46,201 nt of DNA from Candidatus Atribacteria bacterium ADurb.Bin276 (GTDB lineage Bacteria; Atribacterota; Atribacteria; Atribacterales; Atribacteraceae), in NCBI GenBank assembly GCA_002069605.1, contig MWBQ01000047.1:1-46201 (forward strand), written 5' to 3'. Positions within the stretch are counted from its first letter, which is position 1. Every line of letters starts with the position of its first letter. The notes beneath the pieces are model-generated. The model saw only the letters and a list, made by a program, of their open reading frames with translations, had not been told where the DNA came from and did not search any database. The position numbers were made by a program, and so were the translations under genes. Of this stretch, positions 1 to 46,201 are shown piece after piece.

Positions 1-1
1 A

Positions 2-316
2 ATTCGTCTTTTAAATCCACCTGCTCATTTAATTATTACCATAGCGATAAGCATTGCTTTTATTTATTTCATGCTCCGATTTCTTGGCAACTGGAAATGG
101 TGGTTTTTTTTAGGAGCTGGTTTGTTTTTGTCCGGAGCTTGGGGAAATCTCATCGATCGTTTACGTTGGGGATATGTACTCGACTTTTTTGAGCCATCAT
201 TCTGGGCGACTTTCAATATCGCCGACTTAGCAATTATTGCTGGTTTAGTTTTGGTTTTTATTCAAATCTGGATTCAGGGTTCAGCAATTGAAGAAACAAA
301 AAATCAAGGTGTATGA
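2..316 (+). CDS. lspA: Lipoprotein signal peptidase (signal peptidase II), 5' end missing
   Basis: This is the C-terminal 104 residues of LspA, the membrane aspartyl protease that removes signal peptides from prolipoproteins after lipid attachment. The frame is open from the window edge, so the start and first membrane helices lie outside. The visible part has hydrophobic helices around the family signature GAWGNLIDRLRWGYVLDF, then FNIADLAII. The Asp of VLDF and the Asp of FNIAD match the catalytic pair known for the family. The 3' end overlaps the next gene, a pseudouridine synthase, as in many Firmicutes. A lipoprotein gene lies at 36446-36883. The call is firm. Confidence 0.93.
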   Translation: MRLLNPPAHLIITIAISIAFIYFMLRFLGNWKWWFFLGAGLFLSGAWGNLIDRLRWGYVLDFFEPSFWATFNIADLAIIAGLVLVFIQIWIQGSAIEETKNQGV

Positions 317-1232
317 TAATGAGTTTTGCCGGATTGATGTCTGGCTGCATAGAAATTTCCCAGATTTTTCCCGATCGGCATTTTCAAAGCTTATAAAACA
401 AGGTTTGATAAAAAAGAACCAGGAAGTTATATATAAACCGAGTAGTGAAGTCCGCCCTGGCGATATTCTTGAAATCACCTGGCCAGTCGATGCACGACAC
501 ACCTTAGAGCCTCAAAATCTACCCTTAGATATCATTTATCAAGATGATCATATTGTGGTGATAAATAAAAGAGCCGGAATAATCGTTCATCCAGTTCGTC
601 CTTTCCAAAAAGATACCCTGATCAATAGTTTGCTTTTTCATGGGATTGAACTGTCTCGTTATGGAGCTCCGCTTCGTCCGGGAATTGTTCATCGCTTGGA
701 CCGGGATACCTCGGGTGTTTTGGTGATTGCCAAGACCGATCGTGCCTATCTCGAACTGATCCAAATGTTTAAAAACCGAACGATCGAGAAATTTTACTTA
801 GCTTTAATCGAAGGACAGTGGAAGGGGGTTAAGCAGGTTGATTTAGCCATTCGGAGAAATCCACGGGTGCCCTGTTTGATGAAGATTTCGTCAAGTGGTG
901 GAAAACCAGCACTGACTGAGATAGAGCCTCTGTGGATTGGTGATTCATATTCTCTTTTGTTGGTCAAACCTCGGACCGGACGAACTCATCAGATTCGAGT
1001 CCATTTAAGTTCTCAAGGGTATCCGATTGTAGGGGATAAGTCCTATGGAAGTAATCGTTCCGGTGAGATAATGAAACGTCAAGCTTTACATGCTTTTCTC
1101 ATAGCCTTTTCCCATCCAGTTACCAAGACAAAAATGTTTTTTGCCGCTGCCTTACCCAGTGATTTTCAAGAAGCCATAAATAAAATTTCAAATTCTATGA
1201 AGGTTATCGGGAATAGCAGGAATTACGGTTAA
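288..1232 (+). CDS. rluD: RluA/RluD-family 23S rRNA pseudouridine synthase
   Basis: This 314-residue protein has an N-terminal S4 RNA-binding domain (about residues 12-70) followed by the RluA-type catalytic domain. The signature HRLDRDTSG carries the catalytic Asp, and RTGRTHQIRVHL is the second family motif. Such enzymes isomerise uridine in rRNA or tRNA; the exact site cannot be read from sequence, so the symbol is by synteny with lspA-ylyB. The TTG start at 288 lies inside lspA, a 29-base overlap. A GTG at 309, overlapping the lspA stop more tightly, is a possible alternative. The 3' end overlaps rqcH on the other strand by 45 bases. Confidence 0.9.
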   Translation: MKKQKIKVYDNEFCRIDVWLHRNFPDFSRSAFSKLIKQGLIKKNQEVIYKPSSEVRPGDILEITWPVDARHTLEPQNLPLDIIYQDDHIVVINKRAGIIVHPVRPFQKDTLINSLLFHGIELSRYGAPLRPGIVHRLDRDTSGVLVIAKTDRAYLELIQMFKNRTIEKFYLALIEGQWKGVKQVDLAIRRNPRVPCLMKISSSGGKPALTEIEPLWIGDSYSLLLVKPRTGRTHQIRVHLSSQGYPIVGDKSYGSNRSGEIMKRQALHAFLIAFSHPVTKTKMFFAAALPSDFQEAINKISNSMKVIGNSRNYG

Positions 1233-2906
1233 ATTTTTTTCGTTGCGGAAGATCATTTTCCCTAAACCGGCATGAGGAAGTGTTTTTACGTTTTTAATAG
1301 GTGTATACATAACAATTACCGAAGTTTCATTCCGAAGAGAAGAGTAATACCCAGCAATTTGAGCGGCCAGGAAAAGGTCTTCAGTAAGCCTCTCGGGCTG
1401 GTTGGATATTCTCAGTAAAACATGCGAACCAGGAAAATCTCTTACGTGAAGCCAATAATCGTCTCGGGATGAAAAACGGGTAACTAATAAATGATTGGCT
1501 TTTTCATTTTTTCCAACCAAAATTAAATTTTTCGATGGAGTAAGGAATTTTATAATACCCGGTTCAAAAAATCCTGATTGGGTTGAATTATTGTCATCTT
1601 GCTCTTGGTGGAGCGGGGCTTGGTCAAGGTTTATGAGTTCCTTTTCAAGGATTTTTTTACGGAATTCCAGCTCTTCTTTTTTCTTTTTTAGTATTTGATT
1701 GCGAGTTTTTGATTTTCGATATTTTCGAAAATAGAGCTGCATGTTTTGATTAATGGAAAGAAGAGGGTCAATCTCGATAAAAACTTCTCCTGAATTTCCA
1801 GTGAGAAGGTTGGCTACCAAAAATCCTTTGGGTTGTTTTTTAATAATATTTAATTGCGGATAAAGTTTCAAAAGGTTTCCCCGGGTTAATAGCTCAACCA
1901 GCTGATCCTCGCTAACCAGAGATTGACCAACTTTCAATAATTCTTCTTTAATGAACAAAAGTTCTTTTTCGATAAAACTTTTCTTTTTGTTTTTTTGACT
2001 GAGAAAAGCCTGTAAACTCCAGTAGGTTTGAGCGAAGTATTTTACTGCTTCATTGAGGTTGGGGAAATCATGGTGAGGAAGCTGAGCATAATGCTGTGTT
2101 GACAACCAAAATATTCCTAAGGGAAAATTATCCTGCGGAGAGATATAGACGGAAAAAACCAAATTTTGATTAAAAAGTGGTCGAAAGATATTTTGAAGAC
2201 AGGTGCTTAAGAGCAATTGAAGATTACCAGCATTGAATCTGCTGTTGACTAAACACTCAGCTATTATCGTTGCCAAGAAAGGTCCAACACCATCAATATT
2301 TTTTAAAAGCCATTTTGGTAAATCATCATCTTGCTTTGGAATTGGAAATTCGGCTTTTTCCTGAACCAAGAGGAGTGGATCTATGGCATTTATTTTAAGC
2401 GGGGGAAGCTGATACGGTTTTCCAACGACAATGGTGCGGAAACGGTTCTGTTGAGGACCAACTATTTTTTGACAACCGAGTATATAAGAAGGGTTGTCGG
2501 CGGTCGTTAAAATACAATTAGCGTTTCGTCCGGTTAGCTCACAATAAAGATAAAAGAGGTTTTTTTCTTCCCAAATTTTTTGGTTCTGAAAGGTTAAACG
2601 GATTACCCGGTCCCATCCCATTTGTTCGAATCCGATTATTTTAGCTCCAACCAAATATTTATTGAGAATCTGCACCCAGGCTGATTCTTTGATTTTTTTC
2701 ATAATCGGTTTTTGCTGAGAATGGTAAAAGAAACAAATTTCGGGATGAGTGGATAGGACTAAAAAACCCGGTTGGTTTCGAGAGCGAATCTCTAAACAAG
2801 TTTCTCGGTTTTCAGTAAGGGTAATTTTTTGTACCCGAGCTCCTTCCACAAGGGGGGAAACGGTTTCAATTTGAAAGCGTAAAGGAATTCCTTCCAGTAT
2901 TCTCAT
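1188..2906 (-). CDS. rqcH: Rqc2/NFACT homolog RqcH, ribosome quality control
   Basis: This is an NFACT protein of 572 residues. The family binds stalled 50S subunits carrying peptidyl-tRNA and adds C-terminal alanine tails that mark the peptide for degradation. The N-terminal NFACT-N domain contains GWDRVIRL at about 97-104; Asp99-Arg100 match the DR pair needed for tRNA binding in B. subtilis RqcH. A helix-hairpin-helix-like segment (NIDGVGPFLATII) and a charged coiled coil (about 380-440) follow. The C-terminal NFACT-R domain has DDYWLHVRDFPGSHVLLR. It is transcribed away from yicC and converges on rluD. In B. subtilis the homolog yloA also sits near yloC (yicC). Confidence 0.92.
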   Translation of the reverse strand: MRILEGIPLRFQIETVSPLVEGARVQKITLTENRETCLEIRSRNQPGFLVLSTHPEICFFYHSQQKPIMKKIKESAWVQILNKYLVGAKIIGFEQMGWDRVIRLTFQNQKIWEEKNLFYLYCELTGRNANCILTTADNPSYILGCQKIVGPQQNRFRTIVVGKPYQLPPLKINAIDPLLLVQEKAEFPIPKQDDDLPKWLLKNIDGVGPFLATIIAECLVNSRFNAGNLQLLLSTCLQNIFRPLFNQNLVFSVYISPQDNFPLGIFWLSTQHYAQLPHHDFPNLNEAVKYFAQTYWSLQAFLSQKNKKKSFIEKELLFIKEELLKVGQSLVSEDQLVELLTRGNLLKLYPQLNIIKKQPKGFLVANLLTGNSGEVFIEIDPLLSINQNMQLYFRKYRKSKTRNQILKKKKEELEFRKKILEKELINLDQAPLHQEQDDNNSTQSGFFEPGIIKFLTPSKNLILVGKNEKANHLLVTRFSSRDDYWLHVRDFPGSHVLLRISNQPERLTEDLFLAAQIAGYYSSLRNETSVIVMYTPIKNVKTLPHAGLGKMIFRNEKNLTVIPAIPDNLHRI

Positions 2907-2927
2907 CGATTCGGAGTCCTGATTTTG

Positions 2928-2956
2928 TTGACACGATCAATAATATTAAATAATAT
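2928..2956 (+). promoter_or_regulatory. Probable promoter of the yicC-gmk operon
   Basis: A perfect TTGACA (2928-2933) is followed after 17 bases by TAATAT (2951-2956). It points toward yicC and would give a leader of roughly 260 bases. It overlaps the divergent rqcH promoter. Confidence 0.5.
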
Positions 2957-2978
2957 TATTCCAGTTGTATAATTGCAA
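2950..2978 (-). promoter_or_regulatory. Probable sigma-A-type promoter of rqcH
   Basis: On the minus strand TTGCAA (2973-2978) is followed after 17 bases by TATTAT (2950-2955). The predicted transcript starts about 37 bases before the rqcH ATG. Its -10 box occupies nearly the same bases as that of the divergent + strand promoter, so the two may compete for polymerase. Confidence 0.5.
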
Positions 2979-3221
2979 GCTTTGTTTTCATTCCCAGTGA
3001 ATACGGCTCAAATTAAAGATTGAAATATTATGTTCAGTCATCAGTATTAAAAAGTAAAGGAGACCATGGGTAAAATAATTTTCTTCTTTGGAAAGATGTC
3101 ACATTGCTGCGGAGAGAGTGTTTAAAAATCGTTTTATCCAATAATTAAATCACGTTCCCATAAGGTGATAATAGCGGGGAACTTGGTGATATATCTAAAA
3201 AGATTTAAGAAAGGTGAAAAA
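2957..3221 (+). other. Non-coding leader region between rqcH and yicC
   Basis: The gap between the divergent rqcH and yicC genes (2907-3221) holds the two promoters and then about 265 bases with no convincing gene. An inverted repeat GTTCCC (3154-3159) / GGGAAC (3177-3182) with a 17-base loop could fold in the leader, but no T-run follows it. An in-frame GTG at 3165 would extend yicC by 19 residues that do not resemble the family. The ATG at 3222 has the better ribosome-binding site. Confidence 0.4.
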
Positions 3222-4094
3222 ATGAAAAGTATGACAGGATTTGGGCATGCTGAAGGTGAGGGTACGATTGGATTTTATCGAATATCCATCAAAAGCTTTA
3301 ACCATCGCTTTTCAGATATTAATTTACGGCTTCCCCGTGAATTATGTGTTTGGGAAGAAAATTTAATATCTTATCTTAAAGAACGGGTATCTCGAGGAAA
3401 GGTTGAGTTAAAGCTTAACTTTGAGCCCAGTGAAGAAGCATTTTCGGTTGAAGCCAATACGCTTTTAGCTAAAGCCTATTTAAAAGCTCTTCATAAATTG
3501 AGCAGCGAATTGAACATTCCTTATGAAGCCGACCTGCGGGATTTAATGCAAGTTCCGGAAATTATCAAACTTAAAGAAGACGATCACCGCTGGCTTGATG
3601 AATATCAGCGGTTTTTCCCAATATTTAAAGAAGCAGTGGAAGCTTTTCTACAGTATCGGTTACGAGAAGGAGAAAAGTTGCAGCATGACCTTATACAGCA
3701 AATGGAAAAATTTCGAGAATTGATATCAATGGTTGAAGAGAAATCAAAGAATATCCCGGAGTACTATCGGGAAAAGCTTAATCAGAGATTAAAAGAAATC
3801 ATTCCCTCAGTTCCGGTAAACGAAAACTTATTAGCACAGGAAATAGTATTCTATGTTGATCGAAGTGATATTCACGAAGAAATTATCCGTTTGAAAGCTC
3901 ATATTTGTCGGTTTGATGATATTCTTTCCCGTCAAGATTCAATAGGACGTGAACTTGAATTTGTATTGCAAGAAATGAATCGTGAAGTGAATACAATTGG
4001 TTCTAAGACTTCAAATGTTGAAATATCTTCTTTAATTATTGATTTAAAAACGGTATTAGAAAAAATGAGAGAGCAAATTCAGAATGTGGAGTAA
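3222..4094 (+). CDS. yicC: YicC-family endoribonuclease
   Basis: This 290-residue protein begins MKSMTGFGHAEGEG, the hallmark N-terminus of the YicC family, and ends in the DUF1732 domain with LEFVLQEMNREVNTIGSKTS. YicC proteins are stress-related endoribonucleases (E. coli YicC and B. subtilis YloC). The start is the ATG preceded by AAGGTG five bases upstream. A helical middle section (about 125-200) is rich in Glu and Lys. gmk follows after nine bases, the arrangement seen in many bacteria. The small remA gene that usually sits between the two in Firmicutes is absent here. Confidence 0.92.
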   Translation: MKSMTGFGHAEGEGTIGFYRISIKSFNHRFSDINLRLPRELCVWEENLISYLKERVSRGKVELKLNFEPSEEAFSVEANTLLAKAYLKALHKLSSELNIPYEADLRDLMQVPEIIKLKEDDHRWLDEYQRFFPIFKEAVEAFLQYRLREGEKLQHDLIQQMEKFRELISMVEEKSKNIPEYYREKLNQRLKEIIPSVPVNENLLAQEIVFYVDRSDIHEEIIRLKAHICRFDDILSRQDSIGRELEFVLQEMNREVNTIGSKTSNVEISSLIIDLKTVLEKMREQIQNVE

Positions 4095-4103
4095 AAGATA
4101 GTT

Positions 4104-4706
4104 ATGCCCGGCCTTCTTTTTGTTCTTTCTGGACCATCTGGTGCTGGAAAAAGTACCGTAAGAAAGGCGGTAATGGAACAGTGTGAAGGTCTGAAATATT
4201 CTATTTCTTACACAACCCGCTTAAGACGAGAAGGAGAACGAGAGGCAATTGATTACTATTTTGTCGATGATGAAACCTTTCAGCACATGAAAGAGAACCA
4301 TCTGTTTATTGAATGGGCCAAGGTTCATGGTAACTTTTATGGAACACCTCGTTTAAAAATGGAGGAGTGGTTGCAGAGAGGATTTGATGTCATATTAGAA
4401 ATTGACGTACAGGGAGCTCTCCAAGTAAAAAGAAATTACCCTCAGGGAATTTTTGTTTTTATTGCTCCACCATCCTTAGAAACTCTTGGAGAACGTCTTC
4501 GTAATCGTAAAACTGATCGAGAAGATGTTATTTATCTGAGGATGATGAATGCTTTGATTGAAATGAAATCGATTCAGGATTATGATTATTTGATAATTAA
4601 TAATGTTCTTAAAGAAACCGTTCATAAATTCCATTCAGTTATTATTGCCGAGCGTTGTCGTATTCGTTATGGAGATGATGAGACACAAGAACTTTTATCA
4701 GAATGA
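4104..4706 (+). CDS. gmk: Guanylate kinase
   Basis: Guanylate kinase converts GMP plus ATP to GDP and ADP in guanine nucleotide synthesis and salvage. The 200 residues match the family length. The P-loop is GPSGAGKST at residues 10-18. The GMP-binding region contains SYTTRLRREGE and the lid contains RLRNRKTDRED. The family's closing segment YDYLIINN is present. It lies directly after yicC and before rpoZ, the common yicC-gmk-rpoZ order. The gap to rpoZ carries a terminator-like hairpin, so the downstream genes may be expressed less or from their own promoter. Confidence 0.95.
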   Translation: MPGLLFVLSGPSGAGKSTVRKAVMEQCEGLKYSISYTTRLRREGEREAIDYYFVDDETFQHMKENHLFIEWAKVHGNFYGTPRLKMEEWLQRGFDVILEIDVQGALQVKRNYPQGIFVFIAPPSLETLGERLRNRKTDREDVIYLRMMNALIEMKSIQDYDYLIINNVLKETVHKFHSVIIAERCRIRYGDDETQELLSE

Positions 4707-4745
4707 CATTTTTTCTTACTTATGTTTATCATGACCTGGAGCAAC

Positions 4746-4815
4746 GCCCTTACATTTTTATATTATTTGTAGAAGCTTGATTTATCAAGCCCGTTTTTTT
4801 TCAGGATAAAATAGA
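4746..4815 (+). repeat. Degenerate copy of a dispersed palindromic repeat (family A) with a terminator-like hairpin
   Basis: This stretch in the gmk-rpoZ gap aligns by eye with the repeat at 21235-21300. Both run from a GCCC-TTAC/GCCCCTAC half, through an AT-rich spacer, to GCTTG-TTTATCA-GCCCGT and TTTTCAGGATA. Here the right half forms GCTTGA (4775-4780) / TCAAGC (4785-4790) with a four-base loop, then CCG and eight T (4794-4801). That shape would work as a Rho-independent terminator or attenuator upstream of rpoZ. Confidence 0.5.
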
Positions 4816-4832
4816 TAGATTGGAGTGAAATT

Positions 4833-5027
4833 ATGCTGTCCATTGATGAATTGATCAAGAAAACTGGGAACCGTTATTATTTAACCACCCTGGTGGCTAA
4901 GCGTTCCAAACAACTTAATCAAGGTGCCAAACCTTTGATTGAAAATCAACAACCAGCCAAACCACTTTTTATTGCTTTAAAAGAGGTTGCTGAGGATAAA
5001 ATTAAGTGGTCTAAGGAAACGGCATGA
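4833..5027 (+). CDS. rpoZ: RNA polymerase omega subunit
   Basis: This 64-residue protein is the size and shape of the omega subunit, which helps fold and stabilise the beta-prime subunit of RNA polymerase. It begins MLSIDELIKKTGNRYYLTTL and has the family's VAKRSKQL stretch, then ends in a short helix with IALKEVAEDKI. The start has TTGGAG upstream. The stop overlaps the coaBC start by four bases (ATGA), so the two are probably translationally coupled. The gmk-rpoZ-coaBC-priA context supports the call, which sequence alone would leave less certain in so short a protein. Confidence 0.88.
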   Translation: MLSIDELIKKTGNRYYLTTLVAKRSKQLNQGAKPLIENQQPAKPLFIALKEVAEDKIKWSKETA

Positions 5028-6241
5028 ATATTTATTATCCACCGTTGTTTTGGAAGAATAAAAAAATTCTTTTTGGAATTACTGGTGGAATTTCTGCCTA
5101 TAAAGTAGCTGGTTTTATCAGCCATCTGGTTCAAGCAGGATCGGATATCCAAGTCATTATGACTGAGGCAGCCAAGAAATTTGTAGGAGAAAATACCTTC
5201 AACGCATTAACCCGTAGGCCGGTTTATTCCAGTCTATTTGAATCCGGCGAAAAAATTCTCCATATTCATTTAATGAGAGAATATGATTATTTGGTAGTTG
5301 CACCAGCAACTGCGAATATCATCGGCAAAATGGCCGGGGGAATTGGTGATGACCTGTTAAGCAGCTGTTTTTTGGTTGATCCGAAGAAAATCATTTTAGT
5401 TCCGGCTATGAATGTTGACATGTGGGGTAACCCAATCGTGCAAGAAAATTTAAAAAAACTCATTGCGATCGGGGTACGGGTCATGAATCCCTCTTCCGGA
5501 TCTTTAGCTTGCGGTGAAACCGGGGCGGGGCGTCTTCCCGATCAAGAGGAGTTTATAGAAAACCTTTACTACTTCCTTAGTTCTTATCGATCTCTACAAG
5601 GGAAAAGAGCATTGATTACTGCCGGACCAACTCGGGAATATATTGATCCCATCCGTTATCTAACCAATTCTTCCAGTGGCCTGATGGGCTGTTCGCTGGC
5701 GGCTGCTGCTCGAGCCCATGGAGCCGAGGTAACTTTGATTGGTGGTCCAATGTCGGTGAGAATTCCATCCGGAGTTGATTACCTTCCAATCGTTTCAACC
5801 CAGGACTTAGAAACTGCGACTCTCAAACAATTTGATAAAATGGATATTTGTATCATGACCGCTGCGGTTGCTGATTATCGACCTTCAATTACCTCTCCAA
5901 TAAAGATAAAAAAGCAGGGTAAAAGTGAAATTGCTCTAAGTTTAACTCAAAATCCTGATATTCTTTCCGAACTAGGCCAAAAGAAAGCAGCTCAATTATT
6001 AGTCGGATTCTGTGCTGAAGATGGAGATATTGTCTCGGAAGCTCGTCGAAAATTACAGCAAAAGAATTGTGATGTGATGATTGCCAATCGTATTTTACCA
6101 GGAGAAAGTGGTTTCGAAGTGAATAAAAATAAAGCTTGGCTTCTCAATAAGAATGGTGCATTGATTGATATTCCTTTAATGGATAAAATGGAATTGGCTG
6201 AAACGATTGTGAACTACCTGGTTTCTCTTTATTTTACATGA
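5024..6241 (+). CDS. coaBC: Bifunctional phosphopantothenoylcysteine decarboxylase / phosphopantothenate-cysteine ligase
   Basis: CoaBC carries out two successive steps of coenzyme A synthesis. The N-terminal flavoprotein CoaC half (to about residue 190) has the ITGGISAYK start, His80 in the LHIHL motif, VVAPATAN, the substrate-binding PAMN, and Cys163 in LACGETGAGR. The C-terminal CoaB half has ALITAGPTREYIDPIR, SSSGLMG, TAAVADYRP and NPDIL. All key residues expected for both activities are visible. The 405-residue length is normal. It overlaps rpoZ and priA by four bases each, a tight operon. coaD for a later step lies at 17453. Confidence 0.96.
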   Translation: MNIYYPPLFWKNKKILFGITGGISAYKVAGFISHLVQAGSDIQVIMTEAAKKFVGENTFNALTRRPVYSSLFESGEKILHIHLMREYDYLVVAPATANIIGKMAGGIGDDLLSSCFLVDPKKIILVPAMNVDMWGNPIVQENLKKLIAIGVRVMNPSSGSLACGETGAGRLPDQEEFIENLYYFLSSYRSLQGKRALITAGPTREYIDPIRYLTNSSSGLMGCSLAAAARAHGAEVTLIGGPMSVRIPSGVDYLPIVSTQDLETATLKQFDKMDICIMTAAVADYRPSITSPIKIKKQGKSEIALSLTQNPDILSELGQKKAAQLLVGFCAEDGDIVSEARRKLQQKNCDVMIANRILPGESGFEVNKNKAWLLNKNGALIDIPLMDKMELAETIVNYLVSLYFT

Positions 6242-8319
6242 AAATGAATTCGGTATCGGTTGCTCTTCCGCTTCCAGTCTACAAAGTGTTTAGCTATCGT
6301 ATTCCTCAAGAGATGAGCGATAAAATTCAGATTGGAACCATTGTTGAAGTTGAATTTCATGGATCACGCCGTTTTGGATGCGTTTGGTCGTTTGATTCAG
6401 TTCAAAATGATAAAGAATACGAATTAAAAAGCCTGCTTTCCTGTCTTCCGCTTGAACCCTTAGCGGATTGGCAGATGGAATTTGCCAAAAGAATTTCAAA
6501 TCAAACCTTTTCCAGTCTTGGAGAGGCACTGGCTCTCTTTGTTCCCAAGTATCAATTGTCGTGGGAGAAATGGACCAGTCAGCGAATATTTTTAATAAAT
6601 GAAGATGACGAATATTTTCTTGATTTGAAAAAGCATGGTGTTGATCCCATTTCCCAAGGAGTGAATTTATTTATTTTTAAAGATTTATTGGGACTCACTA
6701 CTCAAAAAATCAATCAATTGATAAAAAAGAATCGGATCAAGGTTGTTGAAGAAGACTATAAGAAAAATCAATATAGCCTTCCCCCGCAAAAATGGAATAA
6801 AAAATGGTGGCAAAGGGGAACTATAGCCGAGAGTTTGAATCTCTTGGGAGATCTAATCAAAGATAGCTTCGATCGAGGCTTAAAGATCTTCATTTTGTTT
6901 CCCGGTCCAAAGATTTTAGATTATTTTATGGAAAATTTAAAAACTAATTATCCCTTGGCTCGTTTTCTTTCTTTCGATGGAAGATTAACAGCCCGAAAAA
7001 GAATGCTTGCCTATCAAATGGTAAGAGAAGGCTATTTTGACGTTTTGTTGGGCACTCGTTTGGCTCAATTTTTACCAATTCATCAAATTGGTGTTCAGGT
7101 CTTGTTTGATCCCGACGACTTTGGTCATTACTCTGATCAGCAACCGCATTATCATTCTTTTCATTCGTTAATTGAGAAAGTTAGTATTACTGGTGGGGAT
7201 CTGCATATTATTGGAACCATACCCGATCTAACCCTTTATTTTGGATTGCAGGAAGGATATTTTGAAACCCAAAAAGGACAAGTAAAACAATTTACCAAAG
7301 AACAGAAGCTGGAGCTAGTAACCTATGAACAGAAAAAGACTATTCTCCCACAATTGGTACAAAAAGCCATTGCTCAAAATATAACCAACCGGCAAAATAG
7401 CATTATCTGGGTTCAAAAAACAGGATATTCGGTTGCTTTGGGTTGTTCCGATTGTGGTTTTTATTATTCCTGTTCCGATTGTGATGTAGCCTTGAGATTT
7501 TACCGGAAAGAGAGGATTCTTCGCTGCCCTCGGTGTGGGAAAAAAGTTATCCCTGAAAGCTTTTGTCCGGAATGTCATGGGCCCTGGATGAAAACTTGGG
7601 GTGATGGTATTGAGAAAGTTTATCAATTTTTAAAAAGGATCTTCTCAGGAGTACCCATAGTAAAAATCGCTTCTGATCAAGAAAGAAGCGAGCTGGATGT
7701 AAAGGGCGAGGAACCGTTGATTATTGTTGGAACCTCAGCAGCTTTACATGAAGAACTTTTAGCTCACTCGACTCTTTTTATCATTCATTCCTTTGAAGAT
7801 TGGTTATTTTTGCCTGAATTTCAAGTACGGGAAAAATTTTATCAAAATATCCAGCGAGCTCTCTATTTTTTGGGAGCAGCAAAACCACCGAAGAACAGAG
7901 TTCTTATCGAAACTTCTAAACAATATCAAAAATATATTGACCCATTTTTCCTTCCGCCTGCAGAATTTTATAAACAAGAATTGGAAAAAAGAAAAAAATA
8001 TGGATATCCTCCCAGCCAGGGGCTTCTTCAGGTGATAGCTCGTTCAAGGAATAAGTTAAATCGTGAAATGGTTTTAAATAAAGTAAAAAACGAATTAAAG
8101 GTTGATCAGTTTATAGTTGATGGTCCTTTTCCTGGAGATAGTTACCTCAAGAAATCAGGATGGAGTGATCAATTGGTGATAAAGTTTGAACCATCGGTTT
8201 TGAGCACCCTTTATAATAAAGTGACAGCTGTGGTTCAAGCCAGAAAAAGCACTGGTGTTGAAGTTGATTTTAAAGTTTATAATACTCTTCCTGGTTGGGT
8301 AAAGGATGACCCCCGATAA
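6238..8319 (+). CDS. priA: PriA-type primosomal protein N' lacking the helicase ATPase motifs
   Basis: PriA recognises stalled forks and D-loops and rebuilds the primosome. This 693-residue protein keeps the N-terminal DNA-binding domain and the complete zinc-binding region, with eight cysteines in four CxxC pairs (403/406, 412/415, 430/433, 443/446) followed by GDGIEKV. The C-terminal domain has KKYGYPPSQGLLQVIARS. The ATPase motifs are gone: the Walker A position near 194-203 reads GTIAESLNLL, the DEEH box is FDPDD (290-294), the SATPS motif is GTIPDL, and the arginine-finger motif QVAGRAGR is not found. A helicase-free PriA is known in Actinobacteria. The ATG at 6238 overlaps coaBC; 6244 is a second possible start. 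Confidence 0.88.
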   Translation: MKMNSVSVALPLPVYKVFSYRIPQEMSDKIQIGTIVEVEFHGSRRFGCVWSFDSVQNDKEYELKSLLSCLPLEPLADWQMEFAKRISNQTFSSLGEALALFVPKYQLSWEKWTSQRIFLINEDDEYFLDLKKHGVDPISQGVNLFIFKDLLGLTTQKINQLIKKNRIKVVEEDYKKNQYSLPPQKWNKKWWQRGTIAESLNLLGDLIKDSFDRGLKIFILFPGPKILDYFMENLKTNYPLARFLSFDGRLTARKRMLAYQMVREGYFDVLLGTRLAQFLPIHQIGVQVLFDPDDFGHYSDQQPHYHSFHSLIEKVSITGGDLHIIGTIPDLTLYFGLQEGYFETQKGQVKQFTKEQKLELVTYEQKKTILPQLVQKAIAQNITNRQNSIIWVQKTGYSVALGCSDCGFYYSCSDCDVALRFYRKERILRCPRCGKKVIPESFCPECHGPWMKTWGDGIEKVYQFLKRIFSGVPIVKIASDQERSELDVKGEEPLIIVGTSAALHEELLAHSTLFIIHSFEDWLFLPEFQVREKFYQNIQRALYFLGAAKPPKNRVLIETSKQYQKYIDPFFLPPAEFYKQELEKRKKYGYPPSQGLLQVIARSRNKLNREMVLNKVKNELKVDQFIVDGPFPGDSYLKKSGWSDQLVIKFEPSVLSTLYNKVTAVVQARKSTGVEVDFKVYNTLPGWVKDDPR

Positions 8320-8398
8320 GACTTTGTGCCAATTTATGACAACCGATGGTAAAGATTGAGTAGTTTGGTTAACTCCTTTCTTCATAGGTTAATTTGCT

Positions 8399-8460
8399 CC
8401 TTCTCTCTTGATGGGAGAAGGTTGGGATGAGGGTGAAAACCTGGTTTTGAATCCAGGTTT
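8399..8460 (+). repeat. Double-hairpin intergenic repeat (family D) after priA
   Basis: Two hairpins lie side by side in the priA-def gap. CCTTCTC (8399-8405) pairs with GAGAAGG (8415-8421), and AAACCTGG (8437-8444) pairs with CCAGGTTT (8453-8460). Between them is the 16-base string GATGAGGGTGAAAACC (8426-8441), near-copies of which occur at 21159-21174 and 23125-23140. The second hairpin could slow transcription, but no clean T-run follows. Confidence 0.5.
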
Positions 8461-8530
8461 AGTGTTTTAGAATTAGATTAATAAATTATGGTATTGTTGG
8501 TTTGAAATATAAGAAAAAAAGGTGATATCA

Positions 8531-9040
8531 ATGGCGGATCTGAATATTGAGAAATATGGAAGCCAAATTTTGAGGCAAAAAGCTGAACCAGTTCAAAATA
8601 TTGATGGCAAAGTCAAAAAAATCATACAGGATATGTTCGAAACTCTGCATAAAAACTCTGGCTTGGGATTAGCTGCCAATCAAGTGGGAATTCTGCAGCG
8701 CTTGGTTGTTTTAACGAATCCAAATACTAACCAAGACATGGCTTTCATTAATCCCGAGTGGAAAGAAGTCGATCCAGAAAAAGAAATTGGAGAAGAAGGG
8801 TGTTTGAGTGTTCCTGGAATATTTTCAAAGGTCAACCGGTTCCAGAAAATTCAAGTTACTACCCAAGATGTTCAAGGAAGGCAACTGGATTTTTTTGCTG
8901 ATGGCTTATTGGCACGGATCATCCAGCATGAAATTGATCATCTCAATGGTATTCTCTTTATTGACCGTTTGAGCCCAACTCGTCGTTTGGTATTGGCTAA
9001 TAAATTATCAAGAATAAATACAAATGGTGATCATGAATGA
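8531..9040 (+). CDS. def: Peptide deformylase
   Basis: Peptide deformylase removes the formyl group from the N-terminal methionine of new proteins. All three family motifs are present: GLGLAANQVG (44-53), EGCLSVPG (89-96, Cys91) and QHEIDHLNG (132-140, with His133, Glu134 and His137). Cys91 and the two histidines bind the catalytic metal. The ATG at 8531 is chosen because AAGGTG sits seven bases upstream; a GTG at 8522 overlaps that ribosome-binding site. The 169-residue length is normal. It overlaps fmt by four bases, so the enzymes that add and remove the formyl group are coupled. Confidence 0.95.
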   Translation: MADLNIEKYGSQILRQKAEPVQNIDGKVKKIIQDMFETLHKNSGLGLAANQVGILQRLVVLTNPNTNQDMAFINPEWKEVDPEKEIGEEGCLSVPGIFSKVNRFQKIQVTTQDVQGRQLDFFADGLLARIIQHEIDHLNGILFIDRLSPTRRLVLANKLSRINTNGDHE

Positions 9041-9972
9041 TAAAAGTAGTTTTTTTAGGAACAACTCCCTTATCGATTGGAGTGTTGAGCGCTCTTGTCG
9101 ATGCCCAGTATAATATTGCAGCTGTTATTACCCAACCCGACCGTGAGTGTGGAAGAGGAAGAAAATTAACCGCTCCACCGGTTAAAGTTTGGTCCCAAGA
9201 TCATGGGTTCAAAGTTTTACAACCAGATAAAGTGAATCGGAAAGATTTTTTAGATGAAATTAATAAAATTGCTCCCGACATTATGATCGTGGCTGCCTAC
9301 GGACAAATCTTACGTTCATCGCTATTAGAAATTGCTCCTTTCGGGTGTATAAACGTGCATGCTTCGCTGCTTCCTCGTTATCGTGGTGCTGATCCAATCC
9401 GCTGGGTAATTTTGAACGGTGAAAAAAAGACCGGTGTCAGCATCATGTTGATGGACGAAGGAATCGATACCGGGCCAGTTTTAGCAACCCGTGAAGTGAT
9501 GATTGAAGATTCAGAAAATAGTATTACTTTAGAAAATAAATTAGGTAAAATCGGTGGAGAATTGTTAGTGGAGGTTTTGCCTGCCTGGATTGAAGGAAAG
9601 ATCAAACCGATTCCGCAATCGAATGAGCAAGCGAGCTATGCAGGAAAAATTCCGAAAGATCTTTATCAAATCAAATGGAATCGTTCAGCTGAAGAAATCG
9701 TTCGCCAAGTCAAAGCCTTTGCTCCCTGTCCAGGAGCTTTTGGATATTTTCATCAAAAACGCCTAAAAGTCATTAAAGCTCACGTCTATAAACAAAAGGA
9801 AAAAGTGAAAGCCGGACAAATCATTGGCTATGAACCTAAGGTTGGATTATTGGTGGGAACTGGTAAGGGAATATTGGCGATAGAAGTATTACATCCAGAA
9901 AATAGAAAAGTTCAAACCGGACAGGAGTTTTGCTGTGGATACCGTATTCAACCTGGAGATCTATTTCAGTAG
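9037..9972 (+). CDS. fmt: Methionyl-tRNA formyltransferase
   Basis: Fmt transfers a formyl group from 10-formyl-tetrahydrofolate to methionyl-initiator tRNA. The 311 residues show the N-terminal Rossmann-like domain (VFLGTTPLSIGVL) and the catalytic Asn-His-Asp set at Asn106, His108 and Asp144 in INVHASLLPRYRG and MDEGIDTGPV. The C-terminal OB-like tRNA-binding domain starts near residue 205. It follows def in the conserved priA-def-fmt order and overlaps it by four bases. The next gene, a membrane metallopeptidase, begins 14 bases after the stop. Confidence 0.95.
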   Translation: MIKVVFLGTTPLSIGVLSALVDAQYNIAAVITQPDRECGRGRKLTAPPVKVWSQDHGFKVLQPDKVNRKDFLDEINKIAPDIMIVAAYGQILRSSLLEIAPFGCINVHASLLPRYRGADPIRWVILNGEKKTGVSIMLMDEGIDTGPVLATREVMIEDSENSITLENKLGKIGGELLVEVLPAWIEGKIKPIPQSNEQASYAGKIPKDLYQIKWNRSAEEIVRQVKAFAPCPGAFGYFHQKRLKVIKAHVYKQKEKVKAGQIIGYEPKVGLLVGTGKGILAIEVLHPENRKVQTGQEFCCGYRIQPGDLFQ

Positions 9973-9986
9973 GAGGTGTACGGAAG

Positions 9987-10667
9987 ATGTTTTATCCTTT
10001 TGATTACACATTTATTTTATTGATACCAGCACTCATCCTGGCTTTTTATGCCCAATCAAAAGTGAAAAGCACTTATGCAACTCTTTCACAAAAACGTTCT
10101 CGGGCTGGTTTGAGTGGATTTGAAGTTGCCCAACAGCTAATTCAACAAAATAATCTTTCCCTCCGGGTTGAAGAAACCCCAGGGCAGCTAACCGATCACT
10201 ATGATCCATCTCGGGAAATACTCCGGCTTTCTACCGGTGTGGCTAGGGGTGGTTCAATAGCAGATTATAGCATTGCTGCGCACGAGGTTGGGCATGCATT
10301 ACAAAAGCGCGAGAAATACGGGGCTTTTGCCTTGCGTTCCATTTTGGTTCCAGTGGCCAGTATCGGTTCGCAAGCCGCCTTTCCGCTCTTTTTTATAGGG
10401 TTAATCTTTTCTTTTCGATTTCTTATGGATATTGGAATTATCTTCTTTAGCTTGGCGGTTTTATTCCAAGTGGTTACTCTCCCAGTAGAATACGATGCCA
10501 GCCGTCGAGCTTATGCAGCCCTAACCAATTCTGGTATAGTTGCCGTGGATGAGCAGCCGGATATTAAAAAAATGCTCAATGCTGCAGCGTTAACCTATGT
10601 TGCTGCAACCGCCATGGCTGCCTTACAATTATTGCGTTTAATTCTTCTTCGTCAAAGCCGGGATTAA
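9987..10667 (+). CDS. YugP-like membrane zinc metallopeptidase
   Basis: This 226-residue protein matches the Zn_peptidase_2 family (B. subtilis YugP), whose substrates are not well known. The zinc motif HEVGH is at residues 99-103. An N-terminal membrane segment (about 8-21), two more hydrophobic segments in the middle (about 125-165) and a hydrophobic C-terminal stretch indicate an integral membrane protein. VEYDASRRA near 172 probably supplies the third zinc ligand region. The start follows a perfect AGGAGGTG. In many Firmicutes a gene of this family sits between fmt and rsmB, as here. Confidence 0.88.
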   Translation: MFYPFDYTFILLIPALILAFYAQSKVKSTYATLSQKRSRAGLSGFEVAQQLIQQNNLSLRVEETPGQLTDHYDPSREILRLSTGVARGGSIADYSIAAHEVGHALQKREKYGAFALRSILVPVASIGSQAAFPLFFIGLIFSFRFLMDIGIIFFSLAVLFQVVTLPVEYDASRRAYAALTNSGIVAVDEQPDIKKMLNAAALTYVAATAMAALQLLRLILLRQSRD

Positions 10668-10884
10668 AAAGCAAAAGCATTGACCGGTGAGGATACCGTG
10701 TGTGGTAAGTCAAAAGAGCTGGAACGATTTCAACTCCCCTCTCTGCCTTTAGTTTTTTTGTCCCTGATGGGTGAGATTAAGGCGAAAGGGGGCAGTATTT
10801 TCTATCTTCACCAATTGAAATTGTAGCAGGAGAATTAAACTAAATAATTTAAAAAAAGAATTGAAAGGAATTATATTCATAAAA
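10668..10884 (+). other. Intergenic region before rsmB with imperfect inverted repeat
   Basis: About 200 bases separate the metallopeptidase gene and rsmB. CCCCTCTCTGCCTT near 10737 and AAGGCGAAAGGGGG near 10782 form an imperfect inverted repeat around a GATGGG segment. It resembles the GC-rich hairpin repeats after priA and upstream of fabK. No gene is visible. Confidence 0.3.
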
Positions 10885-12219
10885 GTGAATGTTCGTTTAG
10901 AAGCTTTTCGTATTTTGAATCGACTTTTTCGTGGGGAACAAGTTTTTTTAGATAAAGAATATTCAGCATCAATAAAAACTGGCGATCTTTCAATTCCCGA
11001 TCGTTCCTTTTTAGTTCATTTAGTTCGAGGAATTGTAAAATTTTATCCTCAGCTTCAAGAAATCGCCTCAACTTATCTTCAAAAACCTAAAAGTCTTCCC
11101 AAAAAGGTTCAAATTATATTGTATTTAGGACTTTTTCAACTGGCAGTAGATACTCGCATTCCCGATTATGCCGTGGTGTCGGAGACTGTTGAATTAGCTC
11201 GTCTTACTCATTCTCATCCCTGGATTAAACTGGTCAATGCCATCTCACGTAAAGCTGCGGCGGAAAGAATCCGTTGGTGTAAACAAGCCGAACACTGGGG
11301 TATGGTTCTTCCCCAATGGTTGGAAGAATATTGGAGGATTTACTTAACCAGGGGTGAAATGAACCAACTTAAAAAATCCTTGGTTCTTCCGCCAGTTCTT
11401 TATCTTCGAGTGAATTCATTGAAAACCAATTCTCAAAAATTGATTGAAACCTTATCAAAAAAATATTCTATTGTCGTAAATTCACTGCCCATGCTCCCCA
11501 ATGCTCTAAATACTCAATTGGATTATTCTCAATTAGTTGAAACCGATGAATACCAAAAAGGATATTTTTCTATCCATGATTTCAGTTCTCAGATCATGGT
11601 ACATCTTTTTGCCCCAAAGCCAGGTGAGAAGATTGTTGATATTGGTTGTGGTTCGGGTGGGAAAACTTTAATGATGGCCCAGATTATGAAAAATCAGGGT
11701 TGTATACATGCAGTAGACGTCCATCCGGAAAAATTAAAAACTCTTGAAGTTCTCGCTCATCGTCAAGGAATTGATATTATCCAAACCCTTGCAGCTGACG
11801 CAACCCAGCCCCTTCCTCAAGAATTATTTAGTTCCGATCGAGTTTTTGTTGATGCTCCCTGTTCCGGTTGGGGAACACTGCGAAGGAACCCCGAAATTGG
11901 AATTTTAAGAAATAAGTCTGATAATCAATCTCTCGCTGAAAAGCAGTTTCAACTTTTATGCCAAGCCTCTGCATTAATTAAAAAAAATGGTATTATATTA
12001 TATTGTGTTTGTACCATGACTCCGGAAGAAACCGAGGGAGTAGTTGGAGCCTTTGAAAAACTTAAACCAGAGGAATGGGAAGTGAATTTGCCTGGAGATA
12101 GCCAGTTGCAACCTGAATTGCAATCAACTATCTTATTAACCGATGATAAATCATATAGGATATGGCCTCATTATTTTAATTCCGATGGGTTTTTTGGGAA
12201 GGCTTGGAGGAAACTGTGA
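10885..12219 (+). CDS. rsmB: 16S rRNA m5C967 methyltransferase RsmB
   Basis: RsmB methylates a cytosine in 16S rRNA. The N-terminal third is a NusB-like RNA-binding domain. The methyltransferase domain has the SAM motif VDIGCGSGGKT, and DAPCSGWG and YCVCTMTPEETE carry the two conserved cysteines (release and nucleophile). The start is unclear. GTG 10885 gives a family-like VNVRLEAFRIL, but the upstream AAAGGA (10864-10869) is 15 bases away. An ATA at 10879 is at a better distance (nine bases). A TTG at 10861 has no ribosome-binding site. The 3' end overlaps the PASTA gene by four bases. Confidence 0.92.
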   Translation: MNVRLEAFRILNRLFRGEQVFLDKEYSASIKTGDLSIPDRSFLVHLVRGIVKFYPQLQEIASTYLQKPKSLPKKVQIILYLGLFQLAVDTRIPDYAVVSETVELARLTHSHPWIKLVNAISRKAAAERIRWCKQAEHWGMVLPQWLEEYWRIYLTRGEMNQLKKSLVLPPVLYLRVNSLKTNSQKLIETLSKKYSIVVNSLPMLPNALNTQLDYSQLVETDEYQKGYFSIHDFSSQIMVHLFAPKPGEKIVDIGCGSGGKTLMMAQIMKNQGCIHAVDVHPEKLKTLEVLAHRQGIDIIQTLAADATQPLPQELFSSDRVFVDAPCSGWGTLRRNPEIGILRNKSDNQSLAEKQFQLLCQASALIKKNGIILYCVCTMTPEETEGVVGAFEKLKPEEWEVNLPGDSQLQPELQSTILLTDDKSYRIWPHYFNSDGFFGKAWRKL

Positions 12220-13253
12220 CTGCAAAAAGGGTAAAAACACCGAACCTTTTTTTACGAATACTCCTAACGGTAATTGCCTTTGGCTTGGGAGTGGTTCTCA
12301 GCGGTTTTTTTGGATTAATGCTCTTGCAGTATTCTGTCAATGCGACATCATTATCAGTGCCGGATTTCCGTAACCAAGACTTGGTTAGTGCAGTGAATTT
12401 GGCATCAAAAATGGGTTTGCAAGTAGAAGTAGCCCGAGTAGAAAGCCGGTCTGACAGGATGGCAAACCAGGTATTGGAACAAGATCCACTGCCGGGAGCT
12501 GATGCCAAACGAGGAAGAAAAATCAGAGTTGTCGTGAGCGGACAAACTGGACAAGCCCAAGCTGGGGGAGCAGTTGTCGCTCCAACTGCAGCCCAAGAAG
12601 TCAAGATGAGTAGAGTGCCGGATGTCCGGGATTTAAGTTTAAATGAAGCCCAAAATCTGTTAGAGACGAACGGATATCAACTGGGTCGAGTGGTGGAAGT
12701 GACTCATGAAGATGTATTAAAAGGAATGGTTATATCACAGGACCCACCTGCCGAGAGCACTCTTCCTTTAGGTAGTCAAGTCAGTCTTTTAATCAGCAAA
12801 GGCGGTACGGCAGCGATAGCTGCAACTCCACCAGCAAAAATATTGGTTCCTGATTTAATTGGTTTAAAAGTTGAAGAAGCCAGGCGGCTTTTGGCAGAAA
12901 TGGATTTATCGGTTGGTCAAATTGAAGAAGTGGCCATGCCGGAAAGAAATCCCGGTATTATTATTGGCCAAATGCCAGAATCCGGCCAGGAAGCTTCTGT
13001 CGGCCAGGCAATAAATTTTCAGGTCGTGCAGGCTATTCAAGATTTACAAGATTTAAGCCTTCGATTTGCTTTACCCGATGCCAGAGTTCCAATTACTGTG
13101 AGGATTGTAGTGAATGATGAATTGGGAGAACGGGTGGTTTACGAAGAGCAACATCAAGGTGGAGAAACAGTGGAAATTTTATCCCGAACCAAGGGGAAGG
13201 GGAAAGTCCTGATTTATTTAAACGGTTATTATTATTGGGAAAAAGAATTATAA
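12216..13253 (+). CDS. Membrane-anchored PASTA-domain protein without kinase domain
   Basis: This 345-residue protein has a short basic cytoplasmic tail, one membrane helix (about 11-38), and three extracytoplasmic PASTA repeats at about 47-109, 132-196 and 209-272. Each starts with a VPD motif; the second and third repeats have the DPP or MPESG turn near their end. A beta-rich C-terminal segment (280-345) follows. PASTA domains bind muropeptides or beta-lactam-like ligands, so a cell-wall-sensing role is likely. In Firmicutes this slot between rsmB and rpe holds prpC-prkC-rsgA. No kinase, phosphatase or RsgA is here, so it looks like the sensor part of PrkC kept alone. The GTG start has GGAGG five bases upstream. 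Confidence 0.85.
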   Translation: MTAKRVKTPNLFLRILLTVIAFGLGVVLSGFFGLMLLQYSVNATSLSVPDFRNQDLVSAVNLASKMGLQVEVARVESRSDRMANQVLEQDPLPGADAKRGRKIRVVVSGQTGQAQAGGAVVAPTAAQEVKMSRVPDVRDLSLNEAQNLLETNGYQLGRVVEVTHEDVLKGMVISQDPPAESTLPLGSQVSLLISKGGTAAIAATPPAKILVPDLIGLKVEEARRLLAEMDLSVGQIEEVAMPERNPGIIIGQMPESGQEASVGQAINFQVVQAIQDLQDLSLRFALPDARVPITVRIVVNDELGERVVYEEQHQGGETVEILSRTKGKGKVLIYLNGYYYWEKEL

Positions 13254-13275
13254 AATGCTTGAATAGGTGGTGTTT

Positions 13276-13941
13276 ATGGCAATATTAGCCCCTTCAATTT
13301 TATCTTGTGATTTTTCTCGACTAAAAGATCAACTCCTCATGGCTCAAGAGGGCGGAGTAGAGATGATTCATATTGATGTCATGGATGGGCATTTTGTTCC
13401 CAACATTACCTTTGGGACCTTAATCGTCGATGCAGTTCGGAAAATACTGCCGAAAGCTTTTCTGGATGTCCATCTCATGATCCAAAACCCCCAGGATTGT
13501 TACCTTGATTTTATTAATGCTGGTGCTGACAATATTAGCTTTCATCTGGAAGTTGTCCCCGATTTTGATTTCTTAATCAATCTTATTCAGAAGGCTGGTG
13601 CCAAGGCTTCATTGGCTGTTGCTCCTGGCACACCAGTGCATATGCTTGACCAGATTCTCCCAAAATTATATCTGGTGTTGTTGATGACCGTTAACCCGGG
13701 TTTTGGAGGACAAAAAATCATACCAGGTATGGACCAGAAAATTATTCAATTGAGGAAGAAAATTAAATCGCGAGGTTTGAATACCTTAATTGAAATTGAT
13801 GGTGGTATCCATGAAAACAATATTGAATACTTAGCATCTTGTGGGGCATCGGTTATTGCTGCTGGTTCACTGGTGTTTTCCGATGAGAACAAAATTACCC
13901 AAAAAGTACGTGAGATCTCTGACAAAATCAAGAGGTTTTAA
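13276..13941 (+). CDS. rpe: Ribulose-phosphate 3-epimerase
   Basis: Rpe interconverts ribulose 5-phosphate and xylulose 5-phosphate in the pentose phosphate pathway. The 221-residue TIM barrel begins ILAPSILSCDFSRL and has HIDVMDGHFVPNITFG, LDVHLMI, VNPGFGGQ and the second catalytic Asp in IEIDGGI. These cover the metal-binding His and Asp residues of the family. The ATG at 13276 follows AGGTGGTG; an upstream GTG at 13267 lies within that site. rpe follows the PASTA gene by 22 bases and ends at a strong terminator. Confidence 0.95.
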   Translation: MAILAPSILSCDFSRLKDQLLMAQEGGVEMIHIDVMDGHFVPNITFGTLIVDAVRKILPKAFLDVHLMIQNPQDCYLDFINAGADNISFHLEVVPDFDFLINLIQKAGAKASLAVAPGTPVHMLDQILPKLYLVLLMTVNPGFGGQKIIPGMDQKIIQLRKKIKSRGLNTLIEIDGGIHENNIEYLASCGASVIAAGSLVFSDENKITQKVREISDKIKRF

Positions 13942-13977
13942 TAGCGGTTTAGAGGAGATTTCTGATTTTTTGAAAAT

Positions 13978-14009
13978 AAAAAAAGCGTAAGTTTTCTTAC
14001 GCTTTTTTT
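13978..14009. terminator. Bidirectional Rho-independent terminator between rpe and rpmB
   Basis: A perfect 14-base stem (13978-13991 with 13996-14009) around a TTTT loop has the core AGCGTAAG / CTTACGCT flanked by A-runs and T-runs. It gives a T-tract in both directions. The rpmB stop codon (13997-13999, minus strand) lies inside the hairpin, so one element ends both converging transcripts. Confidence 0.85.
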
Positions 14010-14182
14010 ATTTTACCAGCCTTCAGACAAGAAGTACAAATGTTCATTTTTGCCGAATGACCATTAAGCCGTACTCGGACTTTCTGAATATTTGGTCTCC
14101 ACATTTTTCTTGTAACCCGGTGGGAGTGGCTGATCTTGTTTCCAAAAACCGGTTTTTTTCCACAAACTTCACAGATTGCCAT
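13997..14182 (-). CDS. rpmB: 50S ribosomal protein L28, zinc-binding form
   Basis: This 61-residue protein starts MAICEVCGKKPVFGNKISHS and contains RVTRKMWRPNIQKVRVRL, typical of L28. Cys4/Cys7 and Cys49/Cys52 form two CxxC pairs, so this is the zinc-ribbon (C+) version. The chosen ATG follows an AAGG purine-rich stretch. An ATG eight codons further upstream is less like the family. It is the only housekeeping gene on the minus strand between yicC and yraN, and has its own promoter and a terminator shared with rpe. rpmB also sits just downstream of rpe, on the opposite strand, in B. subtilis. Confidence 0.94.
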   Translation of the reverse strand: MAICEVCGKKPVFGNKISHSHRVTRKMWRPNIQKVRVRLNGHSAKMNICTSCLKAGKIKKA

Positions 14183-14225
14183 TTTGAATCCAACCTTTCT
14201 CGTCATTTTTCAAGTTTCGACGAGT

Positions 14226-14255
14226 AATATAGCACAAAGGAAATAGTAAATTCAA
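14226..14255 (-). promoter_or_regulatory. Probable rpmB promoter
   Basis: On the minus strand TTGAAT (14250-14255) and TATATT (14226-14231) are 18 bases apart. The start point would fall about 35 bases before the rpmB ATG. It fits the expectation that this lone minus-strand gene is transcribed separately. Confidence 0.45.
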
Positions 14256-14335
14256 CTCATTCTTACCAAGGGATAAAAATCTTTCCGTTGTCTTGGTTCT
14301 CATATCAGGTTACAATACCCTCGGGTGTTTTTAAA

Positions 14336-16684
14336 ATGGAGAAGGATAGAGATCGACTAAAAAAAATCATTGAACAAGAATCTCAACGACTGGATAATCA
14401 AACCGTGTTCGGGGGATTTAATCAATATGTAAAAAAAATGATCCAAAGCCTATCAATTCCAGTTCCTGAGGAAATATTCTTAAGTGTAAATAGGTATCCC
14501 CAAATGTCAAAACCAGCCAGGAGCATTTTTCTGAAAAACTTGGAAACCTGCATTATAGATGGACACCAACCGCAACCTTCTGCCTCTCAACCTTCATCGC
14601 CTATAAAACCGGTCGATTTCCAGCTTTCGGTTCGAACCATAAAAGGAGTTGGACCAGTTGTTGAAAAACAGCTCAACCGTTTAAATATTTATACCCGAGA
14701 AGACCTCATTCTTTATTTTCCTCGTCATTACCAAGATCGAGGGCAGATTATCCCCATTGCTAAAGCGGAAGGTTCAGGATTACAAACAGTATTGGGGAAA
14801 GTGGTTCGACACGATCGGATATCTACCCGGAGAGGACGATTGTTGAAAGTAGTGATTCAAGACCAAACCGGGCAAATTTCTTTAGTTTGTTTTAATCGTG
14901 ATTTTTTGGCTCGAATTCTCACGCCGGGGAAAAAAGTGCTCATCACCGGTTTTTTTCAAACAGCTTATGGAAAGAAAGAAACCAGTCGCTTTGAGTATGA
15001 AATAATCGATTCCGAAGATATTCAATATGAATCCATCCTGCCGGTTTATGGTTTAACCGATGGACTCAACGCCAAAAAATTACGTTCTCTTATCGATATA
15101 GCACTTAAAACATCCTTAGCCGCTTTTCAAGATACTATTCCTAAACCTATTCAAGAAAAATATAGTCTCCTAAGGAAGCCTGGGGCAATTTTAGAACTTC
15201 ACCATCCGAGCCGATCCTCAATTACTGAACTGAATAAGCATCGTTCTCGGTCGCAGGTTACGCTTATTTTTGAAGAATTTCTTCTTTTTGCTTTAAGTCT
15301 AAAAGTTAGAAGGCATCAAATTCAGGCATTACAGGTTCAACCCATTGTTCCCGACTTCACATTCATCAACCGTTTTATTCGACAACTTCCTTTTGAATTG
15401 ACGTTAGCTCAGAAAAAAGTATTAAAACAAATAGAAAATGACCTGACCAGTGGGAAAATAATGAATCGGTTGCTCCAGGGAGATGTTGGTTCGGGAAAAA
15501 CCTTGGTCGCCATCATTAATGCTCTATATATTATAAAAGCCGGACAGCAGGTTGCTATGATGGCCCCAACCGAAATCCTCGCCGATCAGCATTATCAGCG
15601 GTGGAGTCAAATATTAAAAGAGTTTGGTATTGAAGTTAGTTTAATAACCGGTGGTCAAAGTAAGGAAAAAAGTGAAATAATAGAGAAAATCGGAGAAGGC
15701 AGGGTACATTTCGTTATTGGGACTCATGCCCTGCTGGAAGATTATGTTCAGTTTAATCGATTGGGATTAGTCATTGTCGATGAGCAGCATCGTTTTGGGG
15801 TAAAACAACGTTCCCGATTAAAAGAAAAAGCCGTTGTTCCTCACCTTTTGGTGATGTCGGCAACTCCCATACCCCGAACCTTAGCCTTAACTCTTTACGG
15901 GGACCTGGATGTTTCGGTTCTTGATGGAAAACCAATCGGGAGAAAACCGGTTGAAACAGTTGCTTTTTCTATGAAAGAACAAAAACAAGCCTTTCAACGA
16001 GTAGGTTCCTTTTTGGAGAAGGGACAACAAGCTTTTGTAGTTTGTCCGGCAATTGAGGAAAGTGATCTTGAATTAAGCAACGTATATGAAGTTTATGAAC
16101 AGCTCCAAAAGAAATGGTTTTCCCACTCTCAGATTGAGTTGATACATGGAAAACTTCCTTCAAAAGAGAAGGATGATATTATGGGTCGATTTTCTCGGGG
16201 AGAAATTCAAGTCTTGGTAGCAACCTCGGTGATTGAAGTGGGGATCGATGTGCCCAATGCCAATGTGATGGTCATTGAAAATGCCGAGCGCTTTGGTTTG
16301 GCACAGCTTCATCAATTGCGGGGGAGAATTGGTCGAGGAGATCAAGCTGGTTGGTGTGTTTTGCTATACCAGGGGAAGAATCAAGATATCCAAAAAAGAA
16401 TGGAAATCATGGTCAATACCGATGATGGATTTCAAATTGCCGAAGAGGACCTCAAAATGAGAGGACCGGGAGAATTTTATGGGGTAAGGCAGTCGGGAGT
16501 TTTGGAATTTCATTTAGCCGATCCTTTTCGGGATTGGAAAATTTTGGAAAAAGCCCATCAAGAAGCTGATTTGATTCTCCAGAATGATCCCCGACTGCAG
16601 AAACCGGAAAATCAAATCCTCAAGAAGGAAATTGAAAGACGGTTTTTCCAATTTTTACCGGAAGAACTAATGATCGAAGCCTAA
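14336..16684 (+). CDS. recG: ATP-dependent DNA helicase RecG
   Basis: RecG reverses stalled forks and branch-migrates Holliday junctions. This 782-residue copy has an extra N-terminal helical segment of about 90 residues before the wedge domain, which starts at RTIKGVGPVVEKQLNRL with its OB fold. The helicase part shows GDVGSGKT, DEQHRFG, SATPIPRTLALTLYGDLDVS, VATSVIEVGIDVPNANVMV and QLRGRIGRG, so the ATPase is intact. The ATG at 14336 is used; a TTG at 14288 would add 16 residues of no clear family likeness. It is notable beside the ATPase-less PriA, since both act at stalled forks. Confidence 0.96.
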   Translation: MEKDRDRLKKIIEQESQRLDNQTVFGGFNQYVKKMIQSLSIPVPEEIFLSVNRYPQMSKPARSIFLKNLETCIIDGHQPQPSASQPSSPIKPVDFQLSVRTIKGVGPVVEKQLNRLNIYTREDLILYFPRHYQDRGQIIPIAKAEGSGLQTVLGKVVRHDRISTRRGRLLKVVIQDQTGQISLVCFNRDFLARILTPGKKVLITGFFQTAYGKKETSRFEYEIIDSEDIQYESILPVYGLTDGLNAKKLRSLIDIALKTSLAAFQDTIPKPIQEKYSLLRKPGAILELHHPSRSSITELNKHRSRSQVTLIFEEFLLFALSLKVRRHQIQALQVQPIVPDFTFINRFIRQLPFELTLAQKKVLKQIENDLTSGKIMNRLLQGDVGSGKTLVAIINALYIIKAGQQVAMMAPTEILADQHYQRWSQILKEFGIEVSLITGGQSKEKSEIIEKIGEGRVHFVIGTHALLEDYVQFNRLGLVIVDEQHRFGVKQRSRLKEKAVVPHLLVMSATPIPRTLALTLYGDLDVSVLDGKPIGRKPVETVAFSMKEQKQAFQRVGSFLEKGQQAFVVCPAIEESDLELSNVYEVYEQLQKKWFSHSQIELIHGKLPSKEKDDIMGRFSRGEIQVLVATSVIEVGIDVPNANVMVIENAERFGLAQLHQLRGRIGRGDQAGWCVLLYQGKNQDIQKRMEIMVNTDDGFQIAEEDLKMRGPGEFYGVRQSGVLEFHLADPFRDWKILEKAHQEADLILQNDPRLQKPENQILKKEIERRFFQFLPEELMIEA

Positions 16685-16836
16685 GAGGAGATGTTATTGT
16701 AGTTGAGTTGGGCGCCCCCAGTTTTAAAATATTTTTTACCAGGGTTTGGTATACACAGTCTTGAAATTTTAATCAATTTATATTATCGGTTTTTTTGTTA
16801 ATTCATCAAGTATTTATTCAAACAGGAAGGTCTACC

Positions 16837-17391
16837 ATGGGATACTTGTATATAACCGGAGGTTCGATAAGAAATCGAAAAATTATCGGGCCTCAGAATC
16901 AAAAGACTCGTCCGATGCAGGCATTTCTTCGAAAAACCTTGTTTGATTTAATGCCGTTATCGTTGGAAAAATCTATCATATGGGATATATTTGCTGGATC
17001 AGGAGCGATAGGTCTGGAAGCGTTAAGTCGAGGAGCTGGCAAGGTTTTTTTTGTCGAAAAGGATATAAAAATGACCACCGTGATTGGAAGGAATGTTAAG
17101 CTATGTGGTTTTCAAGAGCAATCCCAAGTTCTATTAGCGGATTATTTCGACTTAAAACGCTGGGTTTCCAGAGTCGAACCGCCAGAAATCGTCTTTCTTG
17201 ACCCTCCCTTTCCAATTAATCCTGTTGAAGTATTGGAAAAAATGTATAATTTATTTGAGTTAGTAAAAAACAGTTTAATTGTTATCCGTTTTTCAAAAAA
17301 ATCCAACCCTTCGCTCGAATGCCCTTTTTATCGGGTAATTATTCGCCGAGCTTACGGCGATAGTGCGTTATTGTTTGGTAGCTTTGAATAA
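16837..17391 (+). CDS. rsmD: 16S rRNA m2G966 methyltransferase RsmD
   Basis: RsmD methylates guanine 966 of 16S rRNA. The 184-residue protein has the family opening GGSIRNRKI, the TRPMQAFLRKTLFDLM segment (matching RPTxxxxREALFN), the SAM-binding WDIFAGSGAIGLEALSRGA and the catalytic FLDPPF. The start has AGGAAGG seven bases upstream. It is followed by coaD, the standard rsmD-coaD pair. The 150-base gap after recG holds a short GGGCGCCC palindrome but no clear terminator. Confidence 0.93.
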   Translation: MGYLYITGGSIRNRKIIGPQNQKTRPMQAFLRKTLFDLMPLSLEKSIIWDIFAGSGAIGLEALSRGAGKVFFVEKDIKMTTVIGRNVKLCGFQEQSQVLLADYFDLKRWVSRVEPPEIVFLDPPFPINPVEVLEKMYNLFELVKNSLIVIRFSKKSNPSLECPFYRVIIRRAYGDSALLFGSFE

Positions 17392-17452
17392 ATAGGAGGA
17401 GCTGCCATTAGGTTGAGGAAAATTAGGATACTTAAAGGAAGGAAGAGGTATA

Positions 17453-17929
17453 TTGATAGCGATTTATCCTGGTAGTTTTGATCCGGTGACCAATGGACAC
17501 CTTGATATTATCATTCGTGGAAGTAAAATATTTGATGGTTTGATCGTGGGTCTTTTAAAAAATCCTAACAAAAAGCCTTTGTTTACTGTGGAAGAACGAG
17601 AAGCAATGATGGTGGAAGCTATAAAAGACCTAAACAATGTAACGGTTGAGGTTTTTCAAGGCCTTCTGGTGCAATTTGCTCGTCAAAAAAATTGCCGTAT
17701 CATTCTGCGCGGTTTGAGAGCAATATCTGATTATGAATATGAAACTCAAATTGCTATTACCAATCGAAAGATATGCCCAGAGATAGAAACTTTTCTTCTC
17801 CCCACTAGTACTGAGTATTCCTATTTAAACTCAACTGTTGTTAAAGAAATAGCCCAGTTTGGGGGATGTATTCGAGGATTAGTCCCCGAGGGTGTGGAAA
17901 AAAAACTAAGAAAGAAATTCCAAGCTTAG
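17453..17929 (+). CDS. coaD: Phosphopantetheine adenylyltransferase
   Basis: CoaD makes dephospho-CoA from 4'-phosphopantetheine and ATP, the step before the last in CoA synthesis. The 158-residue protein has the nucleotidyltransferase start YPGSFDPVTNGHLDI (with the TNGH form of the TxGH motif), ILRGLRAISDYEYE and the ISSTxxK-like segment LNSTVVKEI. The TTG at 17453 has a purine-rich GGAAGGAAGAGG just upstream but only four bases away. The next codon, ATA at 17456, lies at a more usual distance. The call itself is firm; only the first residue is uncertain. Confidence 0.95.
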   Translation: MIAIYPGSFDPVTNGHLDIIIRGSKIFDGLIVGLLKNPNKKPLFTVEEREAMMVEAIKDLNNVTVEVFQGLLVQFARQKNCRIILRGLRAISDYEYETQIAITNRKICPEIETFLLPTSTEYSYLNSTVVKEIAQFGGCIRGLVPEGVEKKLRKKFQA

Positions 17930-18082
17930 GGCAGGTTGTTTTATTAGAACCTTAGAGAATCTGAGCTTTTATGATAAACTAAAAGGCTTGCCCTTTATTC
18001 TATTGATAAAGAGTTGATGTTTTTGTTCAGTGATTAAAAATAATAAACCCAATGGGGGATTGAGAAGGGAGATAAGAATGGA

Positions 18083-19078
18083 ATGAATGTTTTGGAAGAA
18101 ATCCGTAACCGTGCGAAAAGTCTTAAAAAAACCGTAGCGCTTCCCGAATATGACGACGAAAGAGTTCTTCAAGCGGCTGAGATTGCAACCCGAGATCAAG
18201 TCGCTGCTATTCAGTTGATCGGCGATCCAGCCATTATCGAGCAAAAAACCAAAAGTTTGGGAATTTCTCTTACTGGAGTTGAAATAATCGATCATAAAAA
18301 AGACCAACAAAGGGCTGAATATGTTCGATCACTTTATGAATTGCGTAAGGGAAAGGGTCTTACCCCAGAGCAGGCTGAGCAATGGCTGGATAGCAGTATG
18401 TATTATGCTTGTATGATGCTGTACCATGATCGCATCGATGGGATTGTATCAGGAGCAGCACTTTCCAGCCCTGATGTGATCCGCCCGGCTTTGCAGATTA
18501 TTAAAACAGCTCCTGGTGTTAAATTGGCGTCAAGCTGTTTCCTAATGGTTGTTCCTGATTGTCTTTATGGATCAAACGGAGTATTTCTTTACGCTGATTC
18601 GGGATTCAATCCCAACCCTGACTCGGAAGAACTCGCCCATATTGCCATCACTACTGCCCGTACTGCAACTCAGCTCTTAGATGTTGAACCAATAGTTGCT
18701 ATGCTTTCTTTTTCTACTAAAGGAAGTGCCCGGCATGAATTAGTTGATAAGGTTATCGAAGCGACAGCAATTGCTCATTCTTTAAAACCAGAATTGCTTA
18801 TCGATGGTGAGCTTCAAGGAGATGCTGCTTTGGTTTCCTCGGTGGCCGAGAAGAAAGCTCCTGGAAGCAAGGTGGCAGGAAAAGCGAATGTTCTCATTTT
18901 TCCCGATCTCAATGCTGGAAATATTTGTTATAAATTAACCGAGCGTTTGGCTCGAGCAACTGCCATTGGACCAATATTGCAAGGATTGGCAAAACCGGTT
19001 AATGACTTGTCACGGGGATGCAAAGCTCAAGACATCGTTGATCAAATTGCCGTAACTGTTTTACAAACACAATTTTAG
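18083..19078 (+). CDS. pta: Phosphate acetyltransferase
   Basis: Pta interconverts acetyl-CoA and acetyl phosphate. The 331 residues match the short single-domain form found in fermenters. Family features visible are DGIVSGAALSS, KLASSCFLMVVPD, YADSGFNPNPDSEELAHIA and MLSFSTKGSARHE. ackA follows after 117 bases, so the pair can make ATP from acetyl-CoA or activate acetate. The cell therefore probably lives at least partly by fermentation or acetogenic energy metabolism. The placement between coaD and the DUF177-rpmF pair is also seen in some thermophilic Clostridia. Confidence 0.95.
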   Translation: MNVLEEIRNRAKSLKKTVALPEYDDERVLQAAEIATRDQVAAIQLIGDPAIIEQKTKSLGISLTGVEIIDHKKDQQRAEYVRSLYELRKGKGLTPEQAEQWLDSSMYYACMMLYHDRIDGIVSGAALSSPDVIRPALQIIKTAPGVKLASSCFLMVVPDCLYGSNGVFLYADSGFNPNPDSEELAHIAITTARTATQLLDVEPIVAMLSFSTKGSARHELVDKVIEATAIAHSLKPELLIDGELQGDAALVSSVAEKKAPGSKVAGKANVLIFPDLNAGNICYKLTERLARATAIGPILQGLAKPVNDLSRGCKAQDIVDQIAVTVLQTQF

Positions 19079-19195
19079 GTGATTTTTTTCAAAGAAGGTT
19101 TTTCAATTATGCAAGGGGAAAGACAGTTATTAATTAAAATTCATCTTTGGAATAAATTTGAAGGAAAATAATTCGAAGAAAAGGGATGATGGAAA

Positions 19196-20407
19196 TTGAA
19201 TATTTTGGTGGTAAATTGTGGAAGTTCGACGGTTAAATATGAATTGCTCAGCATGAATGATAATACCGATAATCAAGTTATTGCCAAAGGCTTAGTAGAG
19301 AGAATTGGCATTCCTGGTTCTCGCCTTGAATATAAAACCAACCATCAAGTGTCCTATTCCAAAGAGAGGGAGGTTCCTAATCACCGTATTGCATTGGAAT
19401 GGATTATCGAGGTGATGACCGATCCAGAAATTGGGGTTATCAAAGACCCATCAGAAATTGATGCCGTTGGTCATCGGGTTGTCCATGGGGGAGAAAAGTT
19501 TACTGCTTCAATTCTTATTGATAATGAAGTTCTGAAAACCATTCGAGCCTGTTCAGAGTTAGCGCCCCTCCATAACCCACCAAATATTTCTGGTATTGAA
19601 GCCTGTCAAGCGCTTATGCCAAAAGCTCCACAGATAGCAGTATTTGATACGGCTTTTCATGGAACGATACCTGAATTTGCTTATATCTATGCCATTCCCT
19701 ATGAATATTATGAGAAATATGGCATCCGTCGTTACGGTTTTCATGGTACCTCGCACCGATATGTGGCAGGAAGGGCAGCTAAGATGATGGGCAAAGATCT
19801 TTCCGAACTCCGTTTGATAACCTGTCATATGGGCAGCGGGGTTAGTTTTACCGCCATTAAAAATGGGAAATCAATTGATACTTCGATGGGTTTTACCCCT
19901 TTGGAAGGTTTAGTTATGGGAACCCGAACTGGAGATTTGGATCCTTACATCCTTCTCTATTTGATGGAGAAAGAGAACCTTTCGACGAAGGAAATGGATC
20001 AGATTTTAAATAAGAAGAGTGGTGTAGTTGGAATATCGGGATTGTCAAGTGATACTCGTGATATTGAAGCTGCAGCTCCAACCAATCATCGTGCCCAACT
20101 GACGCTCGATATCATAGCCTATCGAGCCAAAAAATATATTGGAGCCTATTATGCTATTCTTGGAGATTTGGATGGAATAGTTTTCACAGCCGGCATAGGA
20201 GAAAACTCGTCTTATATAAGAAAAACCATTTGTGAGGGTCTTGAACCTTTAGGGATATCTATTGATAATGATAAAAATACGGTAAAGAGAAAAGAGGCTT
20301 TCATCAACTCCGATCAATCCAAGGTTAAATTAATGGTTATCCCAACCAATGAGGAGTTAATGATTGCCCTGGATACCTATCAGTTTGTTCATGATTTGGA
20401 GAGATAA
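19196..20407 (+). CDS. ackA: Acetate kinase
   Basis: AckA converts acetyl phosphate and ADP to acetate and ATP. The 403-residue protein starts ILVVNCGSSTVKYELL, the phosphate-binding signature, and has GHRVVHGGEKF, APLHNPPN, FDTAFH, RRYGFHGTSHRYV and FTAGIGENS, covering the family signatures and active-site residues. The TTG start at 19196 has AAGGGA nine bases upstream. It is downstream of pta and followed two bases later by a DUF177 gene. Confidence 0.96.
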   Translation: MNILVVNCGSSTVKYELLSMNDNTDNQVIAKGLVERIGIPGSRLEYKTNHQVSYSKEREVPNHRIALEWIIEVMTDPEIGVIKDPSEIDAVGHRVVHGGEKFTASILIDNEVLKTIRACSELAPLHNPPNISGIEACQALMPKAPQIAVFDTAFHGTIPEFAYIYAIPYEYYEKYGIRRYGFHGTSHRYVAGRAAKMMGKDLSELRLITCHMGSGVSFTAIKNGKSIDTSMGFTPLEGLVMGTRTGDLDPYILLYLMEKENLSTKEMDQILNKKSGVVGISGLSSDTRDIEAAAPTNHRAQLTLDIIAYRAKKYIGAYYAILGDLDGIVFTAGIGENSSYIRKTICEGLEPLGISIDNDKNTVKRKEAFINSDQSKVKLMVIPTNEELMIALDTYQFVHDLER

Positions 20408-20409
20408 GA

Positions 20410-20955
20410 ATGAAAGTTTATATTGGCGATGTAAAGAAAGAGGTGGGATGGACAAGCAAAGAAAGTCTCAGAAAAACTTTTCCACCGCTTTCTTTTGGTA
20501 ACGAAAAAACCCCCTTTGCTCAGCCGGTTCAGGTAGATTTAATAGTAACTAATTGCGATTCGGGGTTGTTGCTGGAAGGGCAAATTAAAACAGCTTTAAT
20601 CCTTCCTTGCTCTCGATGTCTTGAGCCTTTTATCTACAAAGTGGAAGCTCCTCTTAAGCTTGAATTTCGTAATCTTGACCGGATTACACGAGCATCGGAT
20701 TTTGAAGCAGAAGCCAAAAGTGCTGATGATATGTATTACTATCATGAAGAGGATGCTGTAATTGATATAGAAGGGGGAGTTATCGAAGCTTTATTAGTTC
20801 ATTTTCCTATGAAGCCGATTTGTTCTGAGGGATGTCAGGGATTATGTCCAATCTGTGGAATAAATCTCAATCAAAATCATTGTGATTGCAAAAAAAATAA
20901 TATCGATCCACGCCTGGCAGCTTTAAAGAAAATTAAACTTGAAAAGAAAGTTTAA
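20410..20955 (+). CDS. yceD: DUF177 family protein (YceD), 23S rRNA accumulation factor
   Basis: This 181-residue protein has the DUF177 pattern: a variable N-terminal half, LPCSRCLEPF in the middle and a C-terminal cluster EGCQGLCPICGINLN followed by CDC, with paired cysteines that may bind zinc. YceD homologs are needed for normal 23S rRNA levels. The gene nearly always sits directly upstream of rpmF (L32). Here rpmF is still next but 850 bases of repeats separate the two, so they may no longer be co-transcribed. Confidence 0.88.
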   Translation: MKVYIGDVKKEVGWTSKESLRKTFPPLSFGNEKTPFAQPVQVDLIVTNCDSGLLLEGQIKTALILPCSRCLEPFIYKVEAPLKLEFRNLDRITRASDFEAEAKSADDMYYYHEEDAVIDIEGGVIEALLVHFPMKPICSEGCQGLCPICGINLNQNHCDCKKNNIDPRLAALKKIKLEKKV

Positions 20956-21218
20956 GAAAATCAGTATCACAACCATTTCCCATAGTTTGCAATATAGAAT
21001 AAAGTATTTTATACTATGTGGCAATCAAAACCTACCCTTATTTAAATTGAATGTTTTTCCAATGGTTGGTAGCTCTTGATTATTGGAAGGGTATTCTATT
21101 ATAATGAGTTTTCATTTTTTAATATAACAGGGTAAGCCTGGTGTTGCACTCAGCATCAGATGAGGATGAAAACCAAGATTCGACATGCCATGGCAGGTTG
21201 CTACATTAATTAAAGAAT
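20956..21218 (+). other. Non-coding spacer after yceD, first part
   Basis: No open frame of interest is visible. The stretch holds an AGTAT-TTT-ATACT hairpin near 21003, a 16-base repeat motif copy GATGAGGATGAAAACC (21159-21174), and the 10-base palindrome TGCCATGGCA (21186-21195). The rest is AT-rich and unremarkable. Confidence 0.4.
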
Positions 21219-21302
21219 GGGCATAATACATTGTGCCCCTACAATTTTATATTCTTTGGTAGGGGCTTGGTTTATCATGCCCGTGGATTTTCAGGATAGA
21301 CT
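21219..21302 (+). repeat. Nested-palindrome repeat, best copy of family A
   Basis: Two inverted repeats are nested: GGGCAT (21219-21224) with ATGCCC (21277-21282), and inside it GCCCCTAC (21235-21242) with GTAGGGGC (21259-21266). The tail TTTTCAGGATA follows. Degenerate relatives occur at 4746-4815, 36408-36430 (inverted, partial) and possibly 37293-37327. The size and palindromic shape suggest a small non-autonomous mobile repeat or an RNA-level structure; no transposase is nearby. Confidence 0.65.
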
Positions 21303-21350
21303 TTCATGCTGCCTAGCAGTTTATGACGATGAAAATATTTATCAAAAACC

Positions 21351-21402
21351 GTCATTGCGAGGAGGCCAACCGTTCTTTGGTTGGACGACGTGGCAATCTC
21401 AT
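21351..21402 (+). repeat. Small palindromic repeat element (family C)
   Basis: The element runs from GTCATTGCGAGGAGG to GTGGCAATCTCAT and holds an internal hairpin CCAACC (21366-21371) / GGTTGG (21379-21384). Its ends, ATTGC and GCAAT, are also inverted. I recognise the general GTCATTGCGAGGAG...GCAATCTC pattern from dispersed repeats in several bacterial genomes. Only one copy is seen in this window. Confidence 0.5.
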
Positions 21403-21534
21403 TAATTGGAATCAGTGAGACGTGAGTCGAATAAAAGTAACAGCGATTGATGATCATAACGACCATCTGGTGATTCTTTTCAGAAAGACTTGAAGATTTC
21501 ATTCTTGATCACTTTTTTGTGTTAAAAAGAAAAA

Positions 21535-21690
21535 GATGAGATCCTCACGGCTTCAAAAAACGAAGCCTCAGGATGACGCCTATGGCGTCAGATGAGATCC
21601 CCACGCGGGAAAGCACCGCTCAGGATGACACCTGTGGCATCAGATAAGATCCTCACGGCTTCTGAATACGAGGCCACAGGATGACGGAAT
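21535..21690 (+). repeat. Three tandem degenerate repeat units of about 50-56 bases (family B)
   Basis: Units at 21535-21590, 21591-21642 and 21643-21690 each start GAT(G/A)AGATCC and contain CAGGATGAC. Unit 1 has two small hairpins, GGCTTC/GAAGCC and GACGCC/GGCGTC. A further offset copy lies at 23215-23272 and a decayed one at 40856-40895. The units differ too much from one another, and have no unique spacers, to be a CRISPR array. Confidence 0.6.
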
Positions 21691-21805
21691 TTTTAAGCAT
21701 TAGGATATTTTCAGGATAGAATAGATTACTAATTATATGTGGTTGATTTTAAGATAAAACGATTACCTGAATTCAAAAGATACACTTTTAAGGGAGGATA
21801 TATAC
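21691..21805 (+). other. rpmF upstream region
   Basis: After the tandem repeats comes ATTTTCAGGATAGAATAGAT (21707-21726), which resembles the tail of the family A copy before rpoZ. It leads into an AT-rich stretch and then the strong AGGGAGGA ribosome-binding site of rpmF. I could not pick a convincing promoter. Confidence 0.3.
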
Positions 21806-21985
21806 ATGGCAAATCTTACCAATAAAACTTCACGATCTAATCGTGATAAAAGAAGAACTCATTGGGTTGTAAAGGCTCCAAATTTGATTGAATGTTCCCA
21901 TTGTCACGCTTTTCGTCTTTCGCACCGGGTTTGTCCAGCATGTGGATATTATAATGGGAAGCAGGTTATAAAATCTAAAGAATAA
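21806..21985 (+). CDS. rpmF: 50S ribosomal protein L32, zinc-binding form
   Basis: This 59-residue reading frame starts MANLTNKTSRSNRDKRRTHW, close to the usual L32 opening of a conserved basic segment with RRAHWK-like residues. It carries Cys30/Cys33 (CSHC) and Cys43/Cys46 (CPAC), the zinc-ribbon pairs of the C+ form. The ribosome-binding site AGGGAGGA is eight bases upstream. plsX starts 13 bases after the stop, the conserved rpmF-plsX order. The usual fapR regulator between or near these genes is absent. Confidence 0.93.
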   Translation: MANLTNKTSRSNRDKRRTHWVVKAPNLIECSHCHAFRLSHRVCPACGYYNGKQVIKSKE

Positions 21986-21997
21986 CCGGAGAAAAGT

Positions 21998-22984
21998 ATG
22001 AAAATTGCCGTTGACGCATGGGGAGGAGATTATGCCCCGGTAGAAATATTGAAGGGTATTAAAAATGCGGTTTTAGATGATTTGGAGTTAGTCGTTATTG
22101 GCTCGAAGCAGAAATTATCTCCTCTCTATATCGAATTAAATATGGAAGAAGACCGCTTTCCGATTGAAGACACACCCCAAGTCATTGAAATGAAAGAGCA
22201 TCCAGCTGAGGCTATTCGAAAAAAACCTCAATCGACGATTGTTCGTGGAGTACAGCTCTTAGCTCAGAAAAAAATCGATGCTTTCATATCGGCTGGGAAT
22301 AGTGGAGCTTTAATGGCCGCTGCTTGGTTTGGTCTGCAAAGAATTGCTGATATTGAGCGTCCAGCGATTGCTACTTTGATACCGAATGTAAAATCGAGCA
22401 CGGTTTTGCTTGATGTTGGAGCCAATGTTGATTGTAAGCCTAAGCAGCTCCTCCATTTTGGTGTTATGGGAGCAGAGTATGCCAAAGCGGCTTTAAATAT
22501 CGAACGTCCCCGAGTAGGGCTTTTGACAATCGGAGAAGAAGAAGGAAAAGGAAACGAGCTAGTAAAGAGTGCTTATCAATATTTTAAAAATCGCTGTGAT
22601 TTTCTAAATTTTGAATTTATTGGAAACGTTGAAGGCCAGGACATTGTCGATGGGAAAGCAGACGTCGTTGTCTGTGATGGTTTTACTGGAAATGCCTTGT
22701 TAAAATTTGGAGAAGGTCTTCTTGAGTTTATTAATAATATGTTATTTTTACACATAACCGATGAGCAGCTCCGAAAAAGACTGAAAGAAGTGTGGAAAAG
22801 ATTTGATCGAAGCGAAATTGGTGGTGCTCCCCTGTTAGGAGTAGAAGGCATCTGTATGGTTTGTCACGGAAAATCACAGGCTCGAGATCTCACCAGTGCT
22901 ATTTTCCGGGCGAAAGATTTAGTCGAGCAAAAAATGGCAGAAAGAATTCGTGATGGTTTATCACATCTTAACTATATCCAATAA
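21998..22984 (+). CDS. plsX: Phosphate acyltransferase PlsX
   Basis: PlsX makes acyl-phosphate from acyl-ACP at the inner face of the membrane, the first step of phospholipid synthesis in the PlsX-PlsY route. The 328 residues start MKIAVDAWGGDYAP and have FISAGNSGALMAA, LLDVGANVDCKP, IGEEEGKG and DVVVCDGFTGNALLK, all family hallmarks. GGAG precedes the ATG. In most relatives fabH follows directly; here a 431-base non-coding stretch comes next, then fabK. Confidence 0.95.
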   Translation: MKIAVDAWGGDYAPVEILKGIKNAVLDDLELVVIGSKQKLSPLYIELNMEEDRFPIEDTPQVIEMKEHPAEAIRKKPQSTIVRGVQLLAQKKIDAFISAGNSGALMAAAWFGLQRIADIERPAIATLIPNVKSSTVLLDVGANVDCKPKQLLHFGVMGAEYAKAALNIERPRVGLLTIGEEEGKGNELVKSAYQYFKNRCDFLNFEFIGNVEGQDIVDGKADVVVCDGFTGNALLKFGEGLLEFINNMLFLHITDEQLRKRLKEVWKRFDRSEIGGAPLLGVEGICMVCHGKSQARDLTSAIFRAKDLVEQKMAERIRDGLSHLNYIQ

Positions 22985-23415
22985 AAGGAATAAAAGGTAT
23001 GCTGTTCCCCATTTGGAAACATTGCTTTAAAAGGCAGATAATGATATATAAAAGAAGGGACTCAAACCCGGCTGTGGGAATCGATGGTATTGAAAATAGG
23101 TACGCATACTACCAATTTGCATGAGATGAGAATGAAAACCCGGAAATCTTTAAACTCCTTCTCCCTCACTTTTTTCCTCTCCCACCAGGAGAGAGGAAAA
23201 AAAGAGGAACGAGGGCTCAGGATGACACCTGCGGTGTCAGATGAGATCCTTATGTGGAATAGCGCCGTTCAGGTAAACGACTTTATTATTAGATATATGA
23301 GCCATGACCTCGTAGTGGGAGGTTTTAAGGAAAATATTCTATTAATACCATTTCACATCTAAAAAGATAAGGGATACTGATTATTATAGCTGGACTGAAA
23401 CGAAGGAGAGATAGA
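22985..23415 (+). repeat. Repeat-bearing non-coding gap between plsX and fabK
   Basis: No gene is convincing here. It contains the 16-base motif GATGAGAATGAAAACC (23125-23140), a strong hairpin with a perfect 12-base stem TTTTTTCCTCTC (23170-23181) / GAGAGGAAAAAA (23191-23202), and an offset family B copy (23215-23272). The position is where fabH is normally found, which raises the possibility of an old deletion with repeats left behind. An open frame at 23084-23362 is just translated repeat sequence. Confidence 0.5.
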
Positions 23416-24360
23416 ATGGAGACTCGTGTCACCAAACTATTAGGAATAGATTATCCCATTCTGCAAGGGGGTATGGCTTGGGTTTCAACAGCTCCCCTGG
23501 TAGCAGCAGTTTCCAATGCAGGTGGGCTGGGGTTTATTGGAGCTGGTGGAATGGATGCGGATGAGCTTAGGGAGAACATCCACCAGGTTCGAATCAAAAC
23601 TGAAAAACCATTCGGAGTGAACCTCATGCTTCTTTCTCCCTATATCAATGAACAAATCGAAGTTGTTAAAGAAGAACGAGTCCCAATCGTAACCACCGGC
23701 GCCGGGAACCCATCTCGCTTAATTGATGATTTTTCCAAAAGAGGGATTGTAACCATCCCAGTTGTTGCATCGGTTCAATTAGCGAAAAGGCTGGTCCGTC
23801 ATGGTATTCAGGCTATTATTGCCGAAGGAATGGAATCGGGAGGTCATATCGGAGAGATAACCACCATGTGTCTCGTACCGCAAATGGTTGATGCGCTTGA
23901 TATCCCAGTCATTGCGGCAGGAGGTATTGGTGATGGCCGTGGGATGGCAGCAGCATTTGCCCTGGGAGCAGAAGGAGTACAGGTTGGAACCCGTTTTGTC
24001 TGTTCGAATGAATGTAATATTCATCCTTATTACAAAGAAGCAATAGTCAATTCGCAAGAACGATCGACCATAATGACCGGAATGAGCACCGGTCATCCAG
24101 TTCGTTGTTTAAAAAATAAATTGACCAGAAAGTTTGAAGAATTAGAAACACTTCGAGCAAGCCGAGAAGAAATAGAAGCTTTAGGTTCAGGAAGTTTGCG
24201 GCGAGCCGTCTGTGAAGGCGATGTTGAAGAGGGTTCGGTAATGGCTGGTCAAATTTCGGGATTGATTCAGGATATTAAACCTGTTTCTGAAATTATCCAA
24301 ACTATGCTTATAGAATTTCAAAATACCCTTACTCGACTCGCCCTTTTTAAAAAGGAGTAA
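23416..24360 (+). CDS. fabK: Enoyl-ACP reductase II (FMN-dependent FabK)
   Basis: FabK reduces the enoyl-ACP double bond in fatty-acid elongation using an FMN cofactor. The 314-residue barrel starts LLGIDYPILQGGMAWVS and has the FMN/phosphate-binding AGGIGDGRGMAAAFALGA plus SGGHIGE, where the conserved His lies, and GVQVGTRF. The fold is shared with nitronate monooxygenases, but the place next to fabD-fabG-acpP argues for FabK. GAAGGAGAG precedes the ATG. fabD starts seven bases after the stop. Confidence 0.93.
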   Translation: METRVTKLLGIDYPILQGGMAWVSTAPLVAAVSNAGGLGFIGAGGMDADELRENIHQVRIKTEKPFGVNLMLLSPYINEQIEVVKEERVPIVTTGAGNPSRLIDDFSKRGIVTIPVVASVQLAKRLVRHGIQAIIAEGMESGGHIGEITTMCLVPQMVDALDIPVIAAGGIGDGRGMAAAFALGAEGVQVGTRFVCSNECNIHPYYKEAIVNSQERSTIMTGMSTGHPVRCLKNKLTRKFEELETLRASREEIEALGSGSLRRAVCEGDVEEGSVMAGQISGLIQDIKPVSEIIQTMLIEFQNTLTRLALFKKE

Positions 24361-24367
24361 GTATTCA

Positions 24368-25306
24368 ATGGATGAATGGGTATTTCTTTTTCCTGGACAA
24401 GGATCGCAACGAGTGGGTATGGTGCAAGATTTTTTAGATCACTATCCCCAGCAAACCAGAGGTTTTTTTAATATTGCTCAGGAAAAAACCGGGGTTGACC
24501 TCCTCAAGCTTTCTTTAGATGGTCCCGAGGAGGAGTTGAACCTGACCTATAATACTCAACCGGCGCTTTTAACCCTGAGCGCACTCATTTATCAGGTAAT
24601 GAGTTCAACGAATTCATTTATACCGGTTGCTGTAGCGGGCCATAGTTTAGGTGAGTATTCGGCATTGATTGCCGCCGGTTCGATCAATTTTTCCGATGCG
24701 GTTTATTTGGTAAGAAAAAGAGGAGAAATTATGCAGGATGCAGTTCCGGCAGGGAATGGAACGATGGTAGCGGTTATTGGCCTTCCTGACCAACAGTTAG
24801 AGCCACTGATACAGGAACTCTCCCACAACGGCAAGTTTGAGATAGCCAATTATAATTCCTCGGAGCAAGTAGTTTTTTCCTTGGAAAAAACCTTAGTTCC
24901 TTTGATAATGGAAAAAGCCAAATCGCGAGGGGCTAAAAAAATTATTGAATTACGGGTTAGTGCTCCCTTTCATTCTTCTTTTATGAGAGAAGCAGCTCGT
25001 GAATTTCAAGCTATTTTGTCTCAAATTTCCATATCTCGACCTCGGTTAAAGTTTTTAAGTAATGTTACAGCCGATTATGCCAATGATCCAGAAAAAATAC
25101 GAGAATTACTAAATCAACAAATGGTTTCTCCAGTTAGATGGAAAGAAATAATGGATCGACTCTACCAAGATGGTTATCGGAAATTTGTTGAAATTGGACC
25201 GGGAAATGTGTTATCGAAGTTGTTCAAGCGGGAATACGATCAGGTTGAGACCCGTGCGCTTCAATCAGTAACAGCTTTAAATGAATGGATGAAAGAGGCG
25301 TCATAA
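24368..25306 (+). CDS. fabD: Malonyl-CoA:ACP transacylase
   Basis: FabD moves malonyl from CoA to acyl carrier protein. The 312-residue protein starts with FLFPGQGSQRVGM, has the catalytic Ser93 in AGHSLGEYSAL and the catalytic His202 in SAPFHSSFM. Both active-site residues and the usual length are present. It lies between fabK and fabG with gaps of seven bases and one base, so the fab genes are one operon. Confidence 0.96.
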   Translation: MDEWVFLFPGQGSQRVGMVQDFLDHYPQQTRGFFNIAQEKTGVDLLKLSLDGPEEELNLTYNTQPALLTLSALIYQVMSSTNSFIPVAVAGHSLGEYSALIAAGSINFSDAVYLVRKRGEIMQDAVPAGNGTMVAVIGLPDQQLEPLIQELSHNGKFEIANYNSSEQVVFSLEKTLVPLIMEKAKSRGAKKIIELRVSAPFHSSFMREAAREFQAILSQISISRPRLKFLSNVTADYANDPEKIRELLNQQMVSPVRWKEIMDRLYQDGYRKFVEIGPGNVLSKLFKREYDQVETRALQSVTALNEWMKEAS

Positions 25307-25307
25307 A

Positions 25308-26057
25308 ATGGTTGACTTAAAAAACCAAATTGCTATAATCACCGGAGCTGGTAGAGGAATTGGTTTCGCAACGGCAAGAATATTAGGTCTTTATGGAGCA
25401 ACTCCTGTTATATGTGATGTTTTATCCGAGTCGGAGCTAACGCAAGCGATAGAACATTTACAAGCCGACGGCATTGGTGCCTTTTCCTATCGGGTTGATG
25501 TAACCAACAAAGAACAAATTGATAAAATGGTACTGGATGTTTTAGAAAGATGGGGCCAAGTTGATATCTTGGTGAATAATGCTGGATTAACCAGAGATGC
25601 GGCCCTTTTAAGGATGAAAGATGAAGATTGGCACTTAGTGCTCAATGTTTGTCTTCAAGGAACATATCATTGCACCAAAAGTGTTTTGAAGTCCATGGTA
25701 AAAAGGAGGTATGGTCGGATCATTAATATTTCTTCAGTGGTGGGAGTAGTTGGAAATGCCGGACAGGTAAATTACTCATCTGCCAAAGCAGCTATCATTG
25801 GTTTTACCAAATCTCTTGCCCGAGAAGTTGCATCCCGTGGAATCACCGTTAATGCAATTGCACCCGGTTTTTTTGATACTGATATGACCCGTAACTTGCC
25901 TGAAGCAATTAAGGAAGGGTGGATCAATCAAATACCGGTTGGGCGATTGGGACAACCAGAAGAAATAGCTGAGGCCGTTGCCTTTCTTTCATCACAAGCC
26001 GCTGCTTATATTACCGGTCAAACGCTTCATATTAACGGTGGTATGGTGATGTATTAA
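25308..26057 (+). CDS. fabG: 3-oxoacyl-ACP reductase FabG
   Basis: FabG reduces 3-oxoacyl-ACP with NADPH in fatty-acid elongation. It is a 249-residue short-chain dehydrogenase with the cofactor motif TGAGRGIG (12-19), NNAG at 90-93, Asn113, and the catalytic set Ser143, Tyr156 and Lys160 (NYSSAK). The C-terminal [11 protein letters not shown] is typical of FabG. The ATG is one base from the fabD stop. acpP follows. Confidence 0.96.
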
Positions 26058-26086
26058 AACTAATTGAATGGTTGGAGGTGCAGGAA

Positions 26087-26320
26087 ATGGATGTTTATTC
26101 CAAAGTCAAAGAAATAATTGTTGATCAGCTTGGTATTGAAGAAGAAGACGTTGCACCAGATGCTTCCTTTATTGATGACCTGGGCGCTGATTCTCTTGAT
26201 ATCGTTGAGCTCATTATGGCATTTGAAGAAGAATTTGATATAGAAATTCCTGATGAAGATGCCGAAAAAATTACCTCAGTACAAGAAGCAATCGAATATA
26301 TTGAATCAAAATTAAGCTAA
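26087..26320 (+). CDS. acpP: Acyl carrier protein
   Basis: This is a 77-residue, very acidic protein with the phosphopantetheine attachment site at Ser36 in [15 protein letters not shown]. It carries the growing chain in fatty-acid synthesis. The ATG at 26087 is chosen because GGAGGT lies seven bases upstream; the TTG at 26072 would put the ribosome-binding site inside the gene. fabF normally follows acpP. Here rnc starts 14 bases after the stop, so the condensing enzymes must be encoded elsewhere. Confidence 0.96.
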
Positions 26321-26334
26321 TTAAGAAACCGACA

Positions 26335-27051
26335 ATGCCTTTTAATGAAGCCGAACTCATCGAACTTGAACATCGAATTGGATACCATTTTGAAAATCGT
26401 TCTCTTTTAAAAACCGCCTTATTACATAAGTCGGCGTTGGAAGGGAAAGAAGGGCATTGTAATGATAAGTTTGAGTGGTTAGGTGATGCGGTAGTCGGTT
26501 TTTATATTGCCGACTACCTTTTTTCTCAATATGAAAAACCACGGAGCTGGCTTTCAGCAATGAAGGCTAAATGGGCGAGCGAAGAAAGCTTGGCTCAGGT
26601 AGCTCGAAATATACATCTGGAACGGTTTATTCTTCTTGGGAAAGGAGAAGAGAGGGGTCGGGGAAGGGAAAAAAATTCGATTATTTCCAGCGCATTGGAA
26701 GCATTGGTTGGTGCTGTATATTTGGATTCAAAATCCTTTGATACGACAAAGAAGGTATTAGATACTATTTTTTCTTCTGAAGGCGGTCTTGAATTGGTTT
26801 TTCTTTCGGTTAATTATAAAAGCCTCTTACAAACCTGGTCACTTAAGGAACATGAGACTCTCCCAGCTTATCAAGTAATAGAAGAATCATTGGATCGAAA
26901 AATCTATCGAATTGCTGTTTTGATTAATGAGAAGGAAATAGCCATTGGTGAGGGTACCAATAAAAAAAAGGCCGAACAGGAGGCCGCCCGTAAAGCCTGG
27001 GAAAAAATCATCGAAGAGAAATATGGCTTTCGTGATAATCCATGTTTTTAA
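26335..27051 (+). CDS. rnc: Ribonuclease III with an altered active site
   Basis: RNase III cuts double-stranded RNA in rRNA processing. The 238-residue protein has the N-terminal RNase III domain and a C-terminal double-stranded RNA-binding domain with TNKKKAEQEAA. In the signature NDKFEWLGDAVVG, Glu47 and Asp51 match the catalytic pair of the family. In the second motif the metal-binding Asp is replaced: the protein reads ISSALEALVGAVYLD, with Ser119 where LADAFEA-type proteins have Asp, while Glu122 is kept. It may need different metal levels or be slower. It overlaps smc by 10 bases in the usual rnc-smc-ftsY order. Confidence 0.93.
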   Translation: MPFNEAELIELEHRIGYHFENRSLLKTALLHKSALEGKEGHCNDKFEWLGDAVVGFYIADYLFSQYEKPRSWLSAMKAKWASEESLAQVARNIHLERFILLGKGEERGRGREKNSIISSALEALVGAVYLDSKSFDTTKKVLDTIFSSEGGLELVFLSVNYKSLLQTWSLKEHETLPAYQVIEESLDRKIYRIAVLINEKEIAIGEGTNKKKAEQEAARKAWEKIIEEKYGFRDNPCF

Positions 27052-30000
27052 CTCATTTAAATGTTCAGGGTTTTAAATCATTTGCTCATCCGATTACGAT
27101 TGAGTTTCATCCCGGTTTAAACGTCATTGTTGGCCCAAATGGTTCAGGAAAAAGTAATGTCATTGATGCTCTCCGTTGGGTGTTGGGAGATAATTTTCGA
27201 GAAATTCGAGTTTCCCAGGGGAAAGAGGTTATCTTTCACGGAGCAGCCGGAGCAAAACCGCTAGGAATGGCTTTTATTGAAACCCAATGGTCAGACAGCG
27301 AAGAGCCTCCCTATTCTATTGGAAGGCGAATCTTTGCATCGGGAGAATCAGAGTATTTTTTAAATCAAAATCGCCTTCGTTTAAAAGATTTAAAAGAAGA
27401 ACTGCGGAAGTTGGGTTTTTTGGTTGATAGCATTGGTGTAGCAGTGGTTGATAACACCAAACTTCAGAGTTTGTTTGAATTCCGTCCCAGTGATAAATTT
27501 TCCCTCTTTGAAATGGCCAGCGGTACTTATGCTGTCAAAGAAAAACTCGCATCGGTTAAATCTTCTTTAACGCGAATTGGTGAGAAGGTATCCCGCTTAA
27601 AAGAACGGGAGAATGAACTCAATCTTCAGATTGAAAAAGTTTCCGAACATGCTCGGCAGGAAGAAAAATATCTTTCTGAGGAAAAGTTGTTTATTGCACT
27701 TCGTAAAGAATATTTTAATCTCCTTATTCAGCAGCGGTTAAAAAAGATAAAAGGATTAGAGAGTGAAAAAGAAGAAGTTGAAAAAGAGTTAAAACATTTG
27801 GGGGAAGAAGGAGTAGGCCTGGATCTTTTATTCAATAAACAACAGGAATTACTTCAAGAAAAGGAAAAACTAAAATCACAGATCCTGGAGCGATTAGAAA
27901 GCCTTCGAGAAGAACTACGCTCCCTTGAACAACAGATTTATTTTCATCTCACTGAAGCACGACAAAGAGAAAAAAATAAGTTATTAAATCGAGAAGCCTT
28001 AAATGAGTTAGAACCAAAATTAGCCCTTCTACGGAAGAATGTTGAAGATCTCCGCAATAATCCTTTATATCACGAGACCTTAGATGAGTTAGAAGAAAAA
28101 GAAAAAGAATTCCAGAAAAAAGTTTCAGAATTTAGAATTCGTAAGGATTCTTATAATGAACAAATTAACCAACTCAAACAGGAATGGTCTCGACTTGAAA
28201 CTTCAATTGAATATCTTACTGAAGAATTAGCATCTATCGATCGGGAACAAAGTTCTCTCGATTTTTCATCAACCGAGCTAGTTCAGCAAATCGAGAGTTT
28301 ACAAATACAGCTGTCAACCCTTCAGGAAGAAAGCCGAAAATTTATCAAAAAGAGAGAGCAGCTCAAAGAGAAGCTAGACAGGAAGAAAGCCTTGTTGGTT
28401 AAAATTCGAAATGGTCTCCGTGAATATGAACCAGAGGAAAAAATCGACCAAAGAATAGCCGACCTGTCCCAAAATCTCATTCAAAAGGGTTGGCCGGGGA
28501 AAGTAGTTTATGCATTCAATTGGCTTTTTAAAGATTATACTGCTATTCTAAGAACTGAAGGGAATCTGAATTTGAACGACTCTTCACCAAAGACTGGTCA
28601 GGGTTTTGTCTATTTGGATATTTTGCCACCATCGAATTATTGGAAAATTTTCACCAAGAAACAAATCATCGATGCATTGAAAAACCGGGAAGTTCCACAG
28701 GTAAATATGATCAGCTCCGATGGAAATATTGTTTATCGTAGAGATGGAGTGTTGATATTTCCAAGGAAACTTATAACCAATCAGAGTGGAGTTCGCTTTT
28801 ATCGAAGTTGGCAAAAAAGGGGAGCCGCCCTTCAAAAAAGAATACAAGAAGGAGAAAAAGATATTTCAGGTTATCTTGTCAAAGAAAATCAACTGGAAAA
28901 AGAGTTAACCAAAATAGAAGGAGAGTTGCAAGTTTTACAGCTTCGATATGACGACTTGCAAAAGGAAAAAAAGAAGAAAATTGAAAAAATTGAACTCATT
29001 AATTTAAAAAAGCAATCTTTCTTGAGCGAAAAAGAAATCCTTGGCGAGAAACTGGATCGGTTAGGATGGGAAAAAGAAGACATAGATAACGAAGTCAATC
29101 AATTGGAAGATGAATTAAGAGAAATTCACAACCAACGATTTGAGAGGGAAAAGCTCCGATCAACCGAAGATAAGTTACAGGGAGAACTCACCACCATCGA
29201 GATGCTCATTGAGAAATCGGTTTTTTCTCTTCAAAATATTGAGAACAGCCGCAATCAATCCCTGGATATCTGGAAGGAGATTATTTTTAAAATAAAGAAA
29301 TTGAATGAAGAACATCAATTTGAACTGAATAGAAAAAAAGTATCCTTTGCGGCAGTGGATGAGATTCGAGAAAGGTGTAACGATATTGAACTGCAAAGAG
29401 AGAAGCGGAAGGATCGGCAAGATTCGCTTTCTTACAAAAGGGAAAAGCTGTATTTACAAAAAGAAAAATGGGATTTTGAAATTCAAGAATATACCACTCG
29501 CTTAGATGAATACCAGGAATGGCAGACCGACGATCTCCCTTTGCCCTCTTTTACTGATATTCATCACTTAGAGCAGATGATAACCGAAAAAGAGAACCGT
29601 TTGAAAACTTGGGAAATACGAAGAGGTTCTATTTCACAACTTCGTGATCTAAAAGAACGTCAAAATTACTTAAAGGAAAAATTGACTTTTTTTCAGGATG
29701 CCATGGCTCGATTTGAAAAGAATCGAATAGAGTGCGAACTCTTGTGTCAAGAATTGTTTAATGAGTTTTTATTAGAGGTCAATTTCCACTTTCAGAAAAA
29801 TTTTCAACGAGTTTTTAACGGTGGCAGAGCAAAGATCGAAATTGAAGAACAAAATTTGGAAATAGTTATCCAAATACCGGGAAAAAAGAAACAAAGGTTG
29901 TCGCTTTTGTCCAGCGGAGAAAAAGCCCTTACTGCCCTTTGTCTATTTTTCGCTCTATTTAAATCCGGAGGTTATCGTTTTTGTTTTTTTGATGAAGTAG

Positions 30001-30209
30001 ATGCGACCCTTGACCATTTCAACAGTGTCCGGTTAGCGGACCTTATGAAAGAGTTTTCTCATGAGTGCCAAATCATTATTGTAACCCATCAAGAAGAAAT
30101 CATGGAAGCGTCTGACCGGATCATTGGAGTGACTATGGATGAACCGGGGATTTCAAGGGTAGTTACTCTTTCAGGGAAAAATTTATCACTTTTATCTTCT
30201 CAAAATTAA
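27042..30209 (+). CDS. smc: Chromosome segregation protein SMC, short form
   Basis: SMC dimers with ScpAB organise the chromosome. This copy has 1055 residues against about 1180 usually. The head has Walker A GPNGSGKS (31-38), signature LSSGEKALTAL (Ser957-Lys961 core) and Walker B FFDEVDATLD (Asp984, Glu985), so ATPase activity is expected. Two coiled-coil arms (about 170-475 and 605-905) flank a compact hinge (about 484-600) that lacks the clear glycine-rich hinge motifs I would expect. The lid segment reads EMASGT where most have EEAAGI. It overlaps rnc and precedes ftsY. Confidence 0.93.
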   Translation: MFLTHLNVQGFKSFAHPITIEFHPGLNVIVGPNGSGKSNVIDALRWVLGDNFREIRVSQGKEVIFHGAAGAKPLGMAFIETQWSDSEEPPYSIGRRIFASGESEYFLNQNRLRLKDLKEELRKLGFLVDSIGVAVVDNTKLQSLFEFRPSDKFSLFEMASGTYAVKEKLASVKSSLTRIGEKVSRLKERENELNLQIEKVSEHARQEEKYLSEEKLFIALRKEYFNLLIQQRLKKIKGLESEKEEVEKELKHLGEEGVGLDLLFNKQQELLQEKEKLKSQILERLESLREELRSLEQQIYFHLTEARQREKNKLLNREALNELEPKLALLRKNVEDLRNNPLYHETLDELEEKEKEFQKKVSEFRIRKDSYNEQINQLKQEWSRLETSIEYLTEELASIDREQSSLDFSSTELVQQIESLQIQLSTLQEESRKFIKKREQLKEKLDRKKALLVKIRNGLREYEPEEKIDQRIADLSQNLIQKGWPGKVVYAFNWLFKDYTAILRTEGNLNLNDSSPKTGQGFVYLDILPPSNYWKIFTKKQIIDALKNREVPQVNMISSDGNIVYRRDGVLIFPRKLITNQSGVRFYRSWQKRGAALQKRIQEGEKDISGYLVKENQLEKELTKIEGELQVLQLRYDDLQKEKKKKIEKIELINLKKQSFLSEKEILGEKLDRLGWEKEDIDNEVNQLEDELREIHNQRFEREKLRSTEDKLQGELTTIEMLIEKSVFSLQNIENSRNQSLDIWKEIIFKIKKLNEEHQFELNRKKVSFAAVDEIRERCNDIELQREKRKDRQDSLSYKREKLYLQKEKWDFEIQEYTTRLDEYQEWQTDDLPLPSFTDIHHLEQMITEKENRLKTWEIRRGSISQLRDLKERQNYLKEKLTFFQDAMARFEKNRIECELLCQELFNEFLLEVNFHFQKNFQRVFNGGRAKIEIEEQNLEIVIQIPGKKKQRLSLLSSGEKALTALCLFFALFKSGGYRFCFFDEVDATLDHFNSVRLADLMKEFSHECQIIIVTHQEEIMEASDRIIGVTMDEPGISRVVTLSGKNLSLLSSQN

Positions 30210-30273
30210 CCAACCATGATTTAAATTTAAACCTATCACCAATCGCTATCTTTACTAAATGGAGAGTTATCAC

Positions 30274-31209
30274 ATGGAAGAAAAGAAAGGTTTTTTTCAT
30301 AAGTGGTTCAAAGGTGTTGAAAAAATTAAAGAAGGCGTAAAACAGCAATTTTCCCGTTTATGGTCAGCCGATTCCCTCCAAGACGAAGATTGGGAAGCCC
30401 TGGAAGAAATGTTGGTGCAAGCCGATTTAGGACCAAATTTAGCCATGGAGCTGGTCGAAGAATTTCAGGAAATAAAAAAACAAAAGGCAGAAAATGGGAA
30501 CTGGCAGGATTGGCTTTATGGGAAATTGGGAAGCATTTTGGATGGAAATGATTCAAGCCTATTTTCATCAGCTCAAAGTGGGGCAATGAAAGCAATTCTA
30601 TTAGCAGGGATTAACGGCGTAGGAAAAACAACCTTGGCTGGCAAATTGGCGCGATACTATTCGCTGCAGGGTGAAGAAGTCGCCTTGGTTGCAGCTGATA
30701 CTTTTCGTGCTGCGGCAGTTGATCAATTGGAAATCTGGGCGGAAAGGGCTGGTTGTTTCTTTTTTAAAGGTTCTCCTGGAGCCGACCCAGGATCGATTAT
30801 ATTTGATGGAATAGAAGCAGCACGAAAAAAGAACCGAGGTTTTGTGATAATTGATACGGCTGGTCGATCGCATGTCAACAAGAATCTTTTGGCAGAATTA
30901 GAAAAAATGGGAAAAATTGTCCAAAAGAATTTCTCTCCTGAAAATATTGAAAATTTACTAGTTATTGATGCCATGGCCGGCCAAAATGCCTTTCTTCAAG
31001 CCGAATCGATTGGTAAGGCTATCCCCCTGAATGGAGTTATTCTTTCGAAGTGGGATAGTCAGGCTAAAGGAGGTATCGTTTTCCGTATAAAAAAAGAATT
31101 AGAATTGTCGATTAAATTTTTAGGAATAGGTGAAAAAATCGAAGATCTTCAACCTTTTGATTCTGATCAATTTGTAAAAGCAATAGTTTATGACGAAGAA
31201 GTTTCTTGA
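30274..31209 (+). CDS. ftsY: Signal recognition particle receptor FtsY
   Basis: FtsY is the GTPase that receives ribosome-SRP complexes at the membrane. The 311-residue protein has the helical N domain and G domain with G1 GINGVGKT (112-119), DTFRAAAVDQL, DTAGRSH and the guanine-specificity element SKWD, a variant of the usual TKLD. It ends with IGEKIEDLQPF. It lacks the long acidic A domain of E. coli, as in many bacteria. The ATG at 30274 is preferred over 30259 because GGAGAG is well placed before it. Confidence 0.95.
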   Translation: MEEKKGFFHKWFKGVEKIKEGVKQQFSRLWSADSLQDEDWEALEEMLVQADLGPNLAMELVEEFQEIKKQKAENGNWQDWLYGKLGSILDGNDSSLFSSAQSGAMKAILLAGINGVGKTTLAGKLARYYSLQGEEVALVAADTFRAAAVDQLEIWAERAGCFFFKGSPGADPGSIIFDGIEAARKKNRGFVIIDTAGRSHVNKNLLAELEKMGKIVQKNFSPENIENLLVIDAMAGQNAFLQAESIGKAIPLNGVILSKWDSQAKGGIVFRIKKELELSIKFLGIGEKIEDLQPFDSDQFVKAIVYDEEVS

Positions 31210-31281
31210 CAGTCGGAGCAGTGACGATTATTATCTTATTTGTCTTTCAAAATTAAATAAATCCAGTTTTGGAGTCAATGC

Positions 31282-32619
31282 ATGTTTGAACAATTAATTA
31301 ATAAATTTTCTGGAATATTTAAAAAGTTAAGAAGCAAAGGAAAACTGAGCGAACAAGATGTTGATTCAATATTAAAAGAATTACGAATGGTTCTCTTAGA
31401 ATCCGATGTCCATTACCGAGTGGTTAAAGACCTCATCGCTCGAGTGAAAGAACGAGCCGTGGGAAGAGAAGTATTAGAGAGTGTTACACCAGGGGAAATG
31501 GTCATTAAGATTTTATGGGATGAAATCCGAAAGGTATTAGGTGGTAATGTCAGTTCCTTAGAGACTGGTGGTGCGACACCGGTTCTCATTATGTTAGTTG
31601 GACTCCAAGGATCGGGAAAGACAACCACTCTTGGGAAATTGGCGGTTCGTTTAAAAAATCAAGGACTTTTTCCTTTGGCAATTTCAACTGATACTCGCCG
31701 TCCCGCTGCTAAAGAGCAGTTAGCGATTCTGTGTCACAATTCGGGGATTGATTTTTATGACGATTCCAAAGCCTTGACTCCATTACAAATGATTCAAAAT
31801 GCTATTCGTCATTCACGGGAAAAAAGTTATGACGTGATCTTTATTGACACTGCCGGGAGGCTTCATGTCGAAGAAGAGCTTTTAGCCGAACTCAAAGAGG
31901 TTGTTGATACAATACCGTTGAAAGAAATTTTACTGGTTTTAGATGCGACTACCGGTCAGGAAGCGGTTAAGGTTGCTCAATCTTTTAAAGAATGGGTCAA
32001 TCCTACCGGGCTCATTTTAGCAAAGGTCGATACCGATGCCCGGGGTGGAGCCGTATTGTCCATAGTTGCTCAAACTGGATGGCCGGTTAAATTTGCTGGA
32101 GTGGGCGAAAAAGTTGATCAGCTGGAAGTTTTTCATCCCGACAGAATGGCAAGTCGTATCATGGGGATGGGTGATACTCTTACCCTCATTGAAAAGATAG
32201 AAAGGTCGATTGACGAAGAAGAAAAGGAGAAAATAGAAAAGAAGTTCGGAAAGAAAGAACTGGATTTAAATGATTTTATGGAAGAATTAAAAAGAGTAAA
32301 AGAAATTGGCTCCTTTGATGAAATTGTTGGAATGTTACCTGGTAATCTGCGAGGTGGAATTTCTCAGATTGATGGAGAGAAAAATATTAAGCGAGTTCAG
32401 GCTATTATTCAATCAATGACACCAGCCGAAAGAATAAATCCATCCCTTATTAATTCCAGCCGGCGGCGAAGAGTAGCTCAAGGAAGCGGAACAACCATTC
32501 AAGACGTTAACCGTTTATTAAAACAGTTTGAAGATTTTCGTAAACTTTGGAAACAGATGAACCGTACGGGGAAAAATCCCTTTTCCAAAAGAAAAGGATG
32601 GTTCGGGTGGAACGCATAG
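31282..32619 (+). CDS. ffh: Signal recognition particle protein Ffh
   Basis: Ffh binds signal peptides and 4.5S RNA to target proteins to the membrane. The 445 residues show the N domain, the G domain with GLQGSGKT (107-114), DTRRPAAKEQL, DTAGRLH and AKVD, and the methionine-containing M domain with SRRRRVAQGSGTTIQDVNRL, the RNA-binding part. It follows ftsY by 72 bases. The small ylxM gene often found just before ffh is absent. rpsP follows. Confidence 0.96.
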   Translation: MFEQLINKFSGIFKKLRSKGKLSEQDVDSILKELRMVLLESDVHYRVVKDLIARVKERAVGREVLESVTPGEMVIKILWDEIRKVLGGNVSSLETGGATPVLIMLVGLQGSGKTTTLGKLAVRLKNQGLFPLAISTDTRRPAAKEQLAILCHNSGIDFYDDSKALTPLQMIQNAIRHSREKSYDVIFIDTAGRLHVEEELLAELKEVVDTIPLKEILLVLDATTGQEAVKVAQSFKEWVNPTGLILAKVDTDARGGAVLSIVAQTGWPVKFAGVGEKVDQLEVFHPDRMASRIMGMGDTLTLIEKIERSIDEEEKEKIEKKFGKKELDLNDFMEELKRVKEIGSFDEIVGMLPGNLRGGISQIDGEKNIKRVQAIIQSMTPAERINPSLINSSRRRRVAQGSGTTIQDVNRLLKQFEDFRKLWKQMNRTGKNPFSKRKGWFGWNA

Positions 32620-32689
32620 ATAACTTAATCATCTCATTTCGATTTCATCCAGCAGAAAATATTTGATATAAAAAGAAAGGAGAATAACG

Positions 32690-32941
32690 ATGGCAGTGAA
32701 ATTAAGACTCACCAAAATTGGGCGTAAGCATGCTCCCTATTACCGGATAGTTGCGATCGATTCACAAAAAGCACGAGATGGAAAACCAATTGAAATATTG
32801 GGGAACTATTCACCGATAGTCAACCCGCCACTTTGGTCAATCAATTTCGACCGGATTCAGTACTGGCTTAACAATGGAGCAACAATGTCTGACAAGGTTA
32901 AGACTTTGTTAAAACAGACGGAAAGGCCGGGTATAGAGTGA
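32690..32941 (+). CDS. rpsP: 30S ribosomal protein S16
   Basis: This 83-residue protein starts MAVKLRLTKIGRKHAPYYRI and continues with VAIDSQKARDGKPIEILGNY, the S16 signature. AAAGGAG precedes the ATG. It overlaps the next gene by four bases (GTGA), the conserved rpsP-khpA-rimM-trmD-rplS order of ribosome-related genes. Confidence 0.97.
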   Translation: MAVKLRLTKIGRKHAPYYRIVAIDSQKARDGKPIEILGNYSPIVNPPLWSINFDRIQYWLNNGATMSDKVKTLLKQTERPGIE

Positions 32942-33168
32942 AGGATCTCGTAGAATACATGGTCAAGTCTTTAGTTGACAATCCAGAACAAGTTAAAGTC
33001 TCCGAGGTCCAAGGTGAACAATCGGTGATTTATGAAGTGCGAGTTGCCCCCGAAGATATGGGGAAAGTCATAGGGAAACAAGGAAGAATCGCTCGCTCGA
33101 TTCGGACTATAGTGAAAGCAGCTTGTGTTAAAACTGGCAAGAAGGCGGTTGTTGAGATATTGGAATAG
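32938..33168 (+). CDS. khpA: KH-domain RNA-binding protein KhpA
   Basis: This 76-residue protein is a single KH domain with the GxxG loop in DMGKVIGKQGRIARSIR. KhpA (YlqC) binds RNA, often with KhpB, and affects cell division and small-RNA function. The GTG start overlaps the rpsP stop by four bases. The stop TAG overlaps the best candidate start of rimM. Confidence 0.93.
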   Translation: MKDLVEYMVKSLVDNPEQVKVSEVQGEQSVIYEVRVAPEDMGKVIGKQGRIARSIRTIVKAACVKTGKKAVVEILE

Positions 33169-33674
33169 AAAAGAATAAGATTGTAGTTGGTAAATTTATT
33201 AAACCTCATGGATTAGCAGGTGGGTTAAAAGCCCTTCCCTTTGGGGAAACATTAAATAGTTTTTCTCCTGGAACTATTTTGTTTGTTCAAGATCAAGACC
33301 AATACCGTATCCTGGTCGTTAAGGACTTTCAACCCATGGGTCGGTTTGTTCTATTATGGTTAAGGGATTTGAGTACCAAAGCTGAAGTCGAATCGTTATC
33401 TGGTCAATTAATCTGGAGAGAGAAATCCCAGGTAAGCGTGACTGATACACCGGATTCTTATTTTGTTTATCAGCTGATTGATTTGAAAATAATGGAAAAT
33501 GGCCAATCCCTTGGTGTTGTCTCCGATGTTATTGAAGGGCCAGCCTATGACTACTTACAGGTGAATAGAGACGATAGGGAATTTTTAATCCCTTTTATCC
33601 GGGTTTATATTAAGCATGTTGACCTTCAGGGGGGATATATAACCGTCGACTGTCCAAAGGGTTTTTGGGAATGA
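33165..33674 (+). CDS. rimM: 16S rRNA processing protein RimM, with non-canonical start codon
   Basis: RimM assists late 30S maturation around S19. The frame from 33165 gives 169 residues, the normal length, with the family N-terminus VVGKFIKPHGLAGGLKALPF, FVYQLIDLKI in the middle, EFLIPFIRVYIKHVD and a C-terminal VDCPKGFW. There is no ATG, GTG or TTG in frame between the upstream stop at 33153-33155 and a TTG at 33279. That TTG is already past the conserved N-terminus. The candidate starts are ATA at 33165, which overlaps the khpA stop as ATAG, or ATT at 33159 or 33180. A base error in the assembly is the other explanation. trmD overlaps by four bases. Confidence 0.88.
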   Translation: MEKNKIVVGKFIKPHGLAGGLKALPFGETLNSFSPGTILFVQDQDQYRILVVKDFQPMGRFVLLWLRDLSTKAEVESLSGQLIWREKSQVSVTDTPDSYFVYQLIDLKIMENGQSLGVVSDVIEGPAYDYLQVNRDDREFLIPFIRVYIKHVDLQGGYITVDCPKGFWE

Positions 33675-34381
33675 AGTTACGGATTGATATCATTACCTTG
33701 TTTCCTGAACTGATTCGTTGTTTTGCCGAAACTGCGATTGTAAAAAGAGCTCAAGATCGGGGCTTAGTATTCATTAAAGCTTATAATTTGAGAGCATTTT
33801 CTTCTGACCGATATCGTACTGTTGACGATTATCCCTATGGTGGCGGACCAGGAATGGTGCTCAAACCGGAACCGATCTCCCGAGCGGTTGAATTTATTAA
33901 AGGAGTCACTCATTCCCAACCGAGAGTTTTGATTACCAGCCCCCAAGGAAGAGTTTTTAACCAGTCCTTAGCAGAAGCTCTTTCTCTTTGCCCTCATATT
34001 ATTCTGGTTTGTGGACGCTATCAGGGGATTGATCAAAGGGTTATTGAACTCTGCCAAGGAGAAGAAATATCGGTTGGTGATTATGTTCTATCAGGCGGTG
34101 AATTGCCGGCAATGATCGTTGCCGAAGCAATAACTCGATTAGTTCCCGAGGTTCTTGGTGATGAAGAATCGATTCATTTTGATTCCTTTTACGATAGGAT
34201 ATTGGGACCACCGCAATATACTCGACCTCGGATTTTTGAAGGAAGGGCAGTTCCGGAGGTTTTAACCAGTGGGAATCATAGTTTGATTGAAGAGTGGAGG
34301 CGAAAGAAAGCACTTCAAAAAACCCGGTTAGTTCGTCCGGATTTACTGGATAAATTGAGTGATGAAGTGATTCATGAATAG
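33671..34381 (+). CDS. trmD: tRNA (guanine-37-N1)-methyltransferase TrmD
   Basis: TrmD methylates G37 next to the anticodon and prevents frameshifting. The 236-residue protein starts LRIDIITLFPEL and has YPYGGGPGMVLKPEP, VCGRYQGIDQRV, EISVGDYVLSGGELPAMI (the trefoil-knot SAM site) and PPQYTRP. The ATG at 33671 overlaps the rimM stop as ATGA with GGGA upstream. The gene ends 144 bases before rplS, whose own promoter lies in the gap. Confidence 0.96.
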   Translation: MKLRIDIITLFPELIRCFAETAIVKRAQDRGLVFIKAYNLRAFSSDRYRTVDDYPYGGGPGMVLKPEPISRAVEFIKGVTHSQPRVLITSPQGRVFNQSLAEALSLCPHIILVCGRYQGIDQRVIELCQGEEISVGDYVLSGGELPAMIVAEAITRLVPEVLGDEESIHFDSFYDRILGPPQYTRPRIFEGRAVPEVLTSGNHSLIEEWRRKKALQKTRLVRPDLLDKLSDEVIHE

Positions 34382-34387
34382 TAACGG

Positions 34388-34416
34388 TTGTCAAGCGTTA
34401 GGCAGCATGGTATAGT
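34388..34416 (+). promoter_or_regulatory. Strong promoter of the rplS-lepB-rnhB-yraN operon, with structured leader
   Basis: TTGTCA (34388-34393) and TATAGT (34411-34416) are separated by exactly 17 bases. The leader of about 100 bases to rplS can form a small hairpin around TCGATAAATCGA and another with CCACT/AGTGG just before the ribosome-binding site. An L19-type autoregulatory leader is possible but not shown. Confidence 0.6.
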
Positions 34417-34525
34417 ATTATTCGGTTTTTTGAGAAAAATTTATTTATTAGTCGATAAATCGATTGAGAAAATGATTGCACCACTTCGATAGAATGAACA
34501 GTGGGTTTTCAGGAGGAGGTCCATA

Positions 34526-34879
34526 ATGGATAAGGCAAGGTTGTTACATTCGGTAGAATCAGCTTATATAAAAGAAATTCCTGATGTTGAGCCAGGGCAA
34601 ACGGTAAGAGTACATTTAAAAGTCGTAGAAGGAGACAAAGAGCGTATTCAGGTTTTCGAAGGATTGGTTATTGCACTGAAAGGTTCTGGAATCAGCCGAA
34701 CCATGACGGTTCGGAAAATGTCCTTTGGTATAGGAATAGAAAGAGTATTCCCAATCTATTCGCCACGTATTGAAACCATCGAAATAATCCGTCGAGGCAA
34801 AGTGCGGAGAGCAAAACTTTATTATCTCCGTGGGAAAAGTGCCAAAGAATCAAGAATTGAGGAAAAACGCGAGAGGTAA
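34526..34879 (+). CDS. rplS: 50S ribosomal protein L19
   Basis: L19 sits at the 30S-50S interface. The 117-residue protein has the family's [48 protein letters not shown] and the C-terminal [22 protein letters not shown] is placed before the ATG. In the usual order it follows trmD, but it has its own promoter. It is followed by lepB. Confidence 0.97.
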
Positions 34880-34883
34880 TTCG

Positions 34884-35399
34884 ATAAACGTCTTGAGGGA
34901 AATAGTTGAAACCGTTTTTTGGGCACTCCTGATTGCATTTATTGTTCGGTATTTTGTGGTAGAAGGGTACTATATCCCCTCTAGTTCAATGAAACCGACT
35001 CTGATACCAGGTAATAGAGTTCTCGTAGCGAAATTTTATTATCGCTTTTACCGTCCTCACCGTGGTGATATTATTGTTTTCCGTTTTCCCTCCAATAGGA
35101 AGAAGAATTTAATAAAAAGAGTAATTGCTCTTCCTGGAGAAACGGTCCGAATAGAAAACGGTTTGGTACATATCGATGGTATTCCTCTTCAGGGAGATCA
35201 ATTTAATCGAGAGTATTTTAACGTTGGGAATTATGGAAGAGAAGAACAAGTGATACCGGAAAATTCCTATTTTGTTTTAGGAGATAATAGTCATAATAGT
35301 GATGATAGTCGATTTTGGGGGTATGTTCCATTTAAAAACATTTTAGGACGTGCTTTTTTGGTTTATTGGCCTCCACGGTCAATTCAAATATTGCGTTGA
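34884..35399 (+). CDS. lepB: Signal peptidase I
   Basis: LepB cuts signal peptides from exported proteins. After a short cytoplasmic end comes one membrane helix (VFWALLIAFIVRYFVVEGYY), the catalytic Ser in IPSSSMKPTL, the catalytic Lys in KRVIALPGE, and GDNSHNSDDSRFWGYV. About 171 residues follow the chosen start. The start is odd: GAGAGG (34871-34876) is seven bases before an ATA at 34884. The in-frame TTG at 34893 is 16 bases away, and an upstream GTG at 34830 would run through the end of rplS. The gene ends just before rnhB. Confidence 0.92.
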   Translation: MNVLREIVETVFWALLIAFIVRYFVVEGYYIPSSSMKPTLIPGNRVLVAKFYYRFYRPHRGDIIVFRFPSNRKKNLIKRVIALPGETVRIENGLVHIDGIPLQGDQFNREYFNVGNYGREEQVIPENSYFVLGDNSHNSDDSRFWGYVPFKNILGRAFLVYWPPRSIQILR

Positions 35400-35401
35400 A
35401 A

Positions 35402-35995
35402 ATGTTGGAAAAAGACCTTTGGGTAAAAGGCTTTAAATATGTTGGTGGAGTCGATGAAGCAGGGAGAGGACCATTGGCTGGTCCTCTCGTATCGTGTTGT
35501 GTTATTTTTCCTCCGGGATGTATTCCTTCTGGTTTAAATGATTCCAAACTTCTTAGTCCTGCCCAGAGAAACCATTGTTTTCAACTTATTTGCAGAACTG
35601 CTTTTAGCCTCGGGGTAAGTATCGTTGGGGAGAAAATGATTGATTGTCTCGGAATACAAAGCGCCAATCTTTATTCCTTTCGCGAAGCCTTGATGCGAGC
35701 CTCGGTAAAAAGAACTCCCGAATTTGTTATTTTTGATTGGTTGAAGATACCTGAATTGGATATTCCCTCGATTTCAATCTCGCATGCGGAACTAAAAAGC
35801 TTTTCGGTTGCCGCTGCTTCAATTGTGGCAAAGGTAGTTCGTGATTCTCTTATGGAAAAACAATATCAAGAACTTTATCCTGAGTATGGATTTATCCATC
35901 ATAAGGGATACGGTACTAAACTTCACAGGGACAAAATAAATCAACTTGGCATAGCGAATTGTCATAGAAGGAGTTTTTGTGGTAAATACCTCTAA
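35402..35995 (+). CDS. rnhB: Ribonuclease HII
   Basis: RNase HII removes ribonucleotides from DNA and RNA-DNA hybrids. The 197-residue protein has GGVDEAGRGPLAGPLV with the first two catalytic acidic residues, LNDSKLLSPAQR, and the C-terminal FSVAAASIVAKVVRD with the last Asp. The ATG at 35402 is two bases after the lepB stop and has no clear ribosome-binding site, so translation probably depends on lepB. It overlaps yraN by 17 bases. The rbgA GTPase often found between lepB and rnhB is absent. Confidence 0.95.
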   Translation: MLEKDLWVKGFKYVGGVDEAGRGPLAGPLVSCCVIFPPGCIPSGLNDSKLLSPAQRNHCFQLICRTAFSLGVSIVGEKMIDCLGIQSANLYSFREALMRASVKRTPEFVIFDWLKIPELDIPSISISHAELKSFSVAAASIVAKVVRDSLMEKQYQELYPEYGFIHHKGYGTKLHRDKINQLGIANCHRRSFCGKYL

Positions 35996-36353
35996 AAGAA
36001 TTGGTCAGATGGGTGAAGAAATTGCCTCTCGAATTGTTATTCGTCAAGGCAAAATGAAAATTATCGAAAGAAATTTTCGATCTCGAATAGGAGAAATCGA
36101 TATTATTGCTCTGGATAAAAATACCTTAGTCTTCATCGAAGTAAAAAGCCGGGCGGTCTTAAACGCAGGTTTCCCCGAGGAGTCGGTAACTAAATACAAG
36201 CAGGACAAAATTCGAAAAGTTGCTCTTTATTATCTCATTTCTCAGGGATATAATCCCAACCATACAAATTACCGGTTCGATGTTATTTCTATTACCTTTA
36301 ATGGAGACGACTATGCTCATCCGAGTGTTAAATATTATATAAACGCTTTCTAA
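35979..36353 (+). CDS. yraN: YraN (UPF0102) family nuclease-like protein
   Basis: This 124-residue protein has the UPF0102 pattern: GQMGEEIASRIVIRQG, IIERNFRSRIGEIDIIA, VFIEVKSR and YRFDVISI. The Glu, Asp and ExK residues form a PD-(D/E)xK nuclease-like core. The function is not settled; a link to DNA processing is suggested by its frequent place beside rnhB and dprA. The GTG start has AGAAGGAG five bases upstream, inside the end of rnhB. comM and dprA usually follow directly; here an accessory stretch intervenes. Confidence 0.9.
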   Translation: MVNTSKRIGQMGEEIASRIVIRQGKMKIIERNFRSRIGEIDIIALDKNTLVFIEVKSRAVLNAGFPEESVTKYKQDKIRKVALYYLISQGYNPNHTNYRFDVISITFNGDDYAHPSVKYYINAF

Positions 36354-36407
36354 TCAGTACAGATTTGATTAATTGTAACTCTTTTCAAAATGTTGTGAAT
36401 AGGTAGA

Positions 36408-36430
36408 GGGCAGTGTATTATGCTATGCCC
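36408..36430 (-). repeat. Partial inverted copy of the family A repeat
   Basis: GGGCA (36408-36412) and TGCCC (36426-36430) form a hairpin. The reverse complement reads GGGCATAGCATAATACACTG then CCC, close to GGGCATAATACATTGTGCCC of the 21219 copy. It lies between the convergent yraN and lipoprotein genes and may act as a weak stop signal for one or both. Confidence 0.4.
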
Positions 36431-36445
36431 AACCAAAACCATTTA

Positions 36446-36883
36446 CTACCATAAAAACCAATCATCCCCAATTTTTTGAGCTGCGGTAAGATTTAAATCC
36501 TCAAATGTAACTCGATCAGAACTCGAAATACAATTAAAATAAATTTTAACCGGTTGATGGGAAAATTGGGCGTCATTTCCCGTAATGGTTATATTTTTGA
36601 CGTATATTTCCCCCTTGGTAAAACAATTAGAAAAACCTCCGCTCACCGTAATTAATCTAACTTTGTTATGCAGAGCATCCAGCTGGGAATAGGTGGGTCC
36701 ATCGGTAATCAAACAGGCTTGAGCATTGGAATAATCTAATTTAACTAAATAATCGACAAATTCCTGGATTTTTAGCTTGAGGTTATCTTCCTCAGTTTGT
36801 GGAACTGACGAGGTACAACTAGTAAAAATACAAAGTGCGGCAATGAAAGCCAGCAGAAAAACCTTGCTTAGATTATTTTTCAT
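36446..36883 (-). CDS. Small predicted lipoprotein of unknown function
   Basis: The 145-residue protein starts MKNNLSKVFLLAFIAALCIF and then TSC, a lipoprotein signal peptide with the likely lipid-bearing Cys at residue 23. The rest is an alpha-beta domain that begins with LKIQEFVDYLVKLDYSNAQA and ends in IGDDWFLW. The pattern of a helix-rich start and a final GDDW is reminiscent of NTF2-like or DUF4878-type lipoproteins, but I do not identify the family. GGAGG precedes the ATG; a longer start at 36913 would bury the signal peptide. It would be a substrate for lspA. Confidence 0.75.
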   Translation of the reverse strand: MKNNLSKVFLLAFIAALCIFTSCTSSVPQTEEDNLKLKIQEFVDYLVKLDYSNAQACLITDGPTYSQLDALHNKVRLITVSGGFSNCFTKGEIYVKNITITGNDAQFSHQPVKIYFNCISSSDRVTFEDLNLTAAQKIGDDWFLW

Positions 36884-37383
36884 CGCTATATCCTCCAGAT
36901 ATTTTTTGCTCACTCATACAAATTCTCTTCCAAGCAGGTGTGGGAAAAATCTTTGACTTATTTTATTACATTTTTCGGAGTAGGAGAAGGTTGAGATGAG
37001 TTATAGGAGAAGAAATAACCAACAAATTAAAAAAGATGAGACCCTTATGCCCCCCTTCAGAGGGGAATAGAAAAATTGAAAATTAAAAGCATTCCTATAA
37101 AATTCCCCTCCAACGGAGGGATTTCACGTATTAATAGGGGTGGGTCTGATTTATCAAATTTGTTTTTTTGTAGAATTAACCTCATGTATTTGTATAGTAC
37201 CCTATGATAACCAGAACTAAAAATCAGCATACCATAGCATTTCACTACCTGGAATAATAGCCGGCGCAGTAAATTTTCATCCCTCCAGAATATTAAATTT
37301 TCTGTGGTTGGTTTGATAAATCAATCCCAGTGTTTTTTTAAACAAAATTAATCTCGGTTAGGTTTTTTGTTAATCAATCATTT
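36884..37383. repeat. Non-coding gap with a large inverted repeat (37039-37147)
   Basis: AGACCC (37039-37044) and AGGGGAAT (37061-37068) on the left match GGGTCT (37142-37147) and ATTCCCCT (37102-37109) on the right, making an imperfect inverted repeat of about 109 bases. Each arm also has its own C-run/G-run hairpin. Further on, 37293-37327 faintly resembles the family A repeat. No reading frame in this gap looks like a gene. Confidence 0.5.
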
Positions 37384-38757
37384 TTATTTCACTCTTGATA
37401 AAGGGATATCTTTTCCACTTTGATGTAACACAGCTTCTGTGAATTCACCTTTTTCGTTGGTAATAAAGGTGAGGGTAGCGTCAACTTCTTGAATAAAAAA
37501 CTGAGTTTCGGTTTGAGGTAAAAGTTGAATAATAGGTTGACCTTGCACTTGAATAAAAAGGAACTGGTCTTTTCGAGTAATCTCTGCGAATAATCCCGGC
37601 TGAATTTCGTATTTTCCGGTATATTTATCTAAAATTTCTGCTTCTAATTCGATATAAGATTTTTCAATAGGGATGTCATAAGGCTCACCAAACACAATGG
37701 CTGACAGGTCTTTGGCAATCAGACTAGATTGGGCATGGCTGAAATTGCTTAATACGATAACTGTTACTTGGTCGTCAACAAATCGGGAGATATGGGTCGC
37801 AAAACCATTGATAGAACCGTCGTGAGCAATCACCTTCCGGCCAAAAGCCTTAGTAATAATCCAACCATAGCCGTAGTTACTCAAAAAAGGAGTAAACATC
37901 TTATCGCGTGAAGCTTTAGATAATATAGTATCTCCATACAGTCCTTGGTCCCAAAGATACATGTCTTCAACAGTGGAATACATTGCTCCCGCTGCATGAG
38001 GTATGGAGGTATCAATGTAGGGGGTATTGATTAATCCTTCTGATGATGCGTCATATCCTGAGGCCCGGTTGGGGAGTATTTTTTCTGGATGATCGTACCC
38101 GGTATGCTCCATATGTAAAGGCTTGAGTATATTTTCCTGGAGATAATTTTCAAATGACTGACCAGAAACTTTTTCAAGAATAAATCCCAGTAAGACATAG
38201 TTGGAGTTACTATAGGCAAACTTCTCTCCGGGTTGGAATTCAAGCGGAAGATTTTTAAACCGGTCAATGGTTTTTTCAGGAGGGGAAGGGATCATCATCG
38301 TCGATATATAATCGGGAAAATTGGTAAAATTCGGAATACCTGAAGTATGAGTTAATAAATGGTGAATGGTTATGATGTTGCCCTGAGGATAGTCGGGGAT
38401 ATATTTTTGAAGCTGATCGTTGAGGCTTAGGAGCCCCTTTTCTTCCAATTGCATGATACAAGCGGCACAAAATTGCTTGGTTACCGAACCCAGACGAAAG
38501 ATGGTCTCAGATGAATTGGGGATTTGCCACTCAAAGTTCGCCGTTCCATATCCTTTTTTAACCATGACTTCGCCTTTTTGAGCGACTAAAATTGAACCAT
38601 TAAATCTACCGGTTTTGACAGTTGCATTCATATACTCATCGATAGCTGCTTGAAGGTTATTCACTTCAGCTCCTAAAACTGGAGGAATAAAAACCAACCA
38701 AATGAGTAAGATCCAAGCAATAGATAGCAGTCCGCTTCTTAAACCAATTGCTTTCAT
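37384..38757 (-). CDS. Serine beta-lactamase-fold hydrolase (class C / PBP4* / esterase-like)
   Basis: This exported 457-residue protein has a signal peptide (about 1-30, ending PPVLGA) and the serine hydrolase motifs SVTK (Ser91-Lys94), YSN (182-184) and HDG (312-314) in place of KTG. It belongs to the beta-lactamase/D-aminopeptidase superfamily; members act as peptidases, esterases or PBP-like enzymes. True antibiotic resistance cannot be inferred. A C-terminal beta-rich segment (about 365-457, LDKYTGKYEIQPG) is the lipocalin-like DUF3471-type domain often attached to such enzymes. The ATG at 38757 has AAGGTG seven bases upstream. Confidence 0.88.
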   Translation of the reverse strand: MKAIGLRSGLLSIAWILLIWLVFIPPVLGAEVNNLQAAIDEYMNATVKTGRFNGSILVAQKGEVMVKKGYGTANFEWQIPNSSETIFRLGSVTKQFCAACIMQLEEKGLLSLNDQLQKYIPDYPQGNIITIHHLLTHTSGIPNFTNFPDYISTMMIPSPPEKTIDRFKNLPLEFQPGEKFAYSNSNYVLLGFILEKVSGQSFENYLQENILKPLHMEHTGYDHPEKILPNRASGYDASSEGLINTPYIDTSIPHAAGAMYSTVEDMYLWDQGLYGDTILSKASRDKMFTPFLSNYGYGWIITKAFGRKVIAHDGSINGFATHISRFVDDQVTVIVLSNFSHAQSSLIAKDLSAIVFGEPYDIPIEKSYIELEAEILDKYTGKYEIQPGLFAEITRKDQFLFIQVQGQPIIQLLPQTETQFFIQEVDATLTFITNEKGEFTEAVLHQSGKDIPLSRVK

Positions 38758-39140
38758 AAATAACACCTTCTTTTTTTATTTTTGGTTCTAAAAAAAATAA
38801 AAAAAAGGATTGAATAGATACATGAAAATAACGACCTATCTATATAAATCGGCTATTTTAACAAATACCTTAAAAAATGATTCTTTTTTCAACATTTTCT
38901 ATTATTTTAAATAAAATCCTTAGACCTAAAAAACCAACCAAGGATTAAGGATAAAAAAAGCATTTTTTTGATAGCCAAATTTCTTTTGCTGACTCATTAT
39001 CTTGTCTAAAAACAGGAAAAGTTAAAAAATTAGTCCAAAATTAAAGATAGAAGAATTCTAAAACTTGACCGATTCGGTTTCAATAAGATATCTTGATGAT
39101 AAGATCAGGGTAATTTTAAAATTTGGAGAAGTCGTTCACT
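38758..39140. other. AT-rich divergent region between the hydrolase and the helicase genes
   Basis: No gene is visible in 383 bases. It contains A- and T-runs, a near-symmetrical AAAAAAAGCATTTTTTT string and the perfect palindrome AAGATATCTT (39085-39094). Promoters for both flanking genes should lie here. The helicase-side candidate is listed separately. Confidence 0.4.
39065..39094 (+). promoter_or_regulatory. Possible promoter of the PIF1-WYL gene
   Basis: TTGACC (39065-39070) and TATCTT (39089-39094) are 18 bases apart. The -10 box lies inside the palindrome AAGATATCTT, which could be an operator. Confidence 0.35.
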
Positions 39141-40751
39141 TTGAAAAAAATGCATTTGCATCAATTTCAATCAAAACCAAATAACGAGAACCATCCTTAT
39201 CCGTTGATTGAAATTACTGCGGAATTTGAGAAGGCATTAAATCTTTTAGAAAATTCCTCATCCCACCTTTTTATTACTGGAAAAGCCGGTACCGGGAAAT
39301 CGACTTTACTTGAGTTATTTCGAAATAACACCTCAAAGCAAGTGGTGGTTTTAGCTCCTACCGGTGTCGCCGCTTTAAATGTTAAAGGACAAACGATCCA
39401 TTCTTTTTTTCGATTTAGACCGGATATTACTCTGGATAAAGTCGAAAAACTACAAAGCGATTTAATTGATATCTACCAGCAGGTTGACACAATTATTATT
39501 GATGAGATCTCAATGGTGAGAGCCGACCTTTTAGACTGCGTAGACCGATTTTTACGGCTTAATTGCAAGAAAAAGGAAAAGCCCTTTGGTGGAAAGCAAA
39601 TGGTTTTCATTGGAGACCTTTATCAGCTTCCTCCGGTGATCAAAAGAGGTGAAAAGGATATTTTTAAAAACAAATATAAAACCGGATATTTTTTCTCAGC
39701 TCAAGCCATTAATGACCTTCCCCTGACATTAATCGAACTGGATAAGATTTTTCGTCAGAAAGATGAAAAATTCATTGAAATTCTCAATGCCATACGAAAT
39801 GGGACGGTTAACGATGGACATTTAAATACTCTTAATACTAGATTCAATCCGGATTATGAACCAAGCTCGGACGACTTTTGCATATCCCTCACCACCCGTA
39901 ACAGTACGGCAAATAAAATCAATCAGGAACAACTGGAAAAAATTTCCGGTACTCTCTATTGTTTCGATTCACTAATCGAAGGTAATTTTGAATCTCAGAA
40001 TTTTCCCACCGAGGAGATTATTGGTTTAAAAGAAGGAGCTCAGGTGATGCTTTTAAATAACGATCCCTTTGGTCGTTGGGTGAATGGAAGTGTTGGGAAG
40101 GTTGTCCAATGTAATCAAGCCAAAGAAAATGAGTCATCCTCAGTGATTGTTGAATTAACCGATGGAGATCTAGTTAAAGTAGAACCTTACACCTGGGAGA
40201 TCTTCGAATACCAGTATGATGAAGGAGATTCATTGATTAAAACCCAAACACTGGGTTCTTTCACCCAGCTTCCTTTGCGGCTGGCTTGGGCGATTACCAT
40301 CCATAAAAGCCAGGGGAAGACTTTTGATCGGATTGTTCTGGATCTTGAGAGAGGGGCTTTTTCACCCGGACAGGTTTATGTGGCTTTGAGCCGGTGCACC
40401 TCGCTTACAGGTATTGTGCTCAAACAACCTATTCAGAAAAAACACATCTTTGCCGACTGGAAAGTTGCAGATTTCCTCACCCGTTTTCAATACCAGCTAT
40501 CTGATGAAAAGATGCCATTAGAAGAAAAGCTGCGTTTTCTTCAAGAAGCTATTGAAGCCAAAAAAAAATTGGAAATTATTTATCTCAAAACCAACGATGA
40601 AAAATCAAAACGGATAATCGAACCATTTTATTTGGGCGAACTCGATTACCAGGGGAAAAAGTTTTTCGGGCTCGAAGCCTATTGTTTTAAAAGAAAAGAG
40701 CTGAGACATTTCCGAGTCGATCGAATTCTTGAGATGAAAGAAGTCGAATAA
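39141..40751 (+). CDS. PIF1-like superfamily 1 helicase with C-terminal WYL domain
   Basis: This 536-residue protein has the PIF1-type order of motifs: Walker A GKAGTGKS (47-54), APTGVAALNVKGQTIHSFF, Walker B DEISMV, GDLYQLPPV, and the C-terminal AITIHKSQGKTFDRIVLDL with YVALSRC. It should be an active DNA helicase. The last 75 residues or so (from EKLRFLQEAIEAKKKLEIIY to RHFRVDRILEM) look like a WYL domain, a ligand- or nucleic-acid-sensing fold common in defence-linked regulators. The TTG at 39141 has GGAGAA 10 bases upstream; TTG 39123 and ATG 39150 are alternatives. It stands alone between the hydrolase and comM. Confidence 0.85.
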   Translation: MKKMHLHQFQSKPNNENHPYPLIEITAEFEKALNLLENSSSHLFITGKAGTGKSTLLELFRNNTSKQVVVLAPTGVAALNVKGQTIHSFFRFRPDITLDKVEKLQSDLIDIYQQVDTIIIDEISMVRADLLDCVDRFLRLNCKKKEKPFGGKQMVFIGDLYQLPPVIKRGEKDIFKNKYKTGYFFSAQAINDLPLTLIELDKIFRQKDEKFIEILNAIRNGTVNDGHLNTLNTRFNPDYEPSSDDFCISLTTRNSTANKINQEQLEKISGTLYCFDSLIEGNFESQNFPTEEIIGLKEGAQVMLLNNDPFGRWVNGSVGKVVQCNQAKENESSSVIVELTDGDLVKVEPYTWEIFEYQYDEGDSLIKTQTLGSFTQLPLRLAWAITIHKSQGKTFDRIVLDLERGAFSPGQVYVALSRCTSLTGIVLKQPIQKKHIFADWKVADFLTRFQYQLSDEKMPLEEKLRFLQEAIEAKKKLEIIYLKTNDEKSKRIIEPFYLGELDYQGKKFFGLEAYCFKRKELRHFRVDRILEMKEVE

Positions 40752-40770
40752 TACTCATTTCAATTTTCAT

Positions 40771-40815
40771 CCTCGGAGAGGTGCCGCTTTGCGGCGGGGA
40801 GGGTGTCCTTTTTTT
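40771..40815 (+). terminator. Probable terminator after the PIF1-WYL gene
   Basis: GCCGC (40783-40787) and GCGGC (40791-40795) with a TTT loop are enclosed by CCTC (40771-40774) and GAGG (40799-40802), and a T-run follows from about 40809. The T-run is a few bases farther from the stem than is ideal. Confidence 0.45.
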
Positions 40816-40855
40816 AAAAGTTATCTTTAGAAATTGATTAAGAAATATACATAAA

Positions 40856-40895
40856 AGATGAGATACTCACTTCGAACAATACGCTCCTCAGAATT
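40856..40895 (+). repeat. Decayed family B repeat unit
   Basis: AGATGAGATACTCACTTCGA and then CGCTCCTCAGAA match the start and middle of the units at 21535-21690 with several changes. The stop codon of the small minus-strand frame next door lies at its edge. Confidence 0.4.
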
Positions 40896-41072
40896 TTACT
40901 TCTTTTCAACATCTGCTTTCTCAAGCTTATCAACCATTTTCGAAGAAGCCTTAACTATTTCCTGGCTTAACTGGTTTATATCTTTATTGATTTTTCGAAT
41001 GTGACGGTTGATAAGGACAAGGAATAATAAAGGAAGGGATATGAGTGTGATGTATAAAAAAGGGTATACAAG
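40896..41072 (-). CDS. Possible small membrane protein or gene remnant without standard start
   Basis: An open minus-strand frame of 58 codons reads LVYPFLYITLISLPLLFLVL, one clear membrane helix, and then a charged helix NRHIRKINKDINQLSQEIVK to the end EKADVEKK. That helix-plus-coiled-coil layout is typical of real small membrane proteins. There is no ATG, GTG or TTG before the hydrophobic stretch and no ribosome-binding site, and a stop codon lies just upstream. It could be the tail of a broken gene or a gene with an unusual start (ATC or ATA). Confidence 0.35.
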   Translation of the reverse strand, partial: LVYPFLYITLISLPLLFLVLINRHIRKINKDINQLSQEIVKASSKMVDKLEKADVEKK

Positions 41073-41601
41073 TTAAGATTATTTTCTATTATTAAAGAAA
41101 ATGAGGCCAAAATTAGTGCGTTAGGTAAACCTACAAAGGTTGAAGGGATTATAAACCCCCTCCTATTAAAGACTTTTATATTATTGAATAATCATGAAAA
41201 TTATTCATAGGTAATTAATATCATATTCAAAGAAAAAATTCTACATTCTAAATGAGGTCAATGGTGATATTTTTGGTCTTCAAACCCATTGATTATTACT
41301 TTTAATTGACCACACTAATAAACAAATATTTATGATTATTTTTCCAAAGTTAAAATTTTTTTAAGATAAAAAGATCTTATTGGTTGCTTCCTAAATTAAA
41401 AAAATAAAAACTGTAACGAGGGAAAAAGAAGGAGTTATCAGGAATATTCAGAGACCGGGAAGAGAAATGGCTTTTTAATAATAGTCATTATCTATTATTT
41501 TTTATATAATAAATATTATGAGATAATAAAAATCATTGAATTAAATATAATAATGATTATAAAGATGTTGTTCGGCTCTAACCAGAGAAGGAGGATTGGA
41601 A
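41073..41601. other. AT-rich non-coding region upstream of comM
   Basis: No gene is visible. It holds an inverted repeat GAATAAT (41186-41192) / ATTATTC (41200-41206), the string CCCCCTCCTATTAA near 41155 that resembles the 37039-37147 repeat, and very AT-rich sequence from 41460 onward. A second inverted repeat, AATCATT (41531-41537) / AATGATT (41552-41558), overlaps the comM promoter. Confidence 0.45.
41536..41563 (+). promoter_or_regulatory. Probable comM-dprA promoter with overlapping inverted repeat
   Basis: TTGAAT (41536-41541) and TATAAA (41558-41563) are 16 bases apart. The inverted repeat AATCATT (41531-41537) / AATGATT (41552-41558) covers the -35 box and the spacer and could be an operator. 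Confidence 0.45.
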
Positions 41602-43134
41602 TTGTTAGCGAAAATTTTAAGTGCTACTGCCATTGGTATTGATGCGACTATAGTTGAAGCCGAAATCGACGTTGGTCCGGGCATGCCTTCCTTTAACATT
41701 GTTGGTCTTCCTGATACGGCAGTGCAGGAGGCTCGAGAACGAGTCCGTAGTGCTTTGAAAAACAGTGGTTTTACTTTTCCTGCCCGCCGGGTTACTGTTA
41801 ATCTGGCACCGGCATCTCTCAGAAAAACTGGCAGTGATTTTGATTTAGCCATCGCTCTGGGAATCTTAGCTGCTACCGGTCAGACACATTTTAATTCTGA
41901 CCGAACCATTGTGGTAGGAGAGCTATCGCTTTCTGGTGAAATACGACCGGTACAGGGGATTCTACCGATTGCTCACACCCTTTCTAAAGAAGCGAGCATC
42001 TATCGTTTGTTTGTAGCCGGTGGAAATGCTCGAGAAGGTGCTATTGCCGGAAAAGTTGAGGTCTATGGATTTCGTGACATCAACCAGTTATCAGATTTTC
42101 TCAATGGGAATCAATCCATGATTCCCACTACCATCGATCCTCAGAGTTTATTCATCTATAGCAATCATGAAGAAGATTTGTCAGAAGTCAAAGGACAGCG
42201 TCATGGAAAGCGAGCTTTGGAAATTTCAGCTGCCGGTGGTCATCACCTTCTTTTTGTTGGTCCACCCGGATCGGGAAAGACCATGTTATCAAAAAGGTTA
42301 CCTGGATTACTGCCCTTATTATCACTGGAAGAGGCAATTGAGGTGACTAAGATTCATAGCGTTGCCGGACTGATATCCGCTGACCAACCCTTAGTTATCA
42401 GCCGTCCTTTCCGGTCTCCCCATCATACCATTTCCGATGTGGCTCTGATTGGTGGTGGTCAATTGCCGCGACCTGGAGAAATTAGTCTTTCCCATCATGG
42501 AGTACTTTTTCTTGATGAAGTGTTGGAATTTAAAAGAAATGTATTGGAAGCGTTACGCGAACCCCTCGAGGAGGGAAAGATTACCATCTCCCGAGCCAGT
42601 ATGACCACAACTTACCCAGCAAAATTTACTCTGGTCGCATCATGTAATCCATGCCCCTGTGGCTTCTTGGGGGATACCAAGAAAACCTGCACTTGTTCGA
42701 CCTCCCAAATCATCCGCTATCGGAGTCGATTATCCGGTCCTTTTTTAGATCGGATGGACCTCCAAGTCGAAATCCCTCGGTTGGATTTTTCCGACCTGTC
42801 CTCCAATACCGTTGAAGAAAACTCGGAAACGGTGAGAAAAAGAGTTGAACAAACCCGGCTTCTCCAGCAGGAAAGATACCAAAAAGAGGGAATTCATCTG
42901 AACGGGGAGATGAAAGTCCGGTATATTAAAAAGTTCTGCGTCTGTAGTCGAGAAGCCCACGATCTTCTTAAAAAGTCCATTGAAACCTTGGCATTGAGTG
43001 CTCGAGCTTACCATCGGATTTTAAAAGTTGCCCGTACCATAGCCGACCTTGACCGCTCGGAAAAAATTGATGTTGAGCACGTTGCTGAAGCTATTCAGTA
43101 TCGGACATTGGATCGAAAGTATCTGGAGTTTTAA
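41602..43134 (+). CDS. comM: ComM/YifB family Mg-chelatase-like ATPase
   Basis: ComM is an AAA+ helicase that promotes branch migration during natural transformation. The 510-residue protein has the N-terminal Lon-like fold (IGIDATIVEAEIDVGPGMPS, FNIVGLPDTAVQEARERVR), Walker A GPPGSGKTM, the FLDEVLEFKRNVLEALREPL Walker B region, and a cluster of cysteines (CNPCPCGFLGD...CTC) typical of the family, then the C-terminal helical domain. The TTG at 41602 has AAGGAGG seven bases upstream; a TTG at 41596 would touch that site. dprA follows after two bases. Confidence 0.94.
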   Translation: MLAKILSATAIGIDATIVEAEIDVGPGMPSFNIVGLPDTAVQEARERVRSALKNSGFTFPARRVTVNLAPASLRKTGSDFDLAIALGILAATGQTHFNSDRTIVVGELSLSGEIRPVQGILPIAHTLSKEASIYRLFVAGGNAREGAIAGKVEVYGFRDINQLSDFLNGNQSMIPTTIDPQSLFIYSNHEEDLSEVKGQRHGKRALEISAAGGHHLLFVGPPGSGKTMLSKRLPGLLPLLSLEEAIEVTKIHSVAGLISADQPLVISRPFRSPHHTISDVALIGGGQLPRPGEISLSHHGVLFLDEVLEFKRNVLEALREPLEEGKITISRASMTTTYPAKFTLVASCNPCPCGFLGDTKKTCTCSTSQIIRYRSRLSGPFLDRMDLQVEIPRLDFSDLSSNTVEENSETVRKRVEQTRLLQQERYQKEGIHLNGEMKVRYIKKFCVCSREAHDLLKKSIETLALSARAYHRILKVARTIADLDRSEKIDVEHVAEAIQYRTLDRKYLEF

Positions 43135-43136
43135 AA

Positions 43137-44225
43137 ATGAAAGATCTTCCTTATTGGGTGGCATTTAATCATTTACCAGGCATTGGTCCGGTTCGTTTTC
43201 AGAAAATAATTGAGACCTTTGGGTCAGCAAGTGATGCTTGGAGGGCTTCTCCAAAAGATTTAGCTCATTGTCTGGGGAAAAAAATCGTTGAAGAAATTCT
43301 TCCGGTTAAATTGTCACTTCAACCGGAAGCCGTTTTCCAAAAAATCATCAAACGGGGAATCCAAATCCTCCCCATTTCCGATGAACGATATCCGGCTTTA
43401 TTGAGAGATATAATGTATCCACCTTATCTTCTTTACCAACGAGGAGATTTTGATTTCCGTTCCTATAAAAAATGGATTGCCCTGGTTGGAACCCGACGAG
43501 CCACCACCTATGGAAAAAAAGTTGCCAGGTATTTGGCTCGCTCGCTGGCTGAAGAGGGTTGGGTCGTGGTGAGTGGTTTAGCTCTGGGAATTGATGGAGA
43601 AGCTCATTATGGTGCCTTGGAAGGAGAGGGAAAAACCGTTGCTGTTCTGGGAACCGGTGTCGACATTGTCTATCCAGGGTCAAATCGAGGATTGGCCGAG
43701 CGGATTCTTCACCAAAAGGGTGCCTTGATCAGTGAGTTTGTTCCTGGTTTTGGGCCACAAAAGGAAAGTTTTCCGGTTCGGAACCGACTCATTAGCGGCC
43801 TTTCTTTGGGTGTGGTGGTCGTAGAAGCTCCTTTAAAAAGTGGGGCCTTGATTACCGTTAATTTTGCCTTGGAACAGGGGAGAGAAGTGATGGCCGTGCC
43901 CGGGTCAATCTTTTCCTTCCAGAGCGAAGGCACTCACCAGCTCATCAACCAAGGAGCGCGATTAGTCCACAATGTTGCTGATATTGTTGAGGAATTGGGA
44001 TTTCTGGCATCACCCCAATCGAAAATGAAGAAAAAAATAGCCCTCCCAGATTTGGATGAAGATGAAAAAGAGCTCCTCAACCTTCTTGATATTTCTGGGT
44101 GTTATCTGGATGAACTACTTGCCAAAAGCGGCTGGGAGTCTGGTCGATTTTACAAAGTCCTCTTATCCCTGGAGATGAAAAAAGTCATTCAAACCTTTGC
44201 TGGTGGGAAAATAGGCTTAGGTTGA
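43137..44225 (+). CDS. dprA: DNA processing protein DprA
   Basis: DprA loads RecA on incoming single-stranded DNA during transformation. The 362-residue protein has an N-terminal helix-hairpin-helix region (HLPGIGPVRFQKII), the Rossmann-like core with VGTRRATTYGKK, SGLALGIDGEAHYGAL, VLGTGVDIVYPG and FPVRNRLISGL, and a C-terminal winged-helix domain (about 300-362). It is in an operon with comM. Together they suggest a competence or recombination capacity, though no DNA-uptake genes are in view. topA, which commonly follows, is absent. Confidence 0.96.
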   Translation: MKDLPYWVAFNHLPGIGPVRFQKIIETFGSASDAWRASPKDLAHCLGKKIVEEILPVKLSLQPEAVFQKIIKRGIQILPISDERYPALLRDIMYPPYLLYQRGDFDFRSYKKWIALVGTRRATTYGKKVARYLARSLAEEGWVVVSGLALGIDGEAHYGALEGEGKTVAVLGTGVDIVYPGSNRGLAERILHQKGALISEFVPGFGPQKESFPVRNRLISGLSLGVVVVEAPLKSGALITVNFALEQGREVMAVPGSIFSFQSEGTHQLINQGARLVHNVADIVEELGFLASPQSKMKKKIALPDLDEDEKELLNLLDISGCYLDELLAKSGWESGRFYKVLLSLEMKKVIQTFAGGKIGLG

Positions 44226-44322
44226 TTGAAGCTCAGGGGTTTTTTATTTTATGCAACCAACCGATAAATATCTCCTTTAGTTATCAATATTTCACTTGGG
44301 TAGAATAACCTATCCAAATTTT

Positions 44323-44343
44323 TTATCAATGTTTACATGATAA
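44323..44343 (+). promoter_or_regulatory. Possible ArsR-type operator
   Basis: TTATC (44323-44327) and GATAA (44339-44343) form an imperfect palindrome with a centre resembling TGTTTACA. ArsR proteins bind such sequences, but this one lies upstream of the -35 box rather than over it, so the role is uncertain. Confidence 0.3.
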
Positions 44344-44376
44344 GTGGAAAAAGAATGAATAAATGAATTTTGGGTG

Positions 44377-44405
44377 TGGACAAAAAAATTGTATTATTGT
44401 ATTAT
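44377..44405 (+). promoter_or_regulatory. Probable promoter of the arsR-permease operon
   Basis: TGGACA (44377-44382) and TATTAT (44400-44405) are exactly 17 bases apart. The transcript would start about 25 bases before the arsR start codon. Confidence 0.5.
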
Positions 44406-44436
44406 ATTGCAACAAATCAACAAGTAGGTGATAAAT

Positions 44437-44697
44437 TTGATCGACCGATTGTTTAAGGCTCTTTCTTCACCCTGGCGAATTGAGATAATGAAAAAGATTG
44501 CCAAGGAGCCTCTTTGTCAGTGTGAGTTTGAAAAAAGCATGGCTATTGACAAAACCACAATTTCCCGCCATGTCCGGGAGCTGGTTTTAGCCGATCTGGT
44601 TGAGATTGAGCAGAGGGGAGTGATGAAAATTCTTCATATCAAAGACAAGCGAATCATGGAAATCATTGAATTGGCTGAAGATATTTGTCAAGAATGA
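44437..44697 (+). CDS. ArsR/SmtB-family metal- or redox-sensing repressor
   Basis: The 86-residue protein has the winged helix-turn-helix of the ArsR family: FKALSSPWRIEIMKKI, the recognition helix DKTTISRHVRELVLADLVE and the wing EIEQRGVMKILHI. Cys27 and Cys29 (PLCQCEF) occupy the place of the ELCVCDL sensing motif of classic ArsR, and Cys84 is near the C-terminus. The ligand may be As(III) or another soft metal. The TTG at 44437 has AGGTG six bases upstream; a GTG at 44428 lies inside it. It probably represses itself and the genes that follow. Confidence 0.9.
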   Translation: MIDRLFKALSSPWRIEIMKKIAKEPLCQCEFEKSMAIDKTTISRHVRELVLADLVEIEQRGVMKILHIKDKRIMEIIELAEDICQE

Positions 44698-44713
44698 AAG
44701 GAAGCGGGTCTAA

Positions 44714-45727
44714 ATGTGGCAAACTGCTTTACGGGAAGGACTCAACACCATTCTTACCTATCTCGATCCCTTGCATCTCCTGCTGGGAATTGTGCCGGCT
44801 TTTCTCATATCCGGAGCGATAGCCGCTTTACTGGATCGAGAAAGTATTTTGCGTTTCTTCGGTCCGGGGGCCAATAAATGGATCGCCATTAGTGTGGCTT
44901 CAATTGCCGGTGCCATCTTAGCGGTCTGTTCCTGTTCAATCCTGCCGATGTTTACTTCCATGTATAAAATCGGAGCTGGTATTGGTCCAGCCACCAGCTT
45001 TCTCTATTCCGGCCCGGCGATCAATACCGCCGCTATCTTCATCTCCGCAGCCATGTTGGGTAGAATCGGTTGGGCTCGGTCTTTATCAGCAGTGATTTTG
45101 GCTTTTGGAGTTGGATTGGTGATGGATCTCCTCTTCGGAAAAGCTCGAGCCCGAGAGACCATTCAAGATTCAACCGAGAATCCTCCGAAAGCTGGCATTC
45201 CTTGGAAAGGCTTGCTAGTCATATTCATTTTAGTGGCAATCTATATGGTAGGTCCAAACTTATACAAAGGAATCTTAATGGCGGCAGCGTTCGGGATAGG
45301 CTATCTCTTATTTACTCAAGAGCAACGGTTAAACTGGTACCGCGAGTCGTGGAGTCTTTTTAAACTCATCTTTCCCATCCTGATTGGAGGAGTGTTTGTT
45401 GCATCTGCGCTCAAAGTCTTCGTACCAGGGTCAGTCATTGTGAAATTGTTTGGAGCCGAAAGCTTTGTATCGAATATTTTTTCATCACTGATTGGAGCTC
45501 TTCTCTATTTCAGCACCCTCACCGAGGTCCCGATTACCAGAAGCCTTATCGAGATGGGAATGAGCTCCGGTTCGGCTATCGCATTCTTGCTTGCCGGTCC
45601 AGCTTTGAGCCTCCCCAGCATGATTCTCATCAACCGGATCATGGGTATTAAACGAGGAATGACCTATATCATCTTAGTCATTCTGTTTTCTGCTCTTGCC
45701 GGTTCAGTCTACGAACTCATCTTTTAA
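44714..45727 (+). CDS. DUF318/ArsP-type membrane permease
   Basis: This 337-residue protein has about 8-10 membrane helices and belongs to the permease family that includes ArsP, an exporter of trivalent organoarsenicals. The motif AVCSCSILPMF with Cys72 and Cys74 and the second-half GPALSLPSMILI are characteristic; two halves with similar patterns suggest an inverted repeat topology. The adjacent ArsR regulator and CxxC protein fit metalloid or other soft-substrate export. Substrate identity is inferred, not shown. The ATG follows AAGGAAGCGGG. Confidence 0.88.
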   Translation: MWQTALREGLNTILTYLDPLHLLLGIVPAFLISGAIAALLDRESILRFFGPGANKWIAISVASIAGAILAVCSCSILPMFTSMYKIGAGIGPATSFLYSGPAINTAAIFISAAMLGRIGWARSLSAVILAFGVGLVMDLLFGKARARETIQDSTENPPKAGIPWKGLLVIFILVAIYMVGPNLYKGILMAAAFGIGYLLFTQEQRLNWYRESWSLFKLIFPILIGGVFVASALKVFVPGSVIVKLFGAESFVSNIFSSLIGALLYFSTLTEVPITRSLIEMGMSSGSAIAFLLAGPALSLPSMILINRIMGIKRGMTYIILVILFSALAGSVYELIF

Positions 45728-45743
45728 AAAAGGAGTGAAGACC

Positions 45744-45980
45744 ATGAAAGTTCAAGTCTTAGGCGCTGGTTGCAAAAAATGCAACCTTCTCTATCAAAAT
45801 CTCAAATCCTTTATTGAAAAAAATCACATTGATGCCGATATTGAATATACTGATGATCTGGATAAACTCCTGGAAGCTAAAATTCTCATGCCTCCGGCGG
45901 TATTTATTGACGGAGTAAAGAAGAGCGAGGGAAAAACTCCAACTGAAGCTCAGTTTAAAGAATGGTTTCATGTGAAATAG
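45744..45980 (+). CDS. Small thioredoxin-like protein (TM0996/MTH895 type)
   Basis: The 78-residue protein has the redox-active pair Cys10-Cys13 in LGAGCKKC, and the cis-proline region MPPAVFIDG, as in the short thioredoxin-like family known from TM0996 and MTH895. It begins 17 bases after the permease stop, with AAGGAG upstream of the ATG. Genes of this type often pair with DUF318 permeases. It may deliver electrons or hold a metalloid or thiol intermediate for the permease. The next gene, a ferredoxin, is possibly its electron partner. Confidence 0.88.
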   Translation: MKVQVLGAGCKKCNLLYQNLKSFIEKNHIDADIEYTDDLDKLLEAKILMPPAVFIDGVKKSEGKTPTEAQFKEWFHVK

Positions 45981-45998
45981 GGTAGAGGAGAAATTGAT

Positions 45999-46201
45999 AT
46001 GAATTTCAAAGTGAAGCGAGAAGAAATTCCCTGGTATCCCTCGGTTGATATAGAAAAATGTACCGGATGTCAAACCTGCTATGAGTTTTGTGTTCATGGA
46101 GTGTATGAATGGGATGATCAAGAAAACCGTCCAAAAGTTGCTCATCCCTATGAATGTATCGTAGGATGTACTGGCTGCTATCCCCAATGTCCCAGTGAAG
46201 C
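45999..46201 (+). CDS. Ferredoxin-type iron-sulfur protein, 3' end missing
   Basis: The first 67 codons are visible and the gene runs off the window. Cys21, 24, 27 and 31 (CTGCQTCYEFC) and Cys53, 57, 60 and 64 (CIVGCTGCYPQC) make two [4Fe-4S] cluster sites; the second uses C-x3-C in its first gap. GAGGAG is eight bases before the ATG. It follows the thioredoxin-like gene by 18 bases and looks like part of the same operon. Whether it is a small ferredoxin or the start of a larger enzyme cannot be seen. Confidence 0.85.
   Translation, partial: MNFKVKREEIPWYPSVDIEKCTGCQTCYEFCVHGVYEWDDQENRPKVAHPYECIVGCTGCYPQCPSE

Follow-up and report, generated by a model that had tools for sequence, protein, structure and literature searches.

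The DNA analyzed here, referred to as the window, is a 46,201-nucleotide stretch of Candidatus Atribacteria bacterium ADurb.Bin276 (contig MWBQ01000047.1 of assembly GCA_002069605.1). The gene under study is priA, located at 6238..8319 on the + strand and encoding 693 amino acids. Its ORF begins with ATG, contains no internal stops and overlaps by four bases the stop of the upstream gene coaBC (5024..6241, + strand). ORFs and neighbourhood comparison place def and fmt downstream in conserved order (8522..9972, + strand), and the whole belongs to a conserved cluster, gmk-coaBC-priA-def-fmt-rsmB. The same cluster carries recG (14288..16684, + strand), recognized by neighbourhood comparison and phylum search, with intact GDVGSGKT, DEQHRFG, SATPIPRT and QLRGRIGRG motifs. 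An initial annotation of this DNA had described priA as intact in a conserved operon, with no stop or frameshift, and recG as intact; both descriptions were borne out by the unbroken ORF, the conserved cluster and the RecG motifs. It had also taken a Firmicute-like gene order as a sign that helicase function was lost separately here, which is a weak argument because the identical order is common to the phylum. Between fmt and rsmB, positions 9930-10667 encode a predicted zinc metallopeptidase-like membrane protein whose position is kept in four Atribacterota relatives (L182, L183, L184 and L185).

The window protein was identified as PriA by NCBIfam models at 146-175 bits, which is below their curated cut-offs, and its PDB sequence matches are PriA without exception. 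Among named records, the closest come from MAGs of Candidatus Atribacteria, whose proteins are 76-89% identical. The Pfam model for the 3′-end DNA-binding domain (PF17764) matched at 63.9 bits, well over its cut-off of 22.7, and the Pfam model for the PriA zinc region (CRR) fell slightly below its cut-off despite the presence of all eight cysteines. Scores with the actinobacterial PRK14873 models were at most 94 bits and were lower than those with the general PRK05580 PriA models, compared with 770 for an actinobacterial-type control; a best match to PRK14873, by which actinobacterial PriA is defined, is therefore not seen. By the features that define PriA, the protein is an orthologue: it has the N-terminal 3′-end domain, the eight-cysteine zinc region, the whole fold and the orthologous gene cluster. 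No second complete priA was found in the organism's own genome (98% complete), where the gene is single copy and the other three TIGR00595 matches are the window's recG and frames of Mfd and UvrB size.

For motif alignments, the window PriA was aligned with PriAs from its genus, family, order and phylum and from 10 outgroup bacteria, and subsequently with 50 outgroup PriAs, for 122 sequences altogether. Each feature is given below with its position on the + strand. At the former motif I, or Walker A, site (WWQRGTIAESLNLL, residues 190-203, 6805..6846), GxTGSGKT is replaced by RGTIAESL and the P-loop is lost. Motif II (DEEH) reads FDPD(D), and the former Walker B site is occupied by DPDDFGH (residues 291-297, 7108..7128). 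Note that the register of motif II is uncertain by one residue, such that one acidic residue might be left within the DP motif; the position of the catalytic Glu is Asp or Pro in whichever register. Motif III (SATPS) has become GTIPD (residues 326-330, 7213..7227), motif V (GTQMxAKG) has become GTSAALHE, in which only the GT of GTSAAL is kept (residues 498-503, 7729..7746), and motif VI (QVAGRAGR), which carries the arginine finger, has become RALYFLGA (residues 540-547, 7855..7878). The set of motifs I, II, III, V and VI that characterizes a catalytic PriA helicase is thus not retained. An alignment-free regular expression found no P-loop anywhere in the window PriA, so the P-loop is absent and not merely displaced, as the initial annotation had allowed it might be.

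Other parts of the protein are kept. Alignment confirmed that all eight zinc-binding cysteines remain (403, 406, 412, 415, 430, 433, 443 and 446) in the cysteine-rich region (residues 403-446, 7444..7575). Residues kept throughout the window's class, in addition to these cysteines, are Y20, G33, V36, G47 and P103 of the 3′-end DNA-binding domain (residues 1-105, 6238..6552), G272, F278 and P280 of a lobe-1 element (GTRLAQFLP, residues 272-280, 7051..7077), P329, G498 and T499, and R585, P591 and P592 of the C-terminal domain (residues 571-693, 7948..8316). The zinc, 3′-domain and C-terminal hallmarks are 100% conserved, all eight cysteines being present in every aligned sequence. None of the sequences, or almost none, retains the Lys-Thr of Walker A, the acidic pair of DEEH or the Arg of the arginine finger. 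The earlier statement that every helicase motif checked is lost holds for motifs I, II, III and VI, with the correction that some elements of the helicase lobes persist: GTRxxxFxP (272-280), P329 of motif III and G498-T499 of motif V are kept.

A structure was predicted with AlphaFold2 from an alignment of related sequences (pLDDT 87.5, pTM 0.88). In a Foldseek comparison of the model with the PDB, the top nine matches were PriA chains, with E values to 1e-41 and TM scores of 0.64-0.75, followed by other helicases. Judging by the model, the window protein keeps the PriA fold throughout, including two helicase lobes and the C-terminal domain. Even the strand-loop-helix of the former P-loop persists (strand 188-192, helix 199-212).

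The same loss extends beyond the window. A regular expression search over 45 Atribacterota PriAs from both classes returned neither a P-loop nor motif VI in any sequence (0/45), where 41 span the P-loop site and the remaining four are fragments that include it incompletely. Outgroup PriAs have the P-loop in all 50 cases and the DEEH-like and motif VI patterns in nearly all. In the window's class (families f1-f4, which probably correspond to the OP9/Atribacteria of PMC11227167) the helicase motifs are fully eroded, and identity to outgroup PriAs is ∼20%. Families f5 and f7, which we take to be JS1/Phoenicimicrobiia, retain more residues (SSETPS, GTQM, EREH), yet the P-loop and motif VI are absent from these as well. 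What is new here is that helicase-dead PriA, as read from these sequences, covers the whole sampled phylum. Across 50 phylum genomes, strong matches to PriA models correspond to this gene at about one per genome, no separate second strong priA match was found, and the weaker matches are RecG-, Mfd- and UvrB-sized frames; in a few genomes priA is absent or partial. Two candidates for a second gene were set aside: the two partial copies in G040 are both dead and nearly identical, and are probably an assembly or strain duplicate, and the second matches near priA in G163 and G160 are UvrB-like on reading. The priA frames are open at full length across the phylum. In three cases the PriA match spans one in-frame stop, probably close to the C-terminal end (L014 in G009, TGA; L018 in G006, TGA; L021 in G024, TAG), for which an error in the sequence, variation at the end or recoding might be responsible.

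Pairwise dN/dS values within the genus are 0.13-0.21 for the whole gene and 0.02-0.19 for the dead lobes, and are lowest for the zinc region (0.01-0.09). These values, about as low in the dead lobes as over the gene, agree with the earlier view that priA is selected rather than decaying. At the old Walker B site, all 23 sequences of the window's class share the new pattern DPxxxG[HY], which the other 22 phylum sequences and the 50 outgroup sequences lack (0/72 in total). Drift alone is unlikely to give such a class-wide pattern, and the site therefore probably has a use, either structural or as a contact. Being an orthologue that has lost its ATP-site residues and is under selection, the protein has what defines a PriA pseudohelicase at the level of sequence.

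Dead PriAs outside the phylum were surveyed in 194 genomes. The PriAs read were the lowest scorers and ∼50 others, and hence no frequency is claimed. Helicase-dead PriAs were found in lineages beyond Atribacterota (L103, L104/L107, L099, L100, L092, L097, L106, L108, L110, L112 and L105). Two of the genomes were used as blind controls. By its PheS, which matches 1PYS-type chains almost throughout, G068 is Thermus-like, and G148 fits actinobacterial PriA models and has no helicase motifs. Both the Deinococcus-Thermus and the actinobacterial groups were already noted for helicase-dead PriA (PMC4504706, PMC1193525). Open frames of ∼2465-2540 amino acids containing rpoB occur in three unrelated genomes with eroded PriA (L236 in G085, L238 in G110 and L242 in G163), and their length suggests rpoB-rpoC fusions.

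In a quick tree of RpoB, Atribacterota fall on one side of a branch with SH-aLRT support of 99, and the best tree needs 12 changes of the dead state, with well supported branches forcing five or more of these. Included as dead in this count is G085, whose PriA is eroded only in part and still has a P-loop (GPPRSGKT), and G116 and G160 are very long branches. The RpoB tree implies several independent losses of the PriA helicase across bacteria, which is the second new result. That the loss in Atribacterota is separate from the actinobacterial one, as proposed earlier, is upheld by the distant place of the two groups in this tree and by the PRK14873 models scoring below the general PriA models. 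PriA trees calculated without the motif columns give a different picture, in which dead PriAs lie on one side of a branch from intact ones (support 95, and 92/95 in a second tree), as would be expected if one ancient loss or a shared transferred gene accounted for the dead state in Atribacterota and in several lineages elsewhere. We read that grouping as shared loss of constraint combined with long branches, since the dead sequences are long branches with relaxed sites that attract one another in an unrooted tree; because the RpoB tree also interleaves dead and intact genomes, a single origin is considered unlikely.

On these grounds we think it likely, with good confidence, that the window PriA is a pseudohelicase form of the replication-restart initiator, predicted neither to bind nor to hydrolyze ATP, which selection maintains as a platform for recognizing forks and docking proteins in the loading of DnaB, most likely with DciA. 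The 3′-binding domain would grip the nascent 3′ end, and the winged-helix region, the dead lobes and the zinc region would hold the fork. The platform would then recruit DnaB, most likely with DciA; of the known loader types, DciA alone was found in this genome. Because such a PriA could not itself unwind the lagging strand, its action would be restricted to forks or D-loops with the lagging-strand template already exposed. We infer the lack of ATPase activity, the DNA binding and the recruitment of DnaB and DciA from sequence; ATP might conceivably still be bound through a non-canonical site, a consideration that was counted against the pseudohelicase reading.

DnaB is present in the organism's own genome. 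A family-by-family search of this genome gave no match to the DnaC/DnaI or DnaD/DnaB_2 families, and the main match to the IstB/DnaC model is a 506-amino-acid frame that fits DnaA. The DciA match, a weak one 3 kb from that frame, scores 25.4 bits with a cut-off of 24. Every listed Atribacterota genome of 90% completeness or more has DciA, as do most other bacteria (161/194). It is a compatible rather than a specific partner due to this distribution, and as a marker of dead PriA it was rejected as too widespread. The extreme divergence of the window's class and its class-specific invariant residues would also suit a protein that had left restart for another job, for example as a scaffold bound to D-loops or SSB and without a part in loading DnaB, with DnaA- or DciA-driven loading restarting forks. 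However, all PriA domains and DNA-binding hallmarks are retained, and binding to forks and to DnaB has been demonstrated for a pseudohelicase PriA (PMC4504706), which leaves a change of job with only a small chance of being correct.

It had further been suggested that RecG supplies fork remodelling lost by PriA. An intact recG in the priA cluster agrees with this, as does a RecG match over the cut-off in 21 of the 25 genomes of the window's class; the single f6 genome has one also, and fragments occur in two more. However, none of the 24 f5/f7 genomes (G025, G027-G049), 10 of them with completeness of 90% or more and contamination of 5% or less, has a RecG over the curated cut-off. There the RecG model matches only Mfd-sized frames, and only over the helicase part. 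Since PriA is dead in this sister class too, RecG is not what makes loss of the PriA helicase tolerable phylum-wide; such a role is refuted at that scale and could still hold within the window's class. In E. coli, moreover, dead PriA lessens the effects of RecG loss, with priA300 (helicase-dead) suppressing the recG recombination defect and the DNA loss of cells that lack RecG and RuvAB (PMC4752480). Overall, a RecG stand-in is improbable. The second Atribacterota class may be a natural example of the priA300-recG relation, on the strength of one contrast in one phylum. A broader proposal, which we regard as possible and hold tentatively, is that helicase loss is a recurrent switch freeing lineages from RecG and that the dead ATP site of the window's class has been rebuilt into the DPxxxG[HY] motif for binding or structure. 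A PriA unable to unwind D-loops the wrong way would make RecG dispensable, and RecG could then be lost, as in the second class.

The low scores against PriA models and the loss of most catalytic residues might suggest a decaying helicase remnant heading for loss, a reading already contradicted, and scarcely credible, given the full-length frames across the phylum, the low dN/dS even within the dead lobes, the novel class-wide motif and the maintained gene order.

As a pseudohelicase, the window PriA belongs to a known kind, of which the Atribacterota variant is more extreme and phylum-wide. The best experimental precedent is Deinococcus rather than Actinobacteria (PMC4504706). D. radiodurans PriA has no ATPase or unwinding activity and binds forks and DnaB (PMC4504706). 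Like the window PriA, it is an orthologue whose Walker A and B motifs are degenerate and a lone restart initiator without PriB or DnaT, from a genome with DciA. Deinococcus-Thermus PriAs match motifs I and II poorly, with the Lys of GKT changed to Arg (PMC4504706), whereas the window PriA is without motifs I, II, III and VI. D. radiodurans PriA has been tested biochemically and the window PriA is known from sequence, and the window's class has its new Walker B-site motif. Actinobacterial PriA, described as smaller and very divergent (PMC1193525), also has no helicase motifs (control G148) and shares the gmk-coaBC-priA neighbourhood, but differs in its best-match model and is distant on the RpoB tree. 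E. coli PriA K230R (priA300) can still assemble primosomes despite its dead ATPase, and it suppresses recG defects (PMC4504706, PMC4752480); it is a single engineered change in an intact motor, whereas the loss in the window PriA is natural, ancient and nearly complete. Canonical PriA from E. coli and Klebsiella (6DGD, 4NL4, 8FAK) has the same domain order, fold, eight zinc cysteines and 3′-binding domain; unlike it, the window PriA, at 16-18% identity, has no ATP site or arginine-finger motif. Taken together, the motif loss, the kept fold, the selection and the D. radiodurans and E. coli precedents indicate that the primosome role is, as first proposed, probably structural.

The helicase activity of PriA has been described as well conserved and hence as important to selection, Deinococcus-Thermus being the exception (PMC4504706). 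As read from the sequences, every sampled member of another phylum has lost it, as have several additional lineages, with the rest of PriA kept. Because the motor has been lost repeatedly in bacteria, it seems dispensable and the docking role does not; what cannot be spared in PriA would be its recognition of forks and recruitment of the loader rather than its unwinding. Cultured Atribacterota isolates exist (PMC7736352, PMC11227167). The second class, with its dead PriA and without RecG, looks like a natural counterpart of an E. coli priA300 recG strain, and the role of RecG with respect to PriA therefore becomes testable by comparative genomics.
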